From Hyperoplus lanceolatus (lineage: Eukaryota; Chordata; Actinopteri; Uranoscopiformes; Ammodytidae), in contig CM049400.1 in the NCBI GenBank assembly GCA_026929865.2, forward strand, positions 13,770,501-13,834,500: a DNA stretch of 64,000 bases, written 5' to 3'. Numbering within the stretch: position 1 is the stretch's first letter; each line of letters starts with the position of its first letter. Position numbers and translations under genes: made by a program. The notes below the pieces were generated by a model that did no database searches, was not told the origin of the DNA, and saw nothing but the letters and a program-made list of their open reading frames with translations. Positions 1-64,000 of this stretch are shown one piece after another.

Positions 1-44
1 TATCTAATCTGCATCAGGAATAGTCAAACTATAATCACATTTAG

Positions 45-3665
<3,621 letters not shown>

Positions 3666-4694
3666 CTATCTGGACATAAAGCTGAGAGACAGAGGCTCTT
3701 CAGATTTGCAGCTGTGGATAATATTTTGAAAAACTCCTCAAAGTCCTGCAGAGGGCCGACACCCTCTGCAGTCCGAAGACACCTAATAGTGTGGACGACG
3801 ATTTCAAAATTCTACCTTGATTTTAAAGTATGAATGGGAGTTCTTTACTTTTCTGTTTAAAATATTAACAATGTGATTTACTAATAGGAGAAGAAATGTG
3901 TGACTTATATTTAACTGACCACAGTAAGCCTATAAATTGAGAAGTCCTATTATCCTGACTTTAATCTAAAATGACCTATTCTAATTAAGCTTAGCATAAA
4001 CCTGAAATGACTGGTCCAACAACAGTCTATTAAAATGTGAACAAATGTACTTGAAAATCAACTTATTAATGGTTGCGTAAGAACCCCAGACAGTGAGCTG
4101 TACACCTGACTTAATTTGCAGAAAGGTAATTGTATGCACACATAAAATGTAATAATAAAAAATAAGAGTTTTGCTCTTTCTCAAAGCGTTTCCTTTTTGT
4201 CTCTGTCTCATAATTTAAATACAAATTAAATAGAAAGACATTATCAAACAGCAGAAAGACTTTAGGACAGTATTTCCTTTGTTTTGTGTCAAACCTGAAT
4301 GATTTGTGCTCACATGCAATATCTGTACAACCACAGGACCCTTAAAGGCAGATGTATCGCTATGGATCCCTATAAAACATAATTTTGTTTTCAATTAACA
4401 TTGTGCGACGCATAGCTGAATCAGCTGGAACTGCTGGTTGCAAGCATCTCACTCAACCACCACAGATCCTCGTAAGTGACTGTTTCCCCACTAGGGGGAG
4501 TCAGAGCACTGCTTGCTCTGAGTGACTTGCAATGGGCATAATTTCTTCTATGTAAAGGCCTCACTTTTCATCCTGTTGATTAAACAGTATATTTAGCCAC
4601 AGTGTGTTTTGATTGAACCTATGACTCTGAAAGACATGTTGAGTGTTTGTTTGGCACCAAGATAAAAGCTAAATCCATGATCCATTGGCAGATG

Positions 4695-4731
<37 letters not shown>

Positions 4732-5868
4732 CTCAGAAATGTGCAATTTTTAATTATTTTATTTACATTATTCAAAATAGGTTTGAAATAGTGTGTTTAG
4801 AATCACTTCCATGATTGTATATACTTTGGTGCAGAACATAAACTAAATTACATAATCAAGACGTCTTGCCTCAGTTATTATTCTCACCTTTTCTCTGGCC
4901 TCATTAACCAAAGCGACCACAAGACCACAAGGTTAAAGACTGCAGCTGATATTGTTGACTCTGTAGTATTTCTATTGCACTCTATAGCTCATGATAGATG
5001 ACCAAATAAGTTCCACTTTTATGATTTATATACTGTATAAATAAATCTTTATTTCTTCAGCTACTTGAAGTCATGGTTATATTGACCTTAAGATATAATT
5101 TTAGTTTTCTATCATTTTTATTTTCGTCACATCAGTTCCCAAAACACATGTGGTACTCAGTAGCCTTCCAGTTTCTAAATTAGCTGTGAGCATTAGTTTT
5201 GGCTTTCCTAAATACTGTAACTCTGTTCCAAGAAGATGGTCATATGACAATCTTTATCTGTTTTTCTCGATTGTTGCATCCTGTCCGTCTCTGATCATGG
5301 AGTCCTAAAATACCCTGTGTCCCTGGATTACTGTAATCCAGAGTCTGTGTGTCTGTGTGTGTGTGTATGTGAGTGTGGCCAAAAGATCTTTATTGAATTG
5401 TACACCGTCTTTCTAAAGGTGACTGACTATTTCTGCAGGAGAGCACTGACAGTCTACTTCCCACCCTGACTCACGTCTGAATCTGGACCACCTTCCCAAA
5501 GTGTTTCACATGTTCTCTGTGTTCTGAATTCATCTGAAATAATGTGACACTTGTCATGCTGTTGAAATGAGTGTAGAAATACCTTTAATGTAACAGACAC
5601 ACAACACAATGATACAGTACACAGCACAAAGGAGCATTGGGACAATTTAACAGCAATTACTGTAGTGTAGGAGATGAATGAGGAGGTCCATTGACTTCCA
5701 CACCCAATCTAATCTAATGACACTGCTCATTCTAGGGGATTGTGTGTGTGTGTGTGTGTGTGTGTCCTGAGGCAGAGCTGCTAATCCATTGGTTGATGAT
5801 GCATCTGAAAAAGACAGATGGCCCGTGCAGCCAATACACTGTTGGACCTGTGTGCTCAGTTTAAGGGC

Positions 5869-5926
<58 letters not shown>

Positions 5927-7184
5927 TGTCATTGCCTCCTCCCTGTTAGGGATTCTCCCTGAAGAGCTTTGATGCCTTTCCTGCATCGCTACACGGTCTA
6001 ATCACTTGTACCAGCTGTCAGCGTGTCGTCCTCCCTCCTTCCATCTCTGTGCGTGCGCCGGCACACCACTTAACCTCCTGTCCTCTGCAGTCGGCAATAA
6101 TGGACTCACAGCGTTATTACTTAAACATGTTGAACACATATCAACCATTGATTGCTCTGACTGCTCAGGCCCACACAGACACACAGCAAATACATTTGTT
6201 TCACACCGTTACACGTAAAACACACACAATATATTATATTATGTAATGCCTGACCCAGTTAAGCTTCTACACTTATAAGTTAAATGTTTAAACACAAGAT
6301 ACAACTTTAGAGGCTGCATTACATTTCTTTATTTTTTTACATTTAAGTTCCTGGACTCAAAATATACTCAGGTCCTTTCCTCTTTCTGAATGATTAAGTA
6401 TTGATAAAACTGTTTTGCCATGTATTATATCCAAACACAATGGTTTAATTTCTGTTTCATAGACTTTTTAACTCGTGCTGTAGGTGTGAAGAATGCTTCT
6501 GTCATATACAGCAGGAGTTTATCATGATGTGTTCTCCATAGTGGGCTTTTATGGTTTGATGCAGCACTAACATCATTTATGATGAAACTCTGCGGCGAGT
6601 GCCTCCTAAGCTCGGACATATCGTGACTGAACAGGATCAGGCTGCACCATAAGCCGAGCTATAGCTGCTTCTAGCACTCACACTGAGGACTCATTACAAC
6701 CAGCCGCTGGTTTCACAGCTAAACTCATGAACACAATTGATTTATTGATCGGGGAAGCTGATTGTCAACTCAGTGCTTAATGGCCTGTGTATGGATTCAT
6801 AGGTTATGGCTCAACGGTCAGAAGTCTCCTTTGGTTCATATACCTCCAGAGTTTGAAGATTACACTCAGGGTTATATTTTCAGATGTGTGCCAAGGATGA
6901 CTCCGAGTGGACATCATACATCTATGATGCATGAGAAAGCATGAGAAAGAGGAATTATAATCTCTGGGAGGTTCTCCTAATCAGAAAGCTCGTTCCCTGG
7001 TTCCTGCTCTCATAAATGGTAAACATGCACCCCTCACCCCATAAACCAACCCCCAACCTGCCACCCATCACCTTTTAGTAACACTCAGGCCTCTGTACTG
7101 GTAAATGAAATGACACCCTCCTTCCACCCCTCTAGCACATTGAAAAACTGCTCTTCCTGTGTTGAGTCCCGTGGCAGGTCAAAG
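3666..7184. other. ahcyl2 3' UTR and intergenic DNA
   Basis: No further coding exon is seen. The first part should be the ahcyl2 3' UTR; a canonical AATAAA at 5040-5045 is one candidate polyadenylation signal, but the transcript end cannot be fixed from sequence. The rest holds (GT)n tracts at about 4697-4729, 5741-5764 and 5873-5924, and otherwise A/T-rich single-copy-looking sequence leading to the microRNA cluster. Confidence 0.6.
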
Positions 7185-7272
7185 CTCTCGACCAGTTGTT
7201 GGCAAGTCTAGAACCACCGGATCCTTCCAGCCCACCAGAGTGAGTTCTACCATTGCCAAACACTGTGGGAGA
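7185..7272 (-). ncRNA. mir182: microRNA miR-182 precursor
   Basis: The 5p arm (7237-7260, reverse strand) reads TTTGGCAATGGTAGAACTCA, the miR-182-5p sequence with seed TTGGCAA. The 3p arm (7196-7216) reads TGGTTCTAGACTTGCCAAC, which is miR-182-3p. The two arms pair across a loop of about 20 nt. It is the third member of the cluster, about 280 nt downstream of mir96. The last bases of the 5p arm (TCT) differ from the mammalian form (ACT), outside the seed. The family is expressed in hair cells, photoreceptors and other sensory cells. Confidence 0.97.
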
Positions 7273-7551
7273 GTGTGCCTGGTCACAGCCATTGGGTCCG
7301 TGTGACGAGTAGGGTTCAAGTTACACACGGGACGGCGTCTCTGAGATGGAGCACAAGCCTCCATGGTAACCGGTGATATCTGAGAGGGACGGCGCAATCA
7401 ATCAGATCCATAGTTCATCCTCTGCACCCCCTAATCTCTCTCTCCCTCTCTCTCTCTTTCTCTCTCTCTCCCTCTCTCCTATCACTGTGTTGCTGTTGCA
7501 CAAAATATAATGGAAAAATCACAAGAGATGCCGGAGTACTCATGAACAGTC

Positions 7552-7636
7552 TTTCTTGTCCCATATTGGCACCACACATGATTGCTCAAGCGACGAGAAA
7601 CAAAGCAAAAATGTGCTAGTGCCAAAGTGGGCAAAG
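7552..7636 (-). ncRNA. mir96: microRNA miR-96 precursor
   Basis: The 5p arm (7604-7626, reverse strand) reads TTTGGCACTAGCACATTTTT, identical to vertebrate miR-96-5p including the seed TTGGCAC. The 3p arm (7563-7584) reads CAATCATGTGTGGTGCCAAT. Both arms pair in a normal hairpin. In mammals seed mutations in miR-96 cause progressive hearing loss, and the seed is intact here. It lies about 90 nt downstream of the mir183 hairpin, so one primary transcript is likely. Confidence 0.98.
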
Positions 7637-7724
7637 AATATGGTGATTTTCATTTGGCTGAAAGCAAACCTGTCTGCGGCTTTACCTAAAGCATAAAGTG
7701 ACACAAAGCACAGGCAGTGTGGTT

Positions 7725-7812
7725 CTGTCTCAACTCTGTTTATGGCCCTATGGTAATTCACTGATAGTGTGCTGTGACAGTGAATTCTACCAGTGCCATA
7801 CACAGAACAGGA
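7725..7812 (-). ncRNA. mir183: microRNA miR-183 precursor
   Basis: The 5p arm (7778-7800, reverse strand) reads TATGGCACTGGTAGAATTCA, which is miR-183-5p, and the 3p arm (7739-7761) reads GTGAATTACCATAGGGCCAT, which is miR-183-3p. Loop and pairing match the vertebrate precursor. It is the first hairpin of the mir183-mir96-mir182 cluster, transcribed on the same strand as ube2h, as in human. Confidence 0.98.
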
Positions 7813-8377
7813 GGAGATATAGGTGTAGTCCCGCATTAATGCTACCAAAGCAATAACAGTTACAAATGTGAGTCCTGACATCCTGTGAGCAGCTTCATTG
7901 CTCAGACTTTTACATCTGCCTGTATTACTGCTGCTGACCTCTTTAAAGTCTGGGGCGTCTTGTCTTCATAACCCCTGTGCTGAGTTGAAATGAGCAGACT
8001 GTATCAGAATGAGTTGGTGTCTTCCCTTCGTCTCTGATGTGTACACTACACAGGATGGGGAGTAAATCCAGCCACGCCATCTGCTGCTGGGAAACAAAGG
8101 CCTGTAGGGCTTAATAGACCAGTTTCTTTAAGAAAATCTTTAGCTGTGCATTTAGACAATTCTCAAAACAATCATAACATTATAGTTGTTTTTTTCAATC
8201 CTCCATGAGATCTCCTGCGGATGCTGGTGGAGGAGCAGGTCTGCTGTTCAGATTGATTCTGGCTGTAGGGAATGATGCGCTAAGTGATTTTTGAGATGCT
8301 CCAAATGGGTCCCAAAGCAGGGCTCATCTTCCCCTTTCCGGGAGAGATCAATAGAGTAAAAAGCTTGAGAGCGAGAG

Positions 8378-8380
<3 letters not shown>

Positions 8381-8424
<44 letters not shown>
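8381..8424. repeat. (GA)n microsatellite
   Basis: About 22 uninterrupted GA dinucleotides. Confidence 0.97.
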
Positions 8425-8431
<7 letters not shown>

Positions 8432-8589
8432 ATGCATAAGCAGAAATCTTCTGATGTTGCATGTTTTCAGTTGATCTCCTAGTGAATTATTCCAATTTGT
8501 CATCAGTAAAATAATATGACTCATCTCTTTCAATAAAGTAGTTTCCTCTTATAAACAAGGCAGCAGTGGAGTTTTTATTTTATTTAGCG

Positions 8590-8810
8590 AATTTAGCGAA
8601 AGTCCTTTAGCCAAGCAGTTGCCTCTTGATCTGTTGTATGAAGGGTGACAAGTCCTCCTTTAAGTTTTTGTAGAGGGCATGCTTCAATGATGTGATGCAT
8701 TGTTTGCTGCTCTCCACAAGCACACTGTGGGGTTGGGCTGCTGCCCCATTTGTGACGGCTGGCCAAGCAGGGGCGTACAAATGCACCACATCTTCTGTAA
8801 TCAGACACAC
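8590..8810 (-). mobile_element. LINE remnant, C-terminal coding fragment
   Basis: A 71-codon reading frame contains CACGEQQTMHHIIEACPL, the Cys-Cys-His-Cys pattern found at the C-terminus of many non-LTR retrotransposon ORF2 proteins, followed by LVTLHTTDQEATAWLKD. Nothing upstream continues the frame, so this is a 5'-truncated fossil. The clade cannot be fixed from so short a piece. Confidence 0.65.
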
Positions 8811-10909
8811 TCCAATTTTGGAGAAGGCTGAAACTATTTTAAAGAATACAAATAAAGGCATTAAACCATAATTTTCAAAGAGCAACTATTATTTTTTGTA
8901 TTTTTTGAATTGTGATTATCATCAGCCCGGCTAGAGGTCACAAATATGTATTTCTTAATTTTCTCATGCTCATCAAATATCATAAGGTGCGCTGGAGCCT
9001 GATCATTTACATAACATTTTCTAACACTAACCAAAAAGTCATGCTGGATCTTGCAATGCATTTTTACACAGGCCTGTGGATTTCTTACCTTATAAAGATG
9101 ATAGGCTACAATGTCCTCAATGCACAAAACACATTACTTCTAAAAAGACAAGAATAAACGCTAAAGTTATGGATGACCTGAGCTGGTTGGCGCCTCTTCA
9201 GTACGCTGGTCAACAATGTGTCCGTTTACTCTCCATATCTCCGTTCACCACGAAGACTGTTTGGACTGCGTGGTAGGGGATTTTAGTGGACAGGTAATTA
9301 GTTGGTAAGCGTCTTAACCCACTGGCAGCATAGTAATCCACGCAGCCCTCCCCCTCCCCCTCCCCCTGATGCTTCTATAAGCAGGCCCCACAGCGCGTTT
9401 CCTCTGCACCTTTTACGCACAGGACGCGCACTGGAGTGGAGACGATAAGGTTGATTTAATGCTGCCCAAATTAGTTCTGTAAACTTTAAACAAATTGTAT
9501 GACTTGTCCCACAAAAATAAAGCATTGAAGTTAGTTTATCACCACACTGTAGCCATACAAACGTGAATTAAAGGAGAATGACGCCGCTCACAATGATAAA
9601 TGCGACTCTAGATTAATCTCAAAGATTCAGAATATTTCAGAGGTAAAAGAAACAAAAAAAGATAGGAATTGGCTCAATTCTGACTCTTAACTTCAAATTA
9701 CGCCGATACTAATAATCCGTCACATTGACACTTGATATGCTACATCATAAAAACCCTGATGCTTGCCAACAGACAAAAACTTACCAGCATCGTCCGGGTG
9801 TGGCACTCCGCTGCAGCCAGGCCTGGAGCTCGGTCTCGTTCTCTGAGCGGGACTAAAAGTTTTTGCTTGCCCAGGCCTCCTCTAGTCCTCGTTATATACA
9901 GGCAGCCAAAGGTCCCACCGGAGCTCATTTACCTGCTGTCGGTGATTATTAGACAGATTGCAGGTGGAAAAAGAAGCATCATCCTTTCAGCTGATGTGAT
10001 CCCGTCAAGAGCAGGATAGGACAGGTTTGGGTTACGGCTCTTTTAAAGTTGACGCTGAAATCCAGCCGTGCAGCCTTTGTCCTCTCCATACATTATGAAG
10101 GAGGCGCAGCCGGCCAGCACAGCGCTGATGCTGCTGCTCGCGTTACTATGACATAACATCACTTATGACCGGCTCCAATAGGATATAGTTTACAAAACTC
10201 GTCATTTCTCGCTTGTCTCGATTATCAAGCAACTGCTGATCTTAAAAAGTAGCTCCTCACTTCAGATGTGACCTCTTATAGGCCTACTCCACACATTAGA
10301 TTAGCCTGCCAAAAATTGCTGCATTAATACAAGGATGTTAACCATTAATAATTGTTTTCCTAATCAATGTTCTGCAGGAGAACACAAAGGAAAACGGGCT
10401 CTATTGTGCCTAGTTTCGGATGAATTTAATATCATGTCACTCAATAGTAATCCAAATGATTTAATTACTGAAATATCGTAACTATTGCATTCAAAGTTTA
10501 GACTACAATTAATGAGTATCAAAGCCTTGTGTGCGTCACTGAGTGTGGCGTTACCGTGCATTCAATTAAACTGGAAACAAGAAACCGGGCCGCCTCAGAA
10601 AGAGGCAGCATGGCCGCACATCAATGAATATTTATAAGATCATTATAAGCCACCGTTGGCCTGTCTGTCATGCTCAAGCATCTCAACACGCACCTTCATT
10701 AATTCATTAATTAATTCATAAGTTCAATCATTGAATTATTTAAGTCGATCCATACCTTGAACAAGTAGGCCTAAAACCTTTATAAAACGAGAGAACAGAA
10801 TAAGTATACATCAGCAACACCCAATTAGGATTAAAATGGCGCTCATAACTTTTTAGGTGGATTTTGAAACTAAAAATAAATGCTCCTGAAAGTCGTTCAA
10901 TTGAAATGT

Positions 10910-11261
10910 TAAAGGTGCACTATGTAACTTTGGGTGTGTGAGAGAAGTGAACATTTTCATAACTTAATCAATAACCTTTCCACACAGGAAAATGTGATCC
11001 CTGAACACTGTTTGAAGTTATAAAGCTTCCAGAAAAGTTACTGTTTCACTGTTGTTTACAGCAGTAGGTCCCTCAGTTTGGTTAACAAACATATTCTAGT
11101 CTTACGTTTGGTTCTGGGTTCCTCAAAATAATTTGGTTTTTATTTATGATGATAGAATTATTAAATACTGAGAATAACATGTAGAGAACCATTTTGTAAT
11201 TTAACTACAGGCTCTGTAAATGGAAACAAATCTCCCTCTGAAACTGCATAGTGCACCTTTA
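10910..11261. mobile_element. MITE with TAAAGGTGCACTATG terminal repeats
   Basis: The left end TAAAGGTGCACTATG (10910-10924) is matched by its exact reverse complement at 11247-11261. The 352-bp interior has no coding capacity. Flanks are too A/T-rich to define the target duplication. Confidence 0.75.
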
Positions 11262-12148
11262 GGTCAAAATCACAAAATAAATGTTAAAAATGTTCAAATT
11301 TGATATGATAATATTGAATTTTCTGGATTTTGACTTGCCACAAGCTTGTTTATTCGACCATGACTATCATCTAGTTTTTATTTTAGGCCATTGTCATTAT
11401 TAATCCTGGGGGATGGCCTCCCAATGGGACTCGCGACTCAGGCCTTTTTCAGACATTTTGACTTGTCATATAGCAGGAACAGCTCAGGTGTAGACAGTGT
11501 GACAGTGATGCCAGCATGCTGGAACCTGAAGAAGAAGCAGCCCAACAGAGTTCAGGCATCATTCATTTTATGATTTCAACTTCTCCAAATAGGTGAGACG
11601 TATCAAAAGGCCCATTCACAGACCATAAACAGCAGGATTTGTTTGAGGCCTGAACAATTAAAAACTATAATTAAAAGCAGAATAGGCTATATTATCCTGC
11701 TGTCTTCAGGTTAAGGGTCTTGTAAAAAATAACAATATTATTAAATAGTTTTTTTGTATTAATATGTTTGAAGAAATTAAGCTTGAAATCTTATAAAAAT
11801 AAATTTAGTTTTATCGAAAGAATGTTTGTCATGAGTCCTCCTCTGCCTCATTCAGATATAGCACTGCCATCTTGTGGACAGAGCTATACGACAGACAATA
11901 TAATTTAGTCAGTGTGCTTTTCCCCAGAATGGCACCATTTTGCCAACAGGACTTCAAACACATTATGTGTGTGACTTGTCTCAATGTCCTGTGAAAACTA
12001 GGTCCAATAGGTAATAAATACTCCTTTGAAATAAACGCAAAACCTTGGGAACAAATGTCAAATACTCAGTAGTTTCTCATCTCTACAACTGAGGCAATCT
12101 GACAACATGTCATACAATCAAGCAAAAGATCAAAACAGTCCAGATAAG

Positions 12149-14336
12149 TTTTATTGTTTATTTATTTATTCAAGATACAAGGGAAGCACATTTATTCATG
12201 TTTTGCTTTCTAAAATTCAGGGATATGTTAACTTGTATCCTGGACATGGGGCTTAAAAAGACAGAAAATAAAAACATTCAAACAAATTATAGGCATCAAA
12301 TATATGCGTCCCATTAATAATAATAAAAAAAAAATTATGAATCCAGATATTGACAATTAACAAGGCTGGACAGTGGTTTGTTTTTCTTTGCAAACGTCTA
12401 TTGACTGTGACATCATGTGGTCCTAAGACCTACACCAAGACCTATTTGGTTATTGAGGCTAATTAGAGCCAATTTAACTAGGCTATATAAAAATTGCATT
12501 ATTATGCCATGTCAAAATAAAATAAATATGACTATGTTAACGCTCAACAAAAGGTAAACCCTCTTGCAAGACAAAATGAAAGAGATCCTGATCTTTTCAT
12601 TAAATTATAAAAAGGGATTTATTAATTAGATTTTTGATTACAAAGAAACAGCCCATATCAATGGTGATAAAGATTCAAATTTGTTGTTCCCTTCCAGGAA
12701 TAACGCTCAACACAAACTGATCTGCAATGCAATGACTGCATGTTACCAAACACTACTAACAGGCTTCAGGCCTGACCTCAAACACAGACCAACATGACAT
12801 TTAATAGTAAACTGTCACTGCTCTGGTAACATCTCTTGTGCCAACGGACACAAACCTTTTCAGGGGTTAAACTAACCAGGATGGAAACTTTTAAACCGTC
12901 TTCTTCTTCTGAAGAAACTGGGCATGAATTTCAGTTTGAACTTAACTAAATTGGCCACTTGAGTTTGACACTTTGAGGAACATTATTCATCTTCTCATTT
13001 AATGTCAGCGAAAACTCTGAGGATATCCTCCTTTATTTTGGGATACATTTTGAAATAAGCGTCATTACATTTTGGTCCCACCATTTTTGGAAAACAACAG
13101 GCCAGAAAACAGCATGAAAAAACCTAAAAGGGACAGCGTTTAACGGCCAGAACAAAGAGCACTTCTGTCCGACAATGTAAATCATCTTTTATGGATACAT
13201 TTGCATAAGAAAGGGGGAACAGGGGAGCTGGGTGCAACATGCCTTGGTGGGATTTGATTCAACAAGGAGTCATACCAAACACCAAGATGTATTAATTCTT
13301 CTTATCTTTCAGAACAATAAGCCTTTAAAACTAGTGTGTTACATAAGTATTAAACCATACGTTATGACAGGATTCACCACCCGCAAGAAAGAAAAAGAAA
13401 AAACAAACTATCCCTACGCAAGTCAAACACCTAGTATAGTTCAACACAAGCAATAGGCAAAGATAAGAAGTTCAATAAGTCAACAAGGACCTGGATAATC
13501 CCCAGCCGGTGCAGCAGGGCCCTGCACATGTCCACAGAGTTACAGCTCCACAAAGCCCTACACATCGTTACTTCTGTCATGCCACAATATACAAAGATAT
13601 TAAGAGAATGACTAACACTTTCCTAAAACGGAGAGGAGGAGGAGTAGGAGGATTGTGAACTTTCTCTGCTGAGAAACAGGGGGGCAGGGGGAGGCGGGCA
13701 GTACTACACAGGTTATCAATACGACGAGATCCTCCCTGGATTACATTCATGCATGCACACAGGAACACACACACGCTCTCATTTTTGATGCATTGGTTGT
13801 CTGACGGTGTGTGTGATGTGTCAGCAGGTTTGTGTAGAGTAAGACATCTGCATCCGTCCTTACACATGATCAGATTGCGGACCTTCAGTCGGCGAAGCAA
13901 AGGTGCCCGACGACGCATTGAGAAAAGCTGAAGCGGTGGCTAGGACTGGCTGGTGAGAGAAGATGGGAACTTGAGTGTAAACAGTTTTGTTTCCGATGAC
14001 AGCCCTCCTGCATTGGTCTCACTGCTACAGCTGGACTCTGTGTGAAAGCCATGACTGAAGCCATTAAAGGTCACGGAAATAATTGATGCACTCCGTTCTG
14101 ATCCTAACACGGCTCTCTGGGAGTCGAAGATGTGGGGCGAAGGGCACAGGGTAAGGAGTTCCTAAACAAGGGGTTTAATATTCTGCAATATCATACTGCA
14201 AATCCTTGTGTAGCAATAAAAATCCTTGTCTCACTGTAAAAAAAATTGTCTTAAATATGAATAAAGCATCAGTTTCTGCTCTTTAGGAAATGGCGGTCAG
14301 TTGTGAGGAGAAGGGGGGCAGGATCTTCCCCCTTCA
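12149..14336 (-). other. probable ube2h 3' UTR and polyadenylation signals
   Basis: Downstream of the ube2h stop codon no other gene is seen for 2.2 kb. Reverse-strand AATAAA hexamers occur at 12150-12155 and repeatedly at 12158-12170, giving a plausible transcript end. Mammalian UBE2H also has a long 3' UTR. The boundary is inference and needs RNA data. Confidence 0.5.
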
Positions 14337-17300
14337 CTACAACTCCATGTCCTGGGCCTCGTCCTCCGAAAAGTCTGACATCGAGCTCTCGGAAGAGGAG
14401 TTGCCCCCTCCCTCCTCCTGCTCCTTCAGAGCCTCCTCTGTGGCATACCTTTGGATGTACTCTGAGAAAGACACACAGTAGGGAGAGAGTCACCTGTAAC
14501 TGTGCTCTCAATCCATCACACTCACAGTTTACAGCAATTGGGAGAATTTTAAATTTTATTTTACCATTCTACAAAAAATCTCAACTCAAACTCCACTTAC
14601 TCATGCTCAGGAGCATTCAAAGAAATTATTGTAATTTCAGGAATTTACTTGTGCTATATTTGGATGGTTTTTGAGCAACGGTCGAATGCTCCAGAACAAG
14701 CCGTTGATTGTGGGGATCATGATAGGGACAGTGCACATTAATTAATATCAGGATCAAAAATACGAGACGTAAACATGGCAGAGTTAGCAAAAATATTAAA
14801 TAATCTACATCCATGTCCCCATGCAAAAAAAAACATCTACTGTTTACAGGAGTAAAATTTATATTTGTTGTAATATTACCCGTTTCCATTAATTTACATA
14901 TGCATATTTTGGTGCGGTACCTTTAATCTTGTGTTTATAATCTTCGGGCCGGTGTAGGTACATGGCGGCTGCGTCCCCGTTCAGAGGGTCGATAGGGTTT
15001 GGGTAGGCGAGCAGCTGGGGGAGGAACGACTCAAAGATGTTGGTGAGGTCTGGTGGATGATGGGAAAGAAAATGAGTCAAGACAGTGAATAACCAAGCTC
15101 AAGCTATAGGAACACTGAGTCGTTCCATCATTCGTGTAGCTGCACCATGATCCACCAGAGGTCTCTCTTGTAAAGAAATGCTCAATCAAACAGCTATATG
15201 CTGTTGCTTTGCATTCAGGTCAAGCTTGACCAACCTTTAGCATGAGACCAGCCTGATCTCGCGGAAGCTTCACATTCGTTTCTCTCTTGCAGATCAAAGT
15301 GGATTTTCTCCAATCTCCGTGGGGAGGAGCCTGGTCCAAAAATTATGGGTCAAATCAGGACCCACGTTACGACCTAACGTTTGCCCCTTACGGCCTCTGC
15401 ACACATCCTGCGTCTACCTCTGGAGCGCGTCGCCTTACCTTACTGCTGCGTCTCTCGGACTTTTCTCGGACACACATGGAACGTCTCAGCATCTGCTGCT
15501 GCTAAAAGCCCTATCTTTCTACATAGAGTTTTCATAGATAATTCCCATTAAAAAGTTCTTTCGTGTCATTTATGATGCATATGATTTATATTGAGTCTAA
15601 TATTGAGTCTGGACAGTAATCCGTGCGTCCCATTGCCTTCTTTTTTCTTTTCTTTTTTTTGCCACATTTTCGCTTGTTGGAAGTTTTATATTGAAAGGGA
15701 CACAACAGGAAATGGTGAAACTACAGCAAAAGCTGCTGGTGTGAAGTCAATATGACTCTCAGCAGAGTATTTCTCTATCAGTTAAAGCAGAGAGACCCGA
15801 GAGAGACGCGCGGCTCTCAGAAAAAAATAGGCGAGCCTCCTGAGGTAAAGGGGAGCGTCGCTGCAGACGTGCCTCCGACGCGCATCAGCAGTGCGTCTGA
15901 GGTTGGATGTGTGCCCGCTCTAGGTTGATTACACGGTCAGTGACAAAAAGTCAGACGCAGACGCGAGGTAGACGCGCAGTAGAGGTAGGATGTGTGTGGA
16001 GGCCGTTACAGTGAAAGGCAGCTTCTGTTTGACTCTTGTATTCGTCAATCTAGCCTCTTGAGACCATCCATACCTCACAATATGAACCTATACGGACCAG
16101 GCTCCTCCCCGCGGAGATTGGAGAAAATCCAGACTAAGTTAAACGTTACAATTTGGGAAATTGGGCGTTCCAATGATTGTAGAAGCATTTAGGGATTAAT
16201 TGGTGTATCCGAACATGCCATCAGCCTAAAACGACACGTTTCCAAGGATAAACATCTATTGTATACATATGTTGAAACTTACTATATTCAAGACTATAAT
16301 TTTATGGTTTTAGTATCACCTTAACAAAATAATAAAGCCACTTCAGTCAAGATTCAAGTACTGACTCACTGTTCCATGTGTTCAAATGTTTGGTCTGTTA
16401 GTCATCATACTGTAGCTAAAGAGTACCAGGTGCTCGTCACAAGATGTTAGCACATATGTAGAACATAATAGCCCAAAGACTTGAATGTAAACCTACATTT
16501 GGGCATCATTGATAATTTTGTGGAGTTTGACATTCAAAACAGGCAGAAATAATGACTGAAGTTTAAGCCGATATAACTACGCTTGAAGCCGCACTGTATA
16601 AATTTAAGCTGCTCACTTTGGGTGTTTTTTATTCTATTTTAATTTTATTACTGTCATCTGGTATAACGGAGTGACTATCCCAATCAAAGCTGTGGCTGCT
16701 GTGACTCACCGTAGAGAGCAGACCATGTCTGGTTTATGACATCTAGACACACGGTTCCTGACCTAAAAAAGACATAACACTGTTAGTACAATATAAGCAG
16801 ACGCTGTCAAAGCAAGTGACAGCTTTTCCTGGATGGCTTGGCATGAATCTTTTCTCACATGCTAGAATTAAGAAAATGCTTGAGGCAACAAATCTACAAA
16901 AATGTAATTACTTGGATGCAACTCTCCAGCGGAAATCAATTCCCTCTTTGCCATGTTGACTTGTTAAATAAGAATATGAACCAAAATCTGAAATATGGCA
17001 GGTCTACTTACGCTTCATCAATGTTGGGATGAAAGATTTTATTCATGAATCCTGTTTAAAAAAAAAGAGGCAGGTATTATTTGTTGCAGAGTACGAGTTA
17101 AATGTGGAGTCAGCGATTCAGGAGAATGCTTGTTGTCTACAGAAAAATTCAAAATCATTGAATATCTCCTCACGATCCGCTACCTGTCCGTCGGGTGTTT
17201 ATACAATGGCTTGAAAAAGTATTCATACCCCTTGAACCAGTGGAGGATCTGGAAAATTTTAGATGGGGTGGCGAAAGGGGGGCAAGAGGTCTTGGCAGGG

Positions 17301-20300
17301 GGGCATGGGAGGGTAGCGGGACTCCCCATATATATTATATTGATCATAATTTCTGATAAAATAAGACATTTGTAGCCTATATCTTAAGCCTACTTACCCT
17401 ATACAACACATTGCTACAACAGAAAACAGGCAATCATTGAAACATGTTATTTTGAGTGACCTGACATATCATTCTAGTCTAGTGGAATTCATATGGAAGG
17501 AGAATAACAATACAGTAGGCTAGTTTGGACTGGGACTGCAGTCAGACCTTCTGCCTACCTTTCATTTCAAAAGTTAGGGGGGGGGGGGGGGGGCAAGGCC
17601 CCCTTAACCCCCTGTAAAACCGCCCCTGCCTTGAACTTTTCCACATTTTGTCACGTAACAATCACACACATACATTTATTTTATTGGGATTTCATGTGAT
17701 AGAACAACAGAAAGCAGTGTTTCCCGCAGGATTTTTTTCAGCAGCGGTGGTGTGGTCCCCGAACGTCCTAGGGGGGTCCGGGGGCATGCCCCCCCTGCCA
17801 ATTTTTTTTTGTACCCTTTACATTTGAATGCATTGATCTAGTGCACTTTGAGAGGAGAAGATGCACTAATTACTATTCAGATAGATGGGATTATTGTTGT
17901 TGCAATTTTGCCTGTTGTGTCTTTATTTACAGATTTTGACATTTTTGTATAGAAATTAATATTTAAACACAAAATGCCACAACGCAGAAAATTATTTGCA
18001 CAATTTATTTACAGTTCTTGCTTAATGCTTAAACCAGACCTGCAAACTCATAAGAGGTGAAAAAGGTGACAAACACCCGACCCCTCTAGACGACACGGTA
18101 AATTGGGGGGGGGGGTTCCTTTATTTGATTTGATTTTTTGGGGACATGGAACTAGACAGGGACATTGGGTGCTATAAATGGGAAGAGGTTCAGTAATGTC
18201 CAACACAGAAGTGGGCCTACTGGTTATTATGAGCAATTGATAAGCAGGACCTAAGACTTTAATTTAAAATAATGTGATAAAAATTACAAAGTATCCTTAT
18301 ACAAAGGCCTATAGATACAAATAAAACAAAACAATTCATGAATTTCAAGGGTGTAGGTTGTGATTAAACCTTGGTTTGGGACACATTTTAATGTGGGGGT
18401 CTGGGGGTGTCCCCCCATTCATTTTTGAGCATTCAACACTTCATTTCCTGCATTCTGGTGAATTTGTATGCACCAAATGTATGTAAAGTAGTTGGCTAAT
18501 TGACAACATTTAGGTTCCTGGTGACAAAAATAGAATACAATACAATGCAGTAATATCATGCATTCTGTATTGCTTTCAAATATTTATTCTCCTGTATTGT
18601 TCAAATATTTGATTTAAACTGTAAAAAAAAAAGTAATTATTCGTCTCCATCATTGAGAATGTAGTGGCTGGTGGTATTTTACTTGCCTGCAATCTTCTAA
18701 TATTTAAAAATAATAAAGTGCAAAAGGGTTCAGTGTGTGTGCAGTGGAGAGAGAAATATAGGCCCTATACAGACAGATAGAGGGAGGAAGAGATAGCTTT
18801 ATTTTATAATTTAGCTTTTTGATTTGTGAGAGTGATCATCGCTGATTTTAGACTGACTCCCGCTGTCTGCTCCGTGAGGCTCGAGCCCTTCAGCTGAGCG
18901 AACAGCTGTCCGACACAGAGATGAAAAACGAAACTGAAAAATAACTATCCTGTCCTGCCTGGACTGGTGGAGCAGCCAAATATAAATTAATACATATTGT
19001 ACTAAACTGTAACACAAGTAATGAGTTGTGGAATTTGCACCAGTAGCCTACAGTAGTCCACATTCTTCGCTCAGCCACTAACTGTTTCGTTAGTGAATGT
19101 TCCTCGATCTGTTTGTCTCGAGCCCGGATACACAGAGCCCTGACGGAAAACTGACAGCGCGACTAAAGGGACTCTACAGTGAGCAGCTCCCCTCCGTTAG
19201 TTTCTGTTTTCCGCCGAGTAAGTTACATTCACCTCCGACGCATGGGCAGCGTTTATGTTAGGTATTGTCCCGTTTCTAAAATGAGCTACGTACCAGTAGT
19301 AGAATAATGAGGATGAGGATTTTAATAGCAGCGGCGGAGAAAATATAGCAGCGGTGGCGCGCCGCTGCTGTGTGAACATGGGGGAAACACTGCAAAGTGG
19401 TGCATAATTGTGAAGTGGAATGAAAATGAAACATGGTTTTCAATTAAAAATGTGGCGTGCAAAAGTATTCAGCCCCCCCCCCCCCATCCCCCCCGAGTCA
19501 ATACGTTGTAGAACCACCTCTCGCTGCAATAACAGCTCCAAGTCTATTTGGGTATGTCTCTACCAGCTTTGTACATCTACAGACTGACATTTTTACCCAT
19601 TCTTCTGTGCAAAATAGCTCGAGCTTCAGATTCAGCGTCAGATTGTATGGAAAGCGTCTGAACAGCAATTTTCAAGTTTTTCCAGATATTCTCAATTGTA
19701 TTTAGGTCTGGACTTTGACAGGGCCATTCCAACACATGACTATGCTTTGATCTTCTAAACCATTCCATTGTAGATATGGCTGTATGTTTAGGGTAGTTGT
19801 CCTGCTGTAAGGTGAACTTTCACCCCACTCTCAAGTCAGTTGCAGACTCTAACATGTTTTCTGCCCAGTATTTGGCTCCATCCATCTTCCCATCAACTCT
19901 AACCAGTTTCCCCTTCCCTGCTGAAAAACAGGACCCCCACAGCATGATGCTGCCACCACGTTTCACGGTGGGGATGGTGTGTATAGGGTGACGTGCAGTG
20001 TGAGTTTTCCACCACACATTGCATTTTTCATTATGGCCAAAAACTTAAATTTTGGTCTCATCTGACCAGAGCATCTTCCTCCAACCCTTGCCACAAACCA
20101 TTCGGTGGACGCAGCATATGCAGATAAGATCAAACTTGAAGTTTTTGGCCTAAATGCAAAATGCAATGTGTGGCGGAAAAGAGCACACTGTAGCTAGCAA
20201 CATGCCTCTTTACAAAGCCTAGGGTGTGTAGTAAAACTAGATTTTTTTTTTTTTTTTTTTATCAGTGCACACACACTGTATGGACAGGAAAAGGATTGTG

Positions 20301-23300
20301 AGGAGATATTCACTGATTTAGACAAAATTGTTTAAACAACAAGCATTCTCCAGAATCTCTGACTCTACCTTTAATATTGAGACTTCAAGACTTCAGAGAT
20401 ATCTCATACCTATTGATGGTGATTTGAAGGGGTATTTATCTGGGAGGTCCACTCGAACTTTCCACACACCTCCTTCATATGCCGCTGGAAAGAAAGACAT
20501 GTTATAATCAAATGAACAAATAGGAGTTTCAAATTTAGAATGTACACGTCACTGGTGAAATGCTGGTCAAAGGGAGGAAGCATAAATGTGTATTTCAAGG
20601 GGTTCTTACATCCAGGGGGTCCGTGGAACTTGACTACAAACTCATTAAGTCCGCTGAGGATGGTGACTTCGTGCTTGCTCTCAATTCTGAAATCTGGTTA
20701 AGGAAAAGGCACAATAGGAGCACAGGCAACAGCAGAGGCAGATAACTCAAACTATATCAAAAACACATGAAACACTGTGTCTTTCTCCCTTGAAGGCTTG
20801 TCTGGGCAAATGCAGGATCAATAACAAGAGCAATGGCAGTGAGATCAATAATGCACATCAACAGCTTAACAATGTCACACTCAGGATACAGGACAACAAC
20901 CTCATGAAGGTAGCTGTCAATCGGACAACGTTTGGACTACAAATAATGTAAATGATCACGCCTTTACTACGATGAATATACAGGAAGCGACAAACTTCAA
21001 CTGTCAACTACAAACATATTGATAGAAGCACAGACATCTGCATAGGCATAGCTACCAAACATTATGAAGACCAGTGTATAAAGATAAAATTGTGCTGCCT
21101 TCAGAGATAAATGCGACCTTCCATCTATTGCAGGTACCTCCAGTTGGGGAAGATGGAAGGCGACTTGGGTCGGGGCCTTGTGTCATAATGCTAGCATTTG
21201 GTGACAGCAGAAAGGTTGGGTGTAATCAAATCAATGACAGGCGGAGAGAACGGAAACAAGCAAACACAAGGAACTGTCACACCCGGTTTCATCATCCTGT
21301 CATAAATCCTTCTGTCAACTGGTTCCCACATTCTAACCAAGGTAACATAAGGATACACGGGAAGCAAAAGAACCTCAAACAGCTTTCAGAAACGATGGCT
21401 TAAAAAGCTCAGTCACTCAACACAGAAAAGGTTTCCGAACCACTGACCAAGAAGACAGAGTAGCTCTAAATGGGATCCGATGCAACAAGTCCTATAAATA
21501 AAACCTGTTATAGACGCATACCTCTCTTTTGCCTTTCCCCAGAGGTTATACATAGAAACCAAAGCAAGTGCTCTCTCAGGAGAAATGTAACTACACAAGG
21601 GGAAAGATTTATGTTGACAAAAGCTCACAGAGACATACCTGCACTGCCTTCTGATAGAAATGAGATGAGAAATAATATTTTCTTTGTGAGACTAGTTGTC
21701 ATGACATTGTCCACTCTAATCTAATCTGTGCATTTTTACTACACATGCAGATAAACATACGGGGATACATTCGGTGCAGTTTACAACATTACACATGTTG
21801 TATCTAATTGTGAGCTACAACATGTGTAATATAGCTCTTAACAACAGTCTCAAGTTTGGGTTAATACAAACATCATTATTATAAATAATAGTTATCATAT
21901 ATTATCATAATTAATTTGATAATATGTAAATGTAATTATTATTATAGAGATTAAATCAAATATGGCTAATTTGAGAAATAAAGAAAGGTGTTTGATTATC
22001 AAATTGATATAAGTGACAGTTTCTTAAGACTGTTGAACACCCAGGGACTATAAATAAACCATATATGGACTGTAATAATTTATTGATCAATGAATCTGCT
22101 AATTTTTCTAACCTAGCCTGTCCAAATAAGGCGAGTTTAAGGTGTAAACATGTTCACCCACTCAACATCAGCAACCCCCTCGACCGTGTCCCTGTAATGG
22201 ACTGGTTGCTCCCAGCTCCCAGCCCCCACCCCTGCATATGCCCAGTACAGCGCGTGTTGTTCCTCGATCAGCTGTGAATGAAGTCCCGCCCTCCACCATG
22301 TTCCGGATGGTAACAGTCTGACCAATCAGAGAACAGCATCTCGCTGCAGGACACAAACAAAACAATTCAGCTCACGCTGTCAGAAATCCTTTCATGCAAA
22401 CTTCAGCGGAAAAACTGCAACTAATTAGCAATAAAACCAAGATAGTAACTCGACGATTATTTAATACATGAAAAATCAGGTCAACAGTGAACTAAATAAA
22501 AACAGAACATCATGTGACCTCAAAGAGACGGCTGTTGAGAAAAAAAATCTAAGGGTAAAACCTGAATCGATTTAGTATTTCTTTTGAGCATCGTTAAACA
22601 AAACTAAAATTGTATTTTGGCTAAATCATTTTACTGTAAACTCTTTAGTAAACACACGAACCGTGATTTATTATGCACGCATTTTATAGTATATTATGTT
22701 TTAACACAATTTCCAATAGTTATTTGTATTTGTGCATCAAAAATACAGCACACAATGGCTAAATCTGGTTACTCTTTCATTTTACATTAATAAATGCAGT
22801 TAGCCGTCTACTTTGCATTTGTCATTTATCGTGTTAGTTCCGCTACATCGACCATATTTGTTCCGTCTTGGCATTAGCATGCTGCTATAGCTTCCTTCAC
22901 GTTAACGTCACAAAATCACGAAAACATATACGCGTTTTTCCAAAGAAGCGTTCCCTTTATGTAAAAAAGTCCTCGCCAATCCTTCACACAGTGTTGTCAG
23001 TCCGGTCGGACTACATATGATTGGCCAATAGGCTAACTTATCACCTCCTAGCTAAGGCTAACAGAGTTCACAGCAAACAACACACTGCGACAGGTTTTCC
23101 TCGCTAATTTTCTCCGTTCACACAAACAAGGAGAGCGTTGGCTAATGTCCTAACAAGCTAAACGGCTAAGAGGCAAATGAGTTCACACAAATAAGGTTAA
23201 ATGTTTCGCTAGCTCACAAGCTAACTTCATGGGGTGCTAGCTAACATCAAAGTGTTCAGCACTTTTTCGACAAATCTATTGGTCTCACACAGCTTCTACC

Positions 23301-23486
23301 AAAATTATACACATCCCAACAGCAGTCAATATTGCGACTAATCAACCTGACAGAGATGACAGTCATTTTAAAACCAGAGGAGTCTGTTTGATTTGGCTTC
23401 ATTCAGGCTTGTTTATGGTCGGGGAAAGGATACAGTTTCACCACGTCGGTGTCCATTCTTCTCTTGCCCGGACTTGGAGACGACAT
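14337..23486 (-). CDS. ube2h: ubiquitin-conjugating enzyme E2 H (complete)
   Basis: Seven coding exons on the reverse strand: 23434-23486, 20610-20686, 20410-20484, 17012-17051, 16710-16762, 14921-15049 and 14337-14461. Together they give 552 nt, 183 aa plus stop, the same length as human UBE2H. The protein starts [17 protein letters not shown] and ends [13 protein letters not shown]. It is an E2 that accepts ubiquitin from E1; in mammals it works with the CTLH (GID-type) E3 ligase. The catalytic cysteine is in GTVCLDV, preceded by the HPN motif of KIFHPNID. The acidic serine-rich tail ([16 protein letters not shown]) is intact. All splice sites are GT-AG and phases agree. The introns are large and hold several transposable elements; the first intron is 2.7 kb. 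Confidence 0.98.
15300..16131. mobile_element. nested foldback (inverted-repeat) elements in a ube2h intron
   Basis: Outer arms are TGGATTTTCTCCAATCTCCG at 15300 and onward to 15337, and the inverse at 16094-16131, with very few mismatches. Inside, a second inverted pair starts GGCCTCTGCACACATCCT (15391) and ends with the inverse before 16004. The interior has no transposase frame. These look like a non-autonomous DNA transposon inserted inside another. Target duplications are not clear. Confidence 0.65.
17238..17628. mobile_element. hAT-like non-autonomous element with 8-bp target duplication
   Basis: The 391-bp insert starts CAGTGGAGG and ends CGCCCCTG (short imperfect terminal inverted repeats CAGTGGAGG / CAGGGGCGG). 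It is flanked on both sides by the same 8 bases CCTTGAAC (17230-17237 and 17629-17636). The interrupted Tc1 terminus reads through normally when the insert is removed. An 8-bp duplication with CA-starting termini is the hAT pattern. Confidence 0.85.
17715..19392. mobile_element. hAT-like element with CAGTGTTTCCC termini
   Basis: A 1678-bp insert begins CAGTGTTTCCC and ends with the exact inverse GGGAAACACTG. It interrupts the same Tc1 copy as 17238-17628. Flanks share only an imperfect AAAG-type match, so the target duplication has decayed. No transposase frame is seen. Related left-end sequence occurs at about 39120-39300 and 63471-63620. Confidence 0.75.
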
Positions 23487-23790
23487 TTTTGTTATTCCTT
23501 TCAGTGAGCTAAAGAAATTTAATAAAAAATAATAGTGCGGCGACTAAGCTATCTCAACTTTACAGTTTAATTTAATACCTCCCTGTGGACTGCATCAACA
23601 GTCTTCCCACAGTGTCCATAAACTAGATCCCAGCTGCGACATCGCCCACTCTTCCTGCTCACATCGGATCCTCAGTGTTTCCCAGAGCAGCTCTGCCGTA
23701 GTTTGAGTCCCGTCCTAGAGACTCTCCGACGGTGACATCAACATCCAGCGTCCGGGCTGTTGAGAGGAGGGGCTCCAGTGTAGAAATACA
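23487..23790 (-). promoter_or_regulatory. ube2h 5' UTR and promoter region
   Basis: Immediately upstream of the ube2h start codon the sequence is CpG-richer than its surroundings, with no recognisable TATA box at a fixed distance. This suits a housekeeping-type promoter. No transcription start can be placed from sequence alone. Confidence 0.45.
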
Positions 23791-24427
23791 CTCAGCAGAA
23801 GAAGAAAAAAACTCTAATCATGTGACTGTGTGACAGTGAAAAAAATAGGTTCCATCAACCCCGCAAAGACAGCAGCCGTGGTTTAAATAGGCCTAATACT
23901 AGAATTTCTACAGGCTTGTCGTTGTTCGTAAGGTGGGTCAAATAGTCACTCAGTGCTCAAAGTTTAAAGTGATTGTTGCTCTATCATTTCTATATCTATG
24001 ATGAAATTAGTTTAATGGGGGGTGAAACCATGGTTGAAACGAGCGTTTAGGCCAAAGTGTGTCTTCACATGCAGGCACTCTGTGTCCAACAATGATGTGA
24101 ATTATTCATACGAACAGTTAATAAGTAACTTCAGCCTATTAGTCTTATCCACCACATAACTAGGGTAGCCTAAATCGCTATTAATTGGTGAAAATATTTT
24201 GCAATAGGCTACAATCAGTAGGCCGAAGATAGCCATATGCTATAGCCTACTTAACTCAACGCATAGGCTATACTTCTGCAATACATTCTATTTTAATGAA
24301 GGTCATGTTGTTTAAAATACATTGGAGTTGCCGATGGTCTAGCCTACTTTATCTCCCCACGTCGATACACACAACGAAAAAAAGATTTAATTCAGACCTT
24401 TCCAATCACACTCCACAGAAACTATAG

Positions 24428-24475
<48 letters not shown>

Positions 24476-24994
24476 GCAAACATTTCATGGTCAAAGTACC
24501 TCCAAAGGTCATGAGACAATAAGCCAAGAGGAGTGTCATGGAAGTGACTAAAGCTAAAACGTCTCTCTACTCTTTGTCAAACGTCACCCAAGCAGCTGTT
24601 ACCCACATCTGTAATGTGTGTACATTTTCTGTGATTACATGGTTGCTTTGAATTGTTGTCACCATTGTTTATGCAGCAAATTGCTCAACCCAAAGACACA
24701 ACAAATGTTTTGTTATACACAATACACACATCCCTGAAATAACAAAAAGTTGATGACTCACATCCTGTTAAAGCTCATCCACACAGCTGCAGCTCATTGT
24801 TCAGGAGTTTCATAGACTGGTTTCATTTCCTTCTCGCCATCAATCTATTGAGGCACTGGCTCATTATCCTCCCTGATGAGTGATCTGTGTAAAGCTTCTG
24901 ATAACATTTTAGCTGCCTTGCAAAGTGAAGTTTCATGTTTGATTGATCGCGTACACTGTGTGCAGCTATATCCCAGTTTGCCACAAACTTTTAT
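23791..24994. other. intergenic DNA upstream of ube2h
   Basis: No coding exon recognised. A (TG)n microsatellite lies at about 24428-24471. The remainder is unremarkable A/T-rich sequence. Confidence 0.6.
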
Positions 24995-26865
24995 TAAATC
25001 ATCATCATCATCTTATCATATTCAACCGCTTATCAAGGTCTCAAGGTCACCTTACAAAGCATAAAATCATCATAAAATCATTAAAAACATAAAAAAAAAA
25101 CAATACATTGTGGAAAAACAAAACAAGCAAACAATCAAGACAGTGACCAGTTATAGGTTGTTTGCGAGTTTGAACAGGTGAGTTTTGAGTTGTGACTTGA
25201 AGGTTGTAATGGTGTCTGACTGTTTTATGTGTGGGGGGAGGGAGTTTCAGAGCCTGGGTGCTGAACAGCTTAATGACCGGGCACCCATTGTAATGAGGCG
25301 TGATGTGGGGATACATAGTAGTCCAGCAGAGGTTGAGCGGAGGGAGCGAGAGGGAGTGTATTCTTGGTGGATGTCACAGAGGTAATTGGGGGTTAGGTTG
25401 TGGAGAGCTTTGTAGGTGAGGAGTAGGGTTTTGTATTGGATGCGATATTGTACTGGGAGCTAGTGAAGTTCGATGAGGACAGGGGTGATGTGGTCAGATG
25501 ATTTGGTGTGGGTGATGATCCGGGCGGCTGAGTTCTGAATGATCTGCAGTCTGTTTATGAGTTTGGTGGGGAGTCCGGTGAGGAGGGCGTTGCAGTAGTC
25601 TATACGTGATGTGACAAATCACATCATCACAGGAGATGCTTATGACACACACCATTGTCTTTTATATGAAAAGGTTGGGTGGTACTCCCTTAAAGAGAGA
25701 CGTGATGCACATTGGCATATTTTTATTTACAAAGCCTTGACCGGGAAGCTTCCTCGTTATTTAACAGAAATGTTGCAAATTTCAGATGGGCTTTATCAGA
25801 CCCGCTCCACTGACATGCTCATGCTTTATATCCCACAAGCCCGGTCTGAGCTGGGAAAGACAGCTTTTAGCTTCAGTACCCCCGACTCCTGGAACAACTT
25901 ACAGCAACAAATTAAACTAAATACCTTCATATCCTTTAATCAATTTAAACAAACTATCTTAAATCTGCCAAACTCTACCTGTAACTGTTTTAATTAGGCT
26001 ATATTGTACTTTCACCCATTTCATTTTAATTGCTGCCACTCTTCACCACTATGTAAATGTTTCAATTGTTTTTTTCTCTCTTCACCTGTTGTTGTGTATT
26101 TGATGTATTTGCATTGAATATTGTGTATGTATTGTTGTTTTTCCTTGGAATTTATTTACTCGACATCATTGTAAATGAGGGTCACCCCTCAATTGGTCTC
26201 TCGAGGATAAATAAAAGTTAAATGAAAAATGAGTGAACCAGGATTTCAGTGCTGGATTGGGTCAGTGATGGGCGGAGTCTGGCGATGTTGCGGAGGTGGA
26301 AGAATGCAGTCCGGTGATGTTTTGAATATGAGGTGCGAATGAGAGGGTGTTGTCCAGGATGACGCCGAGGCTCTTGACTTTGGAGGAGAAGGGTACTGGG
26401 AATCCATCGATGATTATGAGTGGAGCTGGGGTGTGTTGTGATTTGGTGAGGGTGGATTTGGAGCCGATGAGCAGGGCCTCGGTCTTGTTTGCGTTGAGTT
26501 TTAGGAAGTTCCTGCTCATCCAGCTCCGGATGTCTTCCAGGCACGTGATGAGGGAGGTGGGGGGGATGGCAGCGGTGGGTTTGGTGGAGATGTAGACCTG
26601 TGCGTCGTCAGCGTAGCAGTGAAAATGGACCCCATGGTGACGGAGGAGTGTGCCCAGCGGGAGGAGGTAAGTGGTGAACAGGAGTGGACCCAAGACCGAC
26701 CCCTGGGGGACACCCAGTGAGACACCCGAACACCCAGACTTGTGTTCGCTTAGCTGAGCAAATTGTTGACGGCCGGTGAGGTAGGATGTGAACCAGGAGA
26801 GTGCAGCACCAGTGATCCCAATGCCAGCCAGGCAGTCCAGGAGCAGAGGGTGGGAGATGGTGTTG
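24995..26865 (-). mobile_element. L2-like LINE, 5'-truncated, reverse transcriptase part
   Basis: Reverse-strand reading frames encode LLLDCLAGIGITGAALSWF, the RT core GVPQGSVLGPLLF, the catalytic CYADDAQVYIS and a C-terminal part with [14 protein letters not shown] and APRLWNSLPPHIK. Stops and shifts break the frame. The copy starts abruptly at 26865 where another element adjoins it, and is split at 25619-26226 by a fragment of a different LINE. The motif set fits the L2 clade. Confidence 0.85.
25619..26226 (+). mobile_element. 3' end of a second LINE inserted in the L2 copy
   Basis: A forward-strand frame (to 25997) encodes a C-terminal ORF2 fragment (ERRDAHWHIFIYKALTGKLP, TPDSWNNLQQQIK). 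It is followed by a 3' UTR ending GGATAAATAAAAGTTAAATG. The flanks TGACAAAT and TGAAAAAT look like an 8-bp target duplication with one mismatch, and the L2 frame resumes on the other side. It is probably a CR1- or Rex-type element; the clade is inference. Confidence 0.75.
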
Positions 26866-28182
26866 AGTCTTGCTGGAGTTGTGGCGCGCGCCTGTAATCT
26901 CAGTCGTTTGGTGTAAGGTGCATGGTCTTCCGACCCGCCAGTCTTCCTCCCGTCTTGACGTCTTAGAAAAAAGTTAATTCAATATTACGAGCGGGGGACA
27001 TCCTGTAGTTATTTGACAAATTTTATTTGCTGATCTCTTCCCCAAATAACTCTCACTCCTAACCCTGTATTTGACAGTAAAGCGTTAAGGTTGCGTGTGT
27101 CAGCCTGGTTCTCCAGCCGAGGCTGCTATGTAAAGGCTCATTTATGCTCCAATTCCGTGCGTAAATAGAGACGTACGTTTACAACGTTATATCCGTCACT
27201 GCCCTCAAACTTCCATGCGTCCTTTATGTTGGAATCGACATTACGCAAATCTACCATAAATGGGCAGCAGCGCCGCTCAGAGTAAAAAGTTACTCAAATA
27301 GGAAGAAGAAGAGTCAAACAGTGAATTAACTGGAATAAATATTTTATAATAGGTCCATGGAAGAAACAGCTTTAGCGATATACTACCGTAGCGATGGAAG
27401 AGGCTAAACTGGAGGCTGCATTATAGACAGCGGGGGTCTGTGAGGACATCAATCACAAAATGTGAAACAAACTAGTGTCGCACGGACCTCCGACACTTCT
27501 GTATTGCAGCCGTCAGCCTGCCGTCTAGCTGACATTCTTCCCTGTGCGATCCGCGGTCATGCTGCTCTGTTGTAGTTGTATGTCCCTGTGCCCCTGCCGT
27601 GTAACTTCATAGATAGATAAATGTGTATGTCATTTCGTACCAACTCACAAAAACCTCTCCTCAAAAGTTAAGACATTTTCTAAAGTATTATGTCTTTCGT
27701 TTGTGTTTGTAAACAAATGTACAATAAGTGAAAGTGAACTGTTGGCTATGTGCTCCCCGTGATCTTCGGTAGTAATGCTCCGTCCTGTCCGTTTGGTACG
27801 CATCCGCAAGCTTGCAGGATACGTGCAGAAATACGGACGTAATGTACGCAGAGTACGGACAGAAGGCTCCGTCCGTATCCGTATGCGTATGTAATGTAGA
27901 GCATAAATGAGCCTTAAAAGTGTCCGAAATAAGTGCCTCACAGGCAGACACAGGTCGAGACTAATGCCGCTCCTCCTGCGTCGTGTTTGGTGCTGAACAG
28001 AGTGTGACAGTGTTCACGTAATTTCGCTTGAGCCAACCCCTTAAGACTAATGATAATATCAAACCAGTTTGATAATGTCGGAACGTCAAGACGGGAGGAA
28101 GACTGGCGGAAATCGAGTCGGAAGACCACCTTACACCAAACGACTGAGATTACGGGCGCGCGCCACAACTCCAGCAAGACTC
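26865..28182. mobile_element. foldback element with about 95-bp inverted ends containing a 7SL-like motif
   Basis: The left arm (26865-26961) and right arm (28085-28182) are inverted copies. Each begins GAGTCTTGCTGGAGTTGTGG and continues GCGCGCGCC(T/C)GTAATCTCAG, then diverges to CCGTCTTGACG. The left arm abuts the broken end of the L2 copy. A Harbinger-type element sits in the middle. No coding capacity is seen. Confidence 0.7.
27134..27914. mobile_element. PIF/Harbinger-type non-autonomous element with TAA target duplication
   Basis: Termini AGGCTCATTTATGCTC and its exact inverse GAGCATAAATGAGCCT, with TAA on each side (27131-27133 and 27915-27917). The inner sequence is rich in CGTACG/CCGTATGCG words typical of this teleost family. 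It is 781 bp with no transposase. Confidence 0.88.
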
Positions 28183-28835
28183 CCGTGATTTCAGTCCGAC
28201 AGTGGAAGATTGTCTGCGACTGTCAAATCGCGTGAAAGGTTGTGTAGTGTAAACCCAGCATAACATGATTTGGGTATTTGGGATTATAAAACATATTTGA
28301 ATTGGTTGTACAGCATATCACATGCTATTCATTCAGGTTTGCGATGGCCACCCCACTCTAGCTCTGTGGCCCACCTTGGCCACCCCAGTCAAAATTTCCT
28401 GGAAACGCCACTGCCTGCTGCTCCGATTCTTCGGCCAATCTCACGCTCCATTGTTCCCTCACTCGCACTTACTTACTTTTATTAAATCGTATAACAATTT
28501 TAGGGTCTTGATGGGCAGTATCGGCCTAAAATCTCAAGCAATTCAAAACACTTGAGCTGTGACGTGTCACGTGACAGTGTATTAAGACGAGAACTGCAGG
28601 GAAACAATACTGAAAACACAAACAAAGGAGTTTTTGATCCAATCTTTTCATGATAATCATTGTCCATGTGAATAGCAACCTATCCCAATAAGCTTCACAT
28701 CCAGAGTACAGCAGATAGGCTAGGGCTAAAGGTCGACTCTTGTTGCACATGATCAAAATGATTTACTCCAATTTCTTGTCACTAAACATTTATCTGTCGT
28801 CTAAGCTGTACTGTATTTAAATCAATGTTAATCTT

Positions 28836-29027
28836 TTTTTTTTAAGATTATTTTTTGGCATTTTCAAGCTTTATTAGACAGTATAGAGGTGAAATGGGGA
28901 GACAGAGAGAGAGGGGGGATGACCTGCAGTAAAGGTCCACGGGTCGGATTTGAACCCGAGACCACGGCAACGAAGGCCCGGAGCCAATATGGTACGCGCT
29001 CTATCCACTACACCACCAGGGCACCCC
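28836..29027 (-). mobile_element. tRNA-derived SINE with perfect 17-bp target duplication
   Basis: On the reverse strand the head contains an A-box (TGGTGTAGTGG) and a B-box (GGGTTCAAATCC) at the normal tRNA spacing, followed by a body and an A-rich tail next to 28836. AAATCAATGTTAATCTT occurs at both borders (28819-28835 and 29028-29044) without a mismatch, so the insertion is probably young. Confidence 0.93.
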
Positions 29028-29685
29028 AAATCAATGTTAATCTTGAGAACAGTCTTGGAACACTGTACCAAGCGAGATACGGGAGTGGAACACCTTTGCT
29101 GGTTTTAAATGTAAGATGAAGTCATGGCTGAAATTAACCCAAGCATGTACCCATCATGTAGATTGATTTCTTAATGTTGTGATGTCCTGTTTTCTTGGTG
29201 TCCTATTTTTGATTTGATTTGATTCAATTTATTTCAGACATATCAAAAAAAAAGAAAAATGGAAAGCATGAAAATACAATAAAAAAATATGTTCAAATGA
29301 TTTCACAAAATAAATAAAAATAAACAAAAAATAAACAAATAACATATTGAATTGTTATGCCTGAAAAGGAGTAGGAAGAAGTATAAACTTATTTAATCCT
29401 ACCCCTTTTCCACAGCTCAATAACTTATATTTATTATATTAGTTTCCGGTGTTCTTTATAATCCTTTTTACAAATCTATACAATTTGTTATACTATATTT
29501 GATACAATCCATACAAATATACAACTTGATACTACAATTGTTTTATATTTATACAATCCATATATCTATATCTATTATATACATACATCTATACAAAATA
29601 TATCTATGTCTATTATATGCATTTATACAATCCATATATCTATATCTTTATATACATGTATATATAAATATATATATACAATATA

Positions 29686-31510
29686 GGGGAGAACGGGGGA
29701 ATCTGAGGCATCGGGTAATGTGAGCCACCCCCTGTATCTAGGGCAACAGAAAACATTTGTGGTCACGTGAGATATATGTTTTCAAGCCCCTCTCATTTCC
29801 CCTTGGCCCTGAAAGAGAGGACCTCATGGTGCTGTGGTAAGCATGTTTTTTTCACCAAAATAGGTATTTTGAATGTAAAAGTAAATGTTCTTGCTGTCAA
29901 CTTAATCAACTGTTGTGCCAAAGCAAATGTATTCACGTAGAAAAACTTCTATCATACGTGTTGATGAACTACCAACATATAAAACCATGTGATGATATTA
30001 GCTAAAGATTAGCCTGGAATGCTGAGAGAGTTAGTTTTTTCTCAAATTATGGTGGTGGGGGAAAGTGAGCCAAATGCTGAGGGGGAAAGTGAGCCACTGT
30101 CTCACTTTCCCCCACCATGAGGCACAAGTTAAGTTTAGTCTTAAACATATTTTAATGTAATATTACATATGTTTTATTTTAATGGCATACACATTGTAGA
30201 AAAGCCATCATGCCAAGGAAATACACCAGGAAGACGACCTGGGGCAACCACACGGAAAGAACACCTTCTCATCTTTCCCTGTAACCTTCAGGGCTGTAAT
30301 GTAGAGTAGGCTTAGTTGTAGAGTATGACAGGCTGATGTTATAATCCAGTTGGGTCTTCTCCTGTGTTCTGAGTCCCAGGCTGTTCTCGCTGGCTCTGAT
30401 TTTCCTATGCTTTGACCCCCAGACACAAGCTGGCTCTAAGGGTCCTGTGTTCTGACCCCTAGACTGTGTTCTAATCTAACTGGTTCTATCTTTCATTTGA
30501 CTCTTATTAAACCCTTTTGAATTATGATATGTTGTATTTGATTTTGTTCAGAGTTACTTTCAAGTGTCTAGTCTGACATTAGCTCTGGAATGTGTGGCTA
30601 GCTTTCAGGATTCTAACAATATGTATTGGTATGGTAGCCTGGAAATCCAGACCCTGATATCTTGAACGAAAGAGGGTCTGGCCACGATCAATAGTAATTT
30701 CCAACTCAAGGGGCGGGTCCTACTCGTGCATTTCAAATGCCACTGCACGCAGTTGGATAGCACTACAACCAATCAGAGCGATGCACAAGGTGACGTAAGC
30801 CCCGTTCGTTTAGCGAACAGCTGTTAAACTGTTAAATTAAACGTTTGCCGTGGTCGGTCGGCAAAACAGAACATTCCACTTAGCCTACTTGCTAATGAAA
30901 TATTTGAGTGCCGTTTTCCAAATCGTAAAGGGTCGAGGCCAAAGCAGTCTCAAACTCACACAACATATCCGCAGCCATCACGGCTTCGACGTCGCATGCA
31001 CGTCACTGTCGTCATCCGGTTACGTCCGCCCCAGAGCACCATACAAAGGGCTCTGGCGTGCCCATATTAGATAGAACCAATTGAAACGTGAGCCCAGATT
31101 TCTGGTCTTTTTGATAAAGCTTCAACGGAGAGTTGCCAGACCAACAGGCGCAGCAAATTTAATTTGCCAGCGCCTAGTGGCATGTCTGGGAATGCCAGGC
31201 TATTGTTATGGTAGTTTCAGAGTAGAAATGTAAGTGGATCAGTTTAACCCCAGCTGGTTCACTTTACCCCCTTGATTTTTCTGGTCTGTCTCAGTTTACC
31301 CCACAGCTGGGGTAAAGTGAGCCACATGACAACTTTTTTTTAAAACAATCACATTTTCACTGCCCTTTGTCTTGAGAAAATTCTGCTAATGCCCATTTCT
31401 AGGAAACATCCTGAATTAATGGGAAATGTGTAAATTTGAGTGATAAATCATTTTAACTCGCTTAGAGGGGAGCAAATGTAAGAAGTGGCTCAGATTACCC
31501 CGTTCTCCCC
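29686..31510. mobile_element. TA-target DNA transposon with GGGGAGAACGGGG termini (copy 1)
   Basis: Left terminus GGGGAGAACGGGGGAATCTG and inverted right terminus ending CCCCGTTCTCCCC, each flanked by TA (29684-29685 and 31511-31512). TA duplication suggests a Tc1/mariner-superfamily mechanism. The 1825 bp contain no intact transposase. It carries its own insertion at 30635-31202. Confidence 0.85.
30635..31202. mobile_element. MITE with TAGCCTGG termini nested in the TA-target element
   Basis: Starts TAGCCTGGAAATCCAGACC and ends with a near-inverse TGGGAATGCCAGGCTA. The flanks TTGGTATGG (30626-30634) and TTGTTATGG (31203-31211) are a 9-bp duplication with one mismatch. No transposase was found in its 568 bp. 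Confidence 0.75.
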
Positions 31511-31807
31511 TATACATTTTTTTTTTAAATATACCTTCCTTCTTAAATCTCTCCCTCATCCCTGTACCTTTTTAAAAATCATTGCTTTGAATTTTTTTTT
31601 TGAACAGAATCATGTTTGGACATTGCTTTAGATCCGTGTTCATACCATTCCACAGTTTCACACCACCAATTGAAATGCATTGACATTTTAAAGTCATGCG
31701 TGCAGCCAGTGTCTTAAAGTTTAAAGCCCTACTTCCTATGTAGTATAAATGTGCAAAAGAAATAAAAAATCGGTTCATCCTAGCCTGAGAAAAGGCAGAA
31801 AGAGTGT

Positions 31808-31933
31808 TTTTTTAACCCTATATTTCTCTTTCTCGTGACATCACAGAAAGAGAAATATAGGGTTAAAAAACGTACTTTGTAAATATTACTGTGATGTCAC
31901 AGTAAAGGACATCACAGTAATATTTACAAAGTA
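31808..31933. repeat. two adjacent perfect 26-bp hairpins
   Basis: Hairpin 1: arms 31808-31833 and 31845-31870, loop 11 nt. Hairpin 2: arms 31873-31898 and 31908-31933, loop 9 nt. All 52 pairs match. Only two bases separate the hairpins. The GACATCAC word in loop 1 recurs inside the arms of hairpin 2. Confidence 0.95.
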
Positions 31934-33552
31934 AGTTTCTAGCTTTGAACATGATTTGTGTAACTTGATATTCAACCAGGTCCTTGAACTTTATGATGTG
32001 GGAATGTAAAAAGAGGAGGTTGGTGTGATCATAATATCCAGCTTTATTGATTATTCTTATGGCTTGTTTTTGAAGTGTGACTATGGTAGCAGTGAGCTTT
32101 TGTAAGTGGTACCCCAGACCTCCACACAGTAATTTAAATAAGGTAAGATCATTGAACAGTAGAGAATATGCAATGATTTGTGATCCAATATATGCTTTGC
32201 TTTACCCAGGACTGAGATGCTACGTGACAGTTTTGATTTAACATGTTTTATGTGAGGTTTCCAGCATAGCTTGTGGTCTATTGTCACACCCAGGAATTTA
32301 TTTACATACACTCTTTCAATATTAACACCATCTATCTTAACATTTACATTACTATTTAAATTACAATTTCCAAACAACATGATTTTTGTTTTGCTTAAAT
32401 TCAATGATTATTTTTTAATTTGCTCATTTCAGATGTCATTGACTCCAGAAGCTGCTGCAAGTCCTCTCCCGTACAAAAAATATGTGTGTCATCTGCAAAT
32501 AACACAAATTGTAAAATATTTGATGTTTTACATATGTCATTTATGTAGAGAATAAAAAGAATTGGCCCTTACACTGACCCCTGGGCGACCCCACAAGCAA
32601 TGTCCAAACAAGCTGACACGTATTCACCCATCTTCACAAACTGTTGCCTGTTCTGTAGATAGCTCCTCAGCCAGTTTAATACAACCCCCCTGATACCACA
32701 CCGTTCTAATTTATTAATTAATATATCATGATTTATGGTATCAAATGCTTTTTTGAGATCAATAAAAACACCAGCTGCATATTTCTTTTGGTCCATGGAA
32801 TTTGTAATCTTTTCAATTAGCTCAATAACTGCTAATGAAGTGGATCGGTTGGGTCTGAATCCGTATTGGCTGTCAGTTAGTAAATTGTGTTTATTGATGA
32901 ATTTGTTAAGTCTAGCTGCAAATACTTTTTCTAAGATTTTTGAGAATTGAGGAAGTAGTGAAATAGGCCTGTAGTTTGTGAAGTGGTGTTTGTCTCCAGT
33001 TTTGTACAGCGGTATGACTTTTGCAATTTTAATTTTTCTTGGGAATTTACCAGTTTTAAATGATAAATTACAGATGTGCGTCAATGGTTTTGAAATTCCG
33101 TGAATTACCTCTTTGACTATTCTCATATCAATGTCACTATAGTCAGTAGAAGTTTTATTTTTGCATTTATGGACAATCTCTATAATTTCACTCTCTTCCA
33201 CTGCTGTTAGAAACATTGATTTTGGATTAATGTCTGTGAAATCATTAATCCTGTCATCAGATCTCACAGGAACAGGTATTTTTTCAGCCAGATTTACCAA
33301 ATATTGTTTGAAGCCATTTACTACTGTTGTGATGTTGTTGTTGCTGTGGTGTCCTAAATGTTGTGATTGTATTGTTCGTATTGTGTTGTTGTGTGTTTTA
33401 CTGTTGTGAAATTGTGTGTAATTGTTTTTATACTTCAGTGTTAGGTTCCCAATTTGACAGAGATGTAATACTCTGTTTCCTGCCCAGGGACTACAGATGA
33501 AAATTAGCTTATAGCTAACTCTGGTAACTGGTACTGCTAATGAGCTGTGCAT

Positions 33553-34242
33553 TGTCCCTGCTAATTAAACAAATAAATAACATCTTTAAAATGTTTTGCT
33601 GGAGGATTTGCTATAGGCTAGTAGATATCAGGTAGGCTTATAAGACAGAAAATAGAAATAAAATGAATCTATAATGATAATTATTGAATGATCATTTGCT
33701 CCAGCCTCTCCATGCTGAGCATTGGCTGCTTTTATTTGTCTAATGAGAGTGTAAATGTAAACCTCTCCTCCTTTGGGCTGTAACCTGGACAAAACAAGCA
33801 ATTTGGAAATCTCACCTTCGGCTTTATGACATTGTGAGGGGCATTTTCGCTTTTTTCTTAAATTTTATATTCTTAATGATCAACACAAATATTTGAGACA
33901 AATCAGCACATTTGATCCCCAAAATAATTTTCAATACATAATTCTGTGTCTCTTGAATGTAAAGCTATAATGTGCAGCTTTATTTTACCTTCACATTTAC
34001 AAAATTTAGATCCGTGTGAATCTTGAACGCAACATAAAGTGCCCCCTCCTCTGATTGGTCGGTTCAGACCAGCTGGCTGTGACGCTGCAGGCAGCAGCAG
34101 GTGTGGACGGTCGCTGCTGTTATTTTTTTCCTGTATTTTGGTGTGACTGCTGGGGCTCTGTAGTCTCATGCCACTACGTCTGGTCAAACTGAAGTGGGTG
34201 CAGGTCTGGGCGTGAACCCCGTCTGCTTGGCTCCCTGTCGAG
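33553..34242. promoter_or_regulatory. region upstream of klhdc10, including probable promoter
   Basis: No coding exon. A/T-rich to about 34000, then GC-richer with CAGCAGCAGGTG and scattered CpG up to the start codon at 34243. The transcription start is not determined. Confidence 0.45.
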
Positions 34243-38026
<3,784 letters not shown>

Positions 38027-39119
38027 ACAAAGCACCGAGACTGCAGGAGGCAAAATGTGATGGGGAAAAACAACACTGGCTCTAAGAATTGGTAACTTGG
38101 CACAAAAAGTCCGATCTCAGATGAAAAAAAAAAAAAAAAAAAAAACTTTGAATGCCTCTTAGTCTTGTGTAGACGTGTACTGTTTGAGTTTGCGCGCATG
38201 AGTCAGAAGTTGTGCGTCAGCGTGCATGACCGAATAGCTGAATGCTGATTCCACGTGTATTCAGACGTTTCTTGTGCTTTGCTATTGTCTTTTTTTTGGT
38301 CGACTATTTCACACTTTTTTTTATCTACACTGTTGCAGCAATTTATGGAGCAAGAGAAGTTTGAAGTTCCATAGACCAAAGGCAAATGAATGTTGGTTCT
38401 CTACTAAGTGTAATTTTAGCTTCCATTCAGCAGCTTAGATTGGCTTGTTTCACTGTCGCTGAAATGATGACACACTGAACACGACTGCCATCTTTGACAC
38501 TTACTCTGCATTTCATTAGTAGATGCACTTCCCCTCGTTCACTTGCCCTCAGCCCTTGGTATGACGTCACAGCATACGTCGCACGGAGGGAACTTGGAGC
38601 TCAGAGGGAGAGTGGGTGAGGGAGAAGCGGGGGATTTAAATGCCCTTGCCCTTGTAGTCACAATGGACCATCAGTTACAGAGTCAGTTCTGATATTCTGA
38701 CATTATTCAACTAAAGCAGGGGTTTTCAAAGTGTGAGAGTGAGCCCCACCTCAGAGAACAAATTTCAGCGGAGCCCCCCCCCCCCAAATCCATTTGTCTT
38801 TTGAAGGATCTTTAATTGTTTTACACATTTTAAACAACTCTGTTCCTATTTTACACATTTTAAACATATTTTTGAAACATTCTAAACATCTGTGTGTGTT
38901 TTAAAAAAAATGTTTTTAAACATTTTAACATCTTTATCTAAGTATGTTTTTGTTTTGCTTTTTCAAAAAACATCTTAATCTAGTGGTTTAATCCTGCTTC
39001 CTTTAAGCGTGGATAGTAGTGACTGAGTGTGCAGTGGAGTTAGAAAGATAGGCAGGCAGACAGACTTGTCCAAATTAGTGCCTCCAATGTCCTGCTGGGT
39101 GAAAATATTAGCCAGCAGA

Positions 39120-39300
39120 GATCCTGACCCTCCTAGGGGGGTCCGGGGGTATTTCCCCCCGGCAGATTTTTTTTTACCTTTTTAAAGTGAAATGCATGAA
39201 TCTGGTCCACTTTGAGAGGAAAATTAGGAGGCTAAATATGCTAAATTTTGTGTGAACAAATAATTTGGAGACACTGGGTTGGATGAATTAGAAACTTTTG
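39120..39300. mobile_element. fragment of the CAGTGTTTCCC hAT-like family (copy 2)
   Basis: Contains GGGGGGTCCGGGGG followed by a T-run, then ATGCATGAATCTGGTCCACT and TTTGAGAGGAAAAT. This order is shared with 17765-17860 and with 63520-63610. The termini are not preserved. Confidence 0.7.
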
Positions 39301-39639
39301 AAGAAAGACACATGAATTTTCCATAAAAATATTAATTTAAAATAGAATATGCAGGGTCCTCTGGGTTGGGCTTGGAGCTCTTTTTCTTTAACGAGACATA
39401 TTTCTCTGTAATATAGTGAATGCATTTACAGTAAATGCAGTGAGAGGAACGAAGCAGAAGAACTCTTGTCCAGCTATCTTTATTTCCACAGACAAGGCTG
39501 AAAAAGGCTGTAGACTATACACAGTGCATGGGCAACTGAGGGCAGCCCCATTTCCATACACTTGTAAATTGTTTGGTCCGACATATTTTTTAGTTTATGT
39601 TAGTTTCAAACAAAAACATCTGTATATATACACATACAC

Positions 39640-39664
39640 ACACATATATATATATATAAAAAAT

Positions 39665-39699
<35 letters not shown>

Positions 39700-39716
39700 A
39701 TATAATATATAATATA
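39640..39716. repeat. (TA)n-rich microsatellite
   Basis: Mostly alternating TA with short AT-only interruptions. Confidence 0.95.
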
Positions 39717-39748
39717 TACATATACATACACACTCACTCACTCTCTCA

Positions 39749-41990
39749 CCGGCCACTTTGTTCAATGGCTTATAGAAACCAAAAGCTATTCAGCCAATCA
39801 CATGGCAGCAATGTAATGCATTTAGGCATTTAGACGTGGTCAAGACACTGTACTGAGGTCAAACCGACCATCAGAATGGGGAAGAAAGGGGGTTTAGGTG
39901 ACTTTGAACATGGCATGGTTGATGGTGCACGGCAGGATGGATCCATACTTTCATGTTGTTTACGCCAAATTCTGAACCTGCCATCTGAATGTCGCAACTG
40001 AAATCGAGACTCATCAGACCAGGCATGATTTTACAATCTTCTATGGTCCAATATTGGTGATCCTGTGAGAATTGTAGCCTCATTTTCCTGTTTTTAGCTG
40101 ACAGGAGTGGCACCCGATGGGGTATTCTGTTGCTGTAGTCCATCTGCTTCAAGGTTGGTCGTGTTATGCGTTCAGAGATAGATACCATAGATATGGTTTA
40201 CAGTGAAAATCCCAGTAGATCAGCAGTATCTGAAATACTCATAACAGCCCTCCTGGCACCCTCAACATTGCCAAGTTCAAAGTCACTTATAACCCCTTTC
40301 TTCCCCATTCTGTTGCTCGGTTTTAACTTCAATAAGTTGTCCCATCCAGGTCTACAGGTGAAACTCGAAAAATTTGAATATTGTGCAAAAGTTAATTTAT
40401 TTAATTAATTCTACTTAAAAGGTGAAAATAATATATCATATAGACTCATTAAATGCAAAGTGAGATATTTCAAGCCTTTATTTGTTATAATTTTCATTAT
40501 CATGGCTTACAGCTTATGAAAATTAGAATATTACATGAAATCAATAAAAAAGGGATTTTAAATACAGAAATGTCAGAGCTCTAGAAAGTATAATCATGAA
40601 TATGTACTCAGTACTTGGTTTGGGCCCCTTTTGGATGAATTCTTGCCTCAATGCGGCGTGGCATGGATGCTATCAGCCTGTGGCACTGCTGAGGTGTTAT
40701 GAAAGCCCAGGTTGCTTTGATGGTGGCCTTCAGATCTGTATTGTTGGGTCTGGTGTGTATCATCTTCCTTTTGACAATAGCCCATAGTTTCTCTATGGGG
40801 TTCAGGTCAGGAGAGTTGTAAGACCAATCAAATACATTAATACCATGGTCAGTCAACCAGTTACTAGTGGTTTCTGGTACTGTGGGCAGGTGTCAAGTCT
40901 TGCTGGAAAAGGAAATTGTCATCTCCATAAAGCTTGTCAGCAGACAGAAGCATGAAATGCTCTTAAATCTTCTGGTAGACTGGGTTGACTTTGGACTTGA
41001 TAACACAGTGGACCAACACCAGCAGATGACATGGCACCCCAAATCATCACTGATCCAAATGAATGTTGCGTTTCATTTGGAAATCAAGGTCCCACAGTCT
41101 AGAGGTAGAGTGGAGGAGAACAAAATTCAAGGTGATTGAAGACCACTGTCAAGTTTCAACAGCCATGATTTGGGGCACCATGTCATCTGCTGGTGTTGGC
41201 CCACTGTGTTTTATCAAGTCCAAAGTCACCACAGTCGTCTACCAGGAGATTTTAGAGCACTTAATGCTTCTCTCAACTGACAAGCTTTATGGAGATGCTG
41301 ATTAACTTTTTCCAGCAAGACAGAACACCTGCCCACAGTGCCAGAAACCACTAGTAACTGGTTGACTGACCATGGTATTACTGTGCTGGATGGCCATACA
41401 ATTCTCCTGACCTGAACTCCATAGAGAAACTATGGACTATAGTCAGGAGGAAGATGAGACACACCAGACCCAACAATAGATGAGCTGAAGGCCACTATCA
41501 AAGCAACCTGTGCTTCCACAACACCTCAGCAGTGCCACAGGCTGATAGAATCCATGCCACGCCGCATTGATGCAAGAATTTATGCAAAAGGGGCCCAAAC
41601 CAAGTACTGAGTACATATGCATGATTATACTTTCTAGAGGGCTGACATTTCTGATTTTAAAATCAATTTTTTATTGATTTATGTAATATTCTAATTTTCT
41701 GAGATTTTGAATTTGGGGTTTTCATAAGCTGTAAGCCATGATAATCAAAATGATAACAAATAAAGGCTTGAAATATCTCACTCTGCATGTAATGAGTCTA
41801 TATAATATATTATTTTCACATTTTTATGTTGAATTACTGAAATAAATTAACTTTTGCACGATATTCTAATTTTTCGGGTTTCACCTGTATATGCCTAAAG
41901 GAATTGAGTGGCCGCCAATGTGATTGGCTGATAAGTTATATTTGTTAACAAGAAAATGAACCGCTGTACCTACAGTATATACCACCGGTG
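39749..41990 (-). mobile_element. Tc1-like element in foldback form (outer), interrupted by a second Tc1
   Basis: Left end CCGGCCACTTTGTTC followed by a forward-oriented terminal part with AGCCAATCACATGGCAGCAA. From about 39928 the sequence switches to the opposite orientation and carries transposase remnants (ORF 39871-40188 reverse: GVNNMKVWIHPA, HRVPLLSAKNRKMRLQF). Beyond the inserted element the reverse-oriented terminal part continues (CCAATGTGATTGGCTGAT) and ends ACCACCGGTG. The copy is thus a head-to-head derivative with most of one half deleted. Confidence 0.78.
40353..41889. mobile_element. Tc1-like element that is a near-complete palindrome (inner)
   Basis: TA plus CAGGTGAAACTCGAAAAATT at the left and the inverse TTTTTCGGGTTTCACCTGTA at the right, with TA target duplication (40353-40354 and 41888-41889). 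The left arm (40353-41047) and right arm (41165-41889) are inverted copies over about 700 bp with scattered differences and small indels. Each arm carries the same 3' transposase half (reverse ORF 40608-40856: YNSPDLNPIEKLW; forward counterpart near 41390-41610). The 5' transposase half is missing from both. Confidence 0.88.
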
Positions 41991-42109
41991 TTCATTCGAT
42001 CACTCAGCACTCCAAGGGTCTATCTCACCAAGTTCACCTCAGTTTTCAGACAATTGGAACAACACTTATGATGGCGGAGGGGATTCCCCCAAGGGCAAGT
42101 GAACGAGGG

Positions 42110-44031
42110 CATGTTGAACGACAATCAAAACGCAGCGATGCTCAGTCAGCTGCTGCTACACCCACTGTGACATAAGTTAGATAATGGATATCTCCAAACT
42201 GTCTAATCAGATTAGTTGTTACAAGAATCATGTTCTAACCTCATGGGCCATGCCCATTTGGGTGAATTCTGATATTGATTCATGATCATAATTCTATTGT
42301 TCAAATTGTCAAAATGTTCCCCTCCCTGGTCACATTAGGCCTTGTGATCATAGGAAAACCCCAAAGCTTTGATATAACGTCTCTTGAAGGGCATCACTGT
42401 GAATCTTCCTGTGCCTCTTTGATTGTTCTAGTGCTTTTTGGGAGAGGAAAAGGAGCTTAATAAGTTAGAAATAATTTTTTAAACATGTAGTTCCACAGTG
42501 ATTCTAAAGCTTTTTTTATTTTCTTTATTTGGTGCCTTCTTAACGTCCAAAATGTCACACTTTTTTTTTATATTTCTGTAAATGTCTTCAGAATTTTGAT
42601 TTCTTAGTTTCTCTCTGAACTGTCTATCAGGGATTATTTTCTTTAACTTAAATAACGTCACTTTTATTACCACTGTGCTTTATTTATCACTGTGCTGCCG
42701 TTTAATACAAATTGTAGCAGAATGTTTTGCTAAATTTTTTCTGACCGAGTTTTATTTTCATTTCAGTTTTCCACTTTATGCCTAAACTTCCTTTTTAACC
42801 TTTTTTAAACTGTAACATAGGCTGCATTATTTTACATTCTTAACTTTTGTTCTTTGACTAGCAGGAAGTTAAGTCATAAGGTGTACTCAGTCAAGTTAGA
42901 AACTGTGATCAGACTTTGCATGATGCATCATTGCCAACATGTCAACAACAGACATTTTTATTCAAGCAGATTTAGGTACGCTGTGTTCTTTGATGAACAC
43001 AAATCTTTTGCGGTCACTGCGGATTGTAAATATTAAAGACTGCAGTAATACTCCCAGCCACACGTTTGCCTTTTCTCTCCTATTTTTTTCCAAACTCTAT
43101 CTTGCTATATCTTCAGCATTTTTTTTGACACATTCACTGTAACTGAGTTGGCACTGGGCTAACTCCTCTGAAGCCTATTGTACACAATGCCCATTTTCAA
43201 TCACTTCCATTTCAATCCCTTTCAAAACTCCACCTCAGTTCCTGTATGTTATGGCCTCATTTATATGCTGTTGTGAAGCAACAGTCTGCTTTGGTATGGC
43301 TCTGACTTGGTAAAAGTACTGCCTTGCTTAAAATTGAGAAGTTATATTTTTGCAAACATTTTTGATGTTCATGAAAGTGAAATTATCTCTTCTGCACGTC
43401 GGTACAATGTGTGCATGTCACTTTTCATAAACTCTTGGGAGAAAGGTGAATGTCTCCTCAAAAGGCAATTATGGCTGTAATATACATTGTTTTGTAATTC
43501 CTGTCTGTACAATCAATAAAAACAGGCAGTTTTTCAAAAATGTTGCATTGACATAGACATAGCATTATTGTTCTTGCTGAGCACAGGCAGCATGCAAGTT
43601 TTTCCTAACATGGTATCATCATCTTATTTAAAATGTCATGTGTCGATAAGTAATACACGTACCATTTTAAGATATCATTAGTCAAAAAGTATTCAAAATG
43701 TATTACAACAGTACCTTTATCGAAATACTCTCAATGCAGATATTTACATTATAATATCCATCTGAATTGTAAAATACTGCTTTCTCTCTTTTACAGTATA
43801 TATATAATAATCCAAATGAGAATTAGAAGTTAGGTTAGAAACGCTACATTTGACAGTAGCTGGAGTGATATGTTCAGTCATAACAAATGCCTACCTGAGA
43901 TTAAAATGTAATTCATATAATTTAGGAAACAGCATAAAAAATGAAATACTTAAAAGGATTCACACAAGATTAGGACATAATCGTGTCAGGTATAAAAGAA
44001 GAAGAAAAACACAGGCTGAAAAGTGTCACAG
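42110..44031. other. klhdc10 distal 3' UTR candidate and convergent intergenic space
   Basis: No coding exon. An AATAAA at 43515-43520 follows a U-rich, single-copy-looking tract and could be the true klhdc10 polyadenylation signal. That would mean the 38532-42109 element block lies inside its 3' UTR. The gene meets the cax1 3' end, whose stop is at 44032, within about 500 bp. Both points are inference. Confidence 0.4.
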
Positions 44032-47000
44032 TCAGCACCCGGCTGGAGATGGAGCGAAGAAATATAGAGCCAGTAGAATGAGGTAGACGATCACCAGAGT
44101 TGTACCTGCGAGAAACAAGACATGAAGAGCCCTCTGTCAGTGTTTATCTTTTGTGAGATAATGACATGGTGCACCCAGGGACTTTCGTAAAACACGTCCT
44201 GGGGCATGTTTGGAAGTTATCTGGATAAAACCCAGTAGGCCTCTCAGTGTCATCAACTGATAGAAAAAAACCTGTTGTGTTAATTGTTAATTTAAACTTG
44301 ATGAATGACTAAACCTGAATAGATAATTTTAAATATAATTAACTACCACACTCACATCCTTATCACAACATCCTAATTTGCTGAATCATTGTCTCCTAGG
44401 TTTGAATCATCCAACAACATGGGAATATGCTGCTCTTTGGGCTGCTGACCAAATGTTGTCAAAACCAAAGTAAACCAAATGATAACTGCTGATTAGTTTG
44501 TTAAGCATCTGTAATTAATAGACTCAAACATATGGAGTCACGACTATGGACCTTATAGACCAATGCTCTTTTCTGCCTTTTCCAATTTTATACAGTATAT
44601 TACACAAGGCAACAGCAGATGAAGAGGTAACGTACATGTTTCTGAATGATTCAAAATACTTTTTTTTGAGGATTCATTACTTTAAATTCATTTAAATGCA
44701 GGTGTTTTTTAATAAAGGATGTGTTTTAACACTAAAAAATAAAAATCTTAAAAGACTCTAAACTTACCCTGAAAATAATCTGACTTGCCGTCCATGAAGA
44801 TGTAGTTCACAATAATCACACTGAAGATACTGGCCCACAGGTGCAGGTCACTGAATAACAGCACAAATCCCACATCCTGCCCGAAACAGAGATGGTGTTT
44901 TATTTCAGAAATAGAGCAGTGAGTACTTTCACTTTATGAATGAATAGTGATCAAAATGATAAAATGCATCTTACATAGAAAGCATTAAATAAGACCAGAA
45001 TTGGAATCTGTAGCATGCACACTTGAACAGCAATACAGATTCCCACCTCCAAGCTGAAAAAAAAACAATATTTAGATACACATCACTTTTCTTTCATCTA
45101 AGAAACTTTTTAAAATAAAAGACAGCTTTTACCTGAGACTGATGTTGTTTTGCAATGCAAACTGGATCCCGTTAACAATCTCTGGTATCTCAGGAACCAT
45201 AGCGATAACTGTCACCCCAATGAAATACTGGAAAAAAGGATTCAGGCGTTAGAAAAGCCAGAGAACACGACCAAATGAAAAACTTCCTGGGCTTGCTCAG
45301 ATGTCCTGACCTGAGAAATGTTGGGCTGGTTGAGTATGGGCTGGATGTTCTCGGTGGCAAGATCGGCACAAGCAGACATGAGCACGGTGGCCATGATGAG
45401 GATGACCATAGACCTCCACCGTGACCAGTGGACCACTGCTCCATGGTGACCCGTCACTGCAAAGACAAACGCCTCACTGTTCACTGTATTGTTATGTGAT
45501 AACGAAAGGCAAAAAATTCTGTATTAAGCCGTTAACTGGGATACATGAGAGGGAGACTCCTACTCTGTCTCTCTACGACATGAATGTCATAAATGTGGGA
45601 GTGCGTCTTCAGTGTGAAGATCAGACCAATGATGTAGGCAACTGGTAGGAGAACAGACACCGTGTACACCAGTGGCCTGCCAACAAGAACACAACATACA
45701 CACGATCTATGAGAGGGAAGACAAATATAATGGCACCAAAATCTTATAGAAACTCAAAGACAATATGAGGAGTTAAAAGGTTTTAAATCAGTGGTTCACT
45801 AGTTTGAGATTTATCTATTGCCTTCCAAGGAACAATTTGTGTGCATTGTTTGACTTGAATAAAGCTTGAAACTTTGAAAAAACTGTTATTAACTCACATC
45901 ACAGTGAAAATTGAGTTACTTTGAAATAAATTATTAAAGTTTTCCTTTCTCTCAATCAATAGATATGTTTTACTATAACTGGCATAGCTCCATGTTAGGT
46001 CCACATCTACAATCAAGAGCTAAAACATGCAAAACAAACAGCATGATCATTTAACCCGTTCAGATCCCCGTAAATTCCAATGGACTTAACTTTTTCAGCA
46101 TGCTTAGACAGATGTTGGACAAAGACAACTTCAACAACTTTGATTGCTGTGCCAATAAACTGGGTAAGGGAAATAATAAGATACAAAAAAAAGAAAAAAA
46201 GAAACTCTGGGCTGATAGTCATTAAAAAGAAAATCAAAAATAATACTGTATATGCTTTATTCAAATTATACAATGTATATATGCAATTTGGTTTAAAGCA
46301 TTACTTTTTGTATTGAAGTGATCCATTGATAGAACAAATATACTTGATTTTTGTTTAAAAAAGTTTAAAAAAATGTACTGACATGTTAAGTATAAGGTGG
46401 TGTCTCTTGTAAACATTCTTCGTCCATTCCAGTGGATGGAAAATAACATATAACGTAAAAAAAGAAAGTTCAATATTTTTTTTGTGTATGGATCATATAT
46501 GGGTTCATTCCTTTATATTACAGCTATGTGTGAAGAAATAAATATCTTACTGAATATGGTTTTGGAACAGTGTACCGTTTTTCTGTTGAGAAAAAAACAA
46601 ACATTATAAATAATACAGTGTTTGTCAGACGAATGCTGTATGTATGTTGTGACATTGCTAACTATGCTGACCACGTCGTAGTAGCAGTTGTGGCAGATGA
46701 ACGGCCCGCTGCTGTTTCCAACAGTGGAGTCTGTGCAGTCGTCACAAACCAGGATTCCATAAGCCTTGGAAAACATCGTTGGGGCAAACACACCTACCAT
46801 TGACAGTCAGGTTAGTGCGTAATTACATCTTGGTAATTTACATTGCATTTGATATTAATTTTGGCAGACAAACACTTGTGCACCTGGTTCTGTTTCTGCT
46901 AACATTGACTGTGCATCATCAAGCATTTCCATATCAGATCTTTATCATTTTTGTGAGCTAACAAGAGGTTAAAATGTCAAATTGAAAAACTTCAAGAACA

Positions 47001-50000
47001 CTTACAAACACATTGGAAACAGTGTCTGCCAAAAAAGATGAACCACTGCAGCGGTAGCATATGTCACCTGCAAGTGGCGCAAGTGTTAACTGTTGAGCCA
47101 TTCCTTTATTTGTCTTTAGGAGGCAAAACAATGTTGCATCTGGAGGTCTTAACAAAATGTTCAATGCAAAAACTGCAGCTGACTCAATGTGAATGAATGA
47201 GTTTGTGAATAAGTTAGGAGCCAGATTCATAAGGTGATTCGTATTTTAAATACTGACGGACAAAATATTCCTATTTATATTTGTAACTTTTTTTGTTGTC
47301 ATCACCACCATTTGTCTGACACTTCCAAAGATGTATAGCTATGTGACGCCATACATTACATGAATTGGTTTTCCAATACTTGCCTCCTACAGAGATGAAA
47401 AGCAACGCAGAACTCACTCCTGTAGAGCGACTGTTGAACGTTTGCTCACTGTGTTTCAGCCCTCCGATTATCATGCAGATGCCCTGAAAATAAGACAAAG
47501 TAAGGAGGCTCATTCATAATGAACATGTTGGACATGGAGTGATTAGTTTACAAATTAACATCCTTTTAATTGAAATGTTTGACCTATGAAGCTGTAAAAT
47601 GTGATGTCAATGCAGGTTGGCTCACAGGGATAAAGAGGACGCACCCGAGCAGCGTGCCAGTCAGCGCTGCTTTAACAACCTCCTGCAGACACGATTTGGC
47701 TGCCTTGTGACCTCTGATTAGGGCTGTGATGTAAAAGGTCAACTCTGTGATTGAGCCGAAGCTGGCGTTCACCACTGCACCCACAGCAAAGTTACTCTGG
47801 GCTGAGATGCTGCGAGGGATACAAATGAAGGGAAATAAACATAAATAGAAATTTTTAAGAAAATCTTTTTTCTTTTATTTCATCTTAAGTCACTCTACAG
47901 GGGTGTGTTTCAATAAAGAAAAAAACCTGTCTCACCTAGCAATGCCCATACCAATATAATAAGACAGAGGTATGATGGAGCCGATTGCTATGGCAAACTT
48001 GACATCAGAGCTGGCGTACTGGTTTTCTCTGTCAATATATCCGATTACGATGGCAACTATTACTAGAGGAAGGAGGTCTGAGACAGGGGTTAAAGTAAAC
48101 AAGTCTTCAAATGACTTACTAACATAAACACACACACATACTGTACATACTTCAGATATACGGTTAAAGGATACTGACAGCAAAAACATTGATCCCATCC
48201 ACAGTGTACTTGTAGTAGTACAAGTTTGCAGCATGGTAGCAGCACAGCAGTGCTTTGGTCTCATAGCCTTGATGCTACGGGTAAAAAATAATAATAAAGA
48301 AACTGGTGTATGAGCATGAAACCAACACTAAATAATTTCTCCAGGTTAATGTGCTGTGGATGATGAAAAGTAAATCTCTCTTGCCTTCCTCTGTGAGCAG
48401 GTGGAGACAGACACATCCTCAGGAGCCAAGAGAAGAATGACGCTCAGGGTCCGTGCGTTCATCTTGGAAACAGGGATGGTGAAAACCAGGATCCAAGACA
48501 AGAAGCAGCCCAGGGAGTGGATTACCACCAGAGGAGGATATCCCAGCAGCAGCCACACGTAGGTGGAGAAACGACGCTTTGCAACGAGAAGAAAGCTAAG
48601 ATTTATTTTTGATGTAGCAGAAATTACTTTTTGATTTACATAAAAATATAATACATATAGGCCTATATAATAATATTTATAGAGTGTGTAAAATTACCCA
48701 GTAGGGAATGCGCAGAGGTCGTACTGGAAACTCCATGACTGGCACCTCTGTGGGTGAAGGCAGTAGAACTGGCGAGTTGTCCTCTGTACCGTCTATGTTA
48801 CATTCACAATCTGGTGCTTGCTCACAACATCTCATCAATGTATTTCCAATCTGGAGAAACAACCAGAGACAAGGTTTATTTTGGCTCCTTAGAGCACCAA
48901 CTTTACATCTAAACCTATGTAGTCACAATCACAATTAAGGCTGCAACAAACAATTATTTTATCAATGTATGAAATATCAGAAAATAGTCCCAATCCCAAT
49001 TTTACATTTCATGTTTCATCTCACCAACGGGCAAACAACTCAAAGATATGTCACTCTCAGGACATTAAAGGTTCATTAAGCAGAATGGTCAGCTAACTTC
49101 CTGTCAGTGACTGCAGTTAGCAGTCCCCTCCCTCCTCCCACGTCACCACATTAATGCACTTCAAGCTGCGAGTTATCAAGCATCATCTCAGATCCATAAG
49201 TGTGATAAAACATGATAAAAACCATCAAAACAGACATTGGGAAGGATTTTAACCTGCTCCGCCATTGTAGGCGCATACTTATTCACCCATCTGTCGCTCT
49301 GCATGTGCACCGGCAGTGAGACGGGTGCCGGTTTGTAGCGTTCTCTCTTCTGATTGGTTATCAGTAGTGGGATCCCCAAAATGTTTATTTGACGATTACA
49401 TGCAGAGCGAGTGGCTGAGAGATCGGCTTTATGAAATGCGCACACTAAATAAGTGATCACTGTTTGAATAAAGAGCGATTTAATACTTATATTAACATAG
49501 ATAAATCGCTTACTTCACCTTTAAAACAAGGAAAAGCAGCAAATATTTACATTTGAGAAACTAAATGCATGAAATCAAATTAAAAAAAATTTAAAAGTTG
49601 TAAGAAATTGAAAACAAAGAATTTTTTTTAAGGTTTATGGAGGCAATTACTATGAATGTTACTGGTCAGAATTTGAGTGCCACGCAGTACCTGGTGGATT
49701 GACTTGCCGAATGGCCACAGGAAATAGCAGGACAACTTCCAGCAAAGCTTTCCTGAAGAGTGTGAGAAAAAACAGAAAAAACAAATCAGGACAATATTCG
49801 ATCAATAAGAAATACTGTCCTTAAGGCTCTTGCACACTGAGTCTGGTTTTTTGAATGCGAAACTGTCACATTAAAATAAATAAAAACTGATTAGTCAACT
49901 GACATGCTGAAATACACTTTAAAACAATCGGGATAATTCCAAAGCTATTTGATCAGCTTGAGCTGTGCACAATCTCAGGATTGGATGGGCCGAATATTTC

Positions 50001-51325
50001 CACTAGTGAGAGGACCCAAAATCATCCTCACTGCTTGATGACTCCATTTTAGTTTGTTTTACAACAAATTTGCAATGAATAGAAAAACATACGCAACAGA
50101 CTCAGTTAGCAGGGTTCCTTTACGTAACAAATTTTATCTGATTACAGATATTACAAAAAACTAAAAATCTATTTATATAATATTTGTTGATTGTCTCACC
50201 TACCATATGGTAAACCAATGATAGTGATGAACATCAGTGTGCCGATCAGGAAATATACCAGAGAGACCCACCAACCAAAGACGAACACATATGCTACATT
50301 TCCACATGTGAAGAGATGACCTAATCCCGAGAAGAAAAACATTATTTGACAAGTTCTCCAGCAGCCACAGGAGCAATGTGTGTGACAATTACATTGTAGT
50401 GCATTGTATTAACAAATCACAAGGTGAAGGTGCAAGGTCAAATTATAACTCAAGCTAAGCGTCCATCATCGTTAACGGACTGACTTCTTGTCTCGACAAA
50501 GACCTACCATGCTTGCCTTGGTCAGTTTTACTGTTCAATGATGGATTTTTTATTTTACCTCCAAAAACAGTTACAGTAAAGTGGCTGTACACACAAGCAC
50601 TGTAACTCCTCTTACCTGAATGTGGTTTAATGACGTTCAGTTCAGAGTAAAGCTCTTTCACAACTTCTGACCTGACTTCGAACGGACGCTCTGTCACGTG
50701 GCTCTTCCATTTTCTAAAACCAAACTGACACACACGGACAGACACACAGTTTGAGGGATTAACCAGCCTGCCTGTTGTGCTGCACTCCAACCACTTTTGA
50801 TTTGCGTGGGGAAACATTTGCCTCTAGACTTCTCACCCTGTAGTTGTTGACCAGTTTGTTGGCTTCCACTTCGTTCTCTGCTTTGATGGTTCTCTTGCAT
50901 TGGATTTCCACCCAACTGTCATCAGAAGCCTGATGGTTCAGACCTAATAGAGCGAGCAACAAGATGAAAAATTAATATTTTAAGACAGAACAGCATTATT
51001 ACAATGCTGCACACAGCTCTGACATCAAATTCTGATTTGAAAATAAATTGTGAAAATGGACTGTTTAAATAAGCATCATTCCTGATAGTATCAATGTTCC
51101 TTGTATCTCTATGACACTACTTATATTGTTCTATTGAAAATAATTAGACCTAAAAATTCTCAATAACACCTTACTCACATGTGTGTGCAAGTAGGCATTT
51201 TGTTGTGCATTGATGAAAAGATGGAGTGCAAATGCCAGTTGAATTAGATTGTGGACCTTCACTCAGTCTGTCAAAGGTCTGTTCATGAGTGTCACCTGCC
51301 TGGGGATCATGCTCCCACGAAGGTT
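44032..51325 (-). CDS. cax1: CAX-type cation/proton exchanger with YccF-like N-terminal membrane region (N-terminus missing)
   Basis: Nineteen exons, reverse strand: 51179-51325, 50837-50943, 50616-50724, 50204-50320, 49691-49752, 48698-48850, 48385-48576, 48175-48274, 47936-48077, 47626-47809, 47384-47483, 46672-46793, 46551-46582, 45564-45676, 45311-45456, 45133-45227, 44975-45053, 44768-44876 and 44032-44105. Phases agree over about 727 codons. First a soluble part, then YccF-like units (WWVSLVYFLIGTLMFITIIG, LPYGKLCWKLS, FLWPFGK; later GYPPLVVIHSLGCFLSWILV). Then the CAX core: NFAVGAVVNASFGSITEL (first repeat), VFAPTMFSKAYG, VTVIAMVPEIPEIVNGIQFA (second repeat). The family exchanges Ca2+ or other cations for protons across endomembranes; zebrafish cax1 is needed in neural crest. 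A loop with CDDC and CHNC is odd. Two introns start with GC. The start exon was not found. Confidence 0.9.
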
Positions 51326-51476
51326 CTGCAGCAACAAGCAAAAAAAATGTATTACACACACATAAAGATGTTTTATTTTGTCACAAAGTAGCTCAAAATA
51401 TAGTCAAAATATGGGTACTTAGAGAGTTTGCAGTGAAACTATAATATTGATAAGACAAAATTGTGCTCAAACATGT

Positions 51477-51545
51477 CATTTTATAAACACAACAGTTGAC
51501 TGTGTGTTGTTCAATCACACAGTCAACTGTTGTGTTTATAAAATG
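51477..51545. repeat. perfect 30-bp hairpin with 9-nt loop
   Basis: Arms 51477-51506 and 51516-51545 are exact inverted copies (ACAACAGTTGACTGTGTG core). It lies 150 bases upstream of the most 5' cax1 exon found. Confidence 0.95.
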
Positions 51546-52020
51546 AATTTTAAAGCATTTTAAAGATCTATTTACAACATTCCAAAATACTGAAAGATTT
51601 TAATTCAGAAATCTCCTGAGACATGATTTCAGTCTTATGAAGTTATTCCACAAAAAAAGTTACCTGCTTAAATTTTTTGGAAAATTATATTGACTTAATT
51701 TAAACTCAGATTTAAAGTGGTCTGTTTCAGTGGATGGAGACTTTAAACATTTCAAGGAGAGACAATGAAACATTTGAGAAATCTCAGGATGCCCACAAGT
51801 CGAGGCTTTGTCTTGAGAGCAATGTCAACGCAACAACACATGCACTGAATTGAAGCTGGTCTGTGTCAGTTGTGTCAAAAGTGACATAGCTTATTTCGTA
51901 AAAAGACATCGGCAGCAGAGACCTCATACATAGCACCCACAATAGCTTTGGCATTACCTATATCAAGTCTTTTGACAACATTAATTCAAGAACTTGTATG
52001 TGCATGTGGATACTAAGGAC

Positions 52021-52370
52021 TTAAAGGGACACTGTGTAACATTTTAAGTAATGTATTTGCTAAAATCAATATCCTCATTCATAAATATGTCCTCATTGGT
52101 GTAAAATCACCTCTGCCAATAATCTGAATTATCCTCCTGAGCGGTGAATTACAAATATTAATATTACATTTTGTACATTGAGCAGGCAAGTCTTATGGAG
52201 GCATCCATGTTTTTGGAATGTCATCAGGTGCATTGTTTAAAATTTAGAATTGTTCTTGTCCTTGAAGGCCACTGTAGCTTCTGTTATTATTCAAAAGGGG
52301 TGGGGTTACCCAGGGAGCGTTGCATTCTAGAAATTTCTTGATGATGTCATGTTACACACTGCCCCTTTAA
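52021..52370. mobile_element. MITE with TTAAAGGGACACTGTGTAAC termini
   Basis: Left end TTAAAGGGACACTGTGTAAC (52021-52040). Right end GTTACACACTGCCCCTTTAA (52351-52370) is its near-exact inverse. It is 350 bp and non-coding. It resembles the element at 10910-11261 in terminal sequence and size. Confidence 0.8.
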
Positions 52371-52483
52371 AGAATGCACAGTAAAACAAACTTCCCCTTA
52401 AGGCCAGGACACACCAGTCCGACTACCCGAAAATGGAGACTGCCGATTCAGGGAGCTCCAGTCTTCCCGTCGCGGCCGAAAAA

Positions 52484-55400
52484 GTGCAAAGGCAAGGCAA
52501 GGCAAGGCAAGTTTATTTATATAGCACAATTCAGACACAAGGCCACTCAAAGTGCTTTACAGGGGCAAGATTAGAATACATAAAACACATTATAAAACAT
52601 TTAAAAGCGAATAAAAGAAGCAAATTAAAAAAAATTAAAACTCGATTTAAAAACATTTAAAAGCAAATAAAAGAAGCAAATAAAATGAAAATTGCAGGTT
52701 AAAATGGAAACAAAAAAGTCTTCAGACTCGATTTAAAAGAACTGAGAGTTGCAGCAGACCTCAAATTCTCTGGGAGTTTGTTCCAGAGATTTGGTGCATA
52801 ATAACTAAAAGCTGCTTCTCCTTGTTTAGTCCTAACTCTAAGGACTGTAAGTAGACCTGTCCCAGACGACCTAAGGGCTCTGGACGGTTCATAACGTATC
52901 AGCATATCAGTAATCTATTTTGGCCCTAAACCATTTAGTGCTTTATAAACCAACATCAGTATTTTGAAATCAATTCTTTGAGTGACTGGGAGCCAGTGTA
53001 AAGACCTCAGAACTGGGGTAATGTGATCTACTTTTTTGGTCCTAGTGAGGACTCGGGCAGCAGCGTTCTGAATTAGCTGAAGCTGTCTGATAGATTTTTT
53101 TGGAAGGCCAGCAAGGACACTGTTACAGTAGTCAAGTCTACTAAAGATAAATGCATGGACAAGTTTGTCTAAATCTTGCTGAGACAAAAGCCCTTTAATT
53201 CTTGATATGTTTTTTAGGTGGTAGTAGGCTGATTTATTAATTGATTGTATGTGTTTCTTGAAATTCAAGTCGGAGTCTATAACAACACCAAGATTTCTGG
53301 CTTGGGGTGTGGTTTCTAACATAATGGATGTAAGTTGTGCGCTGACTTTTAATTGTTCATCTTTGGCACCAAAGACAATTACTTCAGTTTTATCGTTGTT
53401 TAATTGAAGGAAATTTTGGCACATCCAATCATTGATTTGTTCAATGCACTTACTCAGTGCCTGTATCGGACTGTAGTCTTCTGGTGATATGGTTATGTAA
53501 ATTTGTGTGTCGTCTGCATAATTATGGTAGCATAATTTGTTCTTATTCACAATCTGAGCTAGTGGGAGCATGTAGATGTTAAATAGAAGAGGGCCAAGAA
53601 TGGAACTTTGGGGGACCCCGCATTCAATATTTGTCCGCTCAGATGTGAAATTGCCTATTGACACATAGTAGGGGAGAACGGGGTAAGTAGGCACACTTTT
53701 TACTCTAGTGAGAATTGCTCATCACCTAAACATCTTTGAATAGTCATTCCTACATTAAATTGAAGCTTAAGGTGTTGGCTTGAAATGTGTACCCCTCACT
53801 TGTTCTATCTTATTGTAATAAAGAAGAAATTAATCATCAAAGACACCCTTACACATTGTGACAACCAACCCCATCAAGGGGTCGGTTGTCAAACACTATG
53901 GGGTTGTTTGTCACAATGTTATCTTAATGGGAATAATCTTAAAAAGAAGGCAAGAAAGTAGAACTAAATTTGAAAGTTTAATTGCATTGTCAAGTTGACA
54001 AATAGGCCTACATAACTTACTGTAGCCTTGGCAGCTGGTCTAGCTTGGGATGCACTGGGTTGTTTTGATTTTGTTGTCCTTTTTTCTTTTGCATGCTAGA
54101 TGCCTTTTACAGCTCTATTCTTTCCTTCTCTGGGGTGTCAGTGAGGATACAGCTTGACAATTTATTTTGTTATTGGGTTCCTTTTCTGGCTGCAGCCTTG
54201 AGATAACATGTGACAACCAACCCCCCAAAAAATGTGACGACCAACCCCAACTTGAATTTCTTGCTAGCGTCAAGGCCAACAACCATCTGACAACTAATTA
54301 GCTTGCTAACCGCAATCTAAACTATAGTTTACCCTTCACACTTTGTATGGGTAACAAGTGTTTTGTTATAAACCCATTGTGTAAAAGCCTAGAAGAAAAA
54401 TACTGAGGAGCTAAATATTTTCAATTTGACATGAAAAACACAAACAGTGGTCTCACCTCAAATTCAGCAGTCTAACTCCAAGGACGACTATGTAGGTGAC
54501 CTCTGATCCCAATTCTGGATATTTACATACCAAAATTTCACAGACAGCGCCTTCTGGTTCCGAGATATAACGATTGTGACAACCAACCCGTGTGACAAAT
54601 TACCCCGTTCTCCCCTAGTCTCTATCCTTTAAGTAGGATTCAAACCAGCTTAGTACAGTTCCAGAAAGTCCAACCCAGTTTGCTAGTCGATCTAGTAATA
54701 TGCTGTGGTCAACTGTGTCAAAAGCGGCACTGAGATCCAGTAAAACTAAGACAGAACTTTTGCCACTGTCTGTGTTTAAGTGGATGTCATTGAGGACCTT
54801 AACCAGAGCAGTCTCAGTGCTGTGGTGTTGTCGAAATCCTGACTGGAAGACATCAAAGCAGTTATTCATTGCTAAGTAGTTATTTAGCTGTTGATAAACA
54901 GCTTTTTCAATGATTTTACTTAAAAATGGTAGGTTAGATATGGGCCTATAATTTTTCATGAGTGATGTATCTAGATTGTTCTTTTTTAGGAGTGGCTTGA
55001 TGACTGCTGTTTTCAGGGCCTGTGGGAATACACCTGTCTGAAGGGACATGTTGACAATTTGTAGAACATCTGAGGCCATACAGCTAAAAACTGTTTTAAA
55101 GAAGCCTGTGGGCAGAATGTCAAGGCAACAGGATGAGGAGTTCAGGTGTTGTATAATGTCCTCCAGGTTTTTGTGGTTTATAAGATAAAATTCTGTCATT
55201 GCATTTGAATTGATTTTAAGAGGGAACACATATGTTGAACTTGGTATTGATGCAGTGACAGCTTGTCTAATTTAGTGAATTTTCTCAGTAAAGAAGGAGG
55301 CAAATTCATTGCAGGCCCTCGTGGAAAGATGCTCAGACGCTACTGGCACAGGAGGGTTTGTTAATCTGTAGCAAACAGGGCACGTGCATTGTTGTTGTTT

Positions 55401-56640
55401 TTGGTGATGATGTCAGAAAAGAAAGAATGCCTTGCATTTCTCAGTTCTGAGTTAAACGTGCACAGTTTCTCTTTGAAGATGTCATAATGAACCTGGAGAT
55501 TTGTTTTTCGCCACCTGCGTTCTGCTTTACGGCACTCTCTTCTTTCTATTCTGACCTGCGGGGCATTTCTCCAAGGAGATCTTTTCTTACCAGAGACAAC
55601 CTTCATCTTAGTGGGCGCAATAGCATCTATAACACTTGTAAGTTTGCCGTTAAAGTTGTCTAAGAGCTCCTTAACTGAGTTACAGGGGAGGGGTGGTATC
55701 GAAGAAAATGCTTGAATGAATGTTTCACTGGTATTTTCTGTAATATACCGCTTTTTGATTACTTTTGATTGATCAATTGTGTGCACAGACATTTTACTCT
55801 CAAAAAATAAACAGGAATGGTCTGTGAGGGGACCCATATCTGCCACTGTTATGTCTGAAATGTTCATTCCTCTGGAAATGATAAGGTCCATTGGTGCCCT
55901 TTGTTATGAGTTGGTTTGTCAACATGCTGATTTAGTCCAAAGTTGTCAAGGACACAGCACAGTTCTTTCGCACATCTGTCCTCTGGTTTGTCAGTATGAA
56001 TATTGAAATCTCCGACGATTAATACACAGTCAAACTCAGTACATATTACAGACAGCAGTTCAGTAAGTTCATCAAAAAAGCTTGCATTGTATTGTGGTGG
56101 CCGGTAGATATTGATGAAAATAGCTCTAGAGGCTGAATTTAACTGTAGAGCCACATACTCAAATGAATAAAAATTTCCATAAGACATCTTTTTGCATTGT
56201 AGAGATTCTTTAAACAGAATAGCAACCCCCCCTCCTTTTTTATGCACTCTGGATTCACTCACAAAATTGTAATTTGCGGGGGCGGACTCTATGAGAACAG
56301 CTGAGCTGTTATCTTGGTCTAACCAAGTTTCAGTTAAAACATAAAATTAAGATTGTGCCTAGTAATAAGATCATTAATTAAAAATGTTTTACCTGCCAAG
56401 GATCTGATGTTTAATAAAGCTAAATTTAGTATGTTCGAAGCATTGTCAGCCCGATTTATTTCAGCACACTGTGGCTGAAGAGGAATGCTTATCAGATTTG
56501 ATACATTTACAGGATTTAAGAGTTTCCTGTTACTTGAGATACACTTTGAGAAACAGGGCCCCAGCTTATCCTGTGAGTCGTAGGCGTTAACTATGTAGCT
56601 GCGGCCCGGCACATATCAACAAGTGCTGACATCATCAGTC
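52484..56640 (-). mobile_element. L2-like LINE, near full length, degenerate
   Basis: Reading 5' to 3' on the reverse strand: endonuclease motifs LALLNIRSL, NIYRPPQYN, VGDFNIHTD and DHSCLFF (56612 to about 55800). Then RT motifs NYRPISNLPFLSKIIEK, FQSGFRQHHSTETALVKV, LLDLSAAFDTVDHS, GVPQSSILGPLLF and the catalytic NYADDTQIYI. Last is a C-terminal SRLDYCNSVLAGLP and a 3' tail of TTGCC repeats next to 52484. Frames are broken by stops, and by a TA-target element at 53671-54615. The exact 5' end is uncertain. Confidence 0.9.
53669..54617. mobile_element. TA-target DNA transposon with GGGGAGAACGGGG termini (copy 2)
   Basis: Starts GGGGAGAACGGGGTAA (53671) and ends with its exact inverse TTACCCCGTTCTCCCC (54615), flanked by TA at 53669-53670 and 54616-54617. 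Removing the 945-bp insert and one TA rejoins the L2 frame as KDRD-YYVSIG. No transposase is present. Confidence 0.92.
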
Positions 56641-57629
56641 TCCCTAGCCTGATGATGATGACGTCGCGGTGGGATCGGAGGGCGTGGAGGGGTGACGAGC
56701 CGGGCACTGTGGCTTAGATTGGCGAGTTGAGGGGGACGTTGACTGCTGGGGGTACATATGAACACACCAAACCGACTGCTGACTTTCCGTACGCTCTGCG
56801 CTTGCGCGGGACGTAATGTCTCTATAACAGCAGGCGGCGCTAATCTGTATTGTGGCCCGAAAAAATACGGAAGCCGGAAATGATGGGACGGCTCTCTAGA
56901 CCATAAACATAGATAGAAATACGTATTTATATTTATGGACCATAAAGAGCACCATGTTTAGCAGAGAGTGTCGAGCATGGTGTCGAGCAGTCAACAAGGG
57001 TTGATGCATGTGAGTACTCGCTGAACGAAACAAACAAACACATTAAAACGATGGCTAACTGTTGCTAGCTGTTTGTGCTACCCGCCTCACTTCCGGGCTT
57101 CACTGATTCGCTAGCCCTCCACAAATCAAATTGCTCCAACTGAAAGACTGCCCGCCGCCGATAATCGGCTCAAAAGAAGCCCGACGACATCTACGACGAC
57201 CGATTTCACGGCACACACAAAACAGATTTGTATACCCGCCCCCTCCCGACTCTACGACGGTGATTATCGGGCCGGTGTGTCCTGGCCTTTAGGGACAAAG
57301 GGCATTTCTATCTCTCTATCCATCCGTGTTTGAACTGAATACAGTCTGTTAAAGCTCACATATTATGCACTTTGCTGTCAATTTTATATGGTCTAAATAG
57401 TCCCTAATACTTATTTTTTTAGATGTTTGCTGAAAAACCCGTTCAGATCATTTATTGTAGCAAGCCTCTATACCCTGATTGTCCTCTGGTTTCAGGATGA
57501 CCTATATTTGTGCGATCTGGCTGGCCCCTCCCACCTCTCTGCCGGGCTTTCTTTATGTCCATGGGGCTCTCCCACCGTCTCTGCTGTGCTCTCGCGATAC
57601 TAGAGAGACACTGCGTGACTGCGAACACA

Positions 57630-60600
57630 TATGAAGGTATATATGTAGCATAAGTCTTTAGCACGTGTAACTGCAGATTTTGAATGCGTAAACTGAAGTC
57701 ACAAATGTGTAACAGTAGATTTGAAGTCGTAAATATTTGTTTTGCATGTGTACTCCAAAGTCACAAATGTGTAACAGTAAATTTGAAGTCGTAAATATTT
57801 TTTCTACCATTGTGGACACAAAATAGGGGCTACGAGTTCACAAATCGTTGTTACGGGTGCACAAATCCTATCCTGTGCATCGCAACTTCAAAGAGTCATG
57901 CGCTTGACACTTTTGCTACAAACATTGCAGCACAGTTGGTGCAAAACACATTTGCACACCCGTGTTTCATAATGTGAGAACATGCCCCCAATTTGTGCAT
58001 TCGTAAACCCAAATGTGAACTAACGCATCAGAAGTTGCACATCTGTGAAAAATGTCCTCTCAAATACAATGATATCGAGCACAGCATTTTAATGAGCGAG
58101 CACAAATCGATGATACAACTGCTCAAATCTGTTCCTACAAGTCTCAGCTGAGGGTTTTCTCTGCTCGAATCTGCTCCTGCAAGTCTCGGCTGTGGGTTTT
58201 TTTGCAGGTAGATTTGCACCACGCCCAGGTGGTAAATTTGGTGCAAAAGTGTTTCGTATGCGTAGAACAGATTTGTATCCGTAGAAGGTGGGCGGGACAA
58301 CATTGTCGCATCATCCAATGAAAGCGCCGGTTGGGACAAACGGAGGAAAAGCCATTTTCCTTCGTCCCTTTTCACCAGAAATTGTAGGAAATGTAATAAT
58401 AAGGGAATTGAATAAGAGGGAACTACAGCGGAGCCTTATGCCAGTAGTGAAAGTCATAAACAAGTTTACTTTAGCAGATATAAGGGCCAGCGTAACGTCT
58501 GCTGTGTGATTGGCACTGGTGTAACTGTTTAAACCTGCTGTTTTTCTCTTTAAAACCTTTACATTTTAATAAAAGTAGTCTTATTAAATAGAGAATGAAT
58601 TTCCATTATATATTTTTTTAACCTTTATTTATACAGGTATATCCCATTGAGTCCGAAGACTCTTTTGCAAGGGAGACCTGTTCCCATTTACACGTTACCA
58701 TTCACACACATTCATACACCGATAGCAGGCTAACTATCGACGATAGTTTATTGTCCCGCAGCCGCTGTTAAGGCTCCTGGCTGTTAAAACTATCTATGGT
58801 TAAAACACACCACACGCAGGGGGTGAAGAGGACGTTGCAGGCATTGAGGACCAAAGTAAATAAAGTAGGCCTACATATCTTGCTGCAGAGTATTCAGCAT
58901 GTATCTAAATCCAGAAATATGCTTATAAATCATACACTTAGTCTTCTAAATGTAGTAAGCTTAATTAATTTAAACGTGTGAATAGTGAAGTGAATAAGTA
59001 ACCTACTCTACAAGGCAATAGAAAAGTATAGAGGACACATTAAAACTGAATTGGAATAATTGTTTCTCTATCTCACATTTTCCATGTGAAATTATCACTA
59101 CTTGTATCACAAACTGATAATTAGATGATCAGGTTTAACTGTGTGCTTATCCCCAGACAGTTCTGCTATACACCTTACCTCATGTGACGTGTCCAGAAGA
59201 ACAGGGTACAAAGCTTCATATAACCTCATTTCAGTGATTACTTTAATTAATCACAATCACAAAGTGTCACACCATAACATTTTATGCAGTTTAGAACATG
59301 TTAATTCAGATCACGTGCTGCATTAATAAGTAGGTCTGCATGCTGCTAAAGCAAGACTAATAAATGCCCTATATCAATTATATTTATGATTTGCAGTTAT
59401 CACATCAAAGCACAATCAGTACAAATGTATTGTAAAAGCTTACCCCACAAACAAATCACAAGATTTGGACTTTTAAATATTTGTGGATTTACTAAACATA
59501 TACATACGGTCAAAATGAAAAATACAAATCTACCAGTTTAAAACTAGAATGCACTCACAATTGCATACCTCCAAGTAAAGTTCTGTATGGCGTTATTTTA
59601 TTAAGAGAAAATGAACAAAATACCCAAAATGCTCTGGCATGTGCCGGAACAAGACTTTATAAAACAAAACATAAAACTAGTAACTTAGTCCTTGGTCTGT
59701 AGCCCAACTGTTTACCATATTTAATCAAAATCTCCCCTACCTTTTTAATATGTCAAACAAATAAACATGACTGAGTATGTCACCTCATTTACTGCAATCA
59801 ATATGATTATGAATTGAGTATGATCTGACTTTGTCTAGATTTATAATAATCACAATCTAAAAATTGAAAACAAATTGTGTGTAGAGTGTAGAGTCAGACT
59901 GATGTGCTGTGACTGCCAGGTGAGTTCCACGCTGCTCCATCTTCGGAGATCTTCTCAAGGCAGCAGGAGCAGTGAAGTCTTCAGTTATCTGGAGTGTCCT
60001 TCCCTCAGCAATGCATACACTGGGGACGGAAACAATTGTTAGATCCCATTAGTGATGTTATAGTAAACACATGACGGATAATAGTTAGGACTGACTGTAG
60101 CTGCTCACTGTACAATGGCTTTTCCCTGACAGGGTGGAAATCCCAGACACTTGTGCAGGCCTTGTGCAGGACAGCCAAGATGAGTCTGTGGAAAAGCAGA
60201 TTGTGCCATTCAGATGTTAAGATAATGTTAAGATTTATAAAATAAATAAAATACATGTAGGTTCGAGTTGATGAAGAACACAAAGCTAAAAACTAATCAA
60301 TATAGTTTATTATAACAGCCCTGCAATTCATTCTCTTCGTGGGGGGTATCTTGTCATTAGTGACTTTTAAAATTAGTTGTAAATGTTTTTTTTCGGGCTG
60401 GAAAAACAGATATAAAATATGATTTAAACACGATGGAGCTGCACAATCAAAAAAAAAATCCTTTGCATAATGGGACGCTTGTCTACCTGTTTTTATTCAG
60501 AAACAGCAACATGATGTTGAGACGGGCTGAGCAGAATAGTATACTGCTCACATGTGTTTATTTGGATCTTCATAGCCACTATTAAGACAGAAAACGCTCT

Positions 60601-62243
60601 ATATGAGGTCGACACATGCTAACATTACATCCTGATGTAAAACTAGTAGGCTATGTATGAAGGTGCCGATGTCCCAGAAAAGCAGACATACAGACACGCT
60701 GATTATTATTATAGCAACAAGACTCCAGTATTCAGCTGACTCATATTTCCCTGGCTAGCGCCGGGATTATTTTCACTGATTAACGGAAGGATTCATTGGT
60801 GAGCCTTCTTATTTTACGTTAACAGTTAATTATTAACATCCTTAGAAGTGACCAAATGCCCTAAAAAACGGTACATCCTTTAAAAGAATATGCTAACGAA
60901 CATTAGCTGTTATACCCATTATGACTTGTTAGCTAGTGGTTAGCTATGCTGCCTGCAATACATTATAACCACACGTTGCTTCTCATCATTGAACGTATTA
61001 TACCGACCAACTTTGAAGTTTAAAAACATAAGAAAACCAGACTTACAGTTCATAGTTTCCGTGGGATGGCTCCGTGTCCTGTAGGCTCTAGCTAAACCCT
61101 AGGTCTGTGTCCGACCGTGTGTCCGTGACCGTCTGTCCAGACACTGCTGTGGCTCCGGACAGAGATTGTGAAGCAGCTCAACTGTTTATTAAACCACCGC
61201 AGGTCCTGGTGTTTAATGGGTATCCCCTCCTCAACTTCACCGTGTCACATAATAAGCCTCCTGTCCTGTCTAAAATGATCGGGAAACCACCTCAAAGCTA
61301 GCTAACGCGGCTTATTTACTGTTACAGACACCTTGGACTACTTTTCCTCAAAGGCTGGAGTACATATAATATAATTCTCCATTACTTAAAAAATGCAATG
61401 TAAAACTACAGAAAAAGAGTTCAATTCACTACTACCTACTACTTTGCATTAGTTTGATAGTTGTTGTTGCTCATTTAGTCATTTCCTACAATTTCTGGTG
61501 AAAAGGGACGAAGGAAAAAGGCTTTTCCTCCGTTTGTCCCAACCGGCGCTTTCATTGGATGATGCGACAATGTTGTCCCGCCCACCTTCTACGGATACAA
61601 ATCTGTTCTACTCATACGAAACACTTTTGCACCACATTTACCACCTGGGCGTGGTGCAAATCTACCTGCGAAAAAACCCACAGCCGAGACTTGCAGGAGC
61701 AGATTCGAGCAGAGAAAACCCTCAGCTGAGACTTGTAGGAACAGATTTGAGCAGTTGTATCATCGATTTGTGCTCGCTCATTAAAATGCTGTGCTCGATA
61801 TCATTGTATTTGAGAGGACATTTTTCACAGATGTGCAACTTCTGATGCTTTAGTTCACATTTGGGTTTACGAATGCACAAATTGGGGGCATGTTCTCACA
61901 TTATGAAACACGGGTGTGCAAATGTGTTTTGTACCAACTGTGCTGCAATGTTTGTAGCAAAAGTGTCAAGCGCATGACTCTTTGAAGTTGCGATGCACAG
62001 GATAGGATTTGTGCACCCGTAACAACGATTTGTGAACTCGTAGCCCCTATTTTGTGTCCACAATGGTAGAAAAAATATTTACGACTTCAAATTTACTGTT
62101 ACACATTTGTGACTTTGGAGTACACATGCAAAACAAATATTTACGACTTCAAATCTACTGTTACACATTTGTGACTTCAGTTTACGCATTCAAAATCTGC
62201 AGTTACACGTGCTAAAGACTTATGCTACATATATACCTTCATA
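57630..62243. mobile_element. unclassified 4.6-kb element with 764-bp inverted termini
   Basis: 57630-58393 and 61480-62243 are inverted copies with only a few differences. The outermost bases are TATGAAGG / CCTTCATA. AACACA lies at both borders (57624-57629 and 62244-62249), and the flanking repeat reads through when the insert is removed. The arms contain a 62-bp tandem unit (two copies from 57698) and a 42-bp unit (two copies from 58119). The 3.1-kb interior has no recognisable transposase. Confidence 0.8.
58615..58750. repeat. dispersed repeat fragment inside the long-TIR element
   Basis: Contains AACCTTTATTTATACAGG, AGGGAGACCTG and CATTCACACACATTCATACA, a combination I recognise as a common teleost interspersed repeat. 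Borders are not defined. Confidence 0.45.
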
Positions 62244-62299
62244 AACACAGTGTTTACCCGGAACTAAGCCATACTTTTAACAATTTGACATGACCTGAC

Positions 62300-62830
62300 A
62301 TGATTAAAACCAGTGAAAAGAGTAGCTTCAAAGTTTGATTTCTACATGAATATCTTCCCATCCTTTGTCATGTTAATGCAAGGGGAAAGCTAAGTTAGTG
62401 TATTAGGAGCAAAACTTGGTGCTACAACCGAAGCTACATGGGCGCTAACGCTAAAAATAAGACTCAGACGATTTTAAAAACCAGTGAAAACGGTAGCTTC
62501 AAAGTGTGATTTCTACAGGAATATCTTCCCATCCTTTGTCATGTTAAAAACAAGTCATTTTCAGACTGCTGTGGGGAATATAAACAGTGTGTTAAAAGCA
62601 AAAGCTGGTTGCTTGTCCCAAAGCTAATAGCTATACACCAGTCAGGCAAAACTACCAATAAAAACTATTATTTTAGTTTCACCGTTTAAAAAAAAGCACA
62701 GGTAGCTTCCTAACCGTTGTGTTATTAAAAATGAGGCATTAATAGACTGCTGTGGTTAAGATAAATTAGTGGAGTATGAGCAAAAGCATTCTGTGTTGAT
62801 GTATGTAACATTCAGGCTGTACTAAGGGCA
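62300..62830. repeat. diverged tandem repeat of about 180 bp, two to three copies
   Basis: The block AAAACCAGTGAAAAGAGTAG followed by CTTCAAAGTTTGATTTCTAC and TATCTTCCCATCCTTTGTCA begins near 62305 and returns near 62478. A weaker third unit begins near 62690 (AGCACAGGTAGCTTCCTAAC, AGACTGCTGTGG). It belongs to the repeat into which the long-TIR element inserted. Confidence 0.75.
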
Positions 62831-63470
62831 TCTTGTCGCTTAGCGAGGAAAACAACATGGCTGTCGCTCGGAAAATTTTCCATCGGATCTCGGGGCTGTG
62901 GACCAATAAGAAATGGGGGGGTGGGGTTATCATTGACTACTGCAGGGTGGACGTTTCTGGGGGGGAAGCATGGACATATAAAGAAAATATGGGGATGTGG
63001 CTGTGCCGACTATTACGTAATAGTCGGCGAGAATTCTGACTGGAGTATATTGGGGGGGAGGGGTGGGGGTTTCAGAAAGGGGGAGAGTGAGAAAAGGAGA
63101 GATTGTTATTTTTTTTATATTTTGGCAGTCTCTAGGCACACCGTGGACCCATGGATATGTTAAAACACATTTAAAAGTAAATTTAGCATAATATGTGACA
63201 GGCAGACAACAGCTGGATTTGTTCTGCAGGGAAATCAGAGGCATGATGACTGCAATTATGTAAAGAGCAAAGACACCTTCTGTCATTCATTCATTTCTCG
63301 GGGGTTTCTCTCACATGATACAGGCTTGATCCATAGACGGATTATGAGATAATGGGCCCCTGGGCACAAACTCTTAAAGGGCCCCCCACTCGTCCCTTAT
63401 CCAGTCCGGTACACTGACTTTTCCACACAGATACATACAATTAATGGAAAAAAAACATATTAAGGGAGTC
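62831..63470. other. repeat-like sequence with a 24-bp perfect palindrome
   Basis: G-rich stretches (GGGGGGGAGGGGTGGGGG near 63051) and the palindrome GCCGACTATTAC/GTAATAGTCGGC at 63005-63028. Open frames here are short and unsupported. Confidence 0.5.
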
Positions 63471-63900
63471 ATTGTTTCCCACAGGATTTTGGGATACTGT
63501 GGGAGGGACCCTGTAACTTATTGGGGGGTCCGGGCATGCCCCCCGGATTTTTTTTACCTTTTTAAAGTAAAATGCATCAAACTGGTGCACTTTGAGAGGA
63601 ACTTTTAGAGGCTATATCAAATCCTGAGATGCAGAAGGAACATTATTTTTAATTTTTTTCTTAAACAGGCAGCGCTCTTTACTTTGCAACTGTAAAAACA
63701 GTACAATAGATTGGTCTGCAGACCCATGTTCAATGATGGAGGGGCCCATTTCAAAAGATAAAGGGTGGATAGCTACTTTTTATGAACAATTTACAATTCA
63801 CACATAGGCTTATTTCTGTATGTGTGAGGGGGACTTCAAGGCCATTCACACATACAGAATACTAGTTGAGGGGCCCATGATGATTTCTATATTGTTCAAT
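63471..63900. mobile_element. CAGTGTTTCCC-family hAT-like element, partial (copy 3)
   Basis: Begins CATTGTTTCCCACAGGATTT, close to the start of the element at 17715. It continues through GGGGGGTCCGGGCATGCCCC and the ATGCATCAAACTGGTGCACT block shared with the other copies. The right end is not identified before the window stops. Confidence 0.65.
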
Positions 63901-64000
63901 TTTAATGAGTATACTTATATTTAGGCTATTCCTTTTTGGACCCTGTTATTAACATGAGTGACTGAGCTCTTTGACTAAGAACAGTTACTATCAGTATCTC

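Follow-up and report, generated by a model that had tools for sequence, protein, structure and literature searches.

What is the 4614-bp unit with two long, facing arms at positions 57630-62243 of the window (the whole 64,000-nt stretch of Hyperoplus lanceolatus DNA analysed here), did it arise by insertion, and which group of mobile elements does it belong to? An earlier note, made from the letters of the window, had described it as an unclassified mobile element with 764-nt inverted termini and a 6-bp duplication. Judged from comparisons within the window and across the genome, the unit looks like one copy of a transposon family that carries no gene. The family appears to have been active recently, since the arms of different copies differ by only about 5 of 764 letters and one copy lies inside another.

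The window copy is bounded by long inverted arms and a 6-bp duplication

The unit is made of two inverted 764-nt arms around a 3086-nt interior (58394-61479). The left terminal inverted repeat (57630-58393, plus strand) starts with TATGAAGG and the right one (61480-62243, minus strand) has CCTTCATA at its end, giving TA..TA termini. The two arms align without gaps with 6 mismatches (99.2% identity), none of them in the outermost 311 nt, and the match grew no longer when gapped local alignment took in 100 nt of flank outside and some 300 nt of the interior. The sequence AACACA abuts both outer ends as an exact target site duplication (TSD; 57624-57629 and 62244-62249, plus strand); when abutting lengths of 4 to 9 were compared, only 6 matched. 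Together with the family copies described below, this bears out the mobile element of the earlier note. Its further proposal, that the host repeat closes up when the insert is removed, gained no support: a search of the window with the joined flanks gave no empty site, and both repeat units concerned (62306-62376 and 62477-62547) are entirely to the right of the insert.

Each arm contains two 62-nt units arranged head-to-tail and 87% alike (in the left arm at 57678-57801, plus strand, with the mirror image at 62070-62193) and two 42-nt units, also head-to-tail (58119-58200, plus strand, mirrored at 61673-61754). The 62-nt units are possible candidates for binding sites. The heptamer CACAAAT is present six times in one arm (expectation 0.43), and at least 1 of 300 shuffles also has a 7-mer reaching six. 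A GC box (58290) and two CCAAT motifs (57988 and 58315) are common motifs and were given no weight, nor was the folding of the arm as DNA (z -2.44; none of 20 shuffles reached so low a value). The outer 60 nt of the arm and its inverted inner 60 nt are unlike (468 of 500 shuffles were equally good), as are the inner surroundings of the two arms (107 of 500), and the arm is therefore not an element of its own. The idea that each arm is a separately inserted element was rejected, as the inner ends have neither a TSD nor an inverted outer end.

No second copy of the arm or of the interior was found within the 64-kb window, and neither Rfam nor ARAGORN detected an RNA gene in the window copy or next to it. 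The right flank (62306-62787) consists of imperfect repeat units, of 71 nt at 94% and 63 nt at 75%. About 1.3 kb to the left of the element, LINE remnants with reverse transcriptase and endonuclease pieces lie on the minus strand (52915-56346).

Two-armed copies are dispersed in the genome

The 806.7-Mb assembly was searched with the arm as a query, and the best 40 of 276 candidates, which were those scored, were 98-100% identical to it. The exact 20-nt terminus was found 40 times forward and 38 times in reverse in the whole genome, against 0 for a reversed-pattern control. Pairing of forward and reverse termini within 20 kb gave 31 two-ended copies of 876 bp to 13,438 bp, among which 11 measure 4565-4654 bp and 9 measure 5001-5281 bp; with exact termini counted and loci taken from the best matches, old or diverged copies are under-represented in these numbers. 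The shortest copy (876 bp, C13:9488582-9489457) has both exact termini and is possibly a miniature form.

We read 25 loci, namely the window and 24 others fetched from among the 40 best arm matches. Both arms were present in all 25, and so was the same interior, whose main pieces are 95.5-100% alike; TA..TA ends were also seen in the fetched copies with intact ends. Both outer ends could be placed in 24 of the 25 loci, and 18 of these 24 copies have an exact 6-bp TSD. All 18 TSDs are different, with no strict target preference seen in their letters. In the remaining six, two copies have a damaged end (L024 and L040), one matches in 5 of 6 letters (L033), one has a 5-bp match (L035) and two show neither (L036 and L038).

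The search for two-armed copies that the earlier note had proposed was thus productive, and neither of the outcomes that it had named as fatal was found: the arms are not all single, given the 31 two-ended copies, and the structure is not a duplication peculiar to one place, as it recurs at many places of the assembly. A segmental inverted duplication or an assembly artefact would have to account for the many two-ended copies scattered over the assembly and the diversity of their TSDs, as well as for the empty site described next, and we consider it to have a negligible chance of being correct. The dispersed, nearly identical arms suit the study of how transposon ends stay alike.

An empty site shows the duplication, and other copies carry nested DNA

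One copy, L034, has inserted into a sister copy of the family. The 40 nt on its left and the 40 nt on its right are both found in the uninterrupted interior without mismatch (40 of 40 each), where they overlap by exactly six letters, GATACC, which is also the TSD of L034; a 6-bp duplication on insertion is thereby seen directly. GATACC occurs once in the uninterrupted site and twice in the filled one. The uninterrupted 36-nt context is held by 24 of 24 other loci, and in the window the site lies at 61219-61224, where it reads GGTATC (GATACC on the opposite strand) and is single, against doubled in the sister copy at the insertion point of L034. The empty-site comparison suggested earlier could therefore be made within the family itself and, with the different TSDs, it upholds the view that the unit is an insertion and not a segmental inversion.

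In 10 of the 25 loci the interior is broken at one common point, interior position 2147-2150. The extra DNA of the five of these that were compared is one sequence of 416-575 bp, with TGT..ACA ends and located next to TATA. As the ten interrupted loci are at ten different places, comparison of the copies shows that the unit spread as a sub-family after gaining the nested insert. Larger extra pieces in L021, L023, L024, L035 and L036 do not match one another, most have inverted ends, and they were read as nested insertions. The initial expectation that longer copies would be autonomous was given up, the extra DNA in the loci examined having the appearance of nested insertions. Ten of the 13 listed open frames in the extra DNA of L021 and L022 were scanned and gave no Pfam match at E ≤0.01, and in L044 no frame reaches 110 codons. 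The nested insertion of L021 (positions 3405-8168 of that locus) is 4764 bp long with ends GGCCGGTTTCACAG, has CTAAG on both sides and contains an internal 442-nt direct repeat at 99.8%.

Arm variants point to copying from arm to arm

Arm variants were compared in 17 loci in which both arms matched over positions 1-764. At columns 12 and 438, sub-family variants in the outer half, left and right arms agree in 17 of 17 loci. At column 746, near the inner end, 8 of 17 right arms carry a variant that none of the 17 left arms has; a variant at column 395 is likewise confined to the right arm, in 4 of 17 loci. On a 6-letter insertion at columns 632-637 the arms agree in 13 of 17 loci. The mean difference between arms is 4.1 letters within a copy and 4.8-5.2 between copies, and most differences are private. 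Because the outer sub-family variants agree in both arms and others are one-sided, we infer that the outer part has been copied from arm to arm, which explains the pattern better than parallel mutation, the effect being small. In the window copy, the lack of any difference in the outer 311 nt has a chance probability of 0.043.

The 6 arm differences of the window copy convert to 0.4-1.1 million years, with assumed rates and on the premise that the arms were identical at insertion; given arm-to-arm copying, this age would be too young. Recent insertion and gene conversion, offered earlier as alternatives, both gain support from the 17-locus comparison.

The interior behaves as non-coding DNA

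The interior had been called non-coding in the earlier note, and our searches agree. All six read-through frames gave zero Pfam matches at E up to 1; the same six-frame treatment detected transposase pieces, with an E of 2e-4 that stays below the curated cut-off, in a decayed element that the window also contains. A search of solved structures gave zero matches for five of the six frames and one at E 0.84, taken as chance, for the remaining frame. Comparison with Rfam gave zero matches, as did microbial collections, which are little informative for an animal element.

That the interior is host DNA captured once before the family spread, perhaps as minus-strand 5' exons (an ATG followed by GTAAGT at 61049), is improbable in our view. 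The observed/expected CpG ratio does differ along the interior in a way that suits capture: counted in 200-nt bins, it is 0.16-0.47 from 58800 to 60199 (seven bins) and 0.49-0.84 from 60200 to 61399 (six bins), the leftmost two bins of the interior being at 0.48 and 0.91. However, donor-like GTRAGT sites (3 versus 3.25 in shuffles) and the longest stop-free run (95 codons versus 94.8) are at the level of shuffled sequence, and a hand-assembled 39-residue peptide had no match among solved structures. When five frames of the element were scanned singly, one CENP-N match appeared at E 0.048; it is below the cut-off and was absent from the six-frame scan. Gene capture has, in these tests, no support above chance.

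Integrase-core genes as a possible source of the enzyme

We take the integrase-core domain rva_4 (PF24764) to be the typical IS3EU-like domain; among the matches listed, no paper contained rva_4 and IS3EU together. The genome has 84 rva_4 matches, all 116 candidates having been scored, and none was found in 14 control genomes. Once the 28 matches within 4 kb of a kept one had been set aside, 56 places were left. None of the 31 two-ended copies contains an rva_4 match, and the nearest one is 22 kb from an end. The longer copy with a transposase between the same termini, which the earlier note had suggested looking for, was not encountered in this form, and the rva_4 search gave no coding partner with these termini. 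The longest two-ended copy (13.4 kb, C17:8524500-8537937) is also without an rva_4 match; it provides a concrete locus for seeking the enzyme. Another long two-ended copy, of 8.7 kb, is at C1:21738712-21747439.

One rva_4 family has five copies that are 95-100% identical over at least 5.9 kb. In one of these, L055, a minus-strand gene at 3121-4658 combines an N-terminal helix-turn-helix-like piece, just under the cut-off, with the rva_4 core. In the other four copies, similarity to L055 breaks off at L055 position 5927, and they continue past its other end; owing to this shared stopping point, the five copies are probably a young transposon family in its own right. Its visible end near 5927 is not TATGAAGG. 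In the 6.5 kb read, no DNA shared with the element was found at E 1e-3, and ten rva_4 loci of 3.4-3.5 kb shared none with it either. A plausible type of enzyme is present in this genome, and it might serve the element.

The family would most likely move as follows. A DDD/E transposase supplied in trans by another element would bind the arms, with their repeated 62-nt and 42-nt units, and excise the unit. The ends would then be joined to the two target strands at points offset by 6 bp, and repair of this stagger would make the duplication. The matched sub-family variants suggest that the arms would sometimes be copied from one another.

Other features of the window

A 1.54-kb palindromic Tc1/mariner-like element lies at 40353-41889. 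Its arms are identical at 629 of 693 aligned nt, its ends are CAGGTGAAA with TA adjoining both sides, and each arm holds an outward-facing DDE_3-like piece below the curated cut-off; it looks like a half-element duplicated head to head. At 15300-16131, about 0.8 kb is enclosed by inverted arms (38 nt at 97% and 28 nt at 86%), possibly a small transposon. Two other inverted pairs, one of 56 nt (98%) and one of 27 nt (100%), have their arms 1.1-1.2 kb apart at 26865-28182; the left arms fall inside a frame that resembles reverse transcriptase by eye. The precursors of miR-182, miR-96 and miR-183, a cluster in keeping with a vertebrate source, are on the minus strand at 7191-7807, and a Kelch-like frame (E 1.6e-6, below the curated cut-off) is at 36315-36896.

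Comparison with known transposon groups

Polinton/Maverick elements share a 6-bp TSD and long termini with the unit. They measure 15-20 kb and carry genes for a protein-primed DNA polymerase and a capsid (PMC4046053). The earlier note had set them aside, and we also rejected them on size, 4.6 kb here, and on the absence of polymerase and capsid domains from an interior free of Pfam matches. Very long inverted arms are known from Foldback elements and long-TIR MULEs, and MULEs have TSDs of 8-9; the family differs in its interior, shared by all loci read, and in its TSD of 6.

A non-autonomous family of the same type may instead be served by a transposase of hAT6, of Dada or of a group yet to be named, a reading to which we give a real though minor share of belief. 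In favour of it are the 6-bp TSDs that hAT6 and Dada produce, the lack of any rva_4 match between the ends of the 31 two-ended copies, and the different end of the single rva_4 family with a visible end. The 6-bp TSD of hAT6 (PMC12730594) is shared by the window copy and 18 of 24 copies, TSD length being the one hAT6 feature compared. Against this reading, TA..TA termini with a 6-bp TSD are a stated feature of IS3EU/GingerRoot (PMC10045372). Dada, with a 6- or 7-bp TSD and known to occur in fish, is possible, as is hAT6, and was put low: many of its families, not all, insert into multicopy small RNA genes, whereas Rfam and ARAGORN find none at the window site and the 18 TSDs all differ. It is rather unlikely that the family represents a transposon lineage of its own, whose very long arms stay alike by mutual copying and whose transposase has yet to be connected with termini of this sort; the 13.4-kb copy could be the autonomous form of such a lineage.

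We return to the reading that we favour with some confidence, that of a young, non-autonomous cut-and-paste DNA transposon family which would probably belong to the IS3EU/GingerRoot superfamily. IS3EU elements always have TA..TA termini and usually a 6-bp TSD; GingerRoot elements, which have been joined with IS3EU, have a 6-bp TSD and mostly TA..TA termini (PMC10045372). Because both features are described for this group, the label unclassified was too strong, and the part of it that stands is that no coding partner with these termini has been found. IS3EU has been annotated in killifish (PMC12763893) and in one of four teleost genomes, as a flattened table gives it (PMC4746887). In fungi, degenerate copies of the IS3EU-related Styx move, probably by means of the transposase of intact copies (PMC10853768). 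Under the Repbase rule, a non-autonomous family is assigned by equal TSD length and by the first 11 nt being alike with at most one mismatch (PMC4455052). Fungal IS3EU families end in TAYGG..CCRTA (PMC12730594), and over these five letters, the only ones compared, the element has one mismatch, A versus G at position 5.

No arm length for animal IS3EU families was found in the available text of PMC10045372 and PMC12730594, and among the matches listed for IS3EU in fish, or for its inverted repeats and non-autonomous forms, no title concerned such long arms, which is not to say that they are absent from print. The family is unlike IS3EU/GingerRoot in the A of its fifth letter where fungal families have G, in its 764-nt arms and in that so far none of its 31 two-ended copies has an rva_4 match between the termini. 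It is like them in its TA..TA termini, its terminal inverted repeats, its 6-bp TSD and an initial TATG that fits the first four letters of TAYGG.
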